64,000 nucleotides of DNA from Pseudobdellovibrionaceae bacterium (GTDB taxonomy: Bacteria; Bdellovibrionota; Bdellovibrionia; Bdellovibrionales; Bdellovibrionaceae), in the NCBI GenBank assembly GCA_019637875.1, contig JAHBUW010000013.1, forward strand, positions 62,001-126,000, written 5' to 3'. The notes under the pieces were generated by a model, which worked only from the letters and a program-made list of their open reading frames with translations, was not told the origin of the DNA and ran no database searches. Numbering within the stretch: the first letter of the stretch is position 1; each line of letters opens with the position of its first letter. The position numbers and the translations under genes were made by a program. Below are positions 1-64,000 of this stretch, piece by piece.

Positions 1-1
1 C

Positions 2-283
2 ATCGACCCGAACACCGGCGAAACTAAAAAGCTGATCGTGAACGGTAAAGAAGAGAAAATCCCCGAGCAAGGTGACATCGAAGTGATTGAAACCAAGGAA
101 GAGTCGATCCGCGTTCCCGCGGGCACTTTCACTTGCCTGTACATCAAAGCGAAAACCAAAGACGGCGAAGCGCAACAATGGGTCAACCTGAAAGACATCC
201 CGGTCTTCGGAATGGTCAAGTCGATCATGCAATCGCAGTTCGGACCCGTGACTATCGAACTGACTTCGTTTAAAAAGCAATAA
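2..283 (+). CDS. C-terminal end of an exported-type hypothetical protein (5' cut by window edge)
   Basis: The frame is open from the left edge to a TAA at 281-283, giving about 93 visible residues. A GTG at 38 is inside this frame but is probably not the start, because the frame stays open upstream with protein-like sequence. The segment has alternating polar and hydrophobic strands, a VPAGTF motif, a single Cys and a QWVN segment. This pattern recalls beta-rich periplasmic or lipoprotein domains of the DUF3108/LolA-like kind, but that is only a resemblance. The stop overlaps the ATG of the next gene (TAATG), so the two are probably co-translated. Function not recognised. Confidence 0.6.
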   Translation: MDPNTGETKKLIVNGKEEKIPEQGDIEVIETKEESIRVPAGTFTCLYIKAKTKDGEAQQWVNLKDIPVFGMVKSIMQSQFGPVTIELTSFKKQ

Positions 284-1170
284 TGCCGACGAACGAAACT
301 CTCAGTTTCAGAAGGAGTTCCCTCGCGGGAGCTCCTTTTTATTTGGTGCTCTTATTGTCCCTCTCTTGTTTTGCGAGGGCGGCCAACACTGAAACCTACC
401 GCGACATCATCGAAAAGGCCCAGACGCTGAGTTTGCAGAAAGAGCGGGGGCACGCCCTGCAACTTCTGACGAGTTCACTCACGCGGGAGTCAAAGAAGGG
501 CCCGGCTCCGAAAGAGTTGGTGACCGCACTTGAAGAGGTAGCGTCGCTCTTTCTAAGTGATAAAGCCCAGCAGCTTTATGAACTGGCGTTGTCTTTACGT
601 GAAAACGAACCGCAGCTCGCTTTGCAGAAATTGGCCGATGCCGCGAAGCTCGAGCCCGATAACCTCCAAATCCAACTCGAACAGTTCCGCGTGTCTTCGA
701 TCTTGGGGAACTGTAATGAGGCGGGGGCGGCGATCCTACGTCTTTACGAGAGTTTGTCGACGCTGGAAGTCGTTCGCTTGGCGGCGGCGCAAGCGCAGCT
801 GTGCCGGAACCAGCTCGACGACGCCCAGAAAATCCGGAACGGCTTCGATTTTCGCAAATCCCCCCTGATGCCGGTGTGGACCAGCACGGATGTCGAGATC
901 TTGCTTCGGCAGAAGAAGGGCGACAAAGCGCTGGAGTCCCTCGCGCAGGCGCAGAAGGTCGACCCCGATTTTCCCGAAACCTACTACTGGCAGTGGCGGG
1001 CCGAGCAGGATTTGAAAAAAGTTTCGGAAAAGCCGGGCCCCAAGTACGTGGCCCTTTGCAAGAGCCTCTCCCCCCGCTCTTACCGGCGTTACCTGGCCGA
1101 ACCCTTTTTGTGCCGACGGGTGCAGGAGGTTGAAAGTTCGCTGAAGAAGAACAATACTCCTTCGGCATGA
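283..1170 (+). CDS. Exported TPR-like protein
   Basis: A 295-residue product with an N-terminal signal peptide: a hydrophobic stretch near residues 17-32 ending in a plausible Ala-x-Ala cleavage site (ARAA). The mature part is almost entirely helical, with degenerate tetratricopeptide-like pairs around residues 85-130 and 205-245 (for example the ALQKLADAAKLEPDN and ALESLAQAQKVDPDFPE segments). It probably acts as a periplasmic protein-interaction scaffold. Its ATG overlaps the preceding stop and its end overlaps the next lipoprotein gene by 4 bases, so it sits in the dap operon. No enzyme motif is visible; the specific role is unknown. Confidence 0.75.
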   Translation: MPTNETLSFRRSSLAGAPFYLVLLLSLSCFARAANTETYRDIIEKAQTLSLQKERGHALQLLTSSLTRESKKGPAPKELVTALEEVASLFLSDKAQQLYELALSLRENEPQLALQKLADAAKLEPDNLQIQLEQFRVSSILGNCNEAGAAILRLYESLSTLEVVRLAAAQAQLCRNQLDDAQKIRNGFDFRKSPLMPVWTSTDVEILLRQKKGDKALESLAQAQKVDPDFPETYYWQWRAEQDLKKVSEKPGPKYVALCKSLSPRSYRRYLAEPFLCRRVQEVESSLKKNNTPSA

Positions 1171-1361
1171 ACCTTCGTTTGTTTTTTGGTGCCATCGGCC
1201 TTTCGTTCTTCACGCTGTCTTGCGGGGTGAAGGGGAAACCCTTGCCGCCTTTAACCGCGCCGCCCATCGGCCGCGGACAGCCGACAATGGCGCAACCGCC
1301 GGAAGAGGCGACGCCCACACCGACTCCCGAGCCGCGTTCGGGCGGGAGTACCGGACGATGA
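1167..1361 (+). CDS. Small LptM-like (YifL-type) lipoprotein
   Basis: A 64-residue product with a short hydrophobic signal and a Cys at residue 19 in the context TLSC. The mature N-terminus reads CGVKGKPLPP, close to the CGLKGPLYFPP signature of the LptM/YifL family; the rest is a Pro/Thr-rich disordered tail. In E. coli, LptM helps oxidative assembly of the LPS translocon LptD, and its gene lies directly upstream of dapF, as here. The ATG overlaps the previous stop and the TGA overlaps the dapF ATG (ATGA at 1358-1361). The family assignment is from the motif plus synteny; the function is inferred. Confidence 0.75.
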   Translation: MNLRLFFGAIGLSFFTLSCGVKGKPLPPLTAPPIGRGQPTMAQPPEEATPTPTPEPRSGGSTGR

Positions 1362-2155
1362 GTTTGGCGACGCGCACATGGACGCACATGAATGGCGCGG
1401 GGAATAGTTTCTTCGTGATCGATGCGCGTGAAAATCCCCTGCAAGAAAGTTCCCAAGACCGCGCGGCCTTCGCGAAGAAGTTGTGCTCGCGGACACCCGG
1501 TCTGGCGGCGGACGGACTTTTCATTCTGGAGAAGGCCGCCGGCCTGGATTTTAAATGGGACTTCTACAACTCGGATGGCAGTCATGCCGAAATGTGCGGA
1601 AACGCCTCGCGCTGCGCGACCCGCTTTTTTTTGGATCGCGTGCGCGAGCAAAACGAAGTGCGATTTGAAACGGCGGCGGGAGTGATCGTGGGGCAAAAAG
1701 TGGCCCACGATGTTTATCGAGTCCGCATGCCCGAGATCCCGTCGGCCGGGGCGCCGCGTGCGTTGACCGTCGAAGGACGGGTCGGTGATTTCTACTTCGT
1801 GAATACGGGAGTGCCGCATCTGGTGATCCCGGAAGCTCCGTCGAAAGAACGGGCGCTGCAACTTCGCCAGGCCCCCGAGCTAGGCGCCGCGGGGTCGAAT
1901 GTAACTTTCGTTGAAAGGCTAAGCGAGACGAAATTCAACGCCGTGACCTTTGAGCGTGGCGTTGACGATTACACGCTGGCTTGCGGAACGGGGGCGACCG
2001 CGGCGGCGGCCTTTGCGCGGATGCAGGCGCCGCATGCGACGGTTTTCGAGATCCAAATGCCCGGTGGGCTTTTGAAGGTCGAGTGGGTCGGCGACCGGCA
2101 AGCGTATTTGTCCGGACCCGCGGTCATCGATTTTGACGTGAAACTGGGAGAGTGA
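1358..2155 (+). CDS. dapF: Diaminopimelate epimerase DapF
   Basis: Converts LL- to meso-diaminopimelate in the cytoplasm, the penultimate step of lysine synthesis and the source of the peptidoglycan cross-linking residue. The 265-residue product has the N-terminal HMNGAGNSFF motif, the first catalytic cysteine in CGNASRC and the second in ACGTGATAA, the cofactor-independent acid/base pair of the family. The frame is open further upstream, but the ATG at 1358 fits the family N-terminus and makes a 4-base overlap with the lipoprotein gene. It is followed directly by dapA and dapB, giving a compact DAP operon. Confidence 0.95.
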   Translation: MSLATRTWTHMNGAGNSFFVIDARENPLQESSQDRAAFAKKLCSRTPGLAADGLFILEKAAGLDFKWDFYNSDGSHAEMCGNASRCATRFFLDRVREQNEVRFETAAGVIVGQKVAHDVYRVRMPEIPSAGAPRALTVEGRVGDFYFVNTGVPHLVIPEAPSKERALQLRQAPELGAAGSNVTFVERLSETKFNAVTFERGVDDYTLACGTGATAAAAFARMQAPHATVFEIQMPGGLLKVEWVGDRQAYLSGPAVIDFDVKLGE

Positions 2156-2157
2156 AT

Positions 2158-3012
2158 ATGGGAGCGCAACTGGGACATCAATTCCGCGGCATCATCACGG
2201 CTTTGGCCACGCCCTTTCTGCACGGACAAGTCGATTACGAATCGCTGGGCCGTTTGGTGGAGTGGCAAACGAGCCAAGGCGTGGACGGTTTCGTCGTGCA
2301 CGGCACGACGGGTGAAAGCCCCACGGTCGAAGGCGAAGAGCGTTTCAAGATCTATAACTTCATTCGTTCGCGGGTGGGTCGGGATTTCCCGTTGATCGTG
2401 GGTACGGGTACGAATTCGACGGCGCACACGATCCAACTTTCGAAAGAGGCCGAGAGCTGGGGAGCGGACGGCATCCTCGTCGTGGTCCCCTATTACAACA
2501 AGCCGCCGCAAGCGGGGCTGCTGGAGCACTTCAAATCGGTCGCGTCGAGCGTGTCGATCCCGACGGTGCTTTACAATGTTCCCGGACGTACGATCACCTC
2601 TTTGAGCGTCGAGACGATTCAAAAACTCAGTCTGCACCCACGCATCGTCGGTATCAAAGAGGCTTCGGGTGATTTGAAAATGGCGCAAGAGATTCGCAAA
2701 GCTTGCGGCGAAAAGTTCACCTTGCTTTCGGGTGATGACGGCACGGCGGACGACTTCCAACGCCAAGGGGGGCAAGGTGTGATCTCGGTCACCTCGCATG
2801 TCATCCCGAAGGCGATGAAGAATCTGGAAACCAATAAATACCAAGAGGTCGTGGATCTGATGTTCGTGGAAGCGAATCCGATCCCGCTGAAGATGGCCTT
2901 GTATTGGATGAAAATCATCGCCTCGCCGGAAATGCGTTTGCCGCTGGTGCCGCTTTCCGAGCCCGCACAAGAAAAACTGAAAGCCGCAATGGCGAAAGCG
3001 GGGCTTCTGTGA
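2158..3012 (+). CDS. dapA: 4-hydroxy-tetrahydrodipicolinate synthase DapA
   Basis: Condenses pyruvate with aspartate semialdehyde, the first committed step toward DAP and lysine. The TIM-barrel signatures are present: GTTGES (residues 49-54), the catalytic Tyr in YNVPGRT (Tyr139) and the Schiff-base Lys in GIKEASGD (Lys167). A GTG at 2152 overlaps the dapF stop, but the GGGAG at 2146-2150 would be only one base from it. The ATG at 2158 sits 7 bases from that Shine-Dalgarno and matches the family start, so it was chosen (284 residues). The end overlaps the dapB start (GTGA). Confidence 0.95.
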   Translation: MGAQLGHQFRGIITALATPFLHGQVDYESLGRLVEWQTSQGVDGFVVHGTTGESPTVEGEERFKIYNFIRSRVGRDFPLIVGTGTNSTAHTIQLSKEAESWGADGILVVVPYYNKPPQAGLLEHFKSVASSVSIPTVLYNVPGRTITSLSVETIQKLSLHPRIVGIKEASGDLKMAQEIRKACGEKFTLLSGDDGTADDFQRQGGQGVISVTSHVIPKAMKNLETNKYQEVVDLMFVEANPIPLKMALYWMKIIASPEMRLPLVPLSEPAQEKLKAAMAKAGLL

Positions 3013-3722
3013 GTTCGTTGCGGTTGGGTTTGGTCGGCGCCGCCGGCCGTATGGGTCAAGAGATCGTCGAGATCACCCAGGAAACGCCGAAACAGTGGAA
3101 GCTTGAGTTCGCGAATTCTAAAATCGAAATCGCGGGCTTCAAAACCAGCCGTGATGACGTGAATGCCTTAGCGAAAAGTGCCGCGGACGTCGTGATCGAT
3201 TTTTCGTCGCCCGAGGCTTTGCGAGCGTTGTTGAAAGCGCTGACGAAGTCGCCGAAACCGCTTGTGAGTGGAACGACGGGCATCACTGACGCCGATATGA
3301 AAGCATTGAAGGCACTGGCGAAGAAGGCCCCCGTTTTCTGGGCGCCGAACACGAGCCTGGGCGTCGCGACCCTGAAGCAAGCTTTGCGGAGTCTGGCGGC
3401 GGTGGCGGACTATGACTTTCAAGTTGAAGAGGTCCATCACCGCTTCAAGAAGGATGCGCCTTCGGGTACGGCCAAACTTCTGAAAACGGAAGTCGACAAA
3501 GTCACCCGCAAGACTTCGCCCGCAGCGCTCAGCATGCGTGGGGGGGGCGTTCCGGGGCTCCATCGGGTATGGGCTTTCGGCCCCGAAGAATGGCTGTGCT
3601 TCGAACACATGGCCCTGCAAAGAAAAGTTTTTGCTCGCGGCGCCGTTCAAGTCGCGCGTTGGATCGTCGATCAGAAACCCGGTTTTTACTCTATGGATGA
3701 TTATCTTTCGGAGAAGAATTGA
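3009..3722 (+). CDS. dapB: 4-hydroxy-tetrahydrodipicolinate reductase DapB
   Basis: Reduces the DapA product with NAD(P)H in the DAP pathway. The 237-residue product begins with the Rossmann motif GLVGAAGRMGQ, contains SGTTGI and has the catalytic EVHHRFKKDAPSGTA segment. The start is the GTG at 3009, overlapping the dapA TGA; the frame extends upstream without family similarity. The segment after the catalytic motif reads MRGGGVPGLH where many homologues have RGGDIVGEH, a mild divergence at the substrate/cofactor loop. Third gene of the dapF-dapA-dapB cluster. Confidence 0.94.
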   Translation: MSSLRLGLVGAAGRMGQEIVEITQETPKQWKLEFANSKIEIAGFKTSRDDVNALAKSAADVVIDFSSPEALRALLKALTKSPKPLVSGTTGITDADMKALKALAKKAPVFWAPNTSLGVATLKQALRSLAAVADYDFQVEEVHHRFKKDAPSGTAKLLKTEVDKVTRKTSPAALSMRGGGVPGLHRVWAFGPEEWLCFEHMALQRKVFARGAVQVARWIVDQKPGFYSMDDYLSEKN

Positions 3723-4225
3723 GCTCGCCGGATTTACTGCTCATTGGACTGCGTTCGGATTTCCTGGCGGCGCTGGCGCCGTTGCAGACGTGGGTCGCGC
3801 AGGCCCGGGCGCGCTTTCCGGATTTGAAGCTTTCGAATGTTTATCGCGTGCAACCCGAGCGAACACAGAATGACTGGTTGTCAGAGCTGTGGGCGGTCGC
3901 GGGTGTTCCGGCTGATTTTGATGTGCACGAGCTCGAAGCGGTGCTGTTCTCGTTGGGGCAAGGTGTAAGCGTGGAAATGACGCCCCTTTTATGGGGTGAC
4001 CGCGTGATGCTTCAGCCGCAGTTGCCGATTCCCCACCCCGATTTGCACCGCAACCTTGTCTTCTTGCAGTGCGCCTGCGAAGTGGACGCGAGCATCCGTC
4101 ACCCTATCCTTGGACAAAGCCTTGGCGAGCGGCTACATCAGGAGAAAAGACTGACTCCGCTGGAGTTTTTCGCCCAAGGACGCCATCTTTTTGAACCTCG
4201 CTTGAAAGCACAGGAGTCGCCATGA
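3719..4225 (+). CDS. HPPK (FolK)-like protein, probably degenerate
   Basis: A 168-residue product starting at a TTG that overlaps the dapB stop. The C-terminal half matches the fold signature of 6-hydroxymethyl-7,8-dihydropterin pyrophosphokinase: [16 protein letters not shown] followed by a conserved [10 protein letters not shown] segment. The preceding motif, which in active FolK is LDLDILLYG with two Mg2+-binding aspartates, reads [10 protein letters not shown] here, so both aspartates appear to be missing. The N-terminal half is also weakly conserved. It may be inactive or repurposed; a functional folK may lie elsewhere in the genome. Family membership is from pattern only. Confidence 0.6.
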
Positions 4226-4869
4226 AGTTCTTTATCGATACCGCCGACATCAACGAAATCCGCGCCGCCAACCAACGTGGATGGGTGGATGGAGTGACCA
4301 CGAATCCTTCGCTCATCGCGAAGTCGGGTCGCGATTTTCATGAGGTCATCAAAGAGATCTGCAAAGAGGTTTCGGGTCCCGTTTCGGCCGAGGTTCTCTC
4401 GACCGAATCCGAAAAGATGTACGCCGAGGGACGTGAACTGGCGAAGCTGGCCAGCAACGTTGTCGTGAAAATTCCGATGACGGAAGACGGCCTCGTGGCC
4501 GTGCGCCGTTTGACCGCAGACGGCATCAAAACGAACGTGACGTTGGTGTTCTCGTCGGTGCAGGCCTTGCTCGTCGCCAAAGCGGGCGCGACCATGGTGT
4601 CCCCCTTCGTCGGACGCCTGGACGACATCGGGCAAGACGGCCTGAACCTCATCCAAGACATCGTGCAGATCTACGAAAACTACGATTTCCAGACGGAAGT
4701 CTTGGTCGCAAGCGTTCGTCATCCTATTCACCTGTCACAAAGTGCTATGATGGGAGCCGATATCGCGACGATGCCTTTGAAAGTCATGCAGCAGCTTTGT
4801 TTGCATCCGCTGACGGAAAAAGGCCTCAAAATGTTCATGGACGATTGGAATAAAGCGCAGAAGAAATGA
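4222..4869 (+). CDS. tal: Transaldolase, TalC/FSA subfamily
   Basis: A 215-residue class I aldolase of the short transaldolase family. The catalytic Schiff-base lysine is in [11 protein letters not shown] (Lys83), and DTAD and TTNPSL near the N-terminus are family signatures. At the position where fructose-6-phosphate aldolases carry Gln (AQVMA) it has Glu in SAEVLS (Glu57), which favours true transaldolase activity in the pentose phosphate pathway. The ATG overlaps the preceding TGA and the stop overlaps the next ATG, so it is part of the dap operon. Confidence 0.9.
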
Positions 4870-5291
4870 AAAGAATCGGATGGGTGCTGATTTCACTCTT
4901 GCTCTCGGGTTGCGTCACCTCGGGTTATTACCTCGATGACGTGAATCGGAACATGCAGGACATCCGCACCTCGGTTCAGAACCTCTACGGAATCCAATCC
5001 GTCAGCGATAATGAGCGGGTGGTGCTTACGCCCCCGCTGAAAGCGGATCCGAACGATCCCACTCCCCCGAAACTTATGAAAAAGCGCGTTTACGCGCGCA
5101 TCGTGATCGTGAACGACCAACGTCCATACCGAATCTGGGTCCAGGTGTACCAAGAACGGAAAGTGGGCGGCGAGTGGGTCGAGCTCGACATCGACGAACG
5201 TCTATCCGAAGAGTTCGCGCGCGAAATCCACCGCGAACTGATCGACAGTCGTGATAAACGGAATGTCATTGACGATTTTCGGGCCTTTTAG
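4866..5291 (+). CDS. Predicted lipoprotein
   Basis: A 141-residue product with a basic N-terminus, a hydrophobic stretch and a canonical lipobox (LLSGC, Cys16), so it is probably an outer- or inner-membrane lipoprotein facing the periplasm. The mature region carries a short helix, a Pro-rich linker (near residues 55-70) and a beta-rich C-terminal part ending in a charged helix. The ATG overlaps the transaldolase stop. No family recognised; the tight coupling is operon organisation and does not imply a metabolic role. Confidence 0.75.
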
Positions 5292-5308
5292 ACAGACTGA
5301 AATCAGCT

Positions 5309-7558
5309 ATGTCGAAGATCTGGTCGCGTTTTCCACGCCGATTTAGAATGTCACGGAACCGCTTCAGAGGGGTTGCCTTCCTGCGCGTGCTGGCCGCGAT
5401 CTTCGCCTTGGTTTGGCTTATGCCCGATACGCGGCTGGAGCACCCACGGGTTCGCTTCATTTCGAAGCCGTTAAAAATTTCGGTTTCGAAAACCAACCCG
5501 CCCCGTTTGGCATTTGAAGAAACTCTGCAGATTCGTCGCGGTCCGCGGCTGGGCGAACCGATTCCCCGGGTGCCCGCAACGTTGGAGCGCGCGGTTTCGT
5601 TGAACGAAGTGATCGGGCGCGGACAGATGCGTCCCGCGCGCTTGGCGCTTTACTATCGTCATGTGGAGTTGCGGCCCATGGTGATCGCGCGGGATGAGGT
5701 CTTGCGCAGTGTGCGCGCGCAAAACGTGCCGGTGAAAACGACGGCGCCCGCACCGCGCTTGGCCGACGGTCCGGACATTCCCGAGCGTCGCTTCGAGCCG
5801 ACGACTCCCCGTACGCCGACGCTCGATGAAATGAATTATTCGGGTGATGAAGCTTGGTTCGACAATCTTTCACCCAGACAACAACGCCTGCTGCAAGCGT
5901 CGGGCTTACGAAGCGCCGACCTGCGTGAGGCGATCGCGCCCGGTTTGGCGGAAACCTTGGCCGCAAAAGTCGAAGAAGAATTGAAGCGTCTGCAGGCGGG
6001 TGGAACGGTCATCACGCCCAGCGGTTCGCCCCAATTGCCGACGGAAGTCACCGTCAAAACCGAAGAAGATAAAAAGACGGAACCGCCCAAACACATCAAA
6101 GTGGCTGGCCATCTTTTCCTGGACGCGCTGACCGCCTTTTTGCCCGACCACCGGATTGAAGTCGTTTGGATGCGCGAGGGTATGAACCGTCGCACGGGTC
6201 GTTTCAGTATGAACGACTCGCATTTCTCAATCGACGTGGACGAATTGGCCGGTGCGGTTCGTTTAGAGATGTACGACCGCGGGGGGCACGTCGTGGCCGC
6301 CGGGGGCGTGCGCTTGTCGCCCGAGCTGAGTTCCCAGTCGCTGACGCAGCTGCAAGTGCGTATGCGTCCTGTCGGTCAGGTCGCTTCGACCTTTACGGAT
6401 TTCTACAAACAGCCGACGGAGCTTTTCGCGCTGAACCGCAAAGGCAAAGTGTGGTCATTCGGTAAAAACCCAATTCGCACGAAAGCGTCGTTTGATTCCG
6501 CATCCACTTTCGAGGCGGATCCCCAAGGACAGCTCTTTATCGACGGCATCGCGGGCGGTTCGTCGTCGTTCGCGATGACGGAAAGCGCCGATTATTATCC
6601 GTCCTTGCATATGATCACTTCGGGTCAGCAAGAGGCTCTGCCCTTGATCTCGAAGAAGACCGCCAAGGCGATGCTGGAGATCATCGAGCAGCAACTGGGA
6701 TTCACGGACGCGCAAAAGAACGGCGCGATCGTCATGGGTCAAGTCACCGCCGACGGCCGGGCGTTGTCGGGCGCCGACGTTTCCTTGGAAGGTTATCCCG
6801 AGGCGCGTCCGGTGTACCTGAATGAAGTGTTGATTCCGGACCCGCATTTGAAGACGACGAGCGGCTCGGGTTATTTCGTTTTCGTGCATTTGCCGCAGGG
6901 GTTTTACTCTTTGCGCGCGATGCGGGGACCGCAGTTCGTCGGTTACGGAAATGTGGTCAACGAACCGCAGGCGGCTTCCTTCGTGGAGTTGCGTGAGTCC
7001 AGCCGTTTCGCGCCCTTTGATATTCGTGTCTTCGACGCTTTTGCGGGGACCGCGCAGTCCGCAGAGCTCGCGCTGCAGTCGCTCAATCAGAACATCCAAA
7101 TTTCCGGTTACGGGCAGATCCAGCACCCGATCTTGGCGCAGTACACGATGCTCGAGGCGACTCCGGCATCTGACGATCATGTCCCCGCGATTTACCCTTA
7201 TCTGGGTGACGCGGAATTCGTGCATTTGCCGTTAATCCCGCGCGCATGGTTGGACGAAAAGATCGCCGCCACAAAGATCAATGTGCTTCCGGAAACAGGC
7301 GCGATCATCGGCTTCAGCGAGCAAGGTGGCTACGAGATTTCTTTGCCGCACCTTCCGGACAATGCGGAAACACAGGTGATCTATTTCGATGTTCAAGGGC
7401 GTCAGGTGCCCGCCTCGGTGGAAAATGGCGGTTTTCTGCTGGTGAACGTGCCGGCCGGGGCGCAGACCGTGGTCCTACAGCACGCGCTGGGCGGAGTCGT
7501 GAGCCGCGTCCTGAACGCGGACGCCGAGCGCCTTACGGTTTCGAAGTTCGTTTTCTAA
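5309..7558 (+). CDS. Large exported or membrane-anchored protein with carboxypeptidase-regulatory-like domain
   Basis: A 749-residue product. An Arg-rich N-terminus precedes one hydrophobic segment (about residues 25-40), read as a signal anchor. A Pro/Thr-rich region follows (about 140-270), then several beta-sandwich-like segments. Around residues 475-560 the GQVTADGRALSGADVSLEGY ... GYFVFVHLPQGFYSLRA pattern is typical of carboxypeptidase-regulatory/TonB-plug-like Ig folds in bacterial surface proteins. The ATG at 5309 has no clear Shine-Dalgarno, and an in-frame ATG at 5348 is an alternative. The last 26 bases overlap the 3' end of murD on the opposite strand. Specific function unknown. 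Confidence 0.7.
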   Translation: MSKIWSRFPRRFRMSRNRFRGVAFLRVLAAIFALVWLMPDTRLEHPRVRFISKPLKISVSKTNPPRLAFEETLQIRRGPRLGEPIPRVPATLERAVSLNEVIGRGQMRPARLALYYRHVELRPMVIARDEVLRSVRAQNVPVKTTAPAPRLADGPDIPERRFEPTTPRTPTLDEMNYSGDEAWFDNLSPRQQRLLQASGLRSADLREAIAPGLAETLAAKVEEELKRLQAGGTVITPSGSPQLPTEVTVKTEEDKKTEPPKHIKVAGHLFLDALTAFLPDHRIEVVWMREGMNRRTGRFSMNDSHFSIDVDELAGAVRLEMYDRGGHVVAAGGVRLSPELSSQSLTQLQVRMRPVGQVASTFTDFYKQPTELFALNRKGKVWSFGKNPIRTKASFDSASTFEADPQGQLFIDGIAGGSSSFAMTESADYYPSLHMITSGQQEALPLISKKTAKAMLEIIEQQLGFTDAQKNGAIVMGQVTADGRALSGADVSLEGYPEARPVYLNEVLIPDPHLKTTSGSGYFVFVHLPQGFYSLRAMRGPQFVGYGNVVNEPQAASFVELRESSRFAPFDIRVFDAFAGTAQSAELALQSLNQNIQISGYGQIQHPILAQYTMLEATPASDDHVPAIYPYLGDAEFVHLPLIPRAWLDEKIAATKINVLPETGAIIGFSEQGGYEISLPHLPDNAETQVIYFDVQGRQVPASVENGGFLLVNVPAGAQTVVLQHALGGVVSRVLNADAERLTVSKFVF

Positions 7559-8804
7559 AAAAATCCCCTCGATCTTCGAAGGATTTGAATTCATCCAAGC
7601 TGGTTCCGCCGGGACTCAGTAGCAGCATCGCGCCCGATTTTAATGAAGGTAAAATGTGATCCAGTGCCGCCGCGAGGGTGGGGGAAACTTCGCCGGGCAA
7701 AGCCGATTTTGCGCGTGCGAGCTCACCGCATTCGCCGAAGAAGTGAAATTGGAACCCACGGCCTTTCAGTGCGTTCAGTTGCTCCCACGGCAGGTTCTTA
7801 TCTCGCCCGCCTAAAAGAAGGTGCGCACTTTTCCGGTGGGCGACGAGCTCCGCGACGGAGTCCGCGGCCTGCAGAACGGACGCCATCGTCGTCGCTTTGC
7901 TGTCGTTCAAAAAAAGGATGCCGTCGCGTTCACCCAAGTTTTCCAGGCGATGCGCCAAGCCGGGGAAGTTCAGCAGTCCCTGATAAAATTCGGGCGGCAT
8001 GGCGTGCGCCTGTCCCCAGCTCCAGACGAGCGCCAGGTTGTCACGGTTGTGTAAGCCGACCATCTTCATTTTCTGGAAGTTTTCGGCCGCGAGATCGTGC
8101 CGGTCGGTCCAGTGATCGCGGGCATCTTGAAAACGGTCGCGGTACTTCGTCAGATCGAGACCCGAGTTATTGAAAAAGCGGGGGCCGGGCGTTTTGGCGG
8201 CGAGGCTCAGCTTCGTTTCGTAATATTCCTCAAGCGAGTCGTAGCGCTCGAGGTGATTGGGTGTCAGCGAAGTGAGAATCGTCGATCCCGGCTTGAACGA
8301 CGCGAAGTTTTCAAGCTGGTAAGAGGAAAGCTCCAGGACGACGTACTCCGCCGGAGGGCGCTGGTCCTTCACGCGCTCAAGTGCGTAGCGCGCGAAAGGG
8401 AATCCCAAATTTCCACCGGTGAAGTTCGAAATGCCCGCGGCATCCAAACCCGCTCCCAGTAAGGAGGTGACCGTGCTTTTACCGACGGCGCCGGTGATAC
8501 CCACGACTTTTTCGCTCGTCAGGCATTGGGCGGCGAGCTCAAGTTCACTGGACAGCCGCACTCCTTGCTTTAAGAGCTGCTGGATCCACGGCGTGCGCAG
8601 CGGCACTCCGGGACTCACGACCAGGGTCTCGGGATTGCGCGCGATCACCTCTTCGGGGGTGCGTGCGTCGCAGGGCGATTTTTGATCGTGGGTGATGATG
8701 CGCTCCCGAGGGATTCCCCGACCCAGTAAGAGGTCCAAGGCGGACTGCCCGCTCAAACCCAGACCGATGATCGCGATGGGGAGTGGTGGCTGGTTCTGGG
8801 GCAC
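7533..8804 (-). CDS. murD: UDP-N-acetylmuramoyl-L-alanine--D-glutamate ligase MurD
   Basis: Adds D-glutamate to UDP-MurNAc-L-Ala in the cytoplasm during peptidoglycan precursor synthesis. The 423-residue product has the N-terminal uracil-binding GLGLSGQSA motif, a P-loop in GITGAVGKST (residues 102-111; most homologues read GTNGKST), and the NDSKATT motif of the C-terminal half. The start is a GTG with AAAGG about 8 bases upstream. It overlaps the upstream convergent gene by 26 bases and is read alone, divergently from the metallophosphoesterase gene 42 bases away. Confidence 0.93.
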   Translation of the reverse strand: MPQNQPPLPIAIIGLGLSGQSALDLLLGRGIPRERIITHDQKSPCDARTPEEVIARNPETLVVSPGVPLRTPWIQQLLKQGVRLSSELELAAQCLTSEKVVGITGAVGKSTVTSLLGAGLDAAGISNFTGGNLGFPFARYALERVKDQRPPAEYVVLELSSYQLENFASFKPGSTILTSLTPNHLERYDSLEEYYETKLSLAAKTPGPRFFNNSGLDLTKYRDRFQDARDHWTDRHDLAAENFQKMKMVGLHNRDNLALVWSWGQAHAMPPEFYQGLLNFPGLAHRLENLGERDGILFLNDSKATTMASVLQAADSVAELVAHRKSAHLLLGGRDKNLPWEQLNALKGRGFQFHFFGECGELARAKSALPGEVSPTLAAALDHILPSLKSGAMLLLSPGGTSLDEFKSFEDRGDFFRKRTSKP

Positions 8805-8846
8805 GGGACTTGCCTTTCGCTAAAGCGGCATCAAAATAGAGATAAG

Positions 8847-10295
8847 ATGGGGTTAACAGAAGAGTGGTCAAAAGCCAAGTTCACGGCGGTCATCAGCGAT
8901 TTGCACCTGACCGAAGCGGAGCCCGTGAATCCCCGCTTCCCGCTGTGGAAGAAGTATAAAACCCGTGAGTTTTTCTTCGATCAGGTCTTTGGCGACTTCC
9001 TGAATGAAATCGAAAAGCGTGCCGGTGACGAACAAGTCGAATTGATCTTGAACGGCGACATTTTCGATTTCGACAGCGTGATGAAGATGCCCGACCAACC
9101 CGCTTTCCGGATTTCGAATCTGGAAAAGAAGCGGGGCCTGTTCGCGCGTCCCGAGCGTTCACAATTCAAAATTCAAGTCATCACGGATCACCACGCGGAA
9201 TTTTTCTGGCATTTGAGAAGTTTCCTAAGGCGCGGACATCGTGTCGTTTTCATCGTGGGCAATCACGACGTGGAACTGCACTTTCCCGAGGTGCAGTCGC
9301 ATCTACTGGACGTGCTGGATCCGGACGAGCGCGCGCGCGGCCGTATCCGCTTTTGTGAGTGGTTTTACATTTCAAACGGCGACACGTTGATCGAGCACGG
9401 GAATCAGTACGACCCTTACTGCGTTTGCGAAGACCCGGTGCAACCTTTCGCCCGTGGCTATAACTACAAGACGTTGCGGTTACCGTTCGGCAACATGGCT
9501 TGCCGATATATTCTGAATGGACTGGGATTCTTCAATCCCCACGTCGAATCGAATTACATCATGACGGTCACCGAGTACGTGAAGTTCTTCCTGAAGTACA
9601 TGGCCCGCGCGCAACCGCTGCTGATTCTGACGTGGCTGGGCGGTGCGTTCATGACGCTTCTGATGTCGATGAAAGATCGACTGTCGGTCGCGATCCGCGA
9701 TCCGTTGCGCATCGAGGACCGCATCGAGGAAATCGCCGCCCGGTCGAACGCGACGCCACGTATGGTGCGGGAGCTGAAAGAGTTGGCCGCCGAGCCCGCG
9801 ACCGGGGACATCTTCGCGATGGCCCGTGAGTTGTGGTTGGACCGCGCTTTGATCGTGTTTTTCGCCTTTTTCCTTATTTTGGAAGCGTTCGTGCTGATCA
9901 ATACGGTTTTTCACGTCTCGTTTTATTGGATGTTCATTCCCCTGTTCGCGATGCTCCCGTTTTTTCTTTTCTATAGCCAGTCGATCCAAAGTTTGGTTTC
10001 AGGCTATAAAGAACCCGATGAGCGCATCTTAAGCACGGCGGGTCAGATCACGAAAACGAACCGGATCGTGTACGGGCACACCCATATCATGCGCCACGAA
10101 ATGATCGGTTCCGTGGAGCATCTGAACTCGGGCTGCTGGTCACCGGCATTTTTGGACGTGGAGTGTACGCGCCCCATCGGCCAGAAAACCTTCGTGTGGA
10201 TCGAGCCCGAAGAGGAATATCGACGCGCCCACCTGTACCAATTTGCGGATGGCGCCATCCAAGAGATCAAAGCTTTGCCGCGGTCGGGCGGCTAA
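8847..10295 (+). CDS. Membrane-associated metallophosphoesterase
   Basis: A 482-residue product with the calcineurin-like phosphoesterase motifs in order: SDLHL, NGDIFD, GNHD, then EHGNQYDPY and the terminal GHTH, which form the dinuclear metal site. The set resembles LpxH-type UDP-2,3-diacylglucosamine hydrolases and related envelope phosphoesterases, but the protein is about twice as long. Hydrophobic segments near residues 255-270 and 330-375 lie between the GNHD and GHTH motifs and would anchor or dock it on a membrane. The substrate cannot be named. The ATG at 8847 has only a weak Shine-Dalgarno. Confidence 0.8.
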   Translation: MGLTEEWSKAKFTAVISDLHLTEAEPVNPRFPLWKKYKTREFFFDQVFGDFLNEIEKRAGDEQVELILNGDIFDFDSVMKMPDQPAFRISNLEKKRGLFARPERSQFKIQVITDHHAEFFWHLRSFLRRGHRVVFIVGNHDVELHFPEVQSHLLDVLDPDERARGRIRFCEWFYISNGDTLIEHGNQYDPYCVCEDPVQPFARGYNYKTLRLPFGNMACRYILNGLGFFNPHVESNYIMTVTEYVKFFLKYMARAQPLLILTWLGGAFMTLLMSMKDRLSVAIRDPLRIEDRIEEIAARSNATPRMVRELKELAAEPATGDIFAMARELWLDRALIVFFAFFLILEAFVLINTVFHVSFYWMFIPLFAMLPFFLFYSQSIQSLVSGYKEPDERILSTAGQITKTNRIVYGHTHIMRHEMIGSVEHLNSGCWSPAFLDVECTRPIGQKTFVWIEPEEEYRRAHLYQFADGAIQEIKALPRSGG

Positions 10296-10323
10296 CCACG
10301 CGCCGCGCATCGCGACTTTGGGT

Positions 10324-10352
10324 TTGCTTGGCCCGCTTTTGCGGTGTCAAAT
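10324..10352 (+). promoter_or_regulatory. Possible sigma70-type promoter for the histone gene
   Basis: TTGCTT (10324-10329), a 17-base spacer and TCAAAT (10347-10352) lie about 27 bases before the histone ATG. The elements are imperfect, and this is proposed from spacing and position only. Confidence 0.3.
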
Positions 10353-10378
10353 TCAACCCATTGGAGAAGGAGTCTTCC

Positions 10379-10573
10379 ATGGCAGAAGTTTTGGTTGTGA
10401 CAAGCAAAGTCAAAAAGTACATCAAAGAAAAAGGCGGAATGAACACTTCGGCTGAAACGATCGACGTGCTCAGCAAAGCGATCGAGCAACTGTGCGCAAA
10501 AGGCATGGACTCGGCGAAAGCGGACGGCCGTAAGACCGTTATGGCTCGCGATATCGTGATCGATCACCTGTAA
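10379..10573 (+). CDS. Bacterial histone-fold protein (Bd0055/HBb-like)
   Basis: A 64-residue, Lys-rich product whose ATG is preceded by a strong GGAGAAGGAG at 10362-10371. The pattern is one histone fold: helix 1 near VTSKVKKYIKEKG, the long helix 2 from SAETIDVLSKAIEQLCAKG, and the C-terminal RKTVMARDIVIDHL helix with the RKTV(M) motif typical of archaeal-type histones. It closely resembles the Bdellovibrio bacteriovorus histone Bd0055 as I recall it, which is an abundant nucleoid component reported to bind DNA in an unconventional way. It has no tails. Longer frames opening at 10163 and 10243 are not needed. It is likely expressed alone at high level. Confidence 0.9.
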   Translation: MAEVLVVTSKVKKYIKEKGGMNTSAETIDVLSKAIEQLCAKGMDSAKADGRKTVMARDIVIDHL

Positions 10574-10585
10574 TTTGGTTTTCAA

Positions 10586-10614
10586 CCGGCCGTCGTCTTC
10601 GGGCGTGCGGCCGG
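10586..10614. terminator. GC-rich hairpin between convergent histone gene and ligA
   Basis: Arms CCGGCCG (10586-10592) and CGGCCGG (10608-10614) form a perfect 7-base stem between the histone stop and the ligA stop. No clear T-tract follows on either strand, so termination is only suggested by position between convergent genes. Confidence 0.35.
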
Positions 10615-10616
10615 AT

Positions 10617-12668
<2,052 letters not shown>

Positions 12669-12724
12669 TCAGGGGTCAAATGTGATGAATTACGAAGGTT
12701 ATTCACCGCGCCGAAAGGAAGCCC

Positions 12725-13018
12725 ATGGCTGAGTCCTCCATCGATCGCGCGGCCGTCGAAAAGGCCGCGAAACTCGCCCGCTTGGAAATTGAACCGACCG
12801 AAATCGAACAGCTCACGAAACAGCTGCAAAATGTTTTGGCGAACTTCGAAAAGGTCGCCCAAGTTCAAACCGACGGCGTCGAGCCCTTGGTGACGCCTTC
12901 GGATTTCGAGGCCCAGGTTCGTGCCGACGAAGTGAAAGTCGAGCTGAAGGCAGAGGACATCACCGCCAATGCTCCCGCGAAGCAAGGCAATCTGTTCGCG
13001 GTTCCCCCGGTCGTTTGA
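12725..13018 (+). CDS. gatC: Aspartyl/glutamyl-tRNA amidotransferase subunit C
   Basis: The 97-residue helper subunit that holds GatA and GatB together. The N-terminus follows the family pattern (VEKAAKLARLEIEPTEIEQL) and the C-terminal belt segment includes LVTPSDFEAQVRADEV. An AAAGGAAG lies 6-7 bases before the ATG. First gene of gatCAB, whose presence implies that Gln-tRNA and/or Asn-tRNA are made here by transamidation of mischarged tRNAs; whether glutaminyl- or asparaginyl-tRNA synthetase is also present cannot be seen from the window. Confidence 0.93.
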   Translation: MAESSIDRAAVEKAAKLARLEIEPTEIEQLTKQLQNVLANFEKVAQVQTDGVEPLVTPSDFEAQVRADEVKVELKAEDITANAPAKQGNLFAVPPVV

Positions 13019-13038
13019 TATTTTGAAATGAGGATGAA

Positions 13039-14514
13039 ATGGATCTGTTAACGGCGGGCCTCGGCGAAATCGCGGGCGCGGTGAAAACCAAAAAAATCTC
13101 CGCGAAAGAAGTCTCGCAATTCTTCTTGGATCGGGCCCAGCGCCTGGACACGAAGCTGAACTCCTTCATCGGTTTGAATCCCGATCTGCTGCAACAAGCA
13201 GAGGCGGTGGATCAGCGTATCGCGAAGGGTGAAGACGTCGGACCGTTGGCGGGCGTCCCCTATGGAATCAAAGACATGTTTTGCACGAAGGGGCTGCGTA
13301 CGACGGCGGGCTCGAAGATTCTTGAAAATTTCGTGCCCCCCTATGACGCCACGGTCGTCGCAAAAATCAAAGCGGCGGGCGGCTTGGTTCTGGGTAAACT
13401 CAATCAAGACGAATTTGCCATGGGCTCGTCGAACGAGACCTCGTTTTTCGGCAGCGTGAAAAACCCTTGGAACACCGATTACGTTCCTGGCGGTTCTTCG
13501 GGCGGTTCGGCCGCGGCGCAGGCGGCGCGTTTGTGCGCGGCAAGTTTGGGCACCGATACGGGTGGATCCATTCGTCAGCCCGCGAGTTTTTGCGGCATTG
13601 TGGGCGTGAAGCCCACCTATGGCCGCATCAGCCGGTACGGGATCATCGCCTATGCGTCTTCGCTGGATCAGGCCGGACCCATGGTGAACTCGGTTGCGGA
13701 TGCGGCACTCAGTTTGGAAGTGCTGTGCGGTAAAGACGCGCGCGACATGACGACCGCGGACCACGAGGTGCCGGCGTTCTCGAAAAATATCAACCGTTCG
13801 TTGAAGGGTCTGAAAATCGGTTTGCAGAAAGAAGCGGTGCAAGCCGGCGGCCTGCATCCCGATGTGCAAAAGTCGGTGGATCAAGCCGTTGCCTTTCTGA
13901 AATCCGAAGGCGCCGAGATCGTCGAAGTCTCGATTCCGCTGACGGAAATGGCCGTGCCGGTGTACTATCTGGTCGCGACTTCCGAGGCGTCTTCGAACCT
14001 GGCCCGTTATGACGGCGTGAAGTACGGTTACCGCGCGGACTTTCCGAACCTCAGCGCCATCGACTTGGAAGAGTTCTATTCGAAAACGCGCGGTCAAGGT
14101 TTCGGCAAGGAAGTGAAACGCCGGATCGTCCTTGGGACCTTTTGCCTTTCGGCGGGATACTACGACGCCTACTACAACAAAGCCTGCCAAGTGCGCCGTT
14201 TGCTACGCGACCAATACTTGGCGGCGTTCAAAAATTGCGACGTCATCTTGTCGCCGGTTTCGACTTCGCCCGCTTTCAAATTGGGCGACCGGATTTCCAA
14301 TCCGCTGACGATGTATTTGAACGACATCTTCACCGTTTCCACGAACCTGGCCGGGCTTCCCGGCATGAGCGTGCCCTTCGGGTTTTCGGGCGAAGGCTTG
14401 CCGATCGGCATTCAGCTGACGGCGGCGCATTTCGAAGAGCAGAAGATGTTGAACGTCGGCGCGGCCTTGGAAAGTGCGGCGCCCGACAAGAAGAAGGTGC
14501 CTCATGTCTATTAG
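13039..14514 (+). CDS. gatA: Aspartyl/glutamyl-tRNA amidotransferase subunit A
   Basis: The glutaminase subunit, which releases ammonia for the GatB reaction. The 491-residue amidase-signature protein has the Lys-cisSer-Ser triad at Lys78 (YGIKDMF), Ser153 or Ser154 in GGSSGGS, and Ser177 in GTDTGGSIRQ, almost the same numbering as characterised GatA proteins. It follows gatC by 20 bases and overlaps the start of gatB by 11 bases. Confidence 0.97.
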   Translation: MDLLTAGLGEIAGAVKTKKISAKEVSQFFLDRAQRLDTKLNSFIGLNPDLLQQAEAVDQRIAKGEDVGPLAGVPYGIKDMFCTKGLRTTAGSKILENFVPPYDATVVAKIKAAGGLVLGKLNQDEFAMGSSNETSFFGSVKNPWNTDYVPGGSSGGSAAAQAARLCAASLGTDTGGSIRQPASFCGIVGVKPTYGRISRYGIIAYASSLDQAGPMVNSVADAALSLEVLCGKDARDMTTADHEVPAFSKNINRSLKGLKIGLQKEAVQAGGLHPDVQKSVDQAVAFLKSEGAEIVEVSIPLTEMAVPVYYLVATSEASSNLARYDGVKYGYRADFPNLSAIDLEEFYSKTRGQGFGKEVKRRIVLGTFCLSAGYYDAYYNKACQVRRLLRDQYLAAFKNCDVILSPVSTSPAFKLGDRISNPLTMYLNDIFTVSTNLAGLPGMSVPFGFSGEGLPIGIQLTAAHFEEQKMLNVGAALESAAPDKKKVPHVY

Positions 14515-15937
14515 GGGATTCGAACCGGTCATCGGGCTGGAAATTCATGCGCAGCTGAAGACGAAGTCGAAAATTTTCTCGACCGACCCGACCACCTTCG
14601 AGGCCGGAGACAACGAAAACACCAGCCCCGTCAGCGTGGGGATGCCCGGGACGTTGCCGGTGACGAACGCGGCCGCGATCGAGTGCTCGATCAAAGCGGG
14701 TCTGGCGTTGAACTGCGAAATCCGTAAACGGTCGGTGTTCGCGCGGAAAAACTATTTCTATCCCGATCTTCCGAAGGGCTACCAGATCTCGCAGTATGAT
14801 CAGCCGATCTGCGAGCGCGGACAAGTGACGTTCAAAGTCGATGGCACCGTCAAGACGGTCAAAATCGAGCGCGCGCACATGGAAGAAGACGCGGGGAAGT
14901 CCACCCACTTGGGGGATATGACGCTCGTGAACTACAATCGCTCGGGCGTTCCTTTGCTCGAAATCGTTTCGGGTCCGGATATGCGTAGCCCGGCCGAAGC
15001 GGCGGAGTACGCGCGCACCGTGCGCCAGATTCTGCGCTATCTCAATGTTTGTGACGGCAATCTTGAGGAAGGTTCACTTCGTTGCGACTGCAACGTCAGC
15101 GTCCGTCCCGTCGGCCAAGAGAAATTGGGAACGAAGGTTGAAATCAAAAATATCAACTCGTTCCGTTTCGTCGAGAAGGCGATCGAATACGAAATCGAAC
15201 GCCAGATCGATGCGGTCGAGCGCGGTGAAAAAATCATCCAAGAGACCCGCCTTTGGGATCCGGATAAGAACCGCACTTTCTCGATGCGCACCAAAGAGGA
15301 CGCCCAGGACTATCGCTATTTCCCCGATCCCGATTTGCTGCCGGTCGTGGTGTCTTCGGCGATGATTGAAAAGTGCCGTGGCGAGCTGCCCGAGCTTCCG
15401 TTCGCGCGCATCGAGCGCTTTACGACGGCGCTCGGCCTACCGCCACAGGACGCGGAAGTGCTGACAACCGAGCGAGAGGTTGCAGACTACTTCGAGATCG
15501 TCGCCCGGGTTTGCGGAAATGCGAAAGCCGCGTCGAATTGGATCATGACGGAGCTGCTGCGTGAGTTGAATCAAGCGAACAAAACGATTTCGGATTCGCC
15601 GATCAAAGCGGAGGCGCTGGGCCAAATGATCGCGCTTGTCGAAAAGGGAACGATTTCGGGCAAGATCGGCAAAACCGTCTTTGCCGAGATGTGGGCCAGC
15701 GGAAAAGATCCGGAAACGGTCGTCAAAGAGAAAGGCCTGGTGCAGGTCAGTGACACCGGCGCGCTCACGAAAATCATCGACGAGGTCATCGCGGCGAATC
15801 CCGCGCAGGTCGCGGATTATCGCGGCGGCAAGGTGAAACTTTTCGGTTACTTTGTCGGCGCCGTGATGAAGGCGTCCAAAGGGCAAGCCAATCCGGATGT
15901 CGTGAATCAAATCCTGACCGAGAAGCTGAAAGGTTAG
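14504..15937 (+). CDS. gatB: Aspartyl/glutamyl-tRNA amidotransferase subunit B
   Basis: Phosphorylates and amidates Glu-tRNA(Gln)/Asp-tRNA(Asn). The 477-residue product starts MSIRGFEPVIGLEIHAQL, with the family signature VIGLEIHAQL at its N-terminus, the catalytic-domain segment PDLPKGYQISQYDQPI, and a C-terminal YqeY-like tRNA-binding tail. The frame is open to 14474, but the ATG at 14504 fits the family start. It overlaps gatA by 11 bases, indicating coupled translation. Confidence 0.97.
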   Translation: MSIRGFEPVIGLEIHAQLKTKSKIFSTDPTTFEAGDNENTSPVSVGMPGTLPVTNAAAIECSIKAGLALNCEIRKRSVFARKNYFYPDLPKGYQISQYDQPICERGQVTFKVDGTVKTVKIERAHMEEDAGKSTHLGDMTLVNYNRSGVPLLEIVSGPDMRSPAEAAEYARTVRQILRYLNVCDGNLEEGSLRCDCNVSVRPVGQEKLGTKVEIKNINSFRFVEKAIEYEIERQIDAVERGEKIIQETRLWDPDKNRTFSMRTKEDAQDYRYFPDPDLLPVVVSSAMIEKCRGELPELPFARIERFTTALGLPPQDAEVLTTEREVADYFEIVARVCGNAKAASNWIMTELLRELNQANKTISDSPIKAEALGQMIALVEKGTISGKIGKTVFAEMWASGKDPETVVKEKGLVQVSDTGALTKIIDEVIAANPAQVADYRGGKVKLFGYFVGAVMKASKGQANPDVVNQILTEKLKG

Positions 15938-15943
15938 TTGCCT

Positions 15944-16885
15944 ATGCGCATCGCCGCTTTGGATTTAGGATCGAATACTTTTTTGTGTTTGATTGCGGAA
16001 GGTGAACTTGTGGACGGAAGTCCGCGACTCAGCCGAATCCTGAGTGATGAAGTGCGTATGGTGCGACTGGGGCAAGATGTCGATCGTAACCGGCGCTTCC
16101 ATCCCGACGCCCTCGCGCGGGCGGAAACCGCGCTCGCGGAGTTTCAAGAAACGATTCAGAAATTTCAACCGGACCGAATTTTGGCGATGGCGACTTCAGC
16201 CGCGCGCGATGTCGAAAACGCCGACGCGCTTTTCGATCTGGGGCGAAAGTACGGCATTCCGATCGAAGTCATCCCCGGCTCCCAAGAAGCGCAGATCACC
16301 TACGCGGGCGCGACGAGCGGCGGCGCCAGCGACACCCCGACCCTCGTCATCGACATCGGCGGGGGTTCCACGGAGTTCATTCGTGGTGTCGGCACCGAGA
16401 TGGGCTGGGGACACAGCCTGGACCTGGGTTGCGTTCGTTTGAAAGAACGTTTGGGTTATCGCGAAACGCTGACGGTCGATCTTGAGCGCGAAGCGCGCGC
16501 CAGAATCCAGGAAGAGCTACGCTCACTTCCGGCGAAAGTCGGATTGAGCGACGAAGCGACGGACATGAGCGTCCAAAATATCCTCGCGGTCGCCGGGACC
16601 CCGACGGAACTCGCGCGCATGGAACTTGGGGCTTTCGATCCGGCGAAAATCGACGGCTTCACTTTCACGCGTGAAAGAATAGAAGAGTGGGTTCGTCGAC
16701 TGGCTCCTCTGACCCCCACGCAAATTCACGAGCAGTTCCAAGTTTCCCCGGGCCGGGCCGATGTCTTGGTGTTGGGGCTTCTCATTTTAAGTGAAGCGAT
16801 GACCTTTTTCGCGCGACCGAGCTTGCAAGTCTCGACTCGCGGAGTACGCTTTGGCGTGGCATTCGTCGCGCTGACACGGGGGTAA
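15944..16885 (+). CDS. Ppx/GppA-family phosphatase, short form
   Basis: A 313-residue member of the ASKHA-fold exopolyphosphatase/guanosine pentaphosphate phosphatase family. Visible motifs are the phosphate-1 loop ALDLGSNTF, the TSAARDVENA segment, the Glu-containing IPGSQEAQITY motif, and the phosphate-2 loop IDIGGGSTEF. It has only the two ATPase-like domains and lacks the C-terminal HD-like extension of E. coli Ppx, like the short Aquifex type. It could hydrolyse polyphosphate or pppGpp; the sequence does not decide. The ATG at 15944 was preferred to the TTG at 15938. It begins 6 bases after gatB. Confidence 0.88.
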   Translation: MRIAALDLGSNTFLCLIAEGELVDGSPRLSRILSDEVRMVRLGQDVDRNRRFHPDALARAETALAEFQETIQKFQPDRILAMATSAARDVENADALFDLGRKYGIPIEVIPGSQEAQITYAGATSGGASDTPTLVIDIGGGSTEFIRGVGTEMGWGHSLDLGCVRLKERLGYRETLTVDLEREARARIQEELRSLPAKVGLSDEATDMSVQNILAVAGTPTELARMELGAFDPAKIDGFTFTRERIEEWVRRLAPLTPTQIHEQFQVSPGRADVLVLGLLILSEAMTFFARPSLQVSTRGVRFGVAFVALTRG

Positions 16886-16886
16886 G

Positions 16887-17354
16887 ATGCGTTTTTGGAT
16901 TGGCCTGATTTCGATTGTCCTGACCTCGACCTTCGCCCACGCGGAAATCAAATTCCCGAAAGAAAAAATCAAACTGGGTGGCAAGACCATCACGGTCGAG
17001 GTCGCACGTTCCAACGAGCAGCTCGCGCATGGCCTGATGTACCGCACGCAGATGGGTGAAAATGACGGCATGATTTTCATTTTTCCCGACGTCGATACGC
17101 GGTCGTTTTGGATGAAGAACACCTTCATTCCTTTGAGTATCGGTTTCTTCGACGAAGACAAAATCCTGGTGGATATTCAGGACATGGAGGCCGTGAAATC
17201 TGAAATGGTCACGACTCCACCGTCTTATGTGAGCGCGAAGCCTGCGAAGTATGCGCTCGAGATGAATCGGGGTTGGTTCCTCAAAAATTCCATCAAAGTT
17301 GGCGCGAAGTTCGAGGGTCTGAGCGACACCAAAACTCCCCGGAAACGCCCGTAA
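16887..17354 (+). CDS. Exported DUF192 protein
   Basis: A 155-residue product with a signal peptide (hydrophobic residues 3-17, then AHAE) and one DUF192 domain. Landmarks are the VEVARSNEQLAHGLMYR entry strand, the FWMKNTFIPLSIGFFD core and the YALEMNRGWF segment near the end. DUF192 proteins are small periplasmic proteins of unknown role, sometimes next to secretion or envelope genes. It starts one base after the Ppx stop, so it is probably the last gene of the gatCAB unit. No convincing terminator follows before the promoter at 17417. Confidence 0.88.
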   Translation: MRFWIGLISIVLTSTFAHAEIKFPKEKIKLGGKTITVEVARSNEQLAHGLMYRTQMGENDGMIFIFPDVDTRSFWMKNTFIPLSIGFFDEDKILVDIQDMEAVKSEMVTTPPSYVSAKPAKYALEMNRGWFLKNSIKVGAKFEGLSDTKTPRKRP

Positions 17355-17416
17355 ATCGCGGGGACTTCCGTCTAGCTTTCGCACCGGACTGGACCTTTTG
17401 ATCCTGGCATAGGTCT

Positions 17417-17445
17417 TTGCATCATGAATTTTTTATGTCTATGAT
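17417..17445 (+). promoter_or_regulatory. Strong sigma70-like promoter
   Basis: TTGCAT (17417-17422), a 17-base AT-rich spacer and TATGAT (17440-17445) form a near-consensus promoter. Transcription would start near 17452, giving a leader of about 40 bases with an AAGGAAG ribosome site before the ATG at 17493. Confidence 0.7.
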
Positions 17446-17492
17446 GGACCAAAGAGACAGAAGGTCTCGTTAAAACTTCAAGGAAGAGTTTT

Positions 17493-18935
17493 ATGAATAA
17501 ACGCCTTGCGTTGCTACTGAGTGTTGTCGTCGCCTTTCATATGGGCGCTTGTACCTCGAATGATTCGAGGGACGACGAAGCCGCGGCCGAAGAATCCATG
17601 AGTGGAGAGGAATCGCTCGAAGACGTCGAGGGATTGGACGGTGATGCGGTCGCCGAAGATTCCACGTCGGGTGAGGAGTCCTTCGAGGAAGCTCCCGCGG
17701 ACGGCGGTGACGCGATGGCGGATGCTGGCGCAAGCGGTGGCGACGAAGGCTTCTCGGAAGACGCCCTGAGTGACGATGGCGGCGCGGTCGCGGAAACTCC
17801 CCCCGGCGACGGTGGCTTCTCGGAAAGCGATATGGGTTCGGATACGGCCTTCGCGGATAGCGGTTCTACGGACACCGCAACCGTGACCGAGACTCCCCCG
17901 ATGTCGGAAACTCCCCCCGTTTCGGAACCTCCTCCGGCGATGGACACATCCTCTTCGTATGATTCGGGCTCGAGCAGTGCGAGTACCGGTGGTGGTGGCG
18001 GCGGACGCAGCTATCCCGTCATTCCCGTGAAGAAGGTCGAAGGAGCCCCATTCGAACGCGATGGTGTGCTTTTGAACGCGGTCTACTTCGCCCGTCCCGG
18101 CGACACCTTCTCGAAAGTCGCGAAGATGATTTATCAGGACGGAAAGAAAACGAAAGAGCTGAAGAATGTGAATCCGGACACCATGCCGCGCGTGGGTGAT
18201 CCCATTTACTACAATTCCCCGAATCGTCCCACCGACAACTCGGTCATGAAGGTTTACTACGAAGACGCGGGCATCCAGCCGAAAGTCTATCTGGCGAACG
18301 AAGGCGATGATCTGAAGAAAGTCTCGAAGAGCTTGTTGGGCTTCGATGGCGCGTGGAAAGAAGTTTGGGCTTCGAACTCGGTCGAGTCGAAGTCGAAGGT
18401 CCCCGCCGGCACCGAATTGAAATACTACTCGGATTCGGACAGCGAACTGGCTCCTCCCACGATGGCGCAAAATACGCCGCCGGTTCCGGAAACTCCGATG
18501 CCTCCCGCTCCCGACATGGATTCGGGTATGCCGCCGGCGCCGGATATGGGAATGCCCGGTGCGGACATGGGGATGCCTCCGGCTCCTGATATGGGAATGC
18601 CTCCGGATCAGATGGCCGATGTACCGCCGCCGCCGGACAATATGTTGCCGCCGCCGGATGCGGGTCCCGACGCGGGAATGGCGGGCATGAACGAGATGCC
18701 TCCGCCCGACATGATGCCTCCGCCGCCGCCGCCGCCCCCTCCTCCGCCTCCGGAGAACAACATGGCGCAAAACCGGCCCGACCTTTCGGCGGACAGCTCG
18801 GATAACGACATGATGCTGGCTCTCGGTGCCGCAGGTGGAATCGCGGTGATTCTGGCGGTCGTGATGGTCATGCGCCGCAAACGCCAACAGCGTGAGATGG
18901 CGGCCGCGTTCGGCGATACTCAAGTCGGAACGTAA
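17493..18935 (+). CDS. Lipoprotein-like LysM-like protein with poly-Pro region and C-terminal membrane segment
   Basis: A 480-residue product with a signal and lipobox-like MGAC (Cys20), then a long acidic Ser/Gly/Glu/Asp-rich region (about 21-165). Two LysM-like modules follow at about 197-246 (ARPGDTFSKVAKMIYQ) and 263-312 (ANEGDDLKKVSKSLLG), then a Met/Pro repeat region (about 320-430) with a run of 13 prolines. A transmembrane helix lies at about 439-460, followed by basic RRKRQQ. Lipidation at one end and an inner-membrane helix at the other could bridge the periplasm; the topology is inferred. The architecture is loosely FimV-like. It has its own promoter and terminator. Confidence 0.75.
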   Translation: MNKRLALLLSVVVAFHMGACTSNDSRDDEAAAEESMSGEESLEDVEGLDGDAVAEDSTSGEESFEEAPADGGDAMADAGASGGDEGFSEDALSDDGGAVAETPPGDGGFSESDMGSDTAFADSGSTDTATVTETPPMSETPPVSEPPPAMDTSSSYDSGSSSASTGGGGGGRSYPVIPVKKVEGAPFERDGVLLNAVYFARPGDTFSKVAKMIYQDGKKTKELKNVNPDTMPRVGDPIYYNSPNRPTDNSVMKVYYEDAGIQPKVYLANEGDDLKKVSKSLLGFDGAWKEVWASNSVESKSKVPAGTELKYYSDSDSELAPPTMAQNTPPVPETPMPPAPDMDSGMPPAPDMGMPGADMGMPPAPDMGMPPDQMADVPPPPDNMLPPPDAGPDAGMAGMNEMPPPDMMPPPPPPPPPPPPENNMAQNRPDLSADSSDNDMMLALGAAGGIAVILAVVMVMRRKRQQREMAAAFGDTQVGT

Positions 18936-18959
18936 ATTCCAAAGTCAGACATTTGAACG

Positions 18960-18997
18960 ACGCGCGCCCGGAAACTCGGCGCGCGTTTTCTTTTTTT
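18960..18997 (+). terminator. Rho-independent terminator after the LysM-like gene
   Basis: Perfect 9-base stem ACGCGCGCC/GGCGCGCGT (18960-18968 and 18978-18986) with a 9-base loop, followed by TTTTCTTTTTTT. Confidence 0.9.
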
Positions 18998-19000
18998 GGG

Positions 19001-19032
19001 AAAAAGAAAAAGGCCCTCCGTAGAGAGCCTTT
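19001..19032 (-). terminator. Rho-independent terminator for the PilZ gene
   Basis: On the minus strand a 10-base stem (19023-19032 with 19009-19018, one mismatch) and a 4-base loop is followed by a T-rich tract (19001-19010). It faces the plus-strand terminator just upstream. Confidence 0.8.
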
Positions 19033-19060
19033 CGATGAACGTGGTTTTTGGAAGCGTCGC

Positions 19061-19444
19061 TTAGGCGACTTTTTTGAAGATCTGATCCAGGATGCCGCGT
19101 GTGCCGGAGCGCTTCGATTCGACGAAGTAGATCAGATCGTCGACGATCTGCACGTCACGGTTGTTCTGCGGCATGAACTTCACGCCCGAACCCACCGAGT
19201 TCGACCAAATCACGACCGCTTGAACTTGGCGTTCGCGACCGCTGACCTGGAAAGTCAGATTGAGTTTCTCACCGGCGCGCAGGGCGCTTTCGCGGTGGGA
19301 AAGGAATGCACCAGAGAGACTGATGTTTTTCAGGCTACCGCCGCTGGCTTCACGAGCGTAGCTCTTGCGAAATTCGACGACGATATTGAGCGGCGTACGG
19401 GGAGCCGGGGACTTTTCTGCTTGCACAACTTCCTCCTCTTTCAC
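19061..19444 (-). CDS. PilZ-domain protein
   Basis: A 127-residue single-domain protein starting at GTG. The PilZ second motif is present as LKNISLSGAFL (N-x-S-x-x-G), followed by the expected beta strands (LTFQVSGRERQVQAVVIWSN, VGSGVKFM) and a C-terminal helix. The first c-di-GMP contact motif, RxxxR upstream of NxSxxG, is not visible; the equivalent region reads PRTPLNIVVEFRK. It may therefore be a non-binding PilZ protein acting through protein contacts. It is monocistronic, with its own terminator. Confidence 0.82.
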   Translation of the reverse strand: MKEEEVVQAEKSPAPRTPLNIVVEFRKSYAREASGGSLKNISLSGAFLSHRESALRAGEKLNLTFQVSGRERQVQAVVIWSNSVGSGVKFMPQNNRDVQIVDDLIYFVESKRSGTRGILDQIFKKVA

Positions 19445-19650
19445 GTTCTTGCCCTAAAGATCGGCAGGATTTCTTGAAAACTGAAAGCCAAAGAAATGTC
19501 GAAGTTCGCTTTCACGAAAAACTCTTAAGTTTGTAATTAATTGAGTTAATCCAAATGGTTATGCAATCTTCGGAGGCCTCAAATTCGAACGTTGGGTGTT
19601 CAGACAATCGACGTTTTCGGCCACATTTGGGGTCGGAATTAGGCCATCTA

Positions 19651-19678
19651 TTGACAACCTATGCGCAGCGTCTACAAT
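19651..19678 (+). promoter_or_regulatory. Near-consensus sigma70 promoter of rho
   Basis: TTGACA (19651-19656), a 16-base spacer and TACAAT (19673-19678). It predicts a start near 19685 and therefore an untranslated leader of roughly 175 bases before rho. It lies inside the 415-base gap between the PilZ gene and rho; the part of that gap from 19445 to 19650 shows nothing else I can support. Confidence 0.75.
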
Positions 19679-19684
19679 GAATCT

Positions 19685-19859
19685 CGACCAAGGTTCAGAG
19701 CCGAGTTATTCAAAGCCGGTAAGGCGCAATCCCTAACAAATGAATACTGTAAGAAGAGCTCTCGGCGCTTTTCGATAACCAGAATCCCTTATTCAATCAT
19801 TCCAAATCTAATTTTATATTTTCATTTTCTAGTTTGCCCCTCTTATCAAGGAGACCCAG
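19685..19859 (+). promoter_or_regulatory. AT-rich 5' leader of rho
   Basis: About 175 bases, distinctly richer in A+T than the surroundings, lie between the rho promoter and its TTG start. In E. coli and others the rho leader is the site of autogenous Rho-dependent attenuation, so a similar role is plausible. An AAGGAG sits at 19848-19853, just before the start. No stable hairpin was identified by eye. Confidence 0.4.
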
Positions 19860-21707
19860 TTGTCTGAGGACAAAGCCGCGACCGGCGAAACCACTAAAAA
19901 GAAAACCCGTAAAGTCGCCACGGCGGACAAAGCAGAGCGCGCTGAAAAAGGCGGCGGCGAGCCCCGCGAGATAGCGGAAGCTCCGGCGCCGCAGCCCCGT
20001 GAAGAGGCGCCCCGCGCGGAAGCTTCGGCTCCGCAGGAGTCAGGTCGAGGTGGTGGCGAAGCCCCCTCGGCCGCTCCGGACGCGCCCGCAGAAGGTGGCG
20101 GCGGTGGGAATCCGAACCAAGGTGGCGGCCGTCAAGAGCGGCAAGAGCGCCAGGGTGGCGGAGACCGCGGACAAGGCGGCGGAGACCGCAACCGTCATCA
20201 GGGCGGCGGCGGTGGCGACCGCGGGAATCGCGGCAACAACAACCGCTTCTTCGACAAACGCAATAATCAAGGTGGGGGCAAAGGCAACCACGGCGGCGGT
20301 GGCGGACGCAATGACGGCCGCAACAACTACCGCAACAATCAAGATCGTCACAACCGCTTCCGCGACGACGACCAGCCCGATTCGGGCCTCCCGCCGATTC
20401 AAACCGCCGAAGTTGACGTCGACCTTTCCCAGATCAATCTGACGGACGAGGAAAAGAGCTGGCTCTCGTCGAAGGATCTGAAGTCGAAGAACATCGGTCA
20501 GCTGAACGAACTCGCGATCAAACTCAAAATCGAGAACGCCGCGGGACTTCGTCGTCAGGATCTGGTCTTCGAAATTCTGAAACGCGCGGCTCGCCTGGGC
20601 GACATTTACGGTTCGGGTTGCTTGGAGATCCTGCCGGACGGCTACGGCTTCCTGCGTTCGCCCGATTACAACTACCTTCCGGGTCCCGATGACATCTACG
20701 TTTCCCCTTCGCAAATCCGCCGTTTCGGCCTGCGGACGGGTGACACCATCACGGGCACGGTTCGTCCTCCGAAAGAGGGCGAGCGTTACTTCGCGCTCTT
20801 GAAAGTGGACTCGCTCAACTTCGAAGCGGGCGAAGGCACCAAAGATAAAATCCTGTTCGATAACTTGACCCCCTTGTACCCGAACGAGCGTTTGAAGCTC
20901 GAGCACAGCCCTGCGGACTTCACGACTCGCGTCGTGGATCTGATGGCGCCTTTGGGTAAAGGTCAGCGCGCATTGATCGTGGCGCCTCCGCGCACCGGTA
21001 AGACCGTCCTGATGCAAAACATCGCGAATGCGATCTCGATCAACCACCCCGAGGTGAAACTGATCGTTCTGCTGATTGATGAGCGTCCCGAGGAAGTCAC
21101 CGACATGCTTCGTTCCGTGAAGGGCGAAGTCATTTCGTCGACCTTCGATGAACCGCCCACGCGTCACGTTCAAGTCGCGGAAATGGTTCTGGAAAAAGCG
21201 AAACGTCTGGTCGAACATAAACACGACGTCGTGATCCTGCTCGATTCGATCACGCGTCTGGCGCGCGCGTACAATACGGTCGTCCCGCCGTCGGGAAAAA
21301 TCCTGTCGGGGGGGGTGGACTCGAACGCGCTCCATAAACCGAAGCGTTTCTTCGGCGCGGCCCGTAACATCGAAGAGGGTGGCTCGCTCACGGTCATCGC
21401 GACCGCGCTGATCGACACCGGTTCGCGGATGGACGAGGTCATCTTCGAGGAATTCAAAGGAACCGGTAACGCCGAGATTCACTTGGATCGTAAGCTCATG
21501 GAAAAGCGGATCTTCCCCTGCATGGACATCAACAAGTCCGGCACGCGGAAAGAGGATCTGCTGATCGAGAAAAACGACCTGAATCGCCTGTGGATTCTGC
21601 GTAAAGTTCTGGCACCCATGAACGTCGTCGACGCCATGGAGTTCCTGACCGACAAGATTAGTGGTACCAAATCGAACACCGCGTTCTTAAGCGCGATGGG
21701 CGGCTAA
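19860..21707 (+). CDS. rho: Transcription termination factor Rho with disordered N-terminal extension
   Basis: A 615-residue hexameric RNA helicase that ends transcription. From about residue 195 the layout is standard: RhoN helical domain, cold-shock-like RNA-binding domain ([17 protein letters not shown]), then the RecA-like ATPase with Walker A APPRTGKT and the [11 protein letters not shown] segment. In front of it, residues 1-190 are a low-complexity extension: an Ala/Glu/Pro/Lys part followed by about 110 residues of Gly, Arg, Asn and Gln in GGGDRG/RGNRGNN-type repeats. The start is TTG with AAGGAG 6 bases before it. The extension may widen RNA binding or promote condensation, as reported for some other Rho proteins. 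Confidence 0.96.
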
Positions 21708-21834
21708 TTCAGCGTTCGAGCAGCTGATAAGTTACTGATTTCACGAGGGGATAAAGTCCTTGATAGGCCCTAACCCTTGTGATAACTCCTGCGGACTTAG
21801 CGACCTATTTTAGGCATTGATAGAGGATTTCGAG

Positions 21835-22077
21835 ATGAAAAAAGATTTGCACCCGAAAGTTTATGACGTCGTTTTCAAAGACGTTTCGAGCGATTTCTCC
21901 TTTTTGGGTCAGAGCACTCAAAAATCCGCTGAGACCACGGAGTGGGAAGGTAAGACCTACCCCTTGATCAAAGTGGAAATCTCGAGCGCATCGCACCCCT
22001 TCTACACGGGTAAACAACGTGTGATGGATACTGAAGGCCGCATCGACCGCTTCAAGAAGAAATACGGCCGCAAGTAG
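21835..22077 (+). CDS. rpmE: Large ribosomal subunit protein bL31, zinc-independent type B
   Basis: An 80-residue ribosomal protein. It starts [16 protein letters not shown], has the conserved [10 protein letters not shown] segment and ends in a basic RFKKKYGRK tail. There is no cysteine, so it lacks the CxxC zinc site of type A bL31 and matches type B (YkgM-like), which in many bacteria is the zinc-starvation paralogue. Whether a type A copy exists elsewhere is not visible. It has its own terminator and lies 127 bases after rho. Confidence 0.93.
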
Positions 22078-22102
22078 CGTCCCCACTGAATTTAGATCTC
22101 TT

Positions 22103-22129
22103 CGCCCGAGTGCAACCTCGGGCGTTTTT
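22103..22129 (+). terminator. Rho-independent terminator after rpmE
   Basis: Perfect 8-base stem CGCCCGAG/CTCGGGCG with a 6-base loop, followed by TTTTT at 22125-22129. Confidence 0.92.
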
Positions 22130-22185
22130 ATTTGTCCGCCCCTGTTTTCCGGCGGCCCTCATCGCCGCCGTCTCATCGGTGATCT

Positions 22186-23256
22186 ATGTTTTCCAAACTT
22201 GATGAAGTTGAATCCCGCTATGAGCAGGTGAATCTGCAGCTGCAGAATCCCGCCGTGGCTGGCGATCAGGCCAAATACCGTTCGCTCATGAAGGACTTCG
22301 CCGAAACCGGTAAAGTCGTCACCGTCTATCGTCAGTACAAGAAGCTCGTGAAGGAGCTTGCGGACAACCAAGAGCTCGTGAACGAGAACGACGAAGAAAT
22401 CCGTGCGATGGCGAAAGAAGAGATCCGCGAGATCGAGCGTCGGCTTCCCGAAATTGAAGAAGAGCTGAAGATCCTGCTGTTGCCGAAGGATCCGAACGAC
22501 GACAAAAACATCATCATGGAGATTCGCGCCGGCGCGGGTGGTGATGAGGCCAGTTTGTTTGCGGAAGAACTCTTCCGCGCCTATACGCACTACGCGGGAA
22601 AATTCGGCTGGCGCGTTCAGCTGATGTCGACGAGCGATGGGAACGTCGGCGGCTTCAAGGAGGTCATTGCGAGCATCAGCGGTGATCAGGTTTACTCTCG
22701 TTTGAAATTCGAATCGGGCGTTCATCGCGTCCAACGTGTTCCGAAAACGGAAACCCAAGGACGTGTTCATACGTCGACGATTACCGTTGCGATCATTCCC
22801 GAGCAGGAAGTTTCGGAAGTGAAACTGAATATGAACGAGATCCGTATCGACGTGACCCGCTCGCAAGGAGCCGGTGGGCAATCGGTCAATACGACGGACT
22901 CGGCCGTCCGGGCGACGCACTTGCCGACGGGGATCATCGTTTTCTGTCAGCAGGGAAAATCGCAGACCTCGAATAAAGAGATCGCCCTTCAGATTTTGTA
23001 TTCGAAACTTGTCGCTTTGGACGAAGAGAAACGGATGAAAGAGGCGTCGGATGCGCGTCTGGCGCAAATCGGAACGGGTGATCGTTCCGAACGTATCCGG
23101 ACCTACAACTTCCCCCAAAGCCGCATTACGGATCACCGGATTGGTTTTACAACCCATGCGATCCATGATGTGATGTCGGGCAGTGTGGACGTCGTGATTG
23201 ATCCCTTGATCGCGCACTTCCGCGCGGAAGCCCTCAAACAACAGACGCAGCAATAG
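22186..23256 (+). CDS. prfA: Peptide chain release factor 1
   Basis: Releases finished proteins at UAA and UAG. The 356-residue product carries the GGQ motif in [15 protein letters not shown] (residues 230-232) and the tripeptide anticodon as P-K-T at 186-188 in [13 protein letters not shown], the RF1-type PxT rather than the RF2-type SPF. Length is normal. It is followed 17 bases later by prmC, the methyltransferase that modifies the GGQ glutamine, a widely conserved pairing. Confidence 0.97.
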
Positions 23257-23273
23257 CTCTCGCGAGGCCGCCG

Positions 23274-24257
23274 ATGAAGATCCAGGAAGTCCTGACGAAG
23301 ACGACCCAATTCTTCAAAGAGAAGAAGATCGAAACCGCACGTCTTGATGCGGAACTTCTGATCTCGAAGGCCCTCGGTATTCGTCGTATCGACCTGTACA
23401 TGAAATTCGAACAGCCCTTGAAAGACACCGAGGTCACGCAGTGCCGTGAGTTCGTGCGTCGCCGCGCGGCCGGTGAGCCCGTCGCCTACATCTTGAATGA
23501 GAAGGGTTTCTTCGGTCTGGATTTCTTCGTGGATAAACGGGTGCTCATCCCGCGTCCGGAATCCGAGATGCTGGTTGAAACGGCGCTGGATTATCTGCAG
23601 GCGCTGCGTCCGAAGGCGCGCAAACTCAATAAATCGGCGACCAATCAAGACGTTGCCGTCGCGCAGGCCCTGCTGACTCAGGGAACGGATGTCGAGGCCG
23701 GAGCGACGACGGTCTTACCACCCGTGACGAGTGAGCCTTCTTCCGCCGAAGAGTTCCACATTATGGATCTGGGATGCGGTTCGGGTTGTCTGGCGCTCGC
23801 CACGATCGTGCAGCGCCCGGATGCGCGCGCGACTTTGGTTGATCGTAGCGAGCTCGCCCTGGATGTAGCGAAATTGAACGCCGAGAAACTCGGAGTCGCC
23901 GAGCGCTGCGAATGGCGCCAGGGGCGGGTGCAAGAGCTCTCGTTCGATGGCGACGTGGATGTGATTCTGGCGAATCCTCCCTACATCCGGAAGGGCGATC
24001 CGCTTTTGGAAAAAAATGTGGAAGTCTTCGAGCCCTCGCTCGCGTTGTTCGGCGGGGAATCGGGCATGGACGAAATCGAGCAGTGGCTACCGCGGGCTTA
24101 CGCCTGGTTGAAACCCGGCGGGCTTCTGGCGATGGAGATCGGTGCCGATCAGGGCGCCGCCACTCTGGCGGAATTTCAGAAAAATAATTTCATCGACTGT
24201 GAACTCAAAAAAGATCTGGCCGGACTTGATCGCGTAGTGACCGGCCGCAAAGGATAA
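23274..24257 (+). CDS. prmC: Release factor glutamine methyltransferase PrmC
   Basis: Methylates the Gln of the GGQ motif in release factors. The 327-residue product has the N-terminal helical domain, the conserved LIPRPESEMLVE segment, SAM-binding DLGCGSGCLALA and the catalytic ILANPPYI (NPPY at 234-237). Compared with the usual length of about 280 residues, there is an extra Ala/Thr/Pro/Lys-rich stretch of roughly 45-50 residues at about 110-160, just before the SAM motif. It sits directly between prfA and murA. Confidence 0.94.
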   Translation: MKIQEVLTKTTQFFKEKKIETARLDAELLISKALGIRRIDLYMKFEQPLKDTEVTQCREFVRRRAAGEPVAYILNEKGFFGLDFFVDKRVLIPRPESEMLVETALDYLQALRPKARKLNKSATNQDVAVAQALLTQGTDVEAGATTVLPPVTSEPSSAEEFHIMDLGCGSGCLALATIVQRPDARATLVDRSELALDVAKLNAEKLGVAERCEWRQGRVQELSFDGDVDVILANPPYIRKGDPLLEKNVEVFEPSLALFGGESGMDEIEQWLPRAYAWLKPGGLLAMEIGADQGAATLAEFQKNNFIDCELKKDLAGLDRVVTGRKG

Positions 24258-24261
24258 ACTT

Positions 24262-25524
24262 ATGGATAAAATGATCGTCAAGGGCGGAGCGGTTTTGAAT
24301 GGCGAAGTCGCCACGGGCGGCGCGAAGAACTCGGCCCTGAAACTCCTGTTCGCGGCCCTGCTCGCGGAAGGTGAACACATCTTCCATAACGTTCCCGATC
24401 TTCATGACATCATCGCGACAGGACAGCTTCTGCAGTCTCTCGGATGCGAGATGACCCGTGACGGAAACACGATTCGTTTGAAGGTGACGAAGCCGAAATC
24501 GATGGAAGCGCACTACGACCTGGTTCGTAAAATGCGCGCCTCGATCCTGTGCTTGGGTCCGCTCCTCACCAAATACGGCGAGGCCGTGGTTTCGCTTCCG
24601 GGTGGTTGCGCGATCGGTTCGCGCCCCATTGATCTGCACTTGGAAGGCATGAAGGCCTTGGGTGCGGAAATCGAGCTGAAGGACGGTTACGTTCACGCCC
24701 GCGCCAAGCGCCTGAAGGGCGCGCATTTCCTGTTCGAAATTTCAACCGTCGGCGGTACCGAGAACGTGATGATGGCGGCCGCTTTGGCCGAGGGTCGTAC
24801 GGTTCTAGAGAACGCGGCGAAAGAGCCCGAAATCGTCGATCTGGCGATGTACCTGAACGCCATGGGCGCGAAGATCAAGGGCTACGGTACGAGCGTCATC
24901 GAAATCGAAGGCGTCGAAAAGCTGAAGCCCGCGGAATACAGCGTGATGCCCGACCGGATCGAAGCGGGAACGCTCATCATCGCGGGCGCCATCACGGGCG
25001 GCGAAGTCACCGTGAAGAAAATGGTGCCTGAACACGTCGATTCGCTTCTGTTCAAACTGCGCGAAGCGGGATTTAAACTTTCGATCGGTCCGGATTCGGT
25101 GACCGTGCATCCGCAAAAGGGCTGGAAGGCCGTCGACATCACGACGCAGCCTTACCCGTTCTTCCCCACGGATTTGCAGGCGCAGTTCATGGCGCTGATG
25201 ACCGTCGCGGAAGGCACGAGCGTGATCTCGGAATCCGTTTTCGAGAACCGCTTCATGCACGTTCAAGAGCTCACGCGTTTGGGTGCGGACATTTCGCCAA
25301 AGACCCGTGTGGCGGTCGTGCGCGGTAAGCCGGGTGGCCTCAGCGGTGCGCCGGTGATGGCAACGGATCTGCGCGCGAGCGCGTCGCTGGTTCTCGCGGG
25401 CCTAGTGGCGAAGGGTGAGACCACCGTGAACCGCATCTACCATTTGGATCGCGGCTACGAAAAGCTCGAGGCGAAGCTAGCGTCCCTGGGCGGGCAAGTC
25501 CTCCGGCAGGGCGGTAGCGTCTGA
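24262..25524 (+). CDS. murA: UDP-N-acetylglucosamine 1-carboxyvinyltransferase MurA
   Basis: First committed step of peptidoglycan synthesis, transferring enolpyruvate to UDP-GlcNAc. The 420-residue product starts with the conserved [20 protein letters not shown] pattern. The active-site cysteine that is alkylated by fosfomycin is retained in [16 protein letters not shown]. The last base of the stop is the first base of the next ATG. Confidence 0.97.
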
Positions 25525-25985
25525 TGCCGGTGACGGCCCCGGCCCAACCGTCGAACCGCTTGCCGCGGTGGATGTGGATTGTTCTGGGGGTCATGTTTCT
25601 GACCGCCGTCGGCCTCGCGATGGCGATGCCCTACCTGCAGAAGCTCTCCACTGAATCCGGTGATCGTCACCTCTTCGCGCAGGCGAACCGGGTGCGGGTC
25701 TTCGCCAACGCCCACAAAGCCAAGCACGGCGAGTTCCCCAAGACTCCCGAATCCTTCAAAGCGGTGACGCTGCCCGAAGGCGACCTCGAGAACGTCATCC
25801 TGATTACCGAGAGATCCGAAATCCCCGAGGTCTTCCACAAAGACCTTTTCGAAAGCTGGCTGCCTCGGTTTGAAAAGGAAGAGTTCCAAATCCTCTTCGT
25901 ATCTAGATCCCTCTCCGGTGAGAGGACGAGCCTCTGGCTGGTGAAGTCCGGCGCGACGAAACCGCTTAAACTCCTTGAGCGTTAG
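25524..25985 (+). CDS. Small single-pass membrane protein of unknown function
   Basis: A 153-residue product with one transmembrane helix (about residues 17-36) and a mainly charged C-terminal domain of about 115 residues. The part after the helix (ANRVRVFANAHKAKHGEFPKTPESF) resembles the post-helix region of pseudopilin-type and type II secretion G-like small proteins, but there is no prepilin cleavage motif. The ATG overlaps the murA stop. A terminator follows at 26042. Confidence 0.7.
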   Translation: MPVTAPAQPSNRLPRWMWIVLGVMFLTAVGLAMAMPYLQKLSTESGDRHLFAQANRVRVFANAHKAKHGEFPKTPESFKAVTLPEGDLENVILITERSEIPEVFHKDLFESWLPRFEKEEFQILFVSRSLSGERTSLWLVKSGATKPLKLLER

Positions 25986-26041
25986 GAAGATGAAGCCGCG
26001 CATGTCTAGAAGGCGGATTGTTCTGCGAGAGCCCCAAAAAT

Positions 26042-26074
26042 AAAAAGCCGGTCAGGGATCCTGCCGGCTTTTTT
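26042..26074 (+). terminator. Rho-independent terminator after the murA unit
   Basis: AAAAAGCCGG-T-CAGG pairs with CCTG-CCGGCTTTTTT (one bulged base, GAT loop) and ends in a T-tract. The A-rich left arm could also let it act on the minus strand. Confidence 0.88.
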
Positions 26075-26101
26075 CTTTTCGGAAACGTCGTTCCCAGAAA
26101 A

Positions 26102-26141
26102 GAAAAAGCCTCATCCTGGAGGGGGGGTGGACGAGGCTTTT
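26102..26141 (-). terminator. Terminator of the minus-strand exported protein gene
   Basis: Minus-strand hairpin with stem AAAAGCCTC/GAGGCTTTT extended by TCC/GGA after one mismatch and a C-rich loop, ending in TTTTTCTTTT. It lies downstream of the gene at 26208-26636. Confidence 0.75.
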
Positions 26142-26207
26142 AAGGACTTATTCAAATTTTAGAATTGCGCGGGTTCAGGAGGGGACTTGAACCCGCGCTG
26201 CAAAACA

Positions 26208-26636
26208 CTACTGAAGGATACTCACGTTATAAACAATCACCACAGGGGCGACCGGCATACGCTCTTCGATGGCTTGGAGGGGGTTAGCCATCTGAAATTC
26301 GTAAACCGGACCGACCTTGTGTTTGATTTCAAATCCAATCACTTCAACCACCTGACCATTGAAGTTGGTCAAATCTTGGTTGGAGCGGAGTTCGTAAGTC
26401 GCGTCTTCGGTCATCAAGTAAGTCTGACCATCGACGGACACGATCATCTCACCCACGAAACTTTGCAGCTGGTTGGCTGCCGAAGCCTGCGGGGGTTGCG
26501 GGAAGATGCGCATTTCAGTGGCGCGAGCCGATGCCGAAAGACCGATGATCAAGAGGACGTAAAGACCAATCAGAGTATTGCGGACTTTGCGTTGCTTGAG
26601 GCCGTTCTTCAGGATGTTCATCATGCTGCTTTTCAT
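26208..26636 (-). CDS. Small exported protein, possibly OB-fold
   Basis: A 142-residue product starting at the ATG at 26636, where an AGGGAG lies about 9 bases upstream; the frame is open further but without protein-like sequence. A basic N-terminus and hydrophobic segment (about residues 20-38, then SARATE) make a signal peptide. The mature part alternates short strands (MIVSVDGQTYLMTED, GQVVEVIGFEIKHKVGPVYEF), compatible with an OB-like fold as in BOF-type periplasmic proteins. The family is not certain. Monocistronic, divergent from the next gene with a 207-base gap. Confidence 0.72.
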   Translation of the reverse strand: MKSSMMNILKNGLKQRKVRNTLIGLYVLLIIGLSASARATEMRIFPQPPQASAANQLQSFVGEMIVSVDGQTYLMTEDATYELRSNQDLTNFNGQVVEVIGFEIKHKVGPVYEFQMANPLQAIEERMPVAPVVIVYNVSILQ

Positions 26637-26843
26637 TGTGTGCGTCTCCCTGACTCCTTTCGATACAGCAAGGGGAGTGCCAACTAGTTTGACAGTCGAG
26701 AAGCCTTTATATTCGAGATGAGATCCGCTTGCCGGATCCAAAATCGATCTAGACGTGGTTCCAAGCTGGACTTTGGTTCCATTGTTGAACCGAGAGGGAA
26801 TTGGACTCGGGGGAACCCAAAACACGAGTTAAAATCAAGGTCT

Positions 26844-29801
26844 ATGGCTCGAAACCCGTCGGACAATTCGACGCACTGGCTCGTGATGTTGCCGGCCGGC
26901 AAGATCATTGGTCCCTACACATCCGATGCGGTGTTGAAGCTCATTCGCGAAGGCGCGGCGAATGAGGACTGTCGTATTAAAAAGATGGGCACGGGAACCT
27001 GGCATCCCCTCAGTAAAGAGGCGCAGTTTTTCGACGCGATCTTAGAGGCGATGAACAATCCCGCGAAGGGCGCCGGGAATCCAAATCATCAAGCCGAAAA
27101 CTTTTTCTCGGAAACGATCATTCAGAAAGCGCCGCAGTCCGCGGAAGCGACCCGCATCAGCGGCTCGATGGTTGCGAATCAACAGGACGAGATGACGGTG
27201 CCCGGGGTTTCCAGCGATGAACAGGGTGCGCCGGATATTATCAACGCGCCTCAGGTGCGTGCGTCCACGAAAGCCGCGGATAAAAAAACCGACGGTAACG
27301 TCCTTGAGCTGTCGAATCTGGGACAAGTCGCGCGCGAGGAAATTCGTAAGAACTCGAAAGGTCCCATCGCGCTCGTGGTGGGGGCGGTCGTTCTGGCGTT
27401 GGCGGCGTTCTTCATCGACACCGGTCCCGGTCCGCAAGAGCTGCAATTGATTTTGCCGAATCTCAATCGACCCCCGGTCGCGCAGTTCGACGAACGCATG
27501 GTGGATGCGGCCTTCAACAAAGCACGCACTTATTTCTGGGCCGACACGGTCGAGGGCTACTTGTTGTCGCAGGCGCAGCTGGTGACCTTGATCGAAGCGG
27601 TGCCGCAGTACATGCCCGCGCGCGGACTGCTTTGCCAGGTTTACCGCGAGCTCTGGCCCTACGTGAAACAGGCGAACGCCGAACTCGAAATCGTGAAGAA
27701 GCTTTATAAGTCGACCCGCGCCCTTGATCCCACGGGCCCCGCCGGCGCTTACTGTGAGGTCACGCAGCTCTTGATTCAGGGACGGACCAACGAAGCGGTC
27801 GGCGTCGTCGGATACTTCTTGGAAGTTTGGGACCGCGACAACATCGAGTATCTGCGCGAAATGGAAAGCAAGGGGCGCTTGGCGCACCGGTTCTCGGAAG
27901 ATCCGATCATGATGTCGTTCCGTGCCGAGCTGTTGGCCACCGTTCGAGAGGACGGGGGGACGCGCATCGATCTGTCGACCGCGGCGGCCTACACGCAGAA
28001 CATCCAACAGCGCGTACCCTACTGGGTGAAGATGTACTACCTGCAAGCCCGCTTTCTGATGCAGGCGGGACGGCCGCAAGATGCCGCGCAAGCTTTCGAG
28101 AAAACGTTGAAGCTGAATCCCAATCACAAGCCGTCACTGATTGAGTTCGGGATCATGAATTACACGCAGTTCCGGCAGGCTGATAAGGCCTTGAACTATA
28201 TTACGGGCGCGCTCAACGCGCGCGGGATCGTCACGCGCAACCTCGAATCCCGCGCGAACTTCACGCTCGCGAAGATCTACGCGGAACGCCGCGATCTTGC
28301 CGAGGCGTTGAAGTACGCCGAAAAAGCCTACGATTTGAATCCCGCCGACAGCATGACGAAGAACCTCGTCGTGGAGTTGGGCGGGAACGTGAAATTGTCG
28401 GACTCGGCAGCGCGCAACAATACGCTCGTTCTCGAAGGCGATCAGCACGAACGTGAAGGCGACTGTCTGATGGCGCAGGGTCTTTACAAATCGGCTTTCG
28501 AAGCGGACCCGCAAAATGCGCCGGCGGCGATGAAAGCGGGCAAGTGTTTGAAGCAGTTGAATCGTCCGCGCGAAGCGATCAATTGGCTGCTGAAAGCGAT
28601 CAAAGCCGATCCCAAATTCACGACTCCCTATTTGCTGCTCGCGGACTACTATTCAGAGGCTTACGATTTCCGCCGCGCGGAAGCGATTCTTAATCAAGCC
28701 GCGCAACGTTTTCCGAACCACTACGAAATTTTGCGCGGTTACGGATTGCTGTCGTTCCGTCAGCTTCGTAACAAAGCGGCGATCGGGTATTTGACCCGCG
28801 CGCTGAAGGGCTACGAAGGCGACATTGAAACCTTGATCCTTTTGGCAAAGACGTATTTGCAGGATCAGGACTACCAGCAAGCTTTGAATTTTGCGACGCG
28901 CGCTTTGGAGCTTGATCGCTCGAATGTCGAGGCCCACATCGTGTACGGACGGACGCTGGCGCCGTTCAAAGGCCTTGATGCCGCGATCACGTATTTGCGC
29001 GATCAGCGTCAGCAGTTTTCGCGCAACGTGGAATATCCGCTCGCCATCGCGGAGCTTTACCGCGATACGGGCCGCTGCGCGAATGCCGAGCAGGAATTCA
29101 AAACCGTGATCGAGTGGAAGCCGCAAACGAAAGCCGCCTACGTCGGGCTTGCGGAATGTTACTATTTGGCGGGAAGCATTCGTGAGGCGGTGAAGGCCTT
29201 CTACGAAGCGGCTTACTACGACCCCTCCGATGCGGAACCCTTCGTGCGCATCGGTATGGTCTACATTTCGGCCAATCGTTACGGTGACGCGCTTCCACTT
29301 TTGAAGCGGGCGCTGACGGTGAACGAGATGAAGCCGCTCGTTCGTTATTATCTGGGAAAAGCCTATTTCGGAATGGGCGACTACAAAGCCGCGCTGGACT
29401 GGGCGATGCAGGAAGCCGCGCAGAACCCCAGACTCGCCGAGCCCTACGTGCTGGCGGCAGAGGTGCACTCCGCGACGGGCGCCTACAAAGAATGCGCGGA
29501 TCAGTATCAAAAAGCGGTGGGTTTAAGGACCGCGAATCGTGCGGAACTCTACGTCAATATGGCGCAGTGCCAACGTCAGTCCCAGAACCTCGACGGGGCC
29601 CAGGGTTCGCTGGATATCGCGATCACGCTGGAATCCGGTCGGCCCGAAATCTATCGTGAGCAGGGCGCGCTGTTCGAGCTTCGCGGGGATCTCCGCGCGG
29701 CGGCCGCCGCGTACAATAAATATCTGACCTTATCGCCGAACGCGCCGGATCGCGCGGGAGTCGAATCACAGCTCAACCGCTTGGGCGGTGCGGGCGATTA
29801 G
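26844..29801 (+). CDS. GYF-like/TPR membrane protein
   Basis: A 985-residue product from the ATG at 26844 (AAGG 5 bases upstream; the longer frame from 26718 lacks support). Residues about 10-65 resemble a GYF_2 domain (WLVMLPAGKIIGPYTSDAVLKLI ... WHPL). A Ser/Thr/Gln-rich linker follows, then a transmembrane helix at about 173-190. The remaining about 790 residues are TPR repeats (for example AAQAFEKTLKLNPNH, ALKYAEKAYDLNPAD, ALNFATRALELDRSN). With the GYF-like domain cytoplasmic, the TPR array would face the periplasm. It looks like a transmembrane scaffold; partners are unknown. Confidence 0.82.
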   Translation: MARNPSDNSTHWLVMLPAGKIIGPYTSDAVLKLIREGAANEDCRIKKMGTGTWHPLSKEAQFFDAILEAMNNPAKGAGNPNHQAENFFSETIIQKAPQSAEATRISGSMVANQQDEMTVPGVSSDEQGAPDIINAPQVRASTKAADKKTDGNVLELSNLGQVAREEIRKNSKGPIALVVGAVVLALAAFFIDTGPGPQELQLILPNLNRPPVAQFDERMVDAAFNKARTYFWADTVEGYLLSQAQLVTLIEAVPQYMPARGLLCQVYRELWPYVKQANAELEIVKKLYKSTRALDPTGPAGAYCEVTQLLIQGRTNEAVGVVGYFLEVWDRDNIEYLREMESKGRLAHRFSEDPIMMSFRAELLATVREDGGTRIDLSTAAAYTQNIQQRVPYWVKMYYLQARFLMQAGRPQDAAQAFEKTLKLNPNHKPSLIEFGIMNYTQFRQADKALNYITGALNARGIVTRNLESRANFTLAKIYAERRDLAEALKYAEKAYDLNPADSMTKNLVVELGGNVKLSDSAARNNTLVLEGDQHEREGDCLMAQGLYKSAFEADPQNAPAAMKAGKCLKQLNRPREAINWLLKAIKADPKFTTPYLLLADYYSEAYDFRRAEAILNQAAQRFPNHYEILRGYGLLSFRQLRNKAAIGYLTRALKGYEGDIETLILLAKTYLQDQDYQQALNFATRALELDRSNVEAHIVYGRTLAPFKGLDAAITYLRDQRQQFSRNVEYPLAIAELYRDTGRCANAEQEFKTVIEWKPQTKAAYVGLAECYYLAGSIREAVKAFYEAAYYDPSDAEPFVRIGMVYISANRYGDALPLLKRALTVNEMKPLVRYYLGKAYFGMGDYKAALDWAMQEAAQNPRLAEPYVLAAEVHSATGAYKECADQYQKAVGLRTANRAELYVNMAQCQRQSQNLDGAQGSLDIAITLESGRPEIYREQGALFELRGDLRAAAAAYNKYLTLSPNAPDRAGVESQLNRLGGAGD

Positions 29802-29804
29802 GTC

Positions 29805-29834
29805 TCGACGCTGCCGTCGGAATGTCGTTATACT
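29805..29834 (+). promoter_or_regulatory. Possible promoter for the small membrane gene and serS
   Basis: TCGACG (29805-29810), an 18-base spacer and TATACT (29829-29834), placed just before an AGGAGG ribosome site and the GTG at 29858. Confidence 0.4.
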
Positions 29835-29857
29835 GAGTCAAAGCAGGAGGCTGAGAC

Positions 29858-30166
29858 GTGGGTTTGGGCGCTAAAGTTTCGAATATGTCGCAACAGTTGC
29901 AAGAGGGTTTCCGTATCACGGTCACCGGATTGCTGGGTTGGTCACTGAAGCTTTTCTCGGCCTTCATGATCGGTTTGACGTTTGCGCTGATCGGTCAGGA
30001 AGCCTTCGCCTATGGCAACATGGCGTTTCTGTTAGTGCTTGTTGTCTCGGCGGGCTTGATTGTGCGGTGGATTAGCGCGTGGACCATTCTTAACGTCGTG
30101 GTCTTCGATTTGATCTGCGTGCTTGTCGGCTTGTCCCTGAAAATGTATATCATGCTGGCTCCTTAA
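29858..30166 (+). CDS. Small integral membrane protein
   Basis: A 102-residue product starting at GTG with AGGAGG 6-7 bases upstream. Three hydrophobic helices are visible (about residues 20-45, 50-70 and 75-98) and almost no soluble part. It resembles the small DUF-type three-helix proteins encoded beside housekeeping genes but no family is recognised. It lies 16 bases before serS, so the two are probably co-transcribed. Confidence 0.7.
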
Positions 30167-30182
30167 GCGAAGGACGAACCAC

Positions 30183-31481
30183 ATGATTGATATTAAGCTC
30201 CTCGATCGTAAAGCCGAGAACGGCCCCTCTTTTGCCGACCAGTACCGCGAATGCCTGAAGAATCGCGGTGCTTCGACGGACGTGCTCGACAAGCTGCTCG
30301 CGCTCAATCGCGAGCGCAAAGAGTTCATCACCAAAGCGGAAACTTCGAAAGCGCACCAGAACAAGGTCAGCGCCGAAGTGCCGAAGCTCAAAAAAGAAGG
30401 CAAAGACGTTTCGTCGCTGCTCGAAGAGATGGGCCGTCTTTCGAAAGAAACCAAAGAACTCGAGGCGCAGGCTGCGGCGGTGGACGCGCACGTCACCGAG
30501 ATCGCGCTCACGCTGCCGAATATGCTGCATGCATCGGTGCCGGTCGGTTCGTCGGCCGAGCAGAATGTCGTCGTCAGTGTCTGGGGTGAGCCCGCGAAGA
30601 TGGGTTTTCAGGCGAAGGACCACGCCGTCCTTGGCGAGAAGCTGGGGATTTTGGATTTCGAGCGCGCGGGTAAAGTGACGGGATCGCGCTTCACATTCCT
30701 GAAGGGGCGCGGGGCGCAGATGGAGCGCGCGCTGATTCAGTTCTTCATGGATTTGCATTCGAATCGCCACGGTTACACCGAGATGATTCCGCCCTATATG
30801 GCGAACTCGGCGAGTTTCGTCGGAACCGGTCAATTCCCGAAGTTCCAAGAAGACGTCTTCCACTTGGGGGGGACGGATTACTTCTTGATCCCGACGGCGG
30901 AAGTCCCGGTGACGAACTACTACCGCGAAGAAATTTTGGAAGAAAGCGAACTGCCGTTGTCGTTCTGTGCCTACTCGCCGTGTTTCCGTAGCGAAGCGGG
31001 GGCGGCGGGTCGCGACACGCGCGGGTTGATCCGTCAGCACCAGTTCCACAAAGTGGAGCTGATGACCTTTGCGCATCCCGCGAAGTCTTACGACGTCCAC
31101 GAACAGTTGACCGGTCATGCGGAAGAGTGCCTGAAGCAGCTGGAGCTTCCGTTCAAACGTTTGGCGCTTTGTTCGGGCGACATCGGCTTTGGCGCCGCGA
31201 AGACCTACGATCTGGAAGTCTGGATGGCCGGCGCACAGACCTACCGCGAGATCAGCTCGTGCACGAATTTCGAAGACTTCCAATCGCGTCGGGCGAACAT
31301 CCGCTTCCGTCCCGAAGGTGGCGGTAAGCCGCAATTCGTGCATACGTTGAACGGCAGCGGTTTGGCCGTGGGACGTACGCTCGTGGCGATTCTCGAGAAC
31401 TACCAAAACGAGGATGGCAGCGTGCGCGTACCGAAAGTGCTTCAGCCCTATATGGGTGGATTGACTCAGATTTCGGGGTAA
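30183..31481 (+). CDS. serS: Seryl-tRNA synthetase
   Basis: Class II synthetase charging tRNA-Ser. The 432-residue product has the N-terminal coiled-coil tRNA-binding arm (about residues 30-105, rich in Lys/Glu heptads), then the catalytic domain with motif 2 ([21 protein letters not shown]) and motif 3 ([20 protein letters not shown]). Length is normal. It is followed 42 bases later by tRNA-Ser(UGA), its substrate. Confidence 0.97.
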
Positions 31482-31487
31482 ATCCCC

Positions 31488-31525
31488 TTGCTCGCCGGGA
31501 TCAAAGTGTCTAGAACTGATCCCGG
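31488..31525 (+). promoter_or_regulatory. Possible tRNA-Ser promoter overlapped by a perfect inverted repeat
   Basis: TTGCTC (31488-31493), a 17-base spacer and TAGAAC (31511-31516) would place the transcription start at about the mature tRNA 5' end. The same stretch contains a perfect 9-base inverted repeat, CCGGGATCA (31495-31503) and TGATCCCGG (31517-31525), separated by 13 bases and running into the first two tRNA bases. Confidence 0.45.
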
Positions 31526-31613
31526 ACAGTTGGTAGAGCGGTTGAATACACCAGTCTTGAAAACTGGCAAGCCCTCACGGGCTTCGAGGGTTCGAATCCC
31601 TCACTGTCCGCCA
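31524..31613 (+). tRNA. tRNA-Ser (anticodon UGA)
   Basis: Acceptor stem GGACAGT/ACTGTCC, discriminator G and encoded CCA (31611-31613). The anticodon stem CCAGT/ACTGG encloses CTTGAAA, giving anticodon TGA. A long variable arm (GCCCTCACGGGC region) and TTCGAAT in the T loop confirm a serine tRNA, which reads UCA and related codons. Confidence 0.97.
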
Positions 31614-31703
31614 CCTCAGCCTTTGTCTCATTTCAATACGCAAACATCAGTACATAATGAAAGTGCGATTAAGGGTTTCTAAGCGAAATCCGATAGGTTC
31701 TTC

Positions 31704-32276
31704 ATGAGCAAGATCCGATTGCCGACCTCGGCGCTGGCGGCGCTGACCCTCTTGTGGGCGAGCGCGCTGATCATTCCGCTCGCGCAGGTTTCCGGCGCGC
31801 ATTACTTTCCTTTTTTGGCGCGGCCGTTGACCGGTCTTGCGTCGGACTCCGCGCCGCGGATGGATCACTTCTTGGGCACGACGTGCGGATGCTCCGAGAA
31901 GGTTTTGAAGTACCTTGAAGGTCGCGGTTCGCAGGTGAATGAGGTCGTGCACATCGTGGGGCCCGGCGAACCGTGGGCTTCGCGACTGAGCGAACGCGGC
32001 TTTCAAGTGGAAGTGCTCAGCGAAGACGAGGCCCTTTCCCGGTACCAGCTGGAGAGCGTGCCCCGGCTTTTGATTTCCGCAGCGGGGGAGACCCTGTACC
32101 AAGGCGGATACAACGAAGATCAACGCCATAACTCGCGTTACGAAGACCTCACACTGTGGGAAAGCCTCGCCCGGAAAGGCGGAGCGGCCGTGGAGCGGAG
32201 CTACCCGCTCTACGGGTGCGCGAACGGAAAATTGCGTAAAGCACAACTCGATCCATGGAAAATGAAATATGAATAA
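31704..32276 (+). CDS. Membrane-anchored thioredoxin-like protein (tentative)
   Basis: A 190-residue product with an N-terminal hydrophobic anchor (about residues 10-30) followed by a periplasmic-type domain. Cysteines occur as TTCGC in the expected first helix position and as a third in YPLYGCANG near the end; VPRLLISAAGETLYQGGY resembles the cis-Pro and following strand of a thioredoxin fold. The CxC spacing differs from the usual CxxC, so redox activity is uncertain. It overlaps the next gene by 8 bases. Confidence 0.6.
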   Translation: MSKIRLPTSALAALTLLWASALIIPLAQVSGAHYFPFLARPLTGLASDSAPRMDHFLGTTCGCSEKVLKYLEGRGSQVNEVVHIVGPGEPWASRLSERGFQVEVLSEDEALSRYQLESVPRLLISAAGETLYQGGYNEDQRHNSRYEDLTLWESLARKGGAAVERSYPLYGCANGKLRKAQLDPWKMKYE

Positions 32277-33679
32277 CGCCGAACTTCCGTTTTATCAGAA
32301 GAGCAACACGGTCATGCTGGCCGTGATGGCTTTGAACATTCCAGTCATGCTTTTGACCGCGGTCATGAGCGGGACCAGCTTCTTTCAGGCCTTGGGATGG
32401 TCATTGGCGATCCTGGCCGGGCCCACACTGAGCTGGATGAACTCGCGCGGATCGGTCCTGACCTCGATCCTGCTGGGGATGTCGAGCATGATGTTCAGCG
32501 GACTGAATGATCCATCTCGGGAAAGGCATGATCGAATGCCATTTTCACGTTTTTGTCTTTCTGTGTGTCCTGACCTTGATGGCGGAACCTCTGGCGATCC
32601 TGGCCGCGGCCGGGACGATCGCCGTGCATCACTTGTCGTTTTTCTTTTTACTGCCCTCCAGTGTTTTTAATTACGACGCCGGGATCGGCATCGTATTACT
32701 GCATGCGCTGTTCGTCGTGGTGGAAACCGTTCCCGCGACTTATGTGGCTTTCCGGTTCAAGAAACTCGTGGTGGTGCAAGGTCGCATTCTGAATGACCTC
32801 GATGGCGTCGCCGAGGATCTCGAGAGGGTCTCGGGGATCACGGCGGAAAACTCGACGAAGATTTCCCACGCCGTTCATGATCAGGGGGAAACGATCCGCA
32901 CTACGGTCTCGGCGATGGATGAGATTTCCTCCATGGTGGAGGCGAATCTGAATGCGGCCCGTGAATCGCAAAAAGTCGTTGAGGACAGCATCCAAGCGGC
33001 GCGCAACGGCCGGAAAGAAATCGCGGAAATGGCGGAGCAGATTCGTGCTTTGGCGGAGCAGGCCGAGCAAACGGCCGTCGATTTGACCGACAGCAACGTT
33101 CAGCTTCAAGAGATCACGAAGATCATCGGTTCCGTCGGCGCGAGAACCAAGGTGATTAACGAAATCGTGTTCAAGACGGAACTGTTGTCGTTCAATGCGT
33201 CCGTCGAAGCGGCACGCGCGGGTACGCACGGCCAAGGGTTCGCGGTGGTCGCGACGGAAGTCGGAAACCTGGCGCGCATGAGCGGTCAGGCGGCCGACGA
33301 GATCGGCGAAAATGTCGAGGCGAGCGTGACCAAGGTGCAGGAGCTGGTGACCAGCTCCGCCGCGAAGATGCAGAGGATCGTCGCCGGTAACGAAGCGCGA
33401 GTGAGCTCGGTCCGGGCGTCCTCGGAAGCTTGTTTGCGGCGGCTTGAAGAGATCAATCACCACATCCAACATCTTCAAGAGCGTTTCGACGGGATTCTGC
33501 GGGCCAGCGACGAGCAGGCGAAGGGCGTTTCAGAGGTTCAGCGCGCGATCGGAAGCTTGGACGAGATTTCGGACAATCAGAAAACGATGGTGAAAAGCTC
33601 GGAAACCACGTCGCAAGTTCTGCGGGATCGGGCATCGGAAGTCAGCGCTTTGACGGAAGCTCTCAAACGAGCGTCGTAA
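32269..33679 (+). pseudogene. Methyl-accepting chemotaxis-type receptor, frameshifted
   Basis: Two frames together encode one chemoreceptor of about 469 residues. The first frame (from ATG 32269) gives two or three transmembrane helices and runs correctly to LLGMSSMMFSGL. From about 32506 the family sequence continues in the next frame as MIHLGKGMIECHFHVF, with further helices and a His-rich HFH/HH motif, then a full signalling domain (ELLSFNASVEAARAGTHGQGFAVVATEVGNLARMS tip segment, written here as two joined motifs). Removing one A at 32506-32507 restores a single frame. The upstream frame otherwise ends at 32670 in unrelated sequence. It may be a real mutation, a programmed shift or an assembly error. 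Confidence 0.82.
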
Positions 33680-33707
33680 CGGCATGCGATGGCTCCATCG
33701 TTACGAC
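33673..33707. terminator. Inverted repeat between convergent genes
   Basis: Perfect 9-base arms GTCGTAACG (33673-33681) and CGTTACGAC (33699-33707) with a 17-base loop span both stop codons of the chemoreceptor and the hydrolase. There is no T-tract, so bidirectional termination is a guess from position. Confidence 0.4.
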
Positions 33708-34477
33708 AGAAATCGATTTAGATAGGGAAGCAAGATTTTCGGATCGACCATGTGATCTTGGCCGGGGACTTCGATGAAGTTTCCGGGTGGGACCACGGGT
33801 TTGACTTGCTCGGCGACGCGCAGGATGGAGTCCGGGCTCTTGGCGCCGTAAAGAAGCTGGAAAGGCACCTTGATTTTCTGCATGCGCGCGATCGGGGCGA
33901 GGGGTTCCGTCAAGGTCATATCGTACAGCAGGGTCGGCGCGAGCGCCTTCATGCGCCGCCATCCCGGCATCAAAGGAAGAAGATAAGTGAAGATGCGAGG
34001 CATACCGATGCCGACCAGAAACTGCCGGATGGCCGCCGTGTGGTGGCCGTTCGCGAGTGAGGTTTCGACTTCGCGGCGAAGTAAGCGGTACTCGGCCTGT
34101 TCGCGCTCCGAGGCCGAATAGGGGATGTCGTAGAGGACGGCTTTGGGGACCTTTTCCGGAGTTTTGAGCGCGGTTTCCAGCGCGAGGACGGCGCCGGAGG
34201 AGTGTCCGTACAAAAAAGCCTTCCCACCGCAGGCGTCGATCAGAGCTTCGATGTCTTCGATCTCGCGTTCAATGCGGTAAAGGGGCGCATCGCTACTGTC
34301 GCCACGACCGCGACGGTCGTAGACGATCGTGCGGAAAGACTGCGCGAAAATTTTTGCGTCCTTCACGATCGGCGAAAATTTTCGATGGCAAATGGCTCCG
34401 GAAATATAGATCAGTGCGGGACCGTTGCCGAACACATCATAGGCGATCTGGGTGCCGTCTTTGGAAACTACGACCAT
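33701..34477 (-). CDS. Alpha/beta hydrolase
   Basis: A cytoplasmic-type alpha/beta hydrolase of about 258 residues from the ATG at 34477. Visible are the DRRGRGDS motif, the nucleophile elbow GHSSGA and a late His in GQDHMV. The frame is open to a GTG at 34547-34549 that touches the stop of the SRPBCC gene; neither start has a clear ribosome site, and the ATG was chosen because the family begins about four residues before SKDGT. Substrate unknown. It pairs with the SRPBCC gene upstream. Confidence 0.75.
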   Translation of the reverse strand: MVVVSKDGTQIAYDVFGNGPALIYISGAICHRKFSPIVKDAKIFAQSFRTIVYDRRGRGDSSDAPLYRIEREIEDIEALIDACGGKAFLYGHSSGAVLALETALKTPEKVPKAVLYDIPYSASEREQAEYRLLRREVETSLANGHHTAAIRQFLVGIGMPRIFTYLLPLMPGWRRMKALAPTLLYDMTLTEPLAPIARMQKIKVPFQLLYGAKSPDSILRVAEQVKPVVPPGNFIEVPGQDHMVDPKILLPYLNRFLS

Positions 34478-34548
34478 CTTGGTAAGGTCGCATGGCCGCA
34501 GGCCGGTTTCAACTTGACGAAGGTCCGAGAGATTTGTGCGATCGCGCA

Positions 34549-35016
34549 CTAATTTTGTGGCCGCGTGAAGCGGTCGTGAATCAAACGTGCTTCAATTCCA
34601 TGTTCGAGAAAGACTTTCGCTCCGGCAAGCACGAGCGAAAATCCGCCCAGGGAATCGAGAACCTTCGCGACCACTTCATCGTCGGTTCCGCGATGCCCGG
34701 TTTCTTTGACGTTCAAGACGGTCTGGTCTGAAGCGACGCTGGTGAAGGTCCACTCCACGTGGGTCATTTCGCCCGGGTCGCCCCACTCCATGACGATGCG
34801 GCGCTGTGGGACGATTTCATGGACGATGACGTCCGCACCGACTCCGTACATCTCCCAAGTCCATCGCACGGTCTTTCCCGCCGCGAGAGGCCCGCTGCTT
34901 TTCGTGAACCAAAAGCGTGTTGTGACGGCGGGGTCGACCACGGCGTTGAAAACATCCGCCACGGGACGGCGGATGAGCATTTCGGTTTCCATTATGGGTC
35001 GTGTTTTGAGTTCCAC
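34549..35016 (-). CDS. SRPBCC/AHSA1-family protein
   Basis: A 155-residue START-like domain protein. It shows the AHSA1 pattern: an initial strand, RPVADVFNAVVDPAVTTRFWF, then WTWEMYG ... ADVIVHEIVPQRRIVMEWGD and a long C-terminal helix. These proteins bind hydrophobic ligands or act as Hsp90 co-chaperone relatives. The GTG start has a nearly perfect GGAGGTGATCC Shine-Dalgarno. It is translated just before the alpha/beta hydrolase and probably forms a two-gene unit with it. Confidence 0.83.
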   Translation of the reverse strand: MELKTRPIMETEMLIRRPVADVFNAVVDPAVTTRFWFTKSSGPLAAGKTVRWTWEMYGVGADVIVHEIVPQRRIVMEWGDPGEMTHVEWTFTSVASDQTVLNVKETGHRGTDDEVVAKVLDSLGGFSLVLAGAKVFLEHGIEARLIHDRFTRPQN

Positions 35017-35044
35017 CGGATCACCTCCGGACGGATTCTAGCGC

Positions 35045-35224
35045 TTAATCGCGCCAACCTTCAATCCAGCGGCAAAGACTGCTGTGCGCGTCGCAGGCGA
35101 AGGGACTCAGGCCTTCGCAGAAGGTACGGTGGGCTTCGTAGCCACGGCGAGGTTTGCAAATTCTTTCCGCCGAAAAGGTCGGAAGCGCGAACAAGAGGAT
35201 CGTGAAAAGGATGAATGGTTTCAT
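35045..35224 (-). CDS. Small secreted four-cysteine protein
   Basis: A 59-residue product from the ATG at 35224, with AAGGAG 6 bases upstream. A signal peptide of about 18 residues ends at FSAE, leaving about 41 residues with four cysteines in the pattern C-x12-C-x7-C-x6-C and several basic and aromatic residues. Two disulfides would give a compact exported mini-protein. No family is recognised. A longer frame in the same phase starts at 35545, overlapping the next gene, and is not supported. Confidence 0.62.
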   Translation of the reverse strand: MKPFILFTILLFALPTFSAERICKPRRGYEAHRTFCEGLSPFACDAHSSLCRWIEGWRD

Positions 35225-35276
35225 TTTGCTCCTTGGGTGTAGGGATGGCCCCTCCATTGCCAAGAGCGTGCCGGAC

Positions 35277-35714
35277 TTATCGCACCGGTAAGCCTTCGAG
35301 TAGGCACTGCACTTTAAGCTCAGGTCCCTCGCGGACCTTGCCTTCACGGTGACGGTAAAGGCTGTCGACCAGGATCCCGCGTCCCCAGACCACTTCGCCA
35401 CGTTCACCCATCCACGTGGCCATGAGGCTGACGACACGATCGGTTTCGGGTGTGGCGAGCTCATCCAATACGATTTCCAGATACGCCCGTTGTCCGGCCG
35501 GTTCCACGGCGCTTTGGAAGAGCGAGGAGCGAAGCTTTCGTCCATTCAGGGTGACGTCGACAGGAGCGCCGATGTTATCGCGTGGATCGAGCCCACGGTA
35601 ACTGAGTTTGATGCGGTAATCGTCTCCGGTGAGCGTGTCGCAAGCGATATCGATTCGCGACTGTGCGTGAACCGGTCCCACCCATAAAGCGAAGATCACC
35701 AGAAGAGTTCGCAT
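35277..35714 (-). CDS. Small exported protein of unknown function
   Basis: A 145-residue product from the ATG at 35714, with a signal peptide (LLVIFALWVGPVHAQ). The mature part is beta-rich with two Cys (residues about 25 and 138). The order of strands (RIDIACDTL ... YRIKLSY ... VDVTLNG) suggests a small periplasmic beta-sandwich. No Shine-Dalgarno is clear and the frame is open to 35897. Its neighbours are other exported proteins. Confidence 0.58.
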   Translation of the reverse strand: MRTLLVIFALWVGPVHAQSRIDIACDTLTGDDYRIKLSYRGLDPRDNIGAPVDVTLNGRKLRSSLFQSAVEPAGQRAYLEIVLDELATPETDRVVSLMATWMGERGEVVWGRGILVDSLYRHREGKVREGPELKVQCLLEGLPVR

Positions 35715-35763
35715 CCGACTTTTAGGGTAAAGAGGGTGTTGCGTGACGGTCAAGCGGAAGAGT

Positions 35764-37296
35764 TTAGTAAAGAGAGCGGAGATAGCACTCGTAATCGAAG
35801 CTTTCCGTCTGCCGACGGTAACAGGCCGCGAGTCCCGCAAGCGGAACTCCGTAGGATTGACCGGGGTCCGCGACGCGGGTCGTGTCCGCGCCTTCAACTT
35901 CGCAAGGGTTGTGGACCGAGCAGGGGACGTTGTCTCCGCTGTAGTGCGTGTTGGCGAGTCCGACGAGTTCGTTTGCGGCGTTGAGCGTGAAGGACCCGGA
36001 GAAGCCGGTGTAGAACTCGCATTCGTTCGAAAACTTGATCGCGGGACCGGTCCAGAAAGGCCCCTCGCGAAGTCGCGTGATCGAATCCAAGACGCGGCAG
36101 CGTTGTTCGCGATTGTAGTACGAGGCGAACACGCGGACTTCTTCGCCCTCGGTCGCGTTCTTTTCGGCCAGCAGGAACGGCGCGATCTGTAGACGCTCCC
36201 TCAGCTCGCGGTAGGTTTCGGTCAATTCGAAAACGGCGACGTCCGTTCCGGTCATCGTCGCGAACTGCAGCTGGCGAACTTGGACGGGTTCGTTGCGTCC
36301 TTCAACCTGCAGCGTGATGACGGTGTTGGCGCGAACTTCGGAGGAATTCAAATTCGTGAAGACCTCGCCCGCTTCGGGAAACGATTGCCCGCGTCCGAGG
36401 ATCTCGCGGTAGCGCACGCAATGTCCATTTGTCATCACGAGGGCAGGGGCGTCTTCGGTTTGCCCCGGCGCCGCGAAGAGGCCTCCGGAACAGCCGTTCA
36501 CCGTCGCGTAGGCTTTCGGTGTCTGCGCGCGTACGGCCTCGGTGGGAATGTCGCGCAGGCGGCAGCCTTTCACCGAGAGGTCGAATCTTTTTTCCGGGGT
36601 CAGGCAGGTCGAGAGGCTCGCGACCTCGGAGGCCCAGCTCGAAATTTTCCCGTTGTACTCTTCCGGATAACTTCCGCCGACGTTGAGCCCGACGATTTGC
36701 CCAGAAGACTCGTCGATAAGGATCGATCCCGAGTGTCCCGGTTCGCTGACGCAGCCGAAGTAAACGAACGGATCAGAGAGGAAATCGGTTCCGGCGTCAT
36801 TGAAGAAAATCTTTTCGAGCTGAAGATCGACTTGGCAGCGCTGCACGCCTTCGAGGTTGTAAAACGTGATGGGGGTACCGACGGCGGGGCGGGACGGGCT
36901 GACCCAACGCGCGCGAATGCCGAACTGACTTTCGATTTCACGATAGGTTTGCGTGAGCTCCAGTAAAAGCAGGTCGACGCCGGTTTGGGTGCCGAACAAA
37001 ATTCGGTGCGCGCGAACGGCGCGCTGTCGTCCCGACGGATCGTGAAGGTACACGGGCTTATCGATTGCTTCGTTTGCGCGAAACGCGCCGACCGGCATGC
37101 CGTTGCAGTGACCGCAGGCCAGGACGTAAGCGGGGGTATCGAGGCTTTGTCCTTCAAAGCGAATGAGCGCCGCAGGAGGCGTGCGACCATCGAACTGAAT
37201 GGCGAAAAGGCCGAGTCCTTCCGGGCTGTCCGGAGCGGGGCTCGCGAGGGCTGTCAGGCTCATCAAGATGGTGATCAAAAGTGTAATTGCAGGCAT
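35764..37296 (-). CDS. Exported serine protease with two complete trypsin-like domains
   Basis: A 510-residue product with a signal peptide (about 1-19) and AGGGGAG before the ATG. Two trypsin-fold domains lie in tandem. Domain 1 has His63 (VLACGHC), Asp108 (TGVDLLLLEL) and Ser189 (EPGHSGS). Domain 2 has His292 (VMTNGHC), Asp352 (TGTDVAVFEL) and Ser433 (TGFSGS). The residue before the catalytic Ser is His or Phe rather than the usual Asp. Around 14 Cys suggest disulfides. Both triads look intact, so it may cut with two active sites. It could act outside the cell or in the periplasm, for example on prey or envelope proteins; that is inference. Confidence 0.83.
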   Translation of the reverse strand: MPAITLLITILMSLTALASPAPDSPEGLGLFAIQFDGRTPPAALIRFEGQSLDTPAYVLACGHCNGMPVGAFRANEAIDKPVYLHDPSGRQRAVRAHRILFGTQTGVDLLLLELTQTYREIESQFGIRARWVSPSRPAVGTPITFYNLEGVQRCQVDLQLEKIFFNDAGTDFLSDPFVYFGCVSEPGHSGSILIDESSGQIVGLNVGGSYPEEYNGKISSWASEVASLSTCLTPEKRFDLSVKGCRLRDIPTEAVRAQTPKAYATVNGCSGGLFAAPGQTEDAPALVMTNGHCVRYREILGRGQSFPEAGEVFTNLNSSEVRANTVITLQVEGRNEPVQVRQLQFATMTGTDVAVFELTETYRELRERLQIAPFLLAEKNATEGEEVRVFASYYNREQRCRVLDSITRLREGPFWTGPAIKFSNECEFYTGFSGSFTLNAANELVGLANTHYSGDNVPCSVHNPCEVEGADTTRVADPGQSYGVPLAGLAACYRRQTESFDYECYLRSLY

Positions 37297-37390
37297 TGAG
37301 GCTCCCCTGCCTGCGGAGTTAGCACGGCGCGGGGGCTCCCAAGCGGGAGCATGACTTCGGAAATGTGTTCAATAGGGGGAAGGGAAGAAA

Positions 37391-37480
37391 TGGCGGAGAG
37401 AGAGAGATTCGAACTCTCGTTACGGGTTAGCGTAAACACGATTTCGAATCGTGCGCCTTCAGCCACTCGGCCACCTCTCC
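37391..37480 (-). tRNA. tRNA-Ser (anticodon CGA)
   Basis: Read on the minus strand: acceptor GGAGAGG/TCTCTCC (one G-T pair), discriminator G and encoded CCA (complement of 37391-37393). The anticodon stem CACGA/TCGTG encloses TTCGAAA, giving CGA. A long variable arm and TTCGAAT T loop support serine. It reads UCG. Confidence 0.97.
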
Positions 37481-37581
37481 GCGATAACGGATTTGTGTTA
37501 AAGGAAAACCCTACATGGGGCAATCTTGGGCTCCATTGCGGCGCGTCTATGGCGGCTTGGGCGCCCGGGATTGCGGCAGAC

Positions 37582-38562
37582 TTAGAAATCTCTAGCGGGA
37601 GATTGGTTCACCATGGCTCCCGGGCCGCAAAACTTCTCGGCGAAGACGTAGAGGTCCGGCTGATCGGTGATCACGCCGTCGGTACCCAGCTCGATCGCGC
37701 GCAAGGCTTCGTCCGGGCGGTTGACCGTCCAAGGGATGACCTGCACGCGACGGTCGTGAAATTCACGCAAGGTGGCCGCGCTGACTTGGCTGACGTGCGG
37801 GGTAATCAGGTCAAGGTTGAGTTCGCGCGCGATGTCCAGACCGACGTTGATGTCGGGCAGAAGCGCGGCCAAACGGATCGTGGACCGTTGGCGGCGCAGC
37901 TCGCGTAGAATATCGATGTCGAAGGACTGCACCAAAATCCGTTCGTTCGAGACGCGAGCCTGATCGAGGGTTGCGAGCAAGAGCTGCACGTATTCCGGTC
38001 GTGAGGGATAGTAGCGCGGGGATAGCGTGGGATTGTATTTGATTTCGATATTGAAACCGACGGGTTGATTTTTACGGGTCGAGATCGGGTGCAAAGACTG
38101 AAGAACTTGTAGCAAGCTGGAGATACGTTCGCCCGGTACGGGTTGTCCCGTTTTGACTTTGGATCCGCAGTCGTAAGTCTGAATTTCGGCGAGCGTCATG
38201 TCGCGATAGAAAATCTTCTCGGCGCGCGGCTTTCCGCCGACCGTGCACTCTTCTTTCATCCAATGATCATGCGCGACGACTAAGCGAGAGGGCTTCGGTT
38301 CGCTATCGCTCGCGACCTGCAGGTCCATTTCGATCACGTCGGCTCCGAGTTCTACGGCACGATGAAAAGCGGTCAGCATATTTTCGGGACGATCCGCGGC
38401 TCCGCGATGGGAATGCAAAACCATGCGTCTCAAGTTTTCACATAAGCGCAAAGATGTTTCGGTGCTCGCCGGAGTACGCGCGGAAGGGGTTTTGCTGGCG
38501 CAACCGATGAGCGTGGCGATTGACACGGCGACTGACACGAATGAGAGGGAAAACTTGATCAT
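37582..38562 (-). CDS. Glycerophosphodiester phosphodiesterase, lipoprotein type
   Basis: A 326-residue GDPD. A signal peptide ends in a lipobox-like TLIGC (Cys21). The catalytic core is present: HSHRGAADRPENMLTAF (the HRG and E residues), EMDLQ, and VAHD; near the end PWTVNRPDEALRAIELGTDGVITDQPD is the typical C-terminal motif. It would hydrolyse glycerophosphodiesters (deacylated phospholipids) in the periplasm or at the cell surface, a useful scavenging step for a predator; the latter is inference. It ends 101 bases from the tRNA. Confidence 0.9.
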   Translation of the reverse strand: MIKFSLSFVSVAVSIATLIGCASKTPSARTPASTETSLRLCENLRRMVLHSHRGAADRPENMLTAFHRAVELGADVIEMDLQVASDSEPKPSRLVVAHDHWMKEECTVGGKPRAEKIFYRDMTLAEIQTYDCGSKVKTGQPVPGERISSLLQVLQSLHPISTRKNQPVGFNIEIKYNPTLSPRYYPSRPEYVQLLLATLDQARVSNERILVQSFDIDILRELRRQRSTIRLAALLPDINVGLDIARELNLDLITPHVSQVSAATLREFHDRRVQVIPWTVNRPDEALRAIELGTDGVITDQPDLYVFAEKFCGPGAMVNQSPARDF

Positions 38563-38720
38563 TCATAAATGTTAGAAGAGGAAACGCCCGCCGCTGAGTC
38601 CAGAAAACCGTCCCTGGAGCGGTTTCCCAGCCTGAAGTCCAAACGCAGATGCGTAGCCTTAAGAATTTCTAATGTTTCTGAACCTTGCATGGATCAGGAA
38701 CTCTCTTTTAGCATCCAATT

Positions 38721-39413
38721 ATGCGTCGTATTCTTTTGATCGAAGACCAGTTGGATTTTCAGTTGATGGTGAAAGCGACTCTCCAGCAACAGTACGAAGT
38801 GATTGTCGCCTCGAATGCGGAAGAGGGATTGCGTTTGGCGGATCATGCCGACGTTGAACTCATCCTGCTGGACGTCGGGTTGCCCGACGAGGACGGGCTT
38901 TCATTATTCACGAAGCTTAAAAATCTTCCACATGCGGCGGCAGTTCCGGTGATGTTTTTGACCGGCCGCTCTTCGACCGAAGATATCGTCGCCGGTTTTC
39001 AATTGGGAGCGGACGATTATATCGTGAAGCCTTTCGACGCGAACCAGTTCAAAGCACGGATCGACGCGCGTATGCGCTCGATGCAGAATCGGAAAATCCC
39101 CCCGATCGTTATGCGTAAAGGTTCTTTAGAACTCGATTGCGCGATGTCGAAAGCCTACGCGGTCGGGGAAAAAAGCTCGCGCCGCGATCTAGATCTGACA
39201 CCCCACGAGTTTCGTTTGCTCGTTCACTTCATGCAAAACGAAGGGCAAGTCCTGACAAGGGAACAACTGATGTCGGCCGTGTGGGGTAACAATACTCACG
39301 TTCTGATCCGTACCGTGGATCGCCATATCTCTTCGCTGAGAAAGAAGCTCGATCCGCAAGTTGCGACCGTGGATGCGGTTCACAACTCGGGCTATCGATT
39401 CTCCGTCGGTTAA
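38721..39413 (+). CDS. OmpR-family response regulator
   Basis: A 230-residue two-domain regulator. The receiver has the acidic pocket (IEDQ), the phospho-accepting Asp in [11 protein letters not shown] and the Lys in IVKPF; the C-terminal winged-helix domain ([25 protein letters not shown] ... YRFSVG, shown in part) binds DNA. It overlaps the convergent hybrid kinase by 4 bases, but cognate pairing is not proven because the kinase carries its own receiver and Hpt domain. Confidence 0.9.
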
Positions 39414-42103
39414 GCTAACAACGGGATTCCACGAAGCGGGTAGATGTCACGCAGGGGCACGCCGTCTTTCAGATATCCATGTAGGAAATCGCTGACCGTC
39501 GCATACTCCTCGGCGAAATCCATGACGTGAAACTGTTGGATGTCTTGGGGAGAGCGGCCGGAAGCGTTCTCAAGAAATTCGGCCATCCGCCCAAGCTTGA
39601 TCGCGCCGATATTCAGGCTTGAGGACTTGACCGAATGTGCCGCCGCACCAAGAGCTTTCCAATCCGATTTCGCGTAGGCGTTCAGCACGGTCGCGATGAA
39701 ATCCGGCATGATCTGCAAGTAGGCTTTGAAAATTTCATCAGGATTCGGGAAAGCCGGCCCTTTACGTAACCATTCTTCGATCAATGCGAGTAGGCGGTCC
39801 GTCTTGAAAGGCTTCGAAACATAGTCGTCCATTCCCGCGGCCAGGCAGCGATCACGATCCCCAACGAGCGCATTCGCGGTCAGCGCGATGATGGGAATAC
39901 GCGACACGCGTAAGGTGTTAAGCTTGCGAATGCGACGGGTGGTTTCGTAGCCATCCATCTCGGGCATCTGACAATCCATTAAGATCAGATCGAACTCGTC
40001 CGTCTCTAAAAGACGGAGTGCATCGGCGCCTGAATCCACCGCGGTGATGGTAAGTCCCGTGTTGGCCATCGCGTGGATCGCGACCTTCTGGTTTACGGCA
40101 TTGTCTTCGACCAGCAAGATTCGACCGACGATGGCGAGCACCGAAGCGACGGGTTCTTCGTATCGCAGCACTTCCGCCTTGGCGGCGACGGGATGTCCGT
40201 AATCCATACGGACGTTGAACCAAAACGTGGAACCGATGCCGAGCTGGCTGCGCACGCCGATTTGCCCGTTCATTTGCGTGATCAAATGTTTGCAGATCGA
40301 AAGCCCTAGGCCGGTGCCGCCGTAGGTGCGTGATGTCGAGGCGTCGGCTTGTTGAAAGGCTTGGAAAAGTTTGTCGAAGGCATCTTGCGCGATCCCGATG
40401 CCGGTGTCGCGAATTTCGAAATCGATCACCAGGCGGCCGTCTTCGCAAGCGGAGCTGCGAGCCGCGACGGTGACCTGTCCCTTAGGGGTGAATTTGATCG
40501 CGTTACCCACCAGATTGAGCAGAACTTGGGAAAGGCGACCGGGATCGCCTTTGACGTCGGCGTGAAGGGCGGGATCGATTTCGAAAACGAGATCCACCGC
40601 TTTTCCATCGGCGGCATGCGAGAAAATTTTCTGCAAGTTACGGAACACCGTCAGCAGGTTGAAGTCCTCGTGGGCGAGGACGAGCATTCCGGCCTCGATT
40701 TTCGAGAAGTCGAGAATATCGTTGATGATCGCCAAGAGGGATTCGCCGGAACTCTGAATGGTCATGATCGCGTCCGCCTGAACGGGCGCGAGTTGCGATT
40801 GCAACAAGTGCTCGGCGATTCCCAAGATGCCGTTCATGGGGGTTCGAATTTCGTGGCTCATGTTTGCGAGAAACTGGGATTTGGCGCGGGTCGAGGATTC
40901 GGCCTGTTCCTTCGCGCGCAAGAGTTGCTTCTCGGTTTCGCGCAGACTGGTGAACTGCTGCATTTGCGTCAGGGTCGAAGACAAGATTCCGCTGACCAAA
41001 TTGAGGTCGTTGCGGTGGGACTCGCCGAACCCACGCGGTTGGTGAGAATAGACCTTCAATACGCCGTAAGGCTCACCTTGCGAAAAAATGGGAAGGACAA
41101 CCATGGAGCGAATTCCCGCGCGACGGCAGGCCTCGCGGTCGACGCGTCCATCTTCTTCCGTGTCGTGTGAAATAAGCGCTTCACGGCGTTCGACGCAGAT
41201 TCCGGAAAGACTGCCCTCGCGATCGACGGTAATTCCGACGTTGGGTGCCTTTTCGCCGTGGGTCGCTTCGTAGACGAATTTCGGGCCTTCGATTCTCTCG
41301 ACCACGGCCCCGTCCGCTTGGGTTAGGCGAACCGCGTGCTCGAGGACCAACGCGCGCACGTCGTCCTTTTCAAGGTCGGCGGTGGCGATCGCATTTTGCA
41401 TCTGGATGATTTCAAGAAAGCGAGCCTCTTGTTGGGAAAGTTTCTGGCGCGCCTGAGTTTCCGCTTTGAGGCTTGAGTCTTTGCGACGTCGAGTCTTTTC
41501 GACGACAATAAATACGGTGATCGCAAGAATTGCGGTCATGAGCGTAACGAAACTCAGCAGAATCTTGTCGACATCGACGATTTCACGGGCCTTCGCGTCC
41601 GACTCGTTCAGGCGCTTGAGTTCGTTGCTGGCGAGTTCGGCGATGGTCGTCGAAATCATTCCCCACTCCGGCTCGTTGGGTAGGGTTTGTTCCATTTTTA
41701 GACGTGCGGAACTCGTTCTATAATTTTCAGCGAAGTGGCGTAGGCTTGTCGACTTTCGCTCGTGAACGGAGCGAATGTATTCCAGCCGCCCCAGTTGACT
41801 CGGAAAGTCTCGCGTCAGGCCCAAGAGCTCTAAGATCGCCGTGTCGATGCCGGCCACGCTTTGTTCAAAATTTTCGAGATGATCCGGATTTCCAGAAAGA
41901 AGATAAGCGCGATGTTCCGCGTCGGCTTTGTGAAGATTCGCGATCAAGCGTTCTGAAAGCAAAATACGCTGACGGGCTTCGGCACGTTGACGTGTCAGCC
42001 CATAGAGTTCCGTGACCTTGTTTCGTGAGCTGATATTGATCGCGATCAAAGCCGCGACGGCGACAAGAAAAAGCAGATTGAGGGAGCGAAATAGTCGTGT
42101 CAT
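39410..42103 (-). CDS. Hybrid sensor histidine kinase (CHASE3-like, GAF, HisKA, HATPase, REC, Hpt)
   Basis: An 897-residue phosphorelay protein. Two transmembrane helices (about 8-24 and 183-202) flank a helical periplasmic CHASE3-like sensor. A GAF domain follows (about 235-380), then HisKA with the phospho-His in [11 protein letters not shown] (His417), HATPase with [15 protein letters not shown] and GGTGLGLS, a receiver with Asp710 in [13 protein letters not shown], and a C-terminal Hpt domain with the relay His in AAHSVKSSS (His823). It can run a full four-step relay. It converges on the response regulator. Its start at 42103 lies within a region with no recognised promoter. Confidence 0.93.
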
Positions 42104-42422
42104 CGCAGTTCTTATCGTTTCCGGAACTTCAGCAGAACGAAACTAAAGAAACATTAAGTCTCGACGGAGGGCGAGTCCATCTCAAGGCGAGAGGTCTTCG
42201 TTAATTTCTCATTATGCGAACGGGACATCCAATTGAAGGATCGCTCCCACCCATGAAAGCTCGTTCTCAAGTCCGCTTCACGCTTCGATAAGCGTCTAAG
42301 CTCTACCGAGAGGCAGAACATTCGGATCGCGATGCATTTAGTGTCCCGTCGAATGACACGGATTTCTGCAAAATCAAGTGCGGGGAGTTCAACCCGCATG
42401 ATGGAAGAGGGAGAGGTCGCAG
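42104..42422. other. 319-base gap between divergent genes
   Basis: Between the hybrid kinase start and the pseudo-ATPase start I see no gene, tRNA, terminator or convincing promoter. It probably carries both promoters. Confidence 0.5.
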
Positions 42423-42809
42423 GTGACGAATCAAGAGACGACGGATGTGGTCGACTTTGAAGTCTCGAGAATGCTGGTGGGACTTTCGCACTCGCTCGAA
42501 CGGCCGCTGGCGGCTTCGAAATCTTCGCTGATTTTCGAGTTCGGACCCGAGATCGAAACAATCCTGCGTGGAAACTGCCAACGCCTGGGTGAGACCTTGA
42601 AAAATCTCGTGAAAGGGGCGATTGCGTATCCAGATTACGGGAACGTTTTGATGGTGATCCATACGGAGCAGTTGGGGACGGACCGCGTACTTCTGAAGTT
42701 TGAAATCAGATCTTTCCACCGTCATGGACCGACTTTCCGCTTCTATGCGGGGCTTCCCCGCGCCATGACGCAAGAGGGCTTACGTCCATCGCCGGACGTT
42801 CGCGCGTAA
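42423..42809 (+). CDS. Pseudo-HATPase domain protein
   Basis: A 128-residue product starting at GTG. Residues about 12-80 line up by eye with the N-terminal half of histidine-kinase ATPase domains: LVGLSHSLERPLAASKSSL, then NCQRLGETLKNLVKGAI against the usual [14 protein letters not shown] (N box). The second N-box Asn is Gly here (KGAI), and the D-x-G-x-G and G-x-G-L-G nucleotide boxes are absent, since the protein ends before them. It should not bind ATP. It could be a decoy or a regulator of the adjacent kinase system; that is speculation. No family beyond this recognised. Confidence 0.55.
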   Translation: MTNQETTDVVDFEVSRMLVGLSHSLERPLAASKSSLIFEFGPEIETILRGNCQRLGETLKNLVKGAIAYPDYGNVLMVIHTEQLGTDRVLLKFEIRSFHRHGPTFRFYAGLPRAMTQEGLRPSPDVRA

Positions 42810-42898
42810 AATTGACCGGCTCGCCTGACGATCCGGGTTTGCTCCTTGAATGAGGTCATTGGCCGCGTTAGACGCGGCCTTGTCGTTTGGGGGGCATC

Positions 42899-43675
42899 TT
42901 GAAATTTCTGAGCGTTTTTCTTCTCGTCTCATTGTCCGTTCAAGCTTGGTCGCGGACCATCGTGGTCAGCGACATCGATGACACTCTGAAAATTTCCAAC
43001 GTTCGTAGTTTGGTCGGGAAGGTGCAGAATGCGCCGAGAACCGATCTGGTTTTTGCGGGAATGCCCGAAATCTTTCAGGCACTTCATGAACGCGGGGACG
43101 TTGAGTTCGTTTACCTTTCGAACGCACCGACTTGGTTGATGACCGAGGCGCACCAGACGTTTCTACGGGAAAATGCTTTCCCCTTCGGCCGGACGTTCTT
43201 GCGTCCCTTCGGGAGTGGCGCGACCACTTTTAAACGTGAAGTCATTGATCGTCTGTTCGCGGAAGAACCATCCGACACCGAATGGATTTTGATCGGCGAT
43301 AACGGCGAGCGAGATCCGTTGGTCTTCTGGGATGTTCAGCAGGCTTATCCCGCACGTAAAGTGCTTGCCTACGTCCATGCCATCTACCCGGATAACGTGG
43401 AGCTGCAGGGATACTCGTTCAACCTGAGGCCTTATGGAAGCTCCTATGACCTGGCGGCGGAGTGGGTGGCGGCAGGGATACTGTCCCCGGAGCAGGTCGA
43501 GGGAGTTGAAGCCGTCGTGCTGCGCGCGCTGTTACGGGACCTGCGGGATGAGCCGACCTCTGAGCAGGCTTTCGCCCCTTGGACGAATTGCCACCCCGCC
43601 CTCAGTTTTGAGGGCCGTGTCTTCACGCGGGAATGGGTGGATTTGCTTTCCGTGGGCTGCGCGCTGGGCCGCTGA
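42899..43675 (+). CDS. Secreted App1-like phosphatase (DUF2183)
   Basis: A 258-residue HAD-like phosphatase of the App1/DUF2183 type. A TTG at 42899 gives a compact signal peptide (MKFLSVFLLVSLSVQAWS) with a GGGGG just upstream; a TTG at 42887 is an alternative. The catalytic motif is SDIDDTLK (DxDxT), then a YLSNAP motif, a Lys (TTFKREVIDRLF) and IGDNGERDP. In yeast, App1 is a phosphatidate phosphatase. Export points to lipid phosphate hydrolysis outside the inner membrane, but the bacterial substrate is not known. It converges on the vWA gene with a 17-base gap. Confidence 0.82.
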   Translation: MKFLSVFLLVSLSVQAWSRTIVVSDIDDTLKISNVRSLVGKVQNAPRTDLVFAGMPEIFQALHERGDVEFVYLSNAPTWLMTEAHQTFLRENAFPFGRTFLRPFGSGATTFKREVIDRLFAEEPSDTEWILIGDNGERDPLVFWDVQQAYPARKVLAYVHAIYPDNVELQGYSFNLRPYGSSYDLAAEWVAAGILSPEQVEGVEAVVLRALLRDLRDEPTSEQAFAPWTNCHPALSFEGRVFTREWVDLLSVGCALGR

Positions 43676-43692
43676 GGCCCGGATGGTCGCGA

Positions 43693-46671
43693 TTACTGAA
43701 GGCAGTCGTAGCTCAATTCATATTGAGCCGGGGGCAAGGTCGTGCCGAACGTGAGGCGGCGGCCGCTCAGGTTGTAGCCCGTCAGCACATTGCCGTTCAG
43801 CTTGATTTCGGGAGCAGGGGATCCCGTCTTCGCCACGGGGTTACAGTCAAGGTTGATCGACCGGATTTGGTCGAGCGTCTCTTGCCCCATGCTGCCGAGT
43901 TGATTGCCGTAGTCCGACTCACAAACGTTACCAACGATCCCGCCGGTTTTTTTCGAAAGATCGGCGTAAGTGATGCCGTGGCTTTCGTTTCCATCTTTAG
44001 CCAAGCATCCCGAGTCACCCGCTTTGACGATAATCGAGTGAAAGCTGAAGGATTTAGACGGCCATTTCGTTTTCACGAGATTGATCAAGGAGTCCGGCTT
44101 GTTCCAGTCTTTCGTTCCGTTCGACGGGGTCTCGTCTGCATCCGAAACGACTAGAACCGAAAGCGCGGCGTCGCTGCGGAAGAAATTCCGAGCGCGTACG
44201 CTACTGGTTGCGGTCCATTCGGCGGGATTCGAAGTTCCGCGCGTCACCGCGACGTAAGCCGATCCGATCCCCTGTTCGTATCCGGAAATATAACCTAAAT
44301 TTCCGTCGTAGTACTTTCCACCCGACTCCGTGACTTTGGTGAACTTGAGCGTATTTTCAAAAGCCGTTTGCGCGTTCGCGAAGTTCATCGAGCTATCGAG
44401 GAAGTAGGTTCCCGTGGGCATTCCGACGAAGTTGTGAAGATGGCCGTCAACCTCGTGGACCGGCGCGGTCTTACAGTCTTTCTTTTCGTCCGCGCAGCGA
44501 AGCGAGGTCGTGATCACGCCCACGCGCCAGTTCAGTTGGGCGTCTTTCAGCTTGCTCAGGAAGCTGCCGAAGCGGGCGCCGAGATTTTTGCGCTCGGTAT
44601 CCATGGAGCCCGAGATGTCGATGACCACGAGGACGTCGACTTTATCGGTCGCGGTCATATTGAACTTCTGTTTCACGAGAGTGGTCGCCAGTTCGACGCG
44701 CCAGTCGACGTTGATCGAGGAGCGGTGACCATGAATGTCCTCGGCTTCGATCACGTATTGGTAGTTGCCGACGTTGGCGAGCGAGACGTTGACTGTCGCT
44801 TCGTCACCGCAGTCCGCGAGCGCCCCTTGGAATCCGCAACGAATGTAACGGAAATCGCTGGCGTCGGTGATCCGGTACTGGATCAACGCTTCCGCGTTGT
44901 GTCCCACAACCTCGTCGGGCGTTTTCAGCAACGCGATTGAAGGCGTATTTGAGTCCACGAAAAACGAATGCGAGATCGCGTCCGAGATCAAACCGACGCT
45001 GTCGACCGACTTGACGGAGACGACATGGATGCCGTCTTCCAGATCTTTCAGTTCGAGGGGCGAGGCGCAAGCCGCCTCGGGTTGATTGTCGAGCTTGCAG
45101 AGGTATCCGCTGATGGTTCCGCCGTTAGGATCGCTTCCCTGGAAGGAGAGGGATGCGTTGGCCACCAAAACCGGGCTTGAAGGTGTTTGCGTGAAAAGGA
45201 TGCTGGGCTTGGTCGTATCAACGGTCCACGACGCACTGGCGGGGAGGCTATTGTTACCGGCTTTGTCGCGAGTCATGACGTGGAAGACGTGATTGCCGTC
45301 GCCAAGATTCAGTGTGGTGAAGCTTCCGGTGCAGTTTTGATAAGTGCCACCGTTAACGCTGCAGAAAGATTGTTGGACGCCGGCGCCGCCCTCGTCGGCG
45401 ACGTTGAAACTGATCGTCACCGATGTGTCTTTAATACGGCCGACCGGGGCCCGCGTAATCGAAACGGTCGGAACCGTCGTATCGATCAACCAGGAATAAT
45501 TTTGCGGCGAAGATCTGTTGCCGGCGCTGTCGATTGCCCGGACTTCGAAGGTGTGGCGTTGCGATGCAAGGCTATTCCGTGTGTAAGGAGGCGTACAAGG
45601 CGTGAAGGCTTCTGAGTTCAGGCGGCACTCGAACTTATCCAGCGCGACGCCTTCATCGATCCCCGTGAAGTAGAATGTGGCGCTGTTTTCTTTGGTCGGA
45701 TCTTGCGGCGCCGGTGACCCGATCGCCACGGTCGGAGCGGTCAAGTCGACGGTCCACTCATTCAGAGATGCCGCCGAGATATTGCCGGCACGATCACGCA
45801 CGCGGATCTGGAACTTGTGTTTGCCGGGACCGAAATTCGAGATATCAACGGGCGATTGGCAGACCTCGAAGGCGCCGTTATCCCGTCTGCATTCATAGGC
45901 TCCGGAGGCTTCGATACCGCTACCGTTGTCGGAGTCACGTCCGCTGAAAACGAATTTTGCGTTGCCATTTCCAAGGGTGCCGCTCGGAGCTTGCGACACG
46001 GTGATGGTGGGGGCAATGCGGTCCACCATGAAAGAGTCGCGTAATTTGGTCGAGCGATTACCGGCTTTATCGATGGCAACGATCTCCACGCTATGCGAGC
46101 CGTCGTTGAGGGAATGGGACTTCTGTCCGATCTGGCAAGCGGTAGTGAAACCTTCGCTGGAGTTACACTCCAGGGACGCGATTCCCGCGGCATCGTCTTC
46201 CGTTTTGATCTCGAAATAGACGGGGTTGGCATTGATGAAAGCTCCGGGCGTACGCGCGATTTGCACGACGGGTGGAGTTTTGTCGACTTTGATATCATCG
46301 TCAAAGCAGGGAGAGACGAAATTCGGGGTTTTCTTCGGCCGGTAGCGCGCATAGACGCGTCCGTCGGGATTACGCAAAGTCCAAGCTTTCACCGGGGCAT
46401 AGGCTTCCCAAACGCCGCCCGCTTCGCATGTCGGATCGTCCGTTACGTACATTTCATCCGCGTTCTCGTGGATCATACGAAGAGTGAGGGCCTCATTGTT
46501 GGTGTATTCCGCGCCATCATTAATGATGACTCCCCCAAGGATCAGGGACTGCTTCAGCTCCTCCGTGGAGAGCTCGAAGTTCTGAAGCGCGTAATTGGCG
46601 CAGTTCGTATACGAAACTGCGACGATCGGAATCGCCAGCATGACCGAAAGTTTGACGGTAAGACTACGCAT
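43693..46671 (-). CDS. Large surface protein: six Ig-like repeats plus von Willebrand A domain (paralogue 1)
   Basis: A 992-residue product from the ATG at 46671, which has GGGGGA 7-8 bases upstream (the frame is open to 46719). A signal-like hydrophobic segment ends at Cys24 in VSYTNCAN. A short unique domain follows, then six beta-sandwich repeats of about 85-90 residues (about 130-660) with the motif VDxTxPxVxI ... F.F.G.D ... ECR....F..C ... DRAGN.S and usually a Cys pair. From about 675 there is a vWA domain with the MIDAS motif DISGSM (Asp685). It is probably an adhesin-like or matrix protein; the vWA site would bind a metal-coordinated ligand. It is a tandem paralogue of the next gene. 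Confidence 0.85.
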   Translation of the reverse strand: MRSLTVKLSVMLAIPIVAVSYTNCANYALQNFELSTEELKQSLILGGVIINDGAEYTNNEALTLRMIHENADEMYVTDDPTCEAGGVWEAYAPVKAWTLRNPDGRVYARYRPKKTPNFVSPCFDDDIKVDKTPPVVQIARTPGAFINANPVYFEIKTEDDAAGIASLECNSSEGFTTACQIGQKSHSLNDGSHSVEIVAIDKAGNRSTKLRDSFMVDRIAPTITVSQAPSGTLGNGNAKFVFSGRDSDNGSGIEASGAYECRRDNGAFEVCQSPVDISNFGPGKHKFQIRVRDRAGNISAASLNEWTVDLTAPTVAIGSPAPQDPTKENSATFYFTGIDEGVALDKFECRLNSEAFTPCTPPYTRNSLASQRHTFEVRAIDSAGNRSSPQNYSWLIDTTVPTVSITRAPVGRIKDTSVTISFNVADEGGAGVQQSFCSVNGGTYQNCTGSFTTLNLGDGNHVFHVMTRDKAGNNSLPASASWTVDTTKPSILFTQTPSSPVLVANASLSFQGSDPNGGTISGYLCKLDNQPEAACASPLELKDLEDGIHVVSVKSVDSVGLISDAISHSFFVDSNTPSIALLKTPDEVVGHNAEALIQYRITDASDFRYIRCGFQGALADCGDEATVNVSLANVGNYQYVIEAEDIHGHRSSINVDWRVELATTLVKQKFNMTATDKVDVLVVIDISGSMDTERKNLGARFGSFLSKLKDAQLNWRVGVITTSLRCADEKKDCKTAPVHEVDGHLHNFVGMPTGTYFLDSSMNFANAQTAFENTLKFTKVTESGGKYYDGNLGYISGYEQGIGSAYVAVTRGTSNPAEWTATSSVRARNFFRSDAALSVLVVSDADETPSNGTKDWNKPDSLINLVKTKWPSKSFSFHSIIVKAGDSGCLAKDGNESHGITYADLSKKTGGIVGNVCESDYGNQLGSMGQETLDQIRSINLDCNPVAKTGSPAPEIKLNGNVLTGYNLSGRRLTFGTTLPPAQYELSYDCLQ

Positions 46672-46745
46672 GAAAGCATTCCCCCACGTACTGAACGTTT
46701 CGGTAATAATAGAGAGCAATATAAGTGCCTGTGTCAGACTGAATC

Positions 46746-46761
46746 TTTGACAGGCGTCAAA
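46746..46761. promoter_or_regulatory. Short inverted repeat upstream of paralogue 1
   Basis: TTTGAC-AGGC-GTCAAA, perfect 6-base arms, about 75-90 bases upstream of the start of paralogue 1 on the minus strand. It could be an operator; nothing else supports it. Confidence 0.25.
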
Positions 46762-46864
46762 CTCCTATATTCTCGTAGAACAGTTCGACGTCTCGATAGG
46801 GAACGTCGAACTTCTGAAATCGCCCACGAGATCGACGCTTCAATTCGAGACGTCGTCAGGCATT

Positions 46865-46893
46865 AAAAAAGCCATCCCGGTAGGGATGGCTTT
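46865..46893 (-). terminator. Terminator after paralogue 2
   Basis: On the minus strand, AAAGCCATCCC/GGGATGGCTTT (perfect 11-base stem, 4-base loop) followed by TTTTTT, 22 bases past the stop of paralogue 2. Confidence 0.93.
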
Positions 46894-46914
46894 GGGGAAG
46901 CCCCGTGTAAGGCC

Positions 46915-49824
46915 TTAGTCGGCCAAACAAGAGTACTTCAGCTCGTTCGCGCCCGGAGGCAGGTTCGCGGCGAAAGTGATCTTCAGGCCGCTGACCGAGT
47001 ATCCCGGAGCCGCGGCACCGTTCGAGGTGATGATCTGGACGTCGGGCTTGCCGTCGCCATTCGTATCGAGCGGAGCGCAATCCAGAGTCGCCGAACGGAC
47101 CTGGTCCACGGTCGCTTGACCGATGCTGCCCAACTGGCCCGAGTAATCGGCGGCGCAGACGCTGCCCACGACCCCGCCGGTCAGTGCCGACATCGTCTCG
47201 TAGTGGGTCCCGTACTGCTCGTTTCCTTGCAGCCCGTTGGGACGTGCGTACAGACATGCATCATCCCCCGATTTCACGACGATCGAGTGGAAAGAGAACG
47301 CTTTGTTCGGCCAACGATCGCGCACCAACGAGACGAGATGTTCGGGACGGTTCGCGTCTTCGCCAGCACCGCGATATGTTTCGTGCGCATCCGAAACCAG
47401 GACCACGGACAATGCGGCGGCGTCGTCGCGATAGAAGTTGCGGTTACGCGAGTTCGGCTCATCCGATTGGTTCCAGTAAACCGCACGGGCGATCGAGTAG
47501 TAAGTGGAGCGGATACCTTGCTCCCACGAGCTACCTTCCCAAGTCGGGCGTTGTACCGTTGCGGCGAATGCGGCCTTCGCTTGCGCGTAGTCCATCGACG
47601 AATCGATATAGTACCGGTTCGTTCCCTGCATTTTGATCAAACGACCCCAACGCAATTCCGAGTCATAGTCCATATCAGTTGTGATCACGCCGACGCGCCA
47701 GTCGAGGCCTTGCAGCTTGTCGAGCAGCGATCCGAAGCGCGCCGCCATGTTCTGCTGTTCGTACTCCATCGAACCCGAGTTATCGACGACGACGAGGACG
47801 TCGACTTTATTGTTCGAGTTCACCGAGATGTTTTGGGCGACGGGTTTCGCTTTAATCTCGACTTTCCAACGGATCTCCGCGACGGTGCGGTTACCGAGTT
47901 GGTCTTCCGCTTCGATGCGCGAAACGTACTCGCCGACTTCCAGATTCAAATTGATGTTCAGTTCGGCCGCGCAGTTGTCCAGCACGCCATTCAGTCCGCA
48001 CTTCACGGTTTTCACGCCCGAAATCGCGTCGGTGACTTGGTAGTGGATGGGCATGGGATCGCCCTTCTTCACGACCGAAGCGGGACGTTTCAGGATGTTG
48101 ATTTCGGGACCCTGAGTGTCGACGACCCACTGATACGACTTCACGTCCGAAACGTTACCGACATCATCGTAAGCACGCACTTGGAACAGGTGCGAACCAT
48201 CCACGACGTTGGAGTAAGTTTTGGGTGACGTGCAAGTACCGTAGCCACCGCCGTCGACTTGACATTCAATGCGGGCGATCGTTCCGCCGCCAGCATCCGT
48301 CGCGATGAACTCAAACGGTGCGACGTTGCTATTGGTCAACGAAGCGGGAGTTTTGGTGATGGTCACGACGGGTTTCTGAGTGTCGATAGTGTATGAGTGA
48401 GAAACGACCGAGCTTTCGTTGCCGGCGCGATCTTTCGCTTTGACTTCGAATTTATGCGTGCCGTCCGCGATGTTCGTGTACGACTTGATGTTCGAGCAAG
48501 ACTCCCAAGCTCCCGAGTCGTGGCGGCAGCTGACCGATTCAATGCCGCTACTGGGTGAAGGATCGGTCGCATTGAACTGGAAGGTGACATTTTTGTCGCG
48601 ACCACGGCCCGAGGGACCCGCGGTGATAACGACAAGGGGTTTCACGGTGTCGATCGTCCACTCATAGTTTGCGGGCGACGAGGGATTGTTCGCGCGGTCG
48701 TAACCGCGGACTTCTAATCTGTGCGTGCCATCGGGCAAGCTGACCGTGTCGTGGGGCGAGTTGCAAGATGTCCACGCCGAAGAGCTGCCGATACGGCACT
48801 CGAACTTCGTGATGGTCATGCCGCCGTCTTTGCCGGTGAACTCGAAGTTTCCGATAGGATCTTTCGAGAAAGCCGGAGGATTTTTAGTGATCTGGACCGA
48901 CGGCGCGGTCTTGTCGATTTCCCATTCGTAAGTCGCGGGATTCGATACGTTACCGGCACGGTCGTAAACGCGAACCGCGTATTTATTGTCGCCTTCGGGA
49001 AAGTTCGCGGTGACGGGGCTTGAACAAGCCGCGAATGCGCCGCCGTTGACGCTGCACTCATACTTTTCCACGCCCGAAAGCTTGTCTTCGCCGACGAAAG
49101 CGAATGTCGAGCTCGAGTCCGAAGTGATTGCCGGGGGCGTCTGTACGAAACGGACGGTCGGTTTGGTCAAGTCGATGGTGAAGCTGTCGTCGATCGGCTC
49201 GGATTTGTTGCCGGCGCGATCGGTTGCGGAAGCGCGAATCGTGTGGACACCTTCGACCAGGACGTGCTGCTTCAGATTACAAGCGGACTTCTTCCAGAGC
49301 GCGTTCGCGTCGCAGTCGACGTTGCCGACGCCGGAAAGGTTGTCCGAATAAGTGACTTCGAAACGGAAATTGGGAGTATTGAAGAACTGGCCGGCCTGAC
49401 GACCGAATTTCACGACGGGCGCGATATCGTCGTGGATAATCGAGTCCGCGTAACAGCCCGAAACGATTTCGGTCGATCCGGTTTCGCGATAGCGAACGAA
49501 GACTTTCCCTTCGGCATTGTTCGCGTCGAGCTTCCATTCCATATGAGGTTTGTAAGCTTCCCACTGGCCGCCGCTTTCGCAGTTGGGATCGTTGGTAATG
49601 TACATTTCTTCCGCGCTGTTGTGGATCAGGCGCAGGTTGACATCGACCTTATTCGTATAAGCCGCATCGTCGTTGATAACGATCCCGCCTTGATTGATCG
49701 CCAACTTCTTTTCTTCGGAGGACAATTCCATATTGTCGAACGCAACGTTCGAACAGTTGGTATATCCGATCGCGACGACCGGGATAGCCAATAGAATCGT
49801 GAATTTCATCATGAGCTGTTTCAT
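46915..49824 (-). CDS. Large surface protein: six Ig-like repeats plus von Willebrand A domain (paralogue 2)
   Basis: A 969-residue protein with the same layout as its downstream neighbour: signal-like segment ending at Cys24 in AIGYTNCSN, a unique N-terminal domain (to about 130), six Ig-like repeats at about 134-219, 220-304, 305-393, 394-482, 483-570 and 571-656 (typical motif DGTHxxEVRGYDRANNPSS and ECS....F..C), and a vWA domain with DNSGSM (Asp681, Ser683, Ser685). Near the C-terminus a DTNGDGKPD motif resembles a bacterial calcium loop. GGGGGA precedes the ATG. It has its own terminator, so the two genes are probably separate transcripts. Role inferred as surface binding. Confidence 0.86.
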   Translation of the reverse strand: MKQLMMKFTILLAIPVVAIGYTNCSNVAFDNMELSSEEKKLAINQGGIVINDDAAYTNKVDVNLRLIHNSAEEMYITNDPNCESGGQWEAYKPHMEWKLDANNAEGKVFVRYRETGSTEIVSGCYADSIIHDDIAPVVKFGRQAGQFFNTPNFRFEVTYSDNLSGVGNVDCDANALWKKSACNLKQHVLVEGVHTIRASATDRAGNKSEPIDDSFTIDLTKPTVRFVQTPPAITSDSSSTFAFVGEDKLSGVEKYECSVNGGAFAACSSPVTANFPEGDNKYAVRVYDRAGNVSNPATYEWEIDKTAPSVQITKNPPAFSKDPIGNFEFTGKDGGMTITKFECRIGSSSAWTSCNSPHDTVSLPDGTHRLEVRGYDRANNPSSPANYEWTIDTVKPLVVITAGPSGRGRDKNVTFQFNATDPSPSSGIESVSCRHDSGAWESCSNIKSYTNIADGTHKFEVKAKDRAGNESSVVSHSYTIDTQKPVVTITKTPASLTNSNVAPFEFIATDAGGGTIARIECQVDGGGYGTCTSPKTYSNVVDGSHLFQVRAYDDVGNVSDVKSYQWVVDTQGPEINILKRPASVVKKGDPMPIHYQVTDAISGVKTVKCGLNGVLDNCAAELNINLNLEVGEYVSRIEAEDQLGNRTVAEIRWKVEIKAKPVAQNISVNSNNKVDVLVVVDNSGSMEYEQQNMAARFGSLLDKLQGLDWRVGVITTDMDYDSELRWGRLIKMQGTNRYYIDSSMDYAQAKAAFAATVQRPTWEGSSWEQGIRSTYYSIARAVYWNQSDEPNSRNRNFYRDDAAALSVVLVSDAHETYRGAGEDANRPEHLVSLVRDRWPNKAFSFHSIVVKSGDDACLYARPNGLQGNEQYGTHYETMSALTGGVVGSVCAADYSGQLGSIGQATVDQVRSATLDCAPLDTNGDGKPDVQIITSNGAAAPGYSVSGLKITFAANLPPGANELKYSCLAD

Positions 49825-50137
49825 CGTTCCCCCAAGAAAAACACGTGTTCACAAGTCTTTCACAGCAAACTCGATGCCTGTACCACTCTGGACGATTCTT
49901 GAGTGTATAGGCCTTATCTTCGCGCTTAAGAGTTCAACGTCTCATCCGAGACCGATAAACTCCTGATTGTGTTTATCGGTTGAACAGGTCAAAAGCCCAA
50001 GGGATTTGGGCCGTGAAAAATCGGTGAAAGCCTTTTTAACGTGAGTACGGCGGCGAAATGGTGAGGGCCTGAGCGCGCGCGTCTCATCCCGGTGCGAAGT
50101 GGTGATCAGAAGTTCGCCGCCGTCGATGGTGACTCGA
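49825..50137. other. 313-base gap with an inverted repeat
   Basis: No gene is visible. At 49951-49980 there is a perfect 10-base inverted repeat (ACCGATAAAC/GTTTATCGGT, 10-base loop) with GTTCAAC further out pairing to GTTGAAC overlapping its right arm. It lies between the stop of the upstream minus-strand gene (50138) and the start of paralogue 2. The 10-base palindrome AACACGTGTT is at 49840-49849. I see no T-tract that would make the repeat a terminator. Confidence 0.5.
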
Positions 50138-51532
50138 TTAAAGACGACGCAGGCTGAACTTCTCGACCATCGAGAGCACGCCCTTGGGAAGGTACGTGTG
50201 ATAGTTCAAGCGAGCGTCCGCGACGACGACGCCCGCGATGCGTGAGCGGATCGCGGTGCCGAAGAAACGTCCGCCAACAAAGGACAGAGGAAATAGAACG
50301 ATTTCGGCGGTCAGCTGGTTCTGCGCGTCTTCCAGTGCGCCTTCGGATCCCGGAGCGAGGAAGAGAACGCTGCCCGCGCGGGTCTTCTGCGTTTGGTAGT
50401 TTTGGTAAGCATCCATGGCGAAGTAGGCTCCCGCGATGATGCCTAGCGGGTACGCCGCGATTCCCGGCATGAGGAACGAAGCCGCCAGCAGCGGAAGACC
50501 GACGGCGATGGCCGTGCCCAGCGCGCGGTTGGACTGCGTATAGATCAGCGACGTCGCGAGTCCGCAAAACTTGGGTTCTTCCATCAACGCGAATTCCACG
50601 TACGCCGAATACTGCAGAATCGTCCCCACGATTTCGTCGGTGCGACCAGCGGAGTTTTCGATGAACCCTGGGACCGCGAGGTCGCGCAAGTAACTCGTCA
50701 GCAAGTTCTTCTCGATGGTCGCGTTTTGTTCAAACTCCGAAAAGGCCGCGATCACCTCGTCGACGGTGGGATCAGCGTGGGTGAAGTACTGCAGAAAGGG
50801 CGCGGCGGCCATGAAGCTGCGATACTGTTGGAAGTGTTGGAAGCGGACTTGAATCAGACTGGCTTTGATGACCTGTCGTTCGCCCCAGCTTCCTGTGTAT
50901 TTCTCTTGCTTCCAGGCGGCGAGATGGTGACGAATGATCTCGTCTTCGTAAGACTTCAGGGTTTGCTTCGCCAGCGCGTATTCTTCTTGGTTCGTGCGCT
51001 CCCAGGACTTGAGCTTCACGGTGCCGATCGTGCGCATACGGTAGTTCGGCGTGGTATCCGTTTGACCGAAACCCGAATTAAGATCGCGGGGCGATTGCGC
51101 CACCGACAGGTGAAAACGGACATCCTTGATGAGTTGCGGGATTTGAAACTTCACGAAGGCTTGCAGTTCGGCGCAGTCCTCGGATCCGGCCTTCGCACCG
51201 CCGTGACATGCGCGCAGGTTTTCGACAAAGGTGAGATCGCGATCAAGTTTTTGAACGGCTAAATCGACGACATTCGACAGGAACGCGGCGGAGCGTTTTC
51301 CTTGAGCGTCGGCCTCGGGATAACTGCGTACGAAGAGCCCCGTGGACGGTCGGCCCTGCAAAGAGCCCGGGACTTGGCAGGCTTCGCTGAAAGGGGCCTT
51401 TTCCGGGGCGGGCGCGGGACGCGGACCGGTGCCGGGGCCCAAGGCCCAAACAGGCATGCCGAGGCCCACCACCACGCCGATGGCGAAGAGGGGAAGCAGA
51501 GCACGCCGTAGGGTGACCAGAGAAAGCGCCAC
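50138..51532 (-). CDS. Exported or membrane protein of unknown function
   Basis: A 464-residue product from the GTG at 51532, where GGAGG lies 9 bases upstream; the frame is open to 51640. A signal-like segment (LLPLFAIGVVVGLGMPVWA) is followed by a Pro-rich stretch, a long helical region (about residues 80-290) with an aromatic-rich centre (FQHFQQYRSFMAAAPFLQYF), and near residues 335-375 two hydrophobic segments (GTAIAVGLPLLAASFLM, YPLGIIAGAYFAM). No family recognised. Its start is 131 bases after the SdpI-family gene stop, so it may be a separate unit. Confidence 0.65.
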   Translation of the reverse strand: MALSLVTLRRALLPLFAIGVVVGLGMPVWALGPGTGPRPAPAPEKAPFSEACQVPGSLQGRPSTGLFVRSYPEADAQGKRSAAFLSNVVDLAVQKLDRDLTFVENLRACHGGAKAGSEDCAELQAFVKFQIPQLIKDVRFHLSVAQSPRDLNSGFGQTDTTPNYRMRTIGTVKLKSWERTNQEEYALAKQTLKSYEDEIIRHHLAAWKQEKYTGSWGERQVIKASLIQVRFQHFQQYRSFMAAAPFLQYFTHADPTVDEVIAAFSEFEQNATIEKNLLTSYLRDLAVPGFIENSAGRTDEIVGTILQYSAYVEFALMEEPKFCGLATSLIYTQSNRALGTAIAVGLPLLAASFLMPGIAAYPLGIIAGAYFAMDAYQNYQTQKTRAGSVLFLAPGSEGALEDAQNQLTAEIVLFPLSFVGGRFFGTAIRSRIAGVVVADARLNYHTYLPKGVLSMVEKFSLRRL

Positions 51533-51663
51533 GGGAAAATCCTCCGTGGGACCTTTGAGCAAGGCCCGTACCGGCAAAGAGGGGAGCGGCCTGCATTCTG
51601 TGAGAGGGGACGCTTTAGATTCCGTTTGCGAGGGCCGCAAAACCGGCCCTGTTCAAAAGTTGC

Positions 51664-52380
51664 TCAGGAGGGCTTCGGCGCGCGGGGGCGTTGGCCGCCG
51701 CGGCGGCGGCCCCGGCGGTGCGGTCCATCGCGCGGCGAAGGGGGGCCCTGACGTGAGAAGCGATACGAAATGATTGCGGGCACCACGATGGCCAAAAGCA
51801 AGAGGGCCAAAGAGACGGGGGGAATGGGCATGACGAAAGCGAACACGAGCGAAAGCACGCCGAAAACAATCATCCAGCGGTAATACAGGTCATGGGTCCG
51901 CCGCCAGACCGCACGATTTTGGTAATTCCAAGGGTAGCGAAATCCGATCCATGGATTCATCGGCATATGGCGCATCGATAATCCGAAGACGATCATGAAT
52001 AAACCCATCGAAATGAAGAGCATTTCATTCATGAGAAGACGATCCGGATAAACGCTGGTCAGAATCAGTCCCGCCTGAATTCCCAGAAGTAAAATACCGA
52101 TTGCGCCCAGGAATTTGCCGAGTGAAGGCGGACCATCGGGATCTCGCATCAATGCGGGATCCAGCTTCGCGAAGAAAGACATCAACACGATCAGAAAAAG
52201 GGACAAACCGGGAAGAATGAAAAGGCCGACGGCTTTCGGCGCTTCACGATCGGCTTGCCCTTGGATGTCGAAATGAATGGGAACTTGCTCGGGCATTTGC
52301 TTCCAGAAAAGAAGCGGAAGCGCGAATGACAGAACGGTGAGTAGCAACGCGGGAATCGAGGGGCGTAACAAAGCCTTCAT
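51664..52380 (-). CDS. SdpI-family membrane protein (DUF1648)
   Basis: A 238-residue integral membrane protein with about six helices. The N-terminal DUF1648 segment (PEQVPIHFDIQGQADR) and the central SdpI signature (WIGFRYPWNYQNRAVWRRTHD) are both present. SdpI in Bacillus gives immunity to a killing peptide; in other bacteria the family has no known role. The C-terminal 25 residues are Arg/Pro/Gly-rich and may be cytosolic. The start overlaps pgeF by 4 bases (ATGA). It is the last gene of the long minus-strand chain from rluD downstream. Confidence 0.82.
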   Translation of the reverse strand: MKALLRPSIPALLLTVLSFALPLLFWKQMPEQVPIHFDIQGQADREAPKAVGLFILPGLSLFLIVLMSFFAKLDPALMRDPDGPPSLGKFLGAIGILLLGIQAGLILTSVYPDRLLMNEMLFISMGLFMIVFGLSMRHMPMNPWIGFRYPWNYQNRAVWRRTHDLYYRWMIVFGVLSLVFAFVMPIPPVSLALLLLAIVVPAIISYRFSRQGPPSPRDGPHRRGRRRGGQRPRAPKPS

Positions 52381-53063
52381 GGTATGGATTCAAGCACAAT
52401 GAAACTGATCTGTCTTCCCGCATTTTCTCGGTCGCGGCGATGGGAGTGAAGTTCCTCGCTGCGATAGGTGTCGACCTCGAGGGTTTGGATTTGCAAATCC
52501 TTAATGCCGCATTCGCCCGCTTGCGCACGGAGGATTTTTTCCAGATCGATGCGGTACTGATCCTCGCCGATGGTTTCGATGATTTGCGTTGAGGCTAAGG
52601 CCGTCGACGCTTGCAAAAGATCGCGAGCGTCGTCGCGAACGACGAAGGATTCGCGTCGGATGTGGGGGCCAATCCAGATTTCAATTTTCGAGGGATCCCC
52701 GGTTGCTTCGATCGCGCGCTTTAAGCCATCGACGAAGATACGCTGGGCGACGCCTCGCCACCCCGCGTGCAGGGCCATGGCGAAACCCGGCGCCGTAATT
52801 AACAACGGCACGCAGTCGGCGGAAATCGAACATAAGGCGAAACCGGCGGTCCGTGTCCAGGATCCGTCCGCATCGACTTCGTAGTCCGTCGGTTGAAGAT
52901 TCTGTTCGACAATGTGTTTGCCGTGAACTTGTTTCGTCCGCAGAAAACGGTATTGAGGAAAATGCGCCTTGAGTTCGGCGAGCGCGGAGTGACGATTGCC
53001 GAAGAAGACCGTCAACCCGGGACGACGGGCGATCCAACCCGACGAGTGCTTTTCAAATCTCAT
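52377..53063 (-). CDS. pgeF: Purine nucleoside phosphorylase-like/PgeF laccase-domain protein
   Basis: A 228-residue multicopper-oxidoreductase-like protein (DUF152/laccase domain). GGAGGGCGCC precedes the ATG at 53063; the frame is open to 53180. Family landmarks are TKQVHGKH, the zinc-site Cys in SADCVPLLI and the His in HAGWRG. In E. coli, PgeF (YfiH) edits UDP-MurNAc-L-Ser formed by MurC misincorporation; homologues also phosphorolyse purine nucleosides. It follows rluD, whose end it overlaps by 11 bases, an arrangement found in many proteobacteria. Confidence 0.9.
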   Translation of the reverse strand: MRFEKHSSGWIARRPGLTVFFGNRHSALAELKAHFPQYRFLRTKQVHGKHIVEQNLQPTDYEVDADGSWTRTAGFALCSISADCVPLLITAPGFAMALHAGWRGVAQRIFVDGLKRAIEATGDPSKIEIWIGPHIRRESFVVRDDARDLLQASTALASTQIIETIGEDQYRIDLEKILRAQAGECGIKDLQIQTLEVDTYRSEELHSHRRDRENAGRQISFIVLESIP

Positions 53064-54069
53064 CAGGCGCCCTCCATAGTTTGAGTTCTTGCAGGGGCGC
53101 ACGTAAATCGTCAGGCCAATCTTTACGGAACGAGAGCTTTTTGCCGTGGATAGGGTGGACGAAACCGAGCTCAAAGGCATGCAGCGCCAGACGGGGAATA
53201 TGCGTGAGTATTTCTTTTTCGAGGTTCGAATAGCCCGAGGTCGCAGGGGATTTCAGATAAATGGGATCGGCCACGATCGGTGAGCCCGCTTCGCTGAGGT
53301 GGACACGTATTTGGTGGGTGCGCCCCGTCTCGAGTTTGAGCACGAGCAGACTGAGGCCGCTCGCGTTGCGTGCGAGCGTGCGGTAGTGCGTTCGCGCCCA
53401 CTTTCCGATTGTCGTTTCGAGCCCCTCTTCGCGAAGGATTCGCCCCGCAGGATCGCGAAGCGATGCGAAGCGCTTGCGGTCTCCGGGATGGCGGGCCAGA
53501 TAGCTTTGGATCGATCCTTCCGTAGGAAGGCCCCGTGCCATCACGAGTGCTTGGTAACGGCGATGTACGCTACGCGCTTTGAATTGAGCGACGAGTGCAT
53601 CTTGCGCGGCACTGGTCTTTGCGACGACTAAAAGACCTGACGTGTCTTTATCCAGGCGATGAACGATGCCGGGGCGATTCTCTCCGAATTGCATTTCGAA
53701 ATCGGCGTCCATTCCTAGGAGCGCGTTCACCAGCGTGTCCTGCGTGTGGCCCGCCGCGGGATGGACGACAAGTCCCGCCGGCTTGTTGATCACCAAAAGG
53801 TGATCGTCGTCGTAAAGGGATTCGAGTTCGATTTTCAGGGGCTGGAGATTCGTGGGTTCAGGCTCTGGGAGACGGACGCGAAAGACTTCGCCCGTCGAGG
53901 TTCGGTAAGAACTTTTGACCGTTTTGCCATTTAACGAAACGAGACCTTCGCGTAACAGATGTTCCGCTTTCGAGCGTGAGCCGATTTCAGCATGCGAGCC
54001 GAGAATTTTGTCGATTCTCTGGCCCGCATCGGCGTCCGCGATGGTGAGGTCGAAATCAGGCTTTTTCAC
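53053..54069 (-). CDS. rluD: 23S rRNA pseudouridine synthase, RluD type
   Basis: A 338-residue synthase. It has an N-terminal S4 domain (about residues 15-75), the catalytic core with the nucleophilic Asp in GIVHRLDKDTSGLLVVAKT and the C-terminal RTHQIRVHLSEAGSPIVADP signature. RluD modifies helix 69 of 23S rRNA (positions 1911, 1915, 1917). The GTG at 54069 has AAGG about 5 bases upstream and overlaps the preceding gene by 14 bases; an ATG at 54105 is an alternative. RluA and RluC relatives cannot be fully excluded, but the S4 domain and pgeF neighbour favour RluD. Confidence 0.9.
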   Translation of the reverse strand: MKKPDFDLTIADADAGQRIDKILGSHAEIGSRSKAEHLLREGLVSLNGKTVKSSYRTSTGEVFRVRLPEPEPTNLQPLKIELESLYDDDHLLVINKPAGLVVHPAAGHTQDTLVNALLGMDADFEMQFGENRPGIVHRLDKDTSGLLVVAKTSAAQDALVAQFKARSVHRRYQALVMARGLPTEGSIQSYLARHPGDRKRFASLRDPAGRILREEGLETTIGKWARTHYRTLARNASGLSLLVLKLETGRTHQIRVHLSEAGSPIVADPIYLKSPATSGYSNLEKEILTHIPRLALHAFELGFVHPIHGKKLSFRKDWPDDLRAPLQELKLWRAPDEI

Positions 54070-54691
54070 CTGCGCCTTTGAACACGCGCATGTAGGAGTC
54101 GGCAACCTTTTTGTCGTCGAGGTTCAGCGTGCGGCAGACTTGCACCAGATAGCCGCGAACGAAAACCGGGGCGGGAAGATTTTCCCGCTCCATCTTCTCG
54201 AGCGCGTTCAGGTAGAAGGGCGTGATTTTGGTGATTTCCGCCAATTGCTCCAGCGAAACCTTTTTGTACTCACGAACCTTCTTCAAGAAGTCGCCGCTCC
54301 AATTCGATTGGATTTTGATTTCTTCCTCGAACGTTGGATTCGCTTCGTACTCCAGTTTGAAACGCTGGATTTTGGGAAGCTGATGCGACTTGTTCGTCCG
54401 GCTTTCCTGCAACAGGTTGTCGTAAGCGACTTTCGACGTATCGACGACGCCTTTCACAAGTTTCTCGTCGTACAGGGCGCGCAACGAACGATTGCCGAGA
54501 ACGGCGTAAGCCTCTTCGACTAAACGTAGGTATTCGCGCGCTTCTTGCTCCGAGAAGATCGTGTAAAGCGCGGGGTTCTGTCCCGAGTAGGTCGCTTTCG
54601 CTTTATTGTAGGCATCAGTGATGTCGTTCTGAGAGCACTGAGGACTCAATTCCAGAATGTCGTAGTGATTGAACTTCGTGTTCATCTCCAT
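54056..54691 (-). CDS. J-domain-like/RodZ-type helix-turn-helix protein
   Basis: A 211-residue cytoplasmic protein in two parts. Residues about 8-80 have the J-domain look (YDILELSPQCSQNDITDAYNKAK ... YAVLGNRSLRALYDEKL) but lack the HPD motif, so DnaK stimulation is unlikely. Residues about 130-195 form a RodZ-like HTH_25 (LKKVREYKKVSLEQLAEITKITPFYLNALE). It has no transmembrane helix, unlike RodZ. It lies 22 bases after the MinD-like gene, suggesting joint function, possibly in cell-pole or flagellar placement. The HTH may bind DNA or an MreB-like partner; not decided here. Confidence 0.75.
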   Translation of the reverse strand: MEMNTKFNHYDILELSPQCSQNDITDAYNKAKATYSGQNPALYTIFSEQEAREYLRLVEEAYAVLGNRSLRALYDEKLVKGVVDTSKVAYDNLLQESRTNKSHQLPKIQRFKLEYEANPTFEEEIKIQSNWSGDFLKKVREYKKVSLEQLAEITKITPFYLNALEKMERENLPAPVFVRGYLVQVCRTLNLDDKKVADSYMRVFKGAGEKA

Positions 54692-54713
54692 AGTAAGGAA
54701 ATGGTAACACGAC

Positions 54714-55622
54714 CTAAATCACGGCGCGAAGGGGATTTCCGTGCAATTCGTCGCTCAGCAGGCGGCGAGACATTTTCAGGAATTGTCCGGCCAGGGGCGA
54801 GAAGGGATGTTTATGTAGCATCGGCTCGCAATCGCGGAACGACTGCCAAACGGCGTTGTCGTATTGAAGCGATCCCAAGAAATCGATGCAGAAGTCGAAG
54901 TAGTGGTGGCAGACCAAACGAATCGACGGACCAAGGTCCAGGTCGGCTTCGGCGCGGGTTTGATTCACGATGAGACGAATCGGATTCAAAAACGCCGGAT
55001 GATCTTTCGGCCAAGTCCAACCCGTTTGATTCATTAAGAATTCCCGGAACGTGATCTGTCCGGGGCTATGAACCTTGCGGTATTGCTCGAGCGCGGTCTT
55101 CAGCTCTTTCAGGTGGACGGGCGAGTCGTCCTTGCGGATCGAGTACAAAAGATAGTTCTCGATCAAACGGTAATTCTTTTCGATGCAAGGGGGCTCGGGA
55201 GTCGTGACGAACATGCGTTCGTCGCTCAGCTTCATGAGCTCAAGATAGACTTCCTGCGAACCTGGACCAAGGTCGAAGAGGATTTCGTTGAACGGCAAGG
55301 TACGGCACTCTTCGATCAGACGACGGACGTCGGCGATCGTGCGTTCACCGGGGCTCGCGGTTCCTTGGATAAACGACAGGCGGGGGAACATCGACGTATG
55401 AACGAGATCGGCCAGCTTAGACTGGCCGCTGAAGAACATATCGATGTTGTGGGCGCGGGGAGCTTCACCAAGGCTGGTGTGCAAGTTCGGACCGCTGAAA
55501 TCGAGATCGATCAACAGCACGGATTGGCCGAGCTTCGTGAGCGTGATGCCCAAGCTCGATACGACGAAGCTCTTTCCCACTCCGCCTTTACCTGATCCGA
55601 TCGACACGATCCGGGTCGACAT
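54714..55622 (-). CDS. MinD/ParA-family ATPase (FlhG-like)
   Basis: A 302-residue P-loop ATPase from the ATG at 55622, with GAGGGGA about 7 bases upstream. The deviant Walker A is GKGGVGKS (residues 11-18), followed by LLIDLDFSGPN and a MinD-type DLGPGS (Walker B-like). The C-terminal half is extended with aromatic and helical segments and lacks a clear membrane-targeting helix. It resembles FlhG/MinD position-sensing ATPases. It is followed by the J-like/HTH gene; partners are unknown. Confidence 0.85.
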   Translation of the reverse strand: MSTRIVSIGSGKGGVGKSFVVSSLGITLTKLGQSVLLIDLDFSGPNLHTSLGEAPRAHNIDMFFSGQSKLADLVHTSMFPRLSFIQGTASPGERTIADVRRLIEECRTLPFNEILFDLGPGSQEVYLELMKLSDERMFVTTPEPPCIEKNYRLIENYLLYSIRKDDSPVHLKELKTALEQYRKVHSPGQITFREFLMNQTGWTWPKDHPAFLNPIRLIVNQTRAEADLDLGPSIRLVCHHYFDFCIDFLGSLQYDNAVWQSFRDCEPMLHKHPFSPLAGQFLKMSRRLLSDELHGNPLRAVI

Positions 55623-55639
55623 GCTGCAATCCCCTCGCA

Positions 55640-56302
55640 TTACTTTATCTTCGCCTTTTCTTCGGCTTCCGATCCACGGAGATAAAGGGGGGTTTTCGAT
55701 TTCCAGTCATGAGTCCATAAATCTGGACCGGCATGAAGGGCCAACTGGGCCAGACTTTCGACGTCCGGCAGTTCGCGTTTCAGAGGGAAATTGAGTTCCG
55801 ACAGGACCGACATCTTGGTGAAGGCGTCGCCGACGAAAGTGAATTGAGAGGGGCCGATCGCGCGCGCGCGGAGATCCGCGGCGAAGTCCTCCGCGGTCAC
55901 GACATGCGGGGCGCGAACTTCGCGACCCGCATGAAATTCCGCGGCGTAGACCAGATTGCGAAAAGCATTGGCCCCGCAAATGACCGACCCCGGTAGACCC
56001 GCCGCCAGAATCTGGCTGCTGGTCGCCGTGAAAAGTGGCGTCCCGTTGGCGTAAACGAAGCTTTGCGCGAGCTGGAACCCCACCCGCAAGCCCGTGAAAC
56101 TGCCGGGGCCGAGGTCGACGGCGATGCCGTTCAGATCGGCGGCCGTCATGCCATTTTGACGGAAGAGCCCATCGATCGAAGCGTGAAGCCATTCACTATG
56201 CTGTCGGGGATTGGGGTTTTCGAGAACGAAGGGCCGTCCATCAAGGAACAGCCCTAACTGCGCCCGCACCCCACTGGTGGTGAGTGCGAGGAGTTTCATC
56301 AC
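55640..56302 (-). CDS. tsaB: tRNA threonylcarbamoyladenosine biosynthesis protein TsaB
   Basis: A 220-residue ASKHA-fold protein that pairs with TsaD to make the essential t6A modification at position 37 of ANN-reading tRNAs. Conserved segments are the N-terminal LLALTTSG, VDLGPGSFTGLRVG and the downstream GANAFRNLVYAAEF. The start overlaps the rseP stop by 4 bases, so it is coupled to the envelope protease gene. Confidence 0.88.
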   Translation of the reverse strand: MMKLLALTTSGVRAQLGLFLDGRPFVLENPNPRQHSEWLHASIDGLFRQNGMTAADLNGIAVDLGPGSFTGLRVGFQLAQSFVYANGTPLFTATSSQILAAGLPGSVICGANAFRNLVYAAEFHAGREVRAPHVVTAEDFAADLRARAIGPSQFTFVGDAFTKMSVLSELNFPLKRELPDVESLAQLALHAGPDLWTHDWKSKTPLYLRGSEAEEKAKIK

Positions 56303-57963
56303 CAGAATCCGAAGATACGGGAAACGTCGTTGAAGAGCGCGAAGACCATCAGGCTCATCAGCACGAACAGGCCGATCTGCTGCGCGATTTCCATTTTGCG
56401 CATCGATACGGGGGCGCCACGCAGCGCCTCGATCGTGTAGAACAGCAAATGGCCGCCATCAAGGACGGGGATCGGGAGCAGGTTCAGGATGAACAAGTTG
56501 ACCGAGATGGCCCCCATCATCGTCAAGAACGAGCCAATGCCGATCTTGAACGTCTCGTGCGCCGCTTGGCCGATGGAGATCACGCCGCCGATATTTTTCG
56601 GAGAGATTTTATTCTGGATCAAACGCACGAACGACACGACGGTCATGACCGTGACGTCAATGGTGCGATCCCAGCCGCGTTTCAAGACGTCGACCGGACC
56701 CGCCAGTTGCAGGGTGGTGAGGTCCGGAGCACTCAGCTCGATCCAAGGAACGATGCCGATCGTGAAACGTTTCTCTTCACCGCCTTGCATGTTCATTTGC
56801 GAGGTGATTTCGGGATTCACGGTGAATTCGATTTCTTCGTTCCCGCGCATGACTTTGAAAGGCAGACCGCCTTCGCCCTTGTAGCCTTTGACCGAGCCCA
56901 GAACCTCTTCCCAGACGAGCGGAGTCGTTTCCCCCACTTGCAAGATGCGGTCGCCGGTGCGCAGTCCGGCTTTTTCGGCGGGCGATCCGGGAATGATTTT
57001 GAAAAGGTAAAGTTCCGAGCTTTCGATTCCAAGTACGCCGACGCCCGAGAACGAGCGTGAGTTCAAGGTGTGCTTGACGGTTTCGTCGGCCTTGCCGTCC
57101 ATGTCGTGATCGCGCTCGATGGTCAGGACGATGTCCGCACCCTGGTGGGGGACCATCAAAGGATCCAGGTCGCGGTAATGTTTGACCTCGACGTTGTTCA
57201 CCATCTTGATGCGATCACCGGTTTTCAAGCCGGCTTTCTCGGCGGGCGTTTTCGCGCGGATACCGAGGATCGGGGACTTTGAGTAGTACGTCATGCCGTC
57301 CACGTCGCCGATCCATTCTTTCATGGAAAGAATGTTCGGATTCGGGCGGCTTTCCGGAGTGATGCTGATGGGCATGGGTGTTTCGAAGCCGGTCCGCTTC
57401 AGGGAGACTTCCACCGGTTGTCCGATCCGTGAGGTCAGCCCGGTTTGGAAATCGTCCCAGGTGCTGACCGCGGTGCCCGCGATCGAGACGACTTTATCGC
57501 CGGGGCGGAAACCAAGTTCATAGGCTTTCGAGTTCGGCGAAATGTCGCCAATGATCGGCGCACGCACGTCTTCGCCCATGTACGCGACGACGGTGAAGAT
57601 CAAAACGGCGAAGAAGAAATTCATCAGCGGACCCGCCAGAACGACCGCGATCCGTTGCCACACGTTTTTGTGCGTGAAGGAATACTTCTTCTGCTCGGCA
57701 TCGATATCGGAGTTCAACTCGTCGCCGAACATCTTCACGTATCCACCCAGCGGGATCAGCGAGATGGCGTAAACAGTATCGCCGCGTTTGTACTGCAGGA
57801 TCTTTTTGCCGAAACCGAGGCTGAAAACCTCGACCCGGACGCCGCACCACTTCGCGACCATGAAGTGTCCGAGCTCGTGAACGAAAATCAAAAGTCCCAG
57901 CAGCAGGATGAATGCGAAGACTGCCGAGAAGCCTGTCTGGACGTAACCAAGAATGATATCCAT
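56299..57963 (-). CDS. rseP: Site-2 protease RseP with three PDZ domains
   Basis: A 554-residue membrane metalloprotease, about 100 residues longer than E. coli RseP. The zinc motif HELGH is at 29-33, and NLLPIPVLDGGH (about 494-505) carries the conserved LDG. Between them are three PDZ-like segments at about 135-200 (GFRPGDKVVSIAG), 230-285 (AEKAGLKTGDRIKMVN) and 315-385 (AEKAGLRTGDRILQVG); the family norm is two or one. A DHDMDGKAD calcium-loop-like motif lies at 285-293. The ATG at 57963 lacks a clear ribosome site; the frame is open to 58047. It would release membrane-bound anti-sigma or signal peptides. Confidence 0.92.
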   Translation of the reverse strand: MDIILGYVQTGFSAVFAFILLLGLLIFVHELGHFMVAKWCGVRVEVFSLGFGKKILQYKRGDTVYAISLIPLGGYVKMFGDELNSDIDAEQKKYSFTHKNVWQRIAVVLAGPLMNFFFAVLIFTVVAYMGEDVRAPIIGDISPNSKAYELGFRPGDKVVSIAGTAVSTWDDFQTGLTSRIGQPVEVSLKRTGFETPMPISITPESRPNPNILSMKEWIGDVDGMTYYSKSPILGIRAKTPAEKAGLKTGDRIKMVNNVEVKHYRDLDPLMVPHQGADIVLTIERDHDMDGKADETVKHTLNSRSFSGVGVLGIESSELYLFKIIPGSPAEKAGLRTGDRILQVGETTPLVWEEVLGSVKGYKGEGGLPFKVMRGNEEIEFTVNPEITSQMNMQGGEEKRFTIGIVPWIELSAPDLTTLQLAGPVDVLKRGWDRTIDVTVMTVVSFVRLIQNKISPKNIGGVISIGQAAHETFKIGIGSFLTMMGAISVNLFILNLLPIPVLDGGHLLFYTIEALRGAPVSMRKMEIAQQIGLFVLMSLMVFALFNDVSRIFGFW

Positions 57964-58024
57964 CGCTTGATTGTAACTCGCGCCCGAAGGTGACGTTAGG
58001 AAAAACTCGGTCGAGTCGGGGCGT

Positions 58025-58885
58025 CTAGGAAGCGAGCGAGAGCTCAATTAAAATGGCGCCGGCAAGCATCACCGGTGAGGCGAAAAGGACGCCATCGATG
58101 CGGTCCAACACGCCGCCGTGTCCAGGCATGAGACGCCCCGAATCTTTTTTGTTGGCGACCCGTTTCAAGAGCGATTCGAAGAGATCTCCCATTTGTCCCG
58201 CCAGTCCAGTGAGCGCCGCCAAAGTGAGGACCGGCCACGTGGGAAATTGGGGATAGAACTGCAGAAGCGCCACGCCGGCGAGAACGGAGCCGATCAGTCC
58301 GCCTAAAGCGCCCTCGACGGTCTTCTTCGGGGAAATCGCGGGCATGAGTGGCGTGCGGCCAAGCAGCATTCCGGAAAGATACGCGAGAGTGTCACCGGCA
58401 AAAACGAAACCGAGCATTCCCAGAAACCAACCGTAACCGTATTGCAGATGCGTGATGTTGACCGTGAAGCCGGGCAGAAGGCCCATGTAGAGAAATCCTA
58501 GAATGCCCTTCGCCTGAAAGACGCTGAGGGCCGTGATCGAGCGAAAGCGATGTTGCAGCCAAAGCGCGCTACTGAAGAATAGAATCGAGACCAGCGAAAA
58601 CGCGAGCGCGGAATAAGGGAGCGAAAGCGAGGTGGTCACGAACACGAAGATGACCATCAGGAAAAACAGCGATTTGATCAGCAGTGATTCTTCCGGCAGG
58701 AAGAGGATGCGGACGAGTTCCCGCGTGCCGAGTAGAACAGCGCCGATCGTGAAGACCCTTAACGCATCGATATGATAGAAATAAACGGAAACAGAAAGGA
58801 CGACGAGGGCGACGATTGCGGACGCGGCGCGAATCGCGAGGTTCTTAAGCTTCGACTTGTCTGTTGTTGGCAGCGACGCGGCCAT
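58025..58885 (-). CDS. cdsA: Phosphatidate cytidylyltransferase CdsA
   Basis: Makes CDP-diacylglycerol for all phospholipids. The 286-residue integral membrane protein has about eight helices and the family signature GDLFESLLKR ... KDSGRLMPGHGGVLDRIDG near the C-terminus. The ATG at 58885 (AAAGG 5 bases upstream) was preferred to a GTG at 58895-58897. It overlaps uppS by 41 bases. Confidence 0.93.
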   Translation of the reverse strand: MAASLPTTDKSKLKNLAIRAASAIVALVVLSVSVYFYHIDALRVFTIGAVLLGTRELVRILFLPEESLLIKSLFFLMVIFVFVTTSLSLPYSALAFSLVSILFFSSALWLQHRFRSITALSVFQAKGILGFLYMGLLPGFTVNITHLQYGYGWFLGMLGFVFAGDTLAYLSGMLLGRTPLMPAISPKKTVEGALGGLIGSVLAGVALLQFYPQFPTWPVLTLAALTGLAGQMGDLFESLLKRVANKKDSGRLMPGHGGVLDRIDGVLFASPVMLAGAILIELSLAS

Positions 58886-59588
58886 AACGCCTTTCACGAA
58901 GATTAAAATCCGCCAGGGCCTCCATCAGATGCTCGGCCGTGAAATCAGGCCACAACACCGGCGAAAAGTAAAACTCCGAATAGGCCGCCTGCCAGAGCAG
59001 GAAATTCGAAAGGCGCGACTCACCGCTGGTGCGGATGATGAGATCGGGATCGCGCAGTTTTGCGGTCTGCAGGTTTTCCGAAATCAGGGTTTCGGTGATC
59101 TGGGCGGGTTCGATTTGGCCCGCGGCGACCCTTGTCGCGATCCGCTTCACCGCTTCGGTGATTTCGTTTCGTGAGCCGTAGTTCAGCGCGAAGATCAATT
59201 TCAGACCCGTGTTGTTCGCGGTGCGGGCTTCGGTCTCACGGATGATTTTCATCAGATCCGCGGGGACCCGGTCGGGTTCGCCGATCATCGAGAACTGGAT
59301 GTTCTCTTTCACGAGGGTATCCGATTCGCGATCCAGATAACGTTTCAGAAGGGACATCAGGAAAGAGACTTCAAGCTGCGGGCGCAGCCAATTCTCGGTG
59401 CTGAAGGCGAAAAGCGTCAGTGCGCCGATGCCTTCTTCGGCGCAACGGGTGATGATTTTCTTCGCCACCCGGGCGCCTTTGATATGTCCGAACGTACGGG
59501 GACGACCGCGCAGCTGGGCCCAACGCCCATTGCCGTCCATGATGATTCCAATATGTATGGGATCGCGGTCGGTCGAAGATGCTGACAT
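58845..59588 (-). CDS. uppS: Undecaprenyl diphosphate synthase UppS
   Basis: Makes the C55 lipid carrier precursor for peptidoglycan and O-antigen. The 247-residue cis-prenyltransferase has MDGNGRWA (Asp18), the LFAFSTENW segment, and the C-terminal LIIRTSGESRLSNFLLWQAAYSE motif. It follows frr by 23 bases and overlaps cdsA, giving the common frr-uppS-cdsA order. Confidence 0.95.
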   Translation of the reverse strand: MSASSTDRDPIHIGIIMDGNGRWAQLRGRPRTFGHIKGARVAKKIITRCAEEGIGALTLFAFSTENWLRPQLEVSFLMSLLKRYLDRESDTLVKENIQFSMIGEPDRVPADLMKIIRETEARTANNTGLKLIFALNYGSRNEITEAVKRIATRVAAGQIEPAQITETLISENLQTAKLRDPDLIIRTSGESRLSNFLLWQAAYSEFYFSPVLWPDFTAEHLMEALADFNLRERRYGRVAANNRQVEA

Positions 59589-59611
59589 GGGTCAATTGCA
59601 ATCCTGACCCC

Positions 59612-60169
59612 TTACAGAGTCAAGATGCTCTTTTCCTTTTCCTCCGCGATGCCGTCGACTTTTTTGATGTTGTCGTCGGTCATCTTCTGGATGTCGGTCT
59701 CGAGTTTCTTCGCTTCGTCTTCGCTGGTGAGCTTGTCTTTCAAAGCCTTTTTCACTTCTTCGTTGGCATCACGACGGGCCATACGAACCGCGACGCGCGT
59801 TTCTTCCACGATTTTTTTGACCTGTTTCACGAGGTCTTTACGGCGCTCTTCAGTAAGGTCGGGAACTTTCAAGCGGATGACTTTCCCGTCGTTCATGGGA
59901 GTCATGCCGATGTCGCTCTTCACGATCGACTGCTCGATCTCTTTCAAGACCGAAGCTTCCCAGGGCGCGATCAGAAAGCTTTTCGCGTCAGGGCACGAGA
60001 TCGCCGCGACTTGGTTCAACGGAGTCGCGTTACCGTAGTAGTTCACTTTGATATTATCGAGCATCGAAACTTGCGCACGACCGGTACGAACTTTTTTGAG
60101 TTCGTTTTGCAAAGCATCGATCGCTTTGGTCATTTGCGCTTGGGCTCTGGTTTTCACGTCACTCAACAT
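59612..60169 (-). CDS. frr: Ribosome recycling factor
   Basis: Splits post-termination ribosomes with EF-G. The 185-residue product has the two-domain pattern with KVRTGRAQVSMLDNIKVNYYG, TPLNQVA and the C-terminal helical bundle. An AAGGAG lies before the ATG. It lies 41 bases after pyrH. Confidence 0.96.
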   Translation of the reverse strand: MLSDVKTRAQAQMTKAIDALQNELKKVRTGRAQVSMLDNIKVNYYGNATPLNQVAAISCPDAKSFLIAPWEASVLKEIEQSIVKSDIGMTPMNDGKVIRLKVPDLTEERRKDLVKQVKKIVEETRVAVRMARRDANEEVKKALKDKLTSEDEAKKLETDIQKMTDDNIKKVDGIAEEKEKSILTL

Positions 60170-60210
60170 AAAGGCTCCTTGTTGCAGAGGAAAATATCCT
60201 AGATCACCAG

Positions 60211-60921
60211 TTAAATAACCAAGGTGCCGATGGTTTCACCCTGAACGGCACGCAAGATATTACCTTTGTTATTCAGATCAAAACTCAGGATCGGAAGTTT
60301 GTTGTCCATGCAGAGGCTGACCGCCGTCATGTCCATCACCTTCAATCCGCGATTCAAGACGTCGATGTACGAAATCTTGTCGAATTTCACCGCGTCCGCG
60401 TGCTTCACGGGGTCCTTGTCGTAGATGCCGTCGACCTTTGTCGCCTTCATCAAGACTTGCGCGTTGATTTCCATCGCCCGCAAAGCGGCGGCGGTATCGG
60501 TCGTGAAGTAGGGATTGCCGGTGCCCGCGCCGAAGATCACGACACGGTTTTTTTCCAAGTGGCGCATCGCCCGACGACGGATGTAGGGCTCGGCAATTTC
60601 GGCCATTTGGATCGCGGTTTGTACGCGCGTGGGAACGTTTTCTTTTTCAAGAGCATCTTGTAGCGCGAGCGCGTTGATCACGGTCGCGAGCATTCCCATG
60701 TAGTCGGAGCTGGCGCGGTCCATGCCCTCGGCCGAAGCCGCGACACCGCGGAAGATGTTGCCACCGCCGATCACGATCCCCATCTGGACGCCGGCCCGAT
60801 AGGCTTCCGCCACATCGCCCGCGATTTGTTTGATGGTCGTCGTGTTGATCCCGCTACCGGAAGCGCCGCCAAGGGCCTCACCACTCAATTTCAGAAGAAT
60901 GCGACTGTATGCGAGTTTCAA
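60211..60921 (-). CDS. pyrH: UMP kinase PyrH
   Basis: Phosphorylates UMP for pyrimidine nucleotides. The 236-residue product has the bacterial amino-acid-kinase fold with [23 protein letters not shown] and MDTAVSLC near the end. It starts at TTG with GAGGAA about 5-6 bases upstream; no ATG is available in that position. It follows the hairpin downstream of tsf. Confidence 0.95.
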
Positions 60922-60949
60922 AGGGAGTTCCTCGGTTGGGACGGAAGGG

Positions 60950-60983
60950 AAAAACGACCGCGCGCGGGAAGCCCACGCGCGGT
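60950..60983 (-). terminator. Rho-independent terminator or attenuator between tsf and pyrH
   Basis: Minus-strand perfect 8-base stem ACCGCGCG/CGCGCGGT (60957-60964 and 60976-60983) with an 11-base loop, followed by CGTTTTT. It should end much of the rpsB-tsf transcript and limit read-through to pyrH. Confidence 0.8.
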
Positions 60984-60992
60984 TTCAAAAAC

Positions 60993-61907
60993 TTAGTGGC
61001 CGCGAGCTTGCGCTGCGACTTCTTCGGCGAAGTTATTCGCCTTTTTCTGAAGACCTTCACCCAGTTCGAAACGGGTGTAGCGCTTCAGTTGGACGTTATC
61101 GCCAGTCTTCTTGCCGACTTCCGCGATATAGTCTTTCACTTTCAGGTCGGGGTTCTTCACGAACGCTTGTTCGGTCAGGCTGCTTTCCGCCAGGAACTTG
61201 CGGATTTGACCTTCGATGATCTTATCCAGCATTTCGGGCTTTTTGCCTTGCTCGATCGCTTTCGCTTTCAGGATCTCTTTTTCCTTCGCGACGAGTTCCG
61301 CGGGGATTTGGTCCGCGGTCATCGCTTGGGGGTTCATCGCCGCGATGTGCAGGCAGATGTCATTCGCCAGAGTGCGAACGTCATCGCCGCCCTTCGCGGT
61401 TTCAAGATCCACCACCACGCCGATTTTGCCGTCGCCGTGGATGTAGGTGTGGGTCAAGCCGGTCGAATCGTAACGAACGAAGCGACGCAGAACGAGGTTT
61501 TCACCGATCTTCGCGATCGACTCTTTCAGCGCTTCGCCGACGGTTTGACCCGATTTCAGCTTCGCGTTCGTGAGTGCGTCCACGTCCGCCGGAGGAGGAT
61601 TCGTGGTCGCGATCAGGTTCGCCACTTCCGCGACGAAGGCTTTGAACATGTCGTTCTTCGCGACGAAATCGGTTTCCGAGTTCACTTCGACGAGGACGCC
61701 GGTTTTACCGACGACCGTCGCGACGACCATACCTTCCGAAGCCAGGCGGTCCGACTTCTTCGAAGCCGAAGCCAAACCTTTTTTACGGAGCCATTCAACC
61801 GCAGCTTCGAAGTCCCCTTTGGTCTCTTCGAGAGCTTTTTTGCAGTCGAGCATACCAGCCGATGTCTTTTCGCGCAGATCGCGAACTTGTGCAGCGGTTA
61901 CGCTCAT
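60993..61907 (-). CDS. tsf: Elongation factor Ts
   Basis: Nucleotide exchange factor for EF-Tu. The 304-residue product has the N-terminal UBA-like domain (VRDLREKTSAGMLDCKKAL) and the TDFVAKND motif. It starts 4 bases inside the rpsB end (ATGA). Confidence 0.96.
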   Translation of the reverse strand: MSVTAAQVRDLREKTSAGMLDCKKALEETKGDFEAAVEWLRKKGLASASKKSDRLASEGMVVATVVGKTGVLVEVNSETDFVAKNDMFKAFVAEVANLIATTNPPPADVDALTNAKLKSGQTVGEALKESIAKIGENLVLRRFVRYDSTGLTHTYIHGDGKIGVVVDLETAKGGDDVRTLANDICLHIAAMNPQAMTADQIPAELVAKEKEILKAKAIEQGKKPEMLDKIIEGQIRKFLAESSLTEQAFVKNPDLKVKDYIAEVGKKTGDNVQLKRYTRFELGEGLQKKANNFAEEVAAQARGH

Positions 61908-62872
61908 GTGTTGTCTCCTTCGGGAGTTTCTTCTTCAGTCTTGGGCTGTTCGAGTTCGGCTTCGATCTCGATTTTTTCAGCCATACCTGCGGCAACCAGT
62001 TTACGGCCTTTGTTGACCTTAACAACGGCGGGACCAGCGGAATCCGCTTTCGGAGCGGCCGCCGCTGCGGGAGCGACTTTTTCAGGACGCGAGGGAGTGC
62101 GGCGACGGGGTTTTTCCGAAGCAGCCGCTGCGTCTTTATCGAAGACTTCTTCCGAACCTTTGTCGGTCGAAGTGCGGATTTTCGATTGGTACTCGGCCGC
62201 ACCTTCCAGGTACGCCTCAGCCATCAAGTTCGAGAACAATTTGATCGAACGGATCGCATCGTCGTTGCCGGGGATCGGGTATTCGATCGCTTCGGGATCC
62301 GAGTTGGTATCCGCGATCGCGACGACGGGGATGTTCAAGCGTTGTGCTTCCGCGACGGCGATGTGCTCTTTCGGCAGATCGACGACGAACATGCACGCGG
62401 GAGCTTCTTTCATGTCTTTGATACCGACGAGGTATTCATTCAGACGGAGATATTCTTTATCGAGCTTCGCGCGTTCTTTTTTGGTGAAGAACTCGAACTC
62501 GCCTTTTTCTTTCATTTGGTCGATACGGCGCAGGCGCTCGATCGATTGGCGAATGGTTTCGAAGTTCGTCATCATGCCACCCAGCCAGCGCTTAGTGACG
62601 TAGAACTGACCGCAACGTTGAGCCGCTTCTTGGATCGGCTCGATCGCTTGCTTCTTGGTTCCGACGAAGATCATTTTGCCACCGCTCGCGGCGACTTCTT
62701 TGACGTACTCTGCAGCTTTGTTCGCACGAACAACGGTTTTCTGCAGGTCGATGATGTGAATTCCTCCGCGTGCTGTGTACACGAAGTTCTTCATCTTGGG
62801 GTTCCAGCGTTGAGTCTGGTGTCCGAAGTGGACGCCAGCATCAAGCATCTCTTTCATGGTCACTTGTGCCAT
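61904..62872 (-). CDS. rpsB: Small ribosomal subunit protein uS2 with long C-terminal extension
   Basis: A 322-residue uS2. The core (to about residue 228) is standard, with MKEMLDAGVHFGHQTQRWNPKM, VTKRWLGGMMTNF and ADTNSDPE. About 94 extra residues follow, rich in Ala/Lys/Pro/Arg and then Glu. AAGGAAG lies about 10 bases before the ATG at 62872. The 257 bases upstream, to 63129, hold its leader and probably its promoter, with no further gene. Confidence 0.94.
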   Translation of the reverse strand: MAQVTMKEMLDAGVHFGHQTQRWNPKMKNFVYTARGGIHIIDLQKTVVRANKAAEYVKEVAASGGKMIFVGTKKQAIEPIQEAAQRCGQFYVTKRWLGGMMTNFETIRQSIERLRRIDQMKEKGEFEFFTKKERAKLDKEYLRLNEYLVGIKDMKEAPACMFVVDLPKEHIAVAEAQRLNIPVVAIADTNSDPEAIEYPIPGNDDAIRSIKLFSNLMAEAYLEGAAEYQSKIRTSTDKGSEEVFDKDAAAASEKPRRRTPSRPEKVAPAAAAAPKADSAGPAVVKVNKGRKLVAAGMAEKIEIEAELEQPKTEEETPEGDNT

Positions 62873-63129
62873 GGGTTCTCGCTTCCTTTTCTGGTTATGC
62901 CTCCTCTGGGACAGGGACCTGACGGACGGTGAGCGTTTCGAGAACTCACTTGAATCAGGTTTCACAAGCTTTGGTTTCCGCCGAATTGCAGGAGCCGCAG
63001 CCACCAGTGTTATCCACAGAGTGCGTTTTAGTTGGGGGTAGGGCTAACACGGGGAGGGGGTCTTGTGAACCCTGTCCCCGAGGAAGACTCAGCGCGTTAA
63101 TCTGGGCGTTGGCGCGAGCCAACAGCAGC

Positions 63130-63543
63130 CTAGCGGGCGACGCGGGGAACGGGGGGCAGGATCTCGAGTTTCGCCGTCGACTTCGAATCGATATAAAGGC
63201 GTCCTTTGATCTCTTCGACCAAGCCCTTTTGAACCGTCGTCCATTCGGGCAGATCTTGAATATTTTGACCGGCTTGCAGCTCGGGAAGCGGCTCGGGAGT
63301 GGGCGGGCGGACTTCGAGAAGTCCTCCCTTCACTTCGAAGTTCCAAGCTTCAGGGTCGTTCGAAAAGCTCCAGGTCTGCTCGGGAGCCGCCGTGACGGCG
63401 ATTTCACCCTTTTTGAGGACGGCTTCTTTCATCCGCTCGGCGGAAGCGGCCTGGTAGTCCTCCGCGTGTTGGAAGAAGTAATAGAGGGTTCCGCCCATGG
63501 CGGTAAGGACGACGAGACTCAGACCAAGGAGGAGTGCTTTCAT
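63130..63543 (-). CDS. Small membrane-anchored protein of unknown function
   Basis: A 137-residue product with an N-terminal transmembrane anchor (about residues 2-24) and a soluble domain rich in Pro, Glu and Lys near its end. The middle (TWSFSNDPEAWNFEVKGG) is strand-like. No ribosome site is clear. Not recognised. It is divergent from the GNAT gene on the right edge and 257 bases upstream of rpsB. Confidence 0.5.
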   Translation of the reverse strand: MKALLLGLSLVVLTAMGGTLYYFFQHAEDYQAASAERMKEAVLKKGEIAVTAAPEQTWSFSNDPEAWNFEVKGGLLEVRPPTPEPLPELQAGQNIQDLPEWTTVQKGLVEEIKGRLYIDSKSTAKLEILPPVPRVAR

Positions 63544-63573
63544 GCCCCGGGTTTTTGCGCTAACACCAGGGGA

Positions 63574-64000
63574 ATGTCACGCCAAACCCTACCCGCGCCC
63601 CGTCTCTTGAAAATGACGGAGGCCGCCGCTCTGACCACTCTCGTCAACTCTGCTTACCGCGGTGAAAGCTCTGAAAAAGGGTGGACCACCGAATCCCATC
63701 TTTTGGGAGGCCAACGTATTGACGAGGCCAAGGCGACCTCGCTGGCGGCCGCCACCGCGAACTCCAAAGACACCAAAGTTTTGGTCTGGCCCCATGAGGA
63801 CGGATCGCTCGAGGCGTGCGTGCTGCTTGAGCGTCATGGAGACCTGGCGTACCTGGGGATGCTCACCGTGAATCCGGAGCGTCAGAATGGGGGCTGGGGT
63901 CGCGAGATGCTCGCGCAGGCGGAGGCTTGGGCCGTGGCCGAATGGAAAGTCGAAAAGATCGAAATGACCGTGATCAGCGTTCGCGACGAATTGATCGCCT
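63574..64000 (+). CDS. GNAT-family acetyltransferase (3' end beyond the window)
   Basis: The frame from the ATG at 63574 is open to the right edge, about 142 residues visible. The N-terminal helix (LTTLVNSAYRGE), the strand region and the acetyl-CoA loop-like MLTVNPERQNGGWGREML are typical of GNAT acetyltransferases (R/Q-x-x-G-x-G/A). The C-terminal part is missing. Substrate unknown. Confidence 0.78.
   Translation, partial: MSRQTLPAPRLLKMTEAAALTTLVNSAYRGESSEKGWTTESHLLGGQRIDEAKATSLAAATANSKDTKVLVWPHEDGSLEACVLLERHGDLAYLGMLTVNPERQNGGWGREMLAQAEAWAVAEWKVEKIEMTVISVRDELIA

Follow-up and report, generated by a model that had tools for sequence, protein, structure and literature searches.

A histone gene of the Bd0055/HBb type beside ligA in a Pseudobdellovibrionaceae genome

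The window analysed here, a 64,000-nt stretch of a Pseudobdellovibrionaceae genome, contains a forward-strand ORF whose 64-aa product, MAEVLVVTSKVKKYIKEKGGMNTSAETIDVLSKAIEQLCAKGMDSAKADGRKTVMARDIVIDHL, has no tails. As the first-pass annotation had it, this ORF is located between a phosphoesterase gene on the 5' side and ligA on the 3' side, with gatC, gatA and gatB lying beyond ligA (Table 1). The proposed start at ATG 10379 and its strong Shine-Dalgarno sequence (GGAGAAGGAG at 10363–10372) were also upheld. About 80 orthologues from other genomes have the same start residue or a start within 1–2 residues of it, and ATG 10379 is taken as the start because the in-frame residues 5' of it vary among relatives. 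An upstream GTG at 10163, which would give a protein of 136 aa, was rejected for that reason and because the Shine-Dalgarno sequence is positioned at ATG 10379. Judged from the sequence, the histone ORF is genuine and correctly placed, far beyond chance.

Table 1. Features of the histone locus, in window coordinates.
Feature	Position	Strand	Evidence or remark
Calcineurin-like phosphoesterase gene, upstream neighbour	8847..10295	+	PF00149; upstream in 48/76 loci
Shine-Dalgarno sequence GGAGAAGGAG	10363..10372	+	6 nt upstream of ATG
Histone gene, 64-aa alpha3-type "bacterial dimer", Bd0055/HBb orthologue (by sequence)	10379..10573	+	ORF, phmmer, orthologues, contact residues, Foldseek
DNA contacts T8, S9, K10, K12 (codons 8–12)	10400..10414	+	HBb contacts (PMC11317129), identity, conservation
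Loop 1 DNA contacts T23, S24, A25 (codons 23–25)	10445..10453	+	HBb contacts, conservation
RKTVMARD (codons 51–58): RD clamp R51-D58 and contacts K52, T53, R57	10529..10552	+	HBb residues
Hairpin (TTCG loop) in the histone–ligA intergenic gap	10586..10614		z -2.74
ligA, NAD+-dependent DNA ligase, convergent downstream neighbour	10617..12644	-	Convergent in 73/76 loci

The description of the product as a compact, Bd0055-like bacterial histone turned out to be an understatement. In a phmmer search of PDB sequences, the protein aligned end to end (residues 1–64) with Bd0055/HBb of Bdellovibrio bacteriovorus (UniProt Q6MRM1; PDB 8fvx, 8fw7, 8cmp, 9ezz and 9f0e), which has been crystallized with and without DNA, at 59 of 64 identical residues (92%, E = 3e-32). 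The two proteins are both 64 aa long, align without a gap and share a calculated pI of about 8.8. The five differences (window histone versus HBb: L14Y, Q20G, L40A, V43M and E44D) fall at sites that vary among orthologues, none of them at a published DNA contact. The neighbours also match those in B. bacteriovorus (kdesi locus L005), where a metallophosphoesterase gene lies upstream and convergent ligA and gatCAB lie downstream. On this sequence evidence the window protein is an orthologue of Bd0055/HBb from a genus of the Bdellovibrio family. The closest solved relatives by sequence after HBb were HTkC (E 5e-6) and HLp (E 1.6e-4).

The alpha3 "bacterial dimer" category has been defined by sequence clustering (PMC11390915), and the window protein clusters there by its 59/64 identity to HBb. 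It carries the RKTxxxD loop-2 motif with the RD clamp (R51 K52 T53 V M A R57 D58) and the alpha1 lysines and S9-K10 motif of the category (S9, K10, K12, K16), as well as a shortened alpha2 and a truncated alpha3 of 3–4 residues, as judged from the model and the gap-free alignment with HBb. The category also lacks the FtF tetramer residues R48 and N52 (FtF numbering), and these would be expected to be missing in the window protein too, given its near identity to HBb in that region. Three other classes were discarded: the DUF1931 doublet histones (PF09123; 18.3 bits against a cut-off of 21.8), since the protein has 64 aa and one fold instead of two; the ZZ histones, since just 8 residues precede the first helix and there is no N-terminal zinc finger; and the archaeal nucleosomal (HMf/HTk) histones, since the modelled alpha3 is a single turn as against a three-turn tetramerization helix. 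With PF00808 (CBFD_NFYB_HMF) the score was 21.1 bits, just below the gathering cut-off of 21.4, so that plain Pfam annotation would miss the protein; a PF00808 profile search of its own genome did not recover the gene, whereas a search with the protein as query did. The sub-threshold score is put down to the limited reach of a general model on so short a protein and is not taken as counter-evidence.

The histone fold is a helix-loop-helix-loop-helix, and the "helix-strand-helix" core against which the first-pass annotation would have judged a structure prediction was a misnomer. An AlphaFold2 monomer model built with 51 orthologues places alpha1 at residues 9–19, alpha2 at 24–48 and a single turn of alpha3 at 56–58. 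In a Foldseek comparison of this model with the PDB, the best five matches were all HBb structures and were the sole matches below E = 0.001, with TM values of about 0.6 and rmsd values of 4.5–5.2 Å. The confidence of the model was moderate (mean pLDDT 74.8, pTM 0.52); like the TM value of about 0.6, this may reflect the modelling of a single chain taken from an intertwined dimer. The structures ranking behind HBb in the fold comparison were the face-to-face alpha3 histones of Leptospira perolatii (HLp, 9qt0) and Thermococcus kodakarensis (HTkC, 9f2c). Each has, like the window histone, a single short histone fold of alpha3 type, at 35–38% identity; both are tetramers, with about 60 bp wrapped by HLp (PMC12701072), whereas HBb is dimeric. 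Archaeal HMfA/HMfB share the RKTV loop and the RD clamp with the window histone, at a weak overall sequence match, and have a longer alpha2, a three-turn alpha3, a tetramer interface and a hypernucleosome (PMC10627809).

Closer comparison was made at the residues to which functions have been assigned in HBb, namely the DNA contacts of interface one (K12, T23, S24, A25, K52, T53, R57) and of a second interface (T8, S9, K10), the clamp D49-R51-D58 and the dimer core V11, L31, I35, L38 and I59 (Hu et al. 2024, PMC11317129). The ten contacts, the clamp and the core residues are all identical in the window histone. Among 79 orthologues, S9, K10, K12, T23, K52, T53, R57, D49, R51 and D58 are invariant, T8 and S24 are each conserved in 78, and position 25 is occupied by A, S or G. 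Whether the Bdellovibrio DNA-binding mode is conserved in a more G+C-rich relative, a question raised in the first-pass annotation, can thus be answered affirmatively at the sequence level, the HBb contacts being kept here and in nearly all 79 relatives. The term "GC-rich" is appropriate in a relative sense only: the G+C content of the window is 56.6%, as compared with 42–50% in the compared loci of close relatives and 48% for the B. bacteriovorus kdesi locus.

HBb has been reported to be a dimer that bends DNA and binds it non-specifically, and deletion of its gene failed (PMC11317129); in B. bacteriovorus, Bd0055 ranked 12 of 2,125 proteins by abundance and topped the nucleoid fraction (PMC10627809). 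By orthology, the window protein is very probably an abundant homodimeric histone of the alpha3 "bacterial dimer" type that bends DNA without sequence preference. As in HBb, two chains would pair through their antiparallel alpha2 helices, and a basic top ridge (T8, S9, K10 and K12; T23, S24 and A25; K52, T53 and R57) would hold the DNA backbones at the minor groove, a grip expected to lack sequence preference. With so short an alpha2 and a one-turn alpha3, dimers would not stack into a hypernucleosome as judged from HBb; each would instead bend DNA locally in the manner of HU/IHF, with compaction of the nucleoid arising from the high copy number of dimers, and the gene would probably be essential.

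The "unusual DNA-binding geometry" attributed to Bdellovibrio histones in the first-pass annotation is in fact disputed, the same protein having been described as a sheath on straight DNA (Hocher et al. 2023) and as a bending dimer (Hu et al. 2024). In the former account, dimers bind end-on and form a sheath around straight DNA that is not bent, consistent with a DNA-bound crystal structure of Bd0055 and with the lack of FRET between the ends of a 147-bp DNA (PMC10627809); the residues contacting DNA at the straight-sheath interface are all kept in the window histone. However, the same contact was seen by Hu et al. in a different crystal packing together with the second, complementary interface T8-S9-K10, and bending was supported by solution and molecular dynamics (MD) evidence (PMC11317129). 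Bending is favoured here because this second interface, which it requires, is almost perfectly conserved: T8, S9 and K10 are kept in the window histone and almost everywhere else, which argues that the interface is in use and makes a straight sheath an unlikely arrangement.

Selection on the gene and its distribution were then considered across the order. In comparisons with the nearest relatives, dN was 0.04–0.09 and dS at least 1, giving a dN/dS of about 0.03–0.05 where dS was measurable, an approximate value for 64 codons; from these substitution rates, the histone is under strong purifying selection. The mean identity to the window protein across loci was 83% for the histone, 67% for gatB, 57% for the phosphoesterase and 56% for ligA. 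Across the order, 135 of 141 genomes gave a histone match, among them all 103 that are at least 90% complete; in about 5 of these 103 the match is a ZZ-type or diverged copy alone. Convergent ligA lies within 200 nt of the histone gene in 51 of 76 testable loci; since gatCAB and other genes also keep their order, this is taken to reflect conservation of the block, not a functional connection. The terms "ligA" and "synten" are both absent from the main text of Hocher et al. Two loci deserve separate mention. A metagenome bin labelled Streptomyces griseus contains the histone gene with the full Bdellovibrio-order neighbourhood of phosphoesterase, ligA and gatCAB (locus L039), a label that evidently does not fit this contig (CALQIT020000112.1). 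In a 93% complete genome, the ligA-adjacent histone match (L108, G128:C85) is interrupted by in-frame stops and has ambiguous sequence close to its start, which probably points to a gap in the assembly and not to a pseudogene.

The codon adaptation of the histone gene, calculated against 22 ribosomal protein genes from its own genome, was 0.787. Pieces of ribosomal protein genes averaged 0.733, and pieces of the same size from other window genes averaged 0.608, with 3.3% of the latter scoring as high as the histone. This is a codon bias typical of a highly expressed gene and fits the B. bacteriovorus proteomics. The suggestion that the gene forms its own expression unit was only partly sustained. 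The Shine-Dalgarno sequence is present, and the "possible promoter" could not be substantiated, a promoter scan of 10200–10700 having returned no sigma-70-type site and the upstream element of relatives (see below) being absent. A terminator scan of the same interval found no standard intrinsic terminator; as the 83-nt gap between the phosphoesterase and histone genes has no recognised terminator, read-through from the phosphoesterase gene is possible. The hairpin between the histone and ligA genes is stable, lacks a U tract on either side and was not reported by the terminator scan; it may form a shared 3' end for the two genes.

In Bdellovibrionaceae (L005, L090, L103–L105 and 26 of 78 loci), a conserved 36-nt element, TTGTCA-N12-TATGYAAnCCTTTT, was found about 30–50 nt upstream of the histone ATG. 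Element calls were made where the leave-one-out score exceeded those of all 100 shuffles of the locus, kinship between loci being ignored. Allowing up to 2 mismatches, the element matched once in genome G004 and once in G036, at the histone gene each time; in G016 it matched at the histone gene and, with 2 mismatches, at one other site, and there the reversed control pattern likewise produced two matches. No consensus pairs were found in an RNA structure analysis of the leaders of 18 relatives, and an Rfam search in this analysis gave no match. Because consensus pairs are missing and the distance to the ATG varies, the element appears DNA-like and not a riboswitch or a hairpin sequestering the Shine-Dalgarno sequence; on the sequence pattern, a promoter or operator is more likely than a leader RNA, with a spacing that differs from that of a standard sigma-70 promoter. 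Unlike these Bdellovibrio histone genes, the window gene lacks the element, the best score of the relatives' position weight matrix (PWM) on the window being -11.3 (p 0.25), no better than shuffles. One speculative and rather doubtful reading is that the element serves dedicated control of the histone in the Bdellovibrio family and that the window lineage lost or replaced it while the protein stayed almost unchanged, so that control was rewired.

The own genome of the window histone encodes further candidate nucleoid proteins. A second histone gene (P0002, 174 aa; L082:1465-1989, minus strand, G000:C15) has an N-terminal Cys/His finger and ordinary codon usage. Its histone domain shares 49% identity with the window histone and reads RKTVMDRD (D after VM) where the latter has RKTVMARD; from its sequence, P0002 is read as a ZZ histone. 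B. bacteriovorus likewise has a ZZ histone as a weakly expressed second histone (PMC11390915). A third own-genome match (G000:C7; 27% identity, E 1.04) contains a stop and was discarded as chance. In addition, four HU/IHF family proteins are encoded on G000 C1, C9, C14 and C20 (L086–L089), and these paralogues could share or dominate nucleoid packing. With these four proteins as the main packers of the lineage, the window histone would be a local regulator or a minor accessory histone fold, and the missing 36-nt element means that its expression may differ from that in other Bdellovibrionaceae. This is very unlikely, however, given a codon bias above that of ribosomal proteins, the strong Shine-Dalgarno sequence, an invariant DNA-contact surface and a B. 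bacteriovorus orthologue that is the most abundant nucleoid protein (PMC10627809) and shows no sequence specificity (PMC11317129). That the ORF arose by chance or encodes an unrelated small basic protein, as the PF00808 and DUF1931 scores just under their cut-offs might hint, has next to no probability, being already refuted by the sequence evidence of 92% identity to a solved histone, purifying selection and about 80 orthologues.

A different pattern was observed in seven small genomes of the order (1.4–2.0 Mb; G102–G104 and G123–G126), in which the singlet histone (L112, L113, L115, L116 and L118, also L114 and L117) is strongly diverged, at 35–44% identity. These singlet histones lack the RD clamp and R57, RKTVMARD being replaced by LKTVKANH or similar, and adjoin ligA in all five loci in which ligA is visible. 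These copies possibly represent a histone in the course of changing its function or its DNA-binding mode.

The HBb-type histone was already known, with a solved structure; the window protein adds another member, with little that is surprising, and on its own leaves the current view of bacterial histones as it was. For biophysical work, it provides a natural variant, somewhat more G+C-rich and with five substitutions. At the level of the order, the present analysis confirms the HBb histone as a near-universal, slowly changing and locus-fixed gene, whose HBb-type DNA-binding surface is unchanged across 42–57% G+C among the loci for which G+C was computed.
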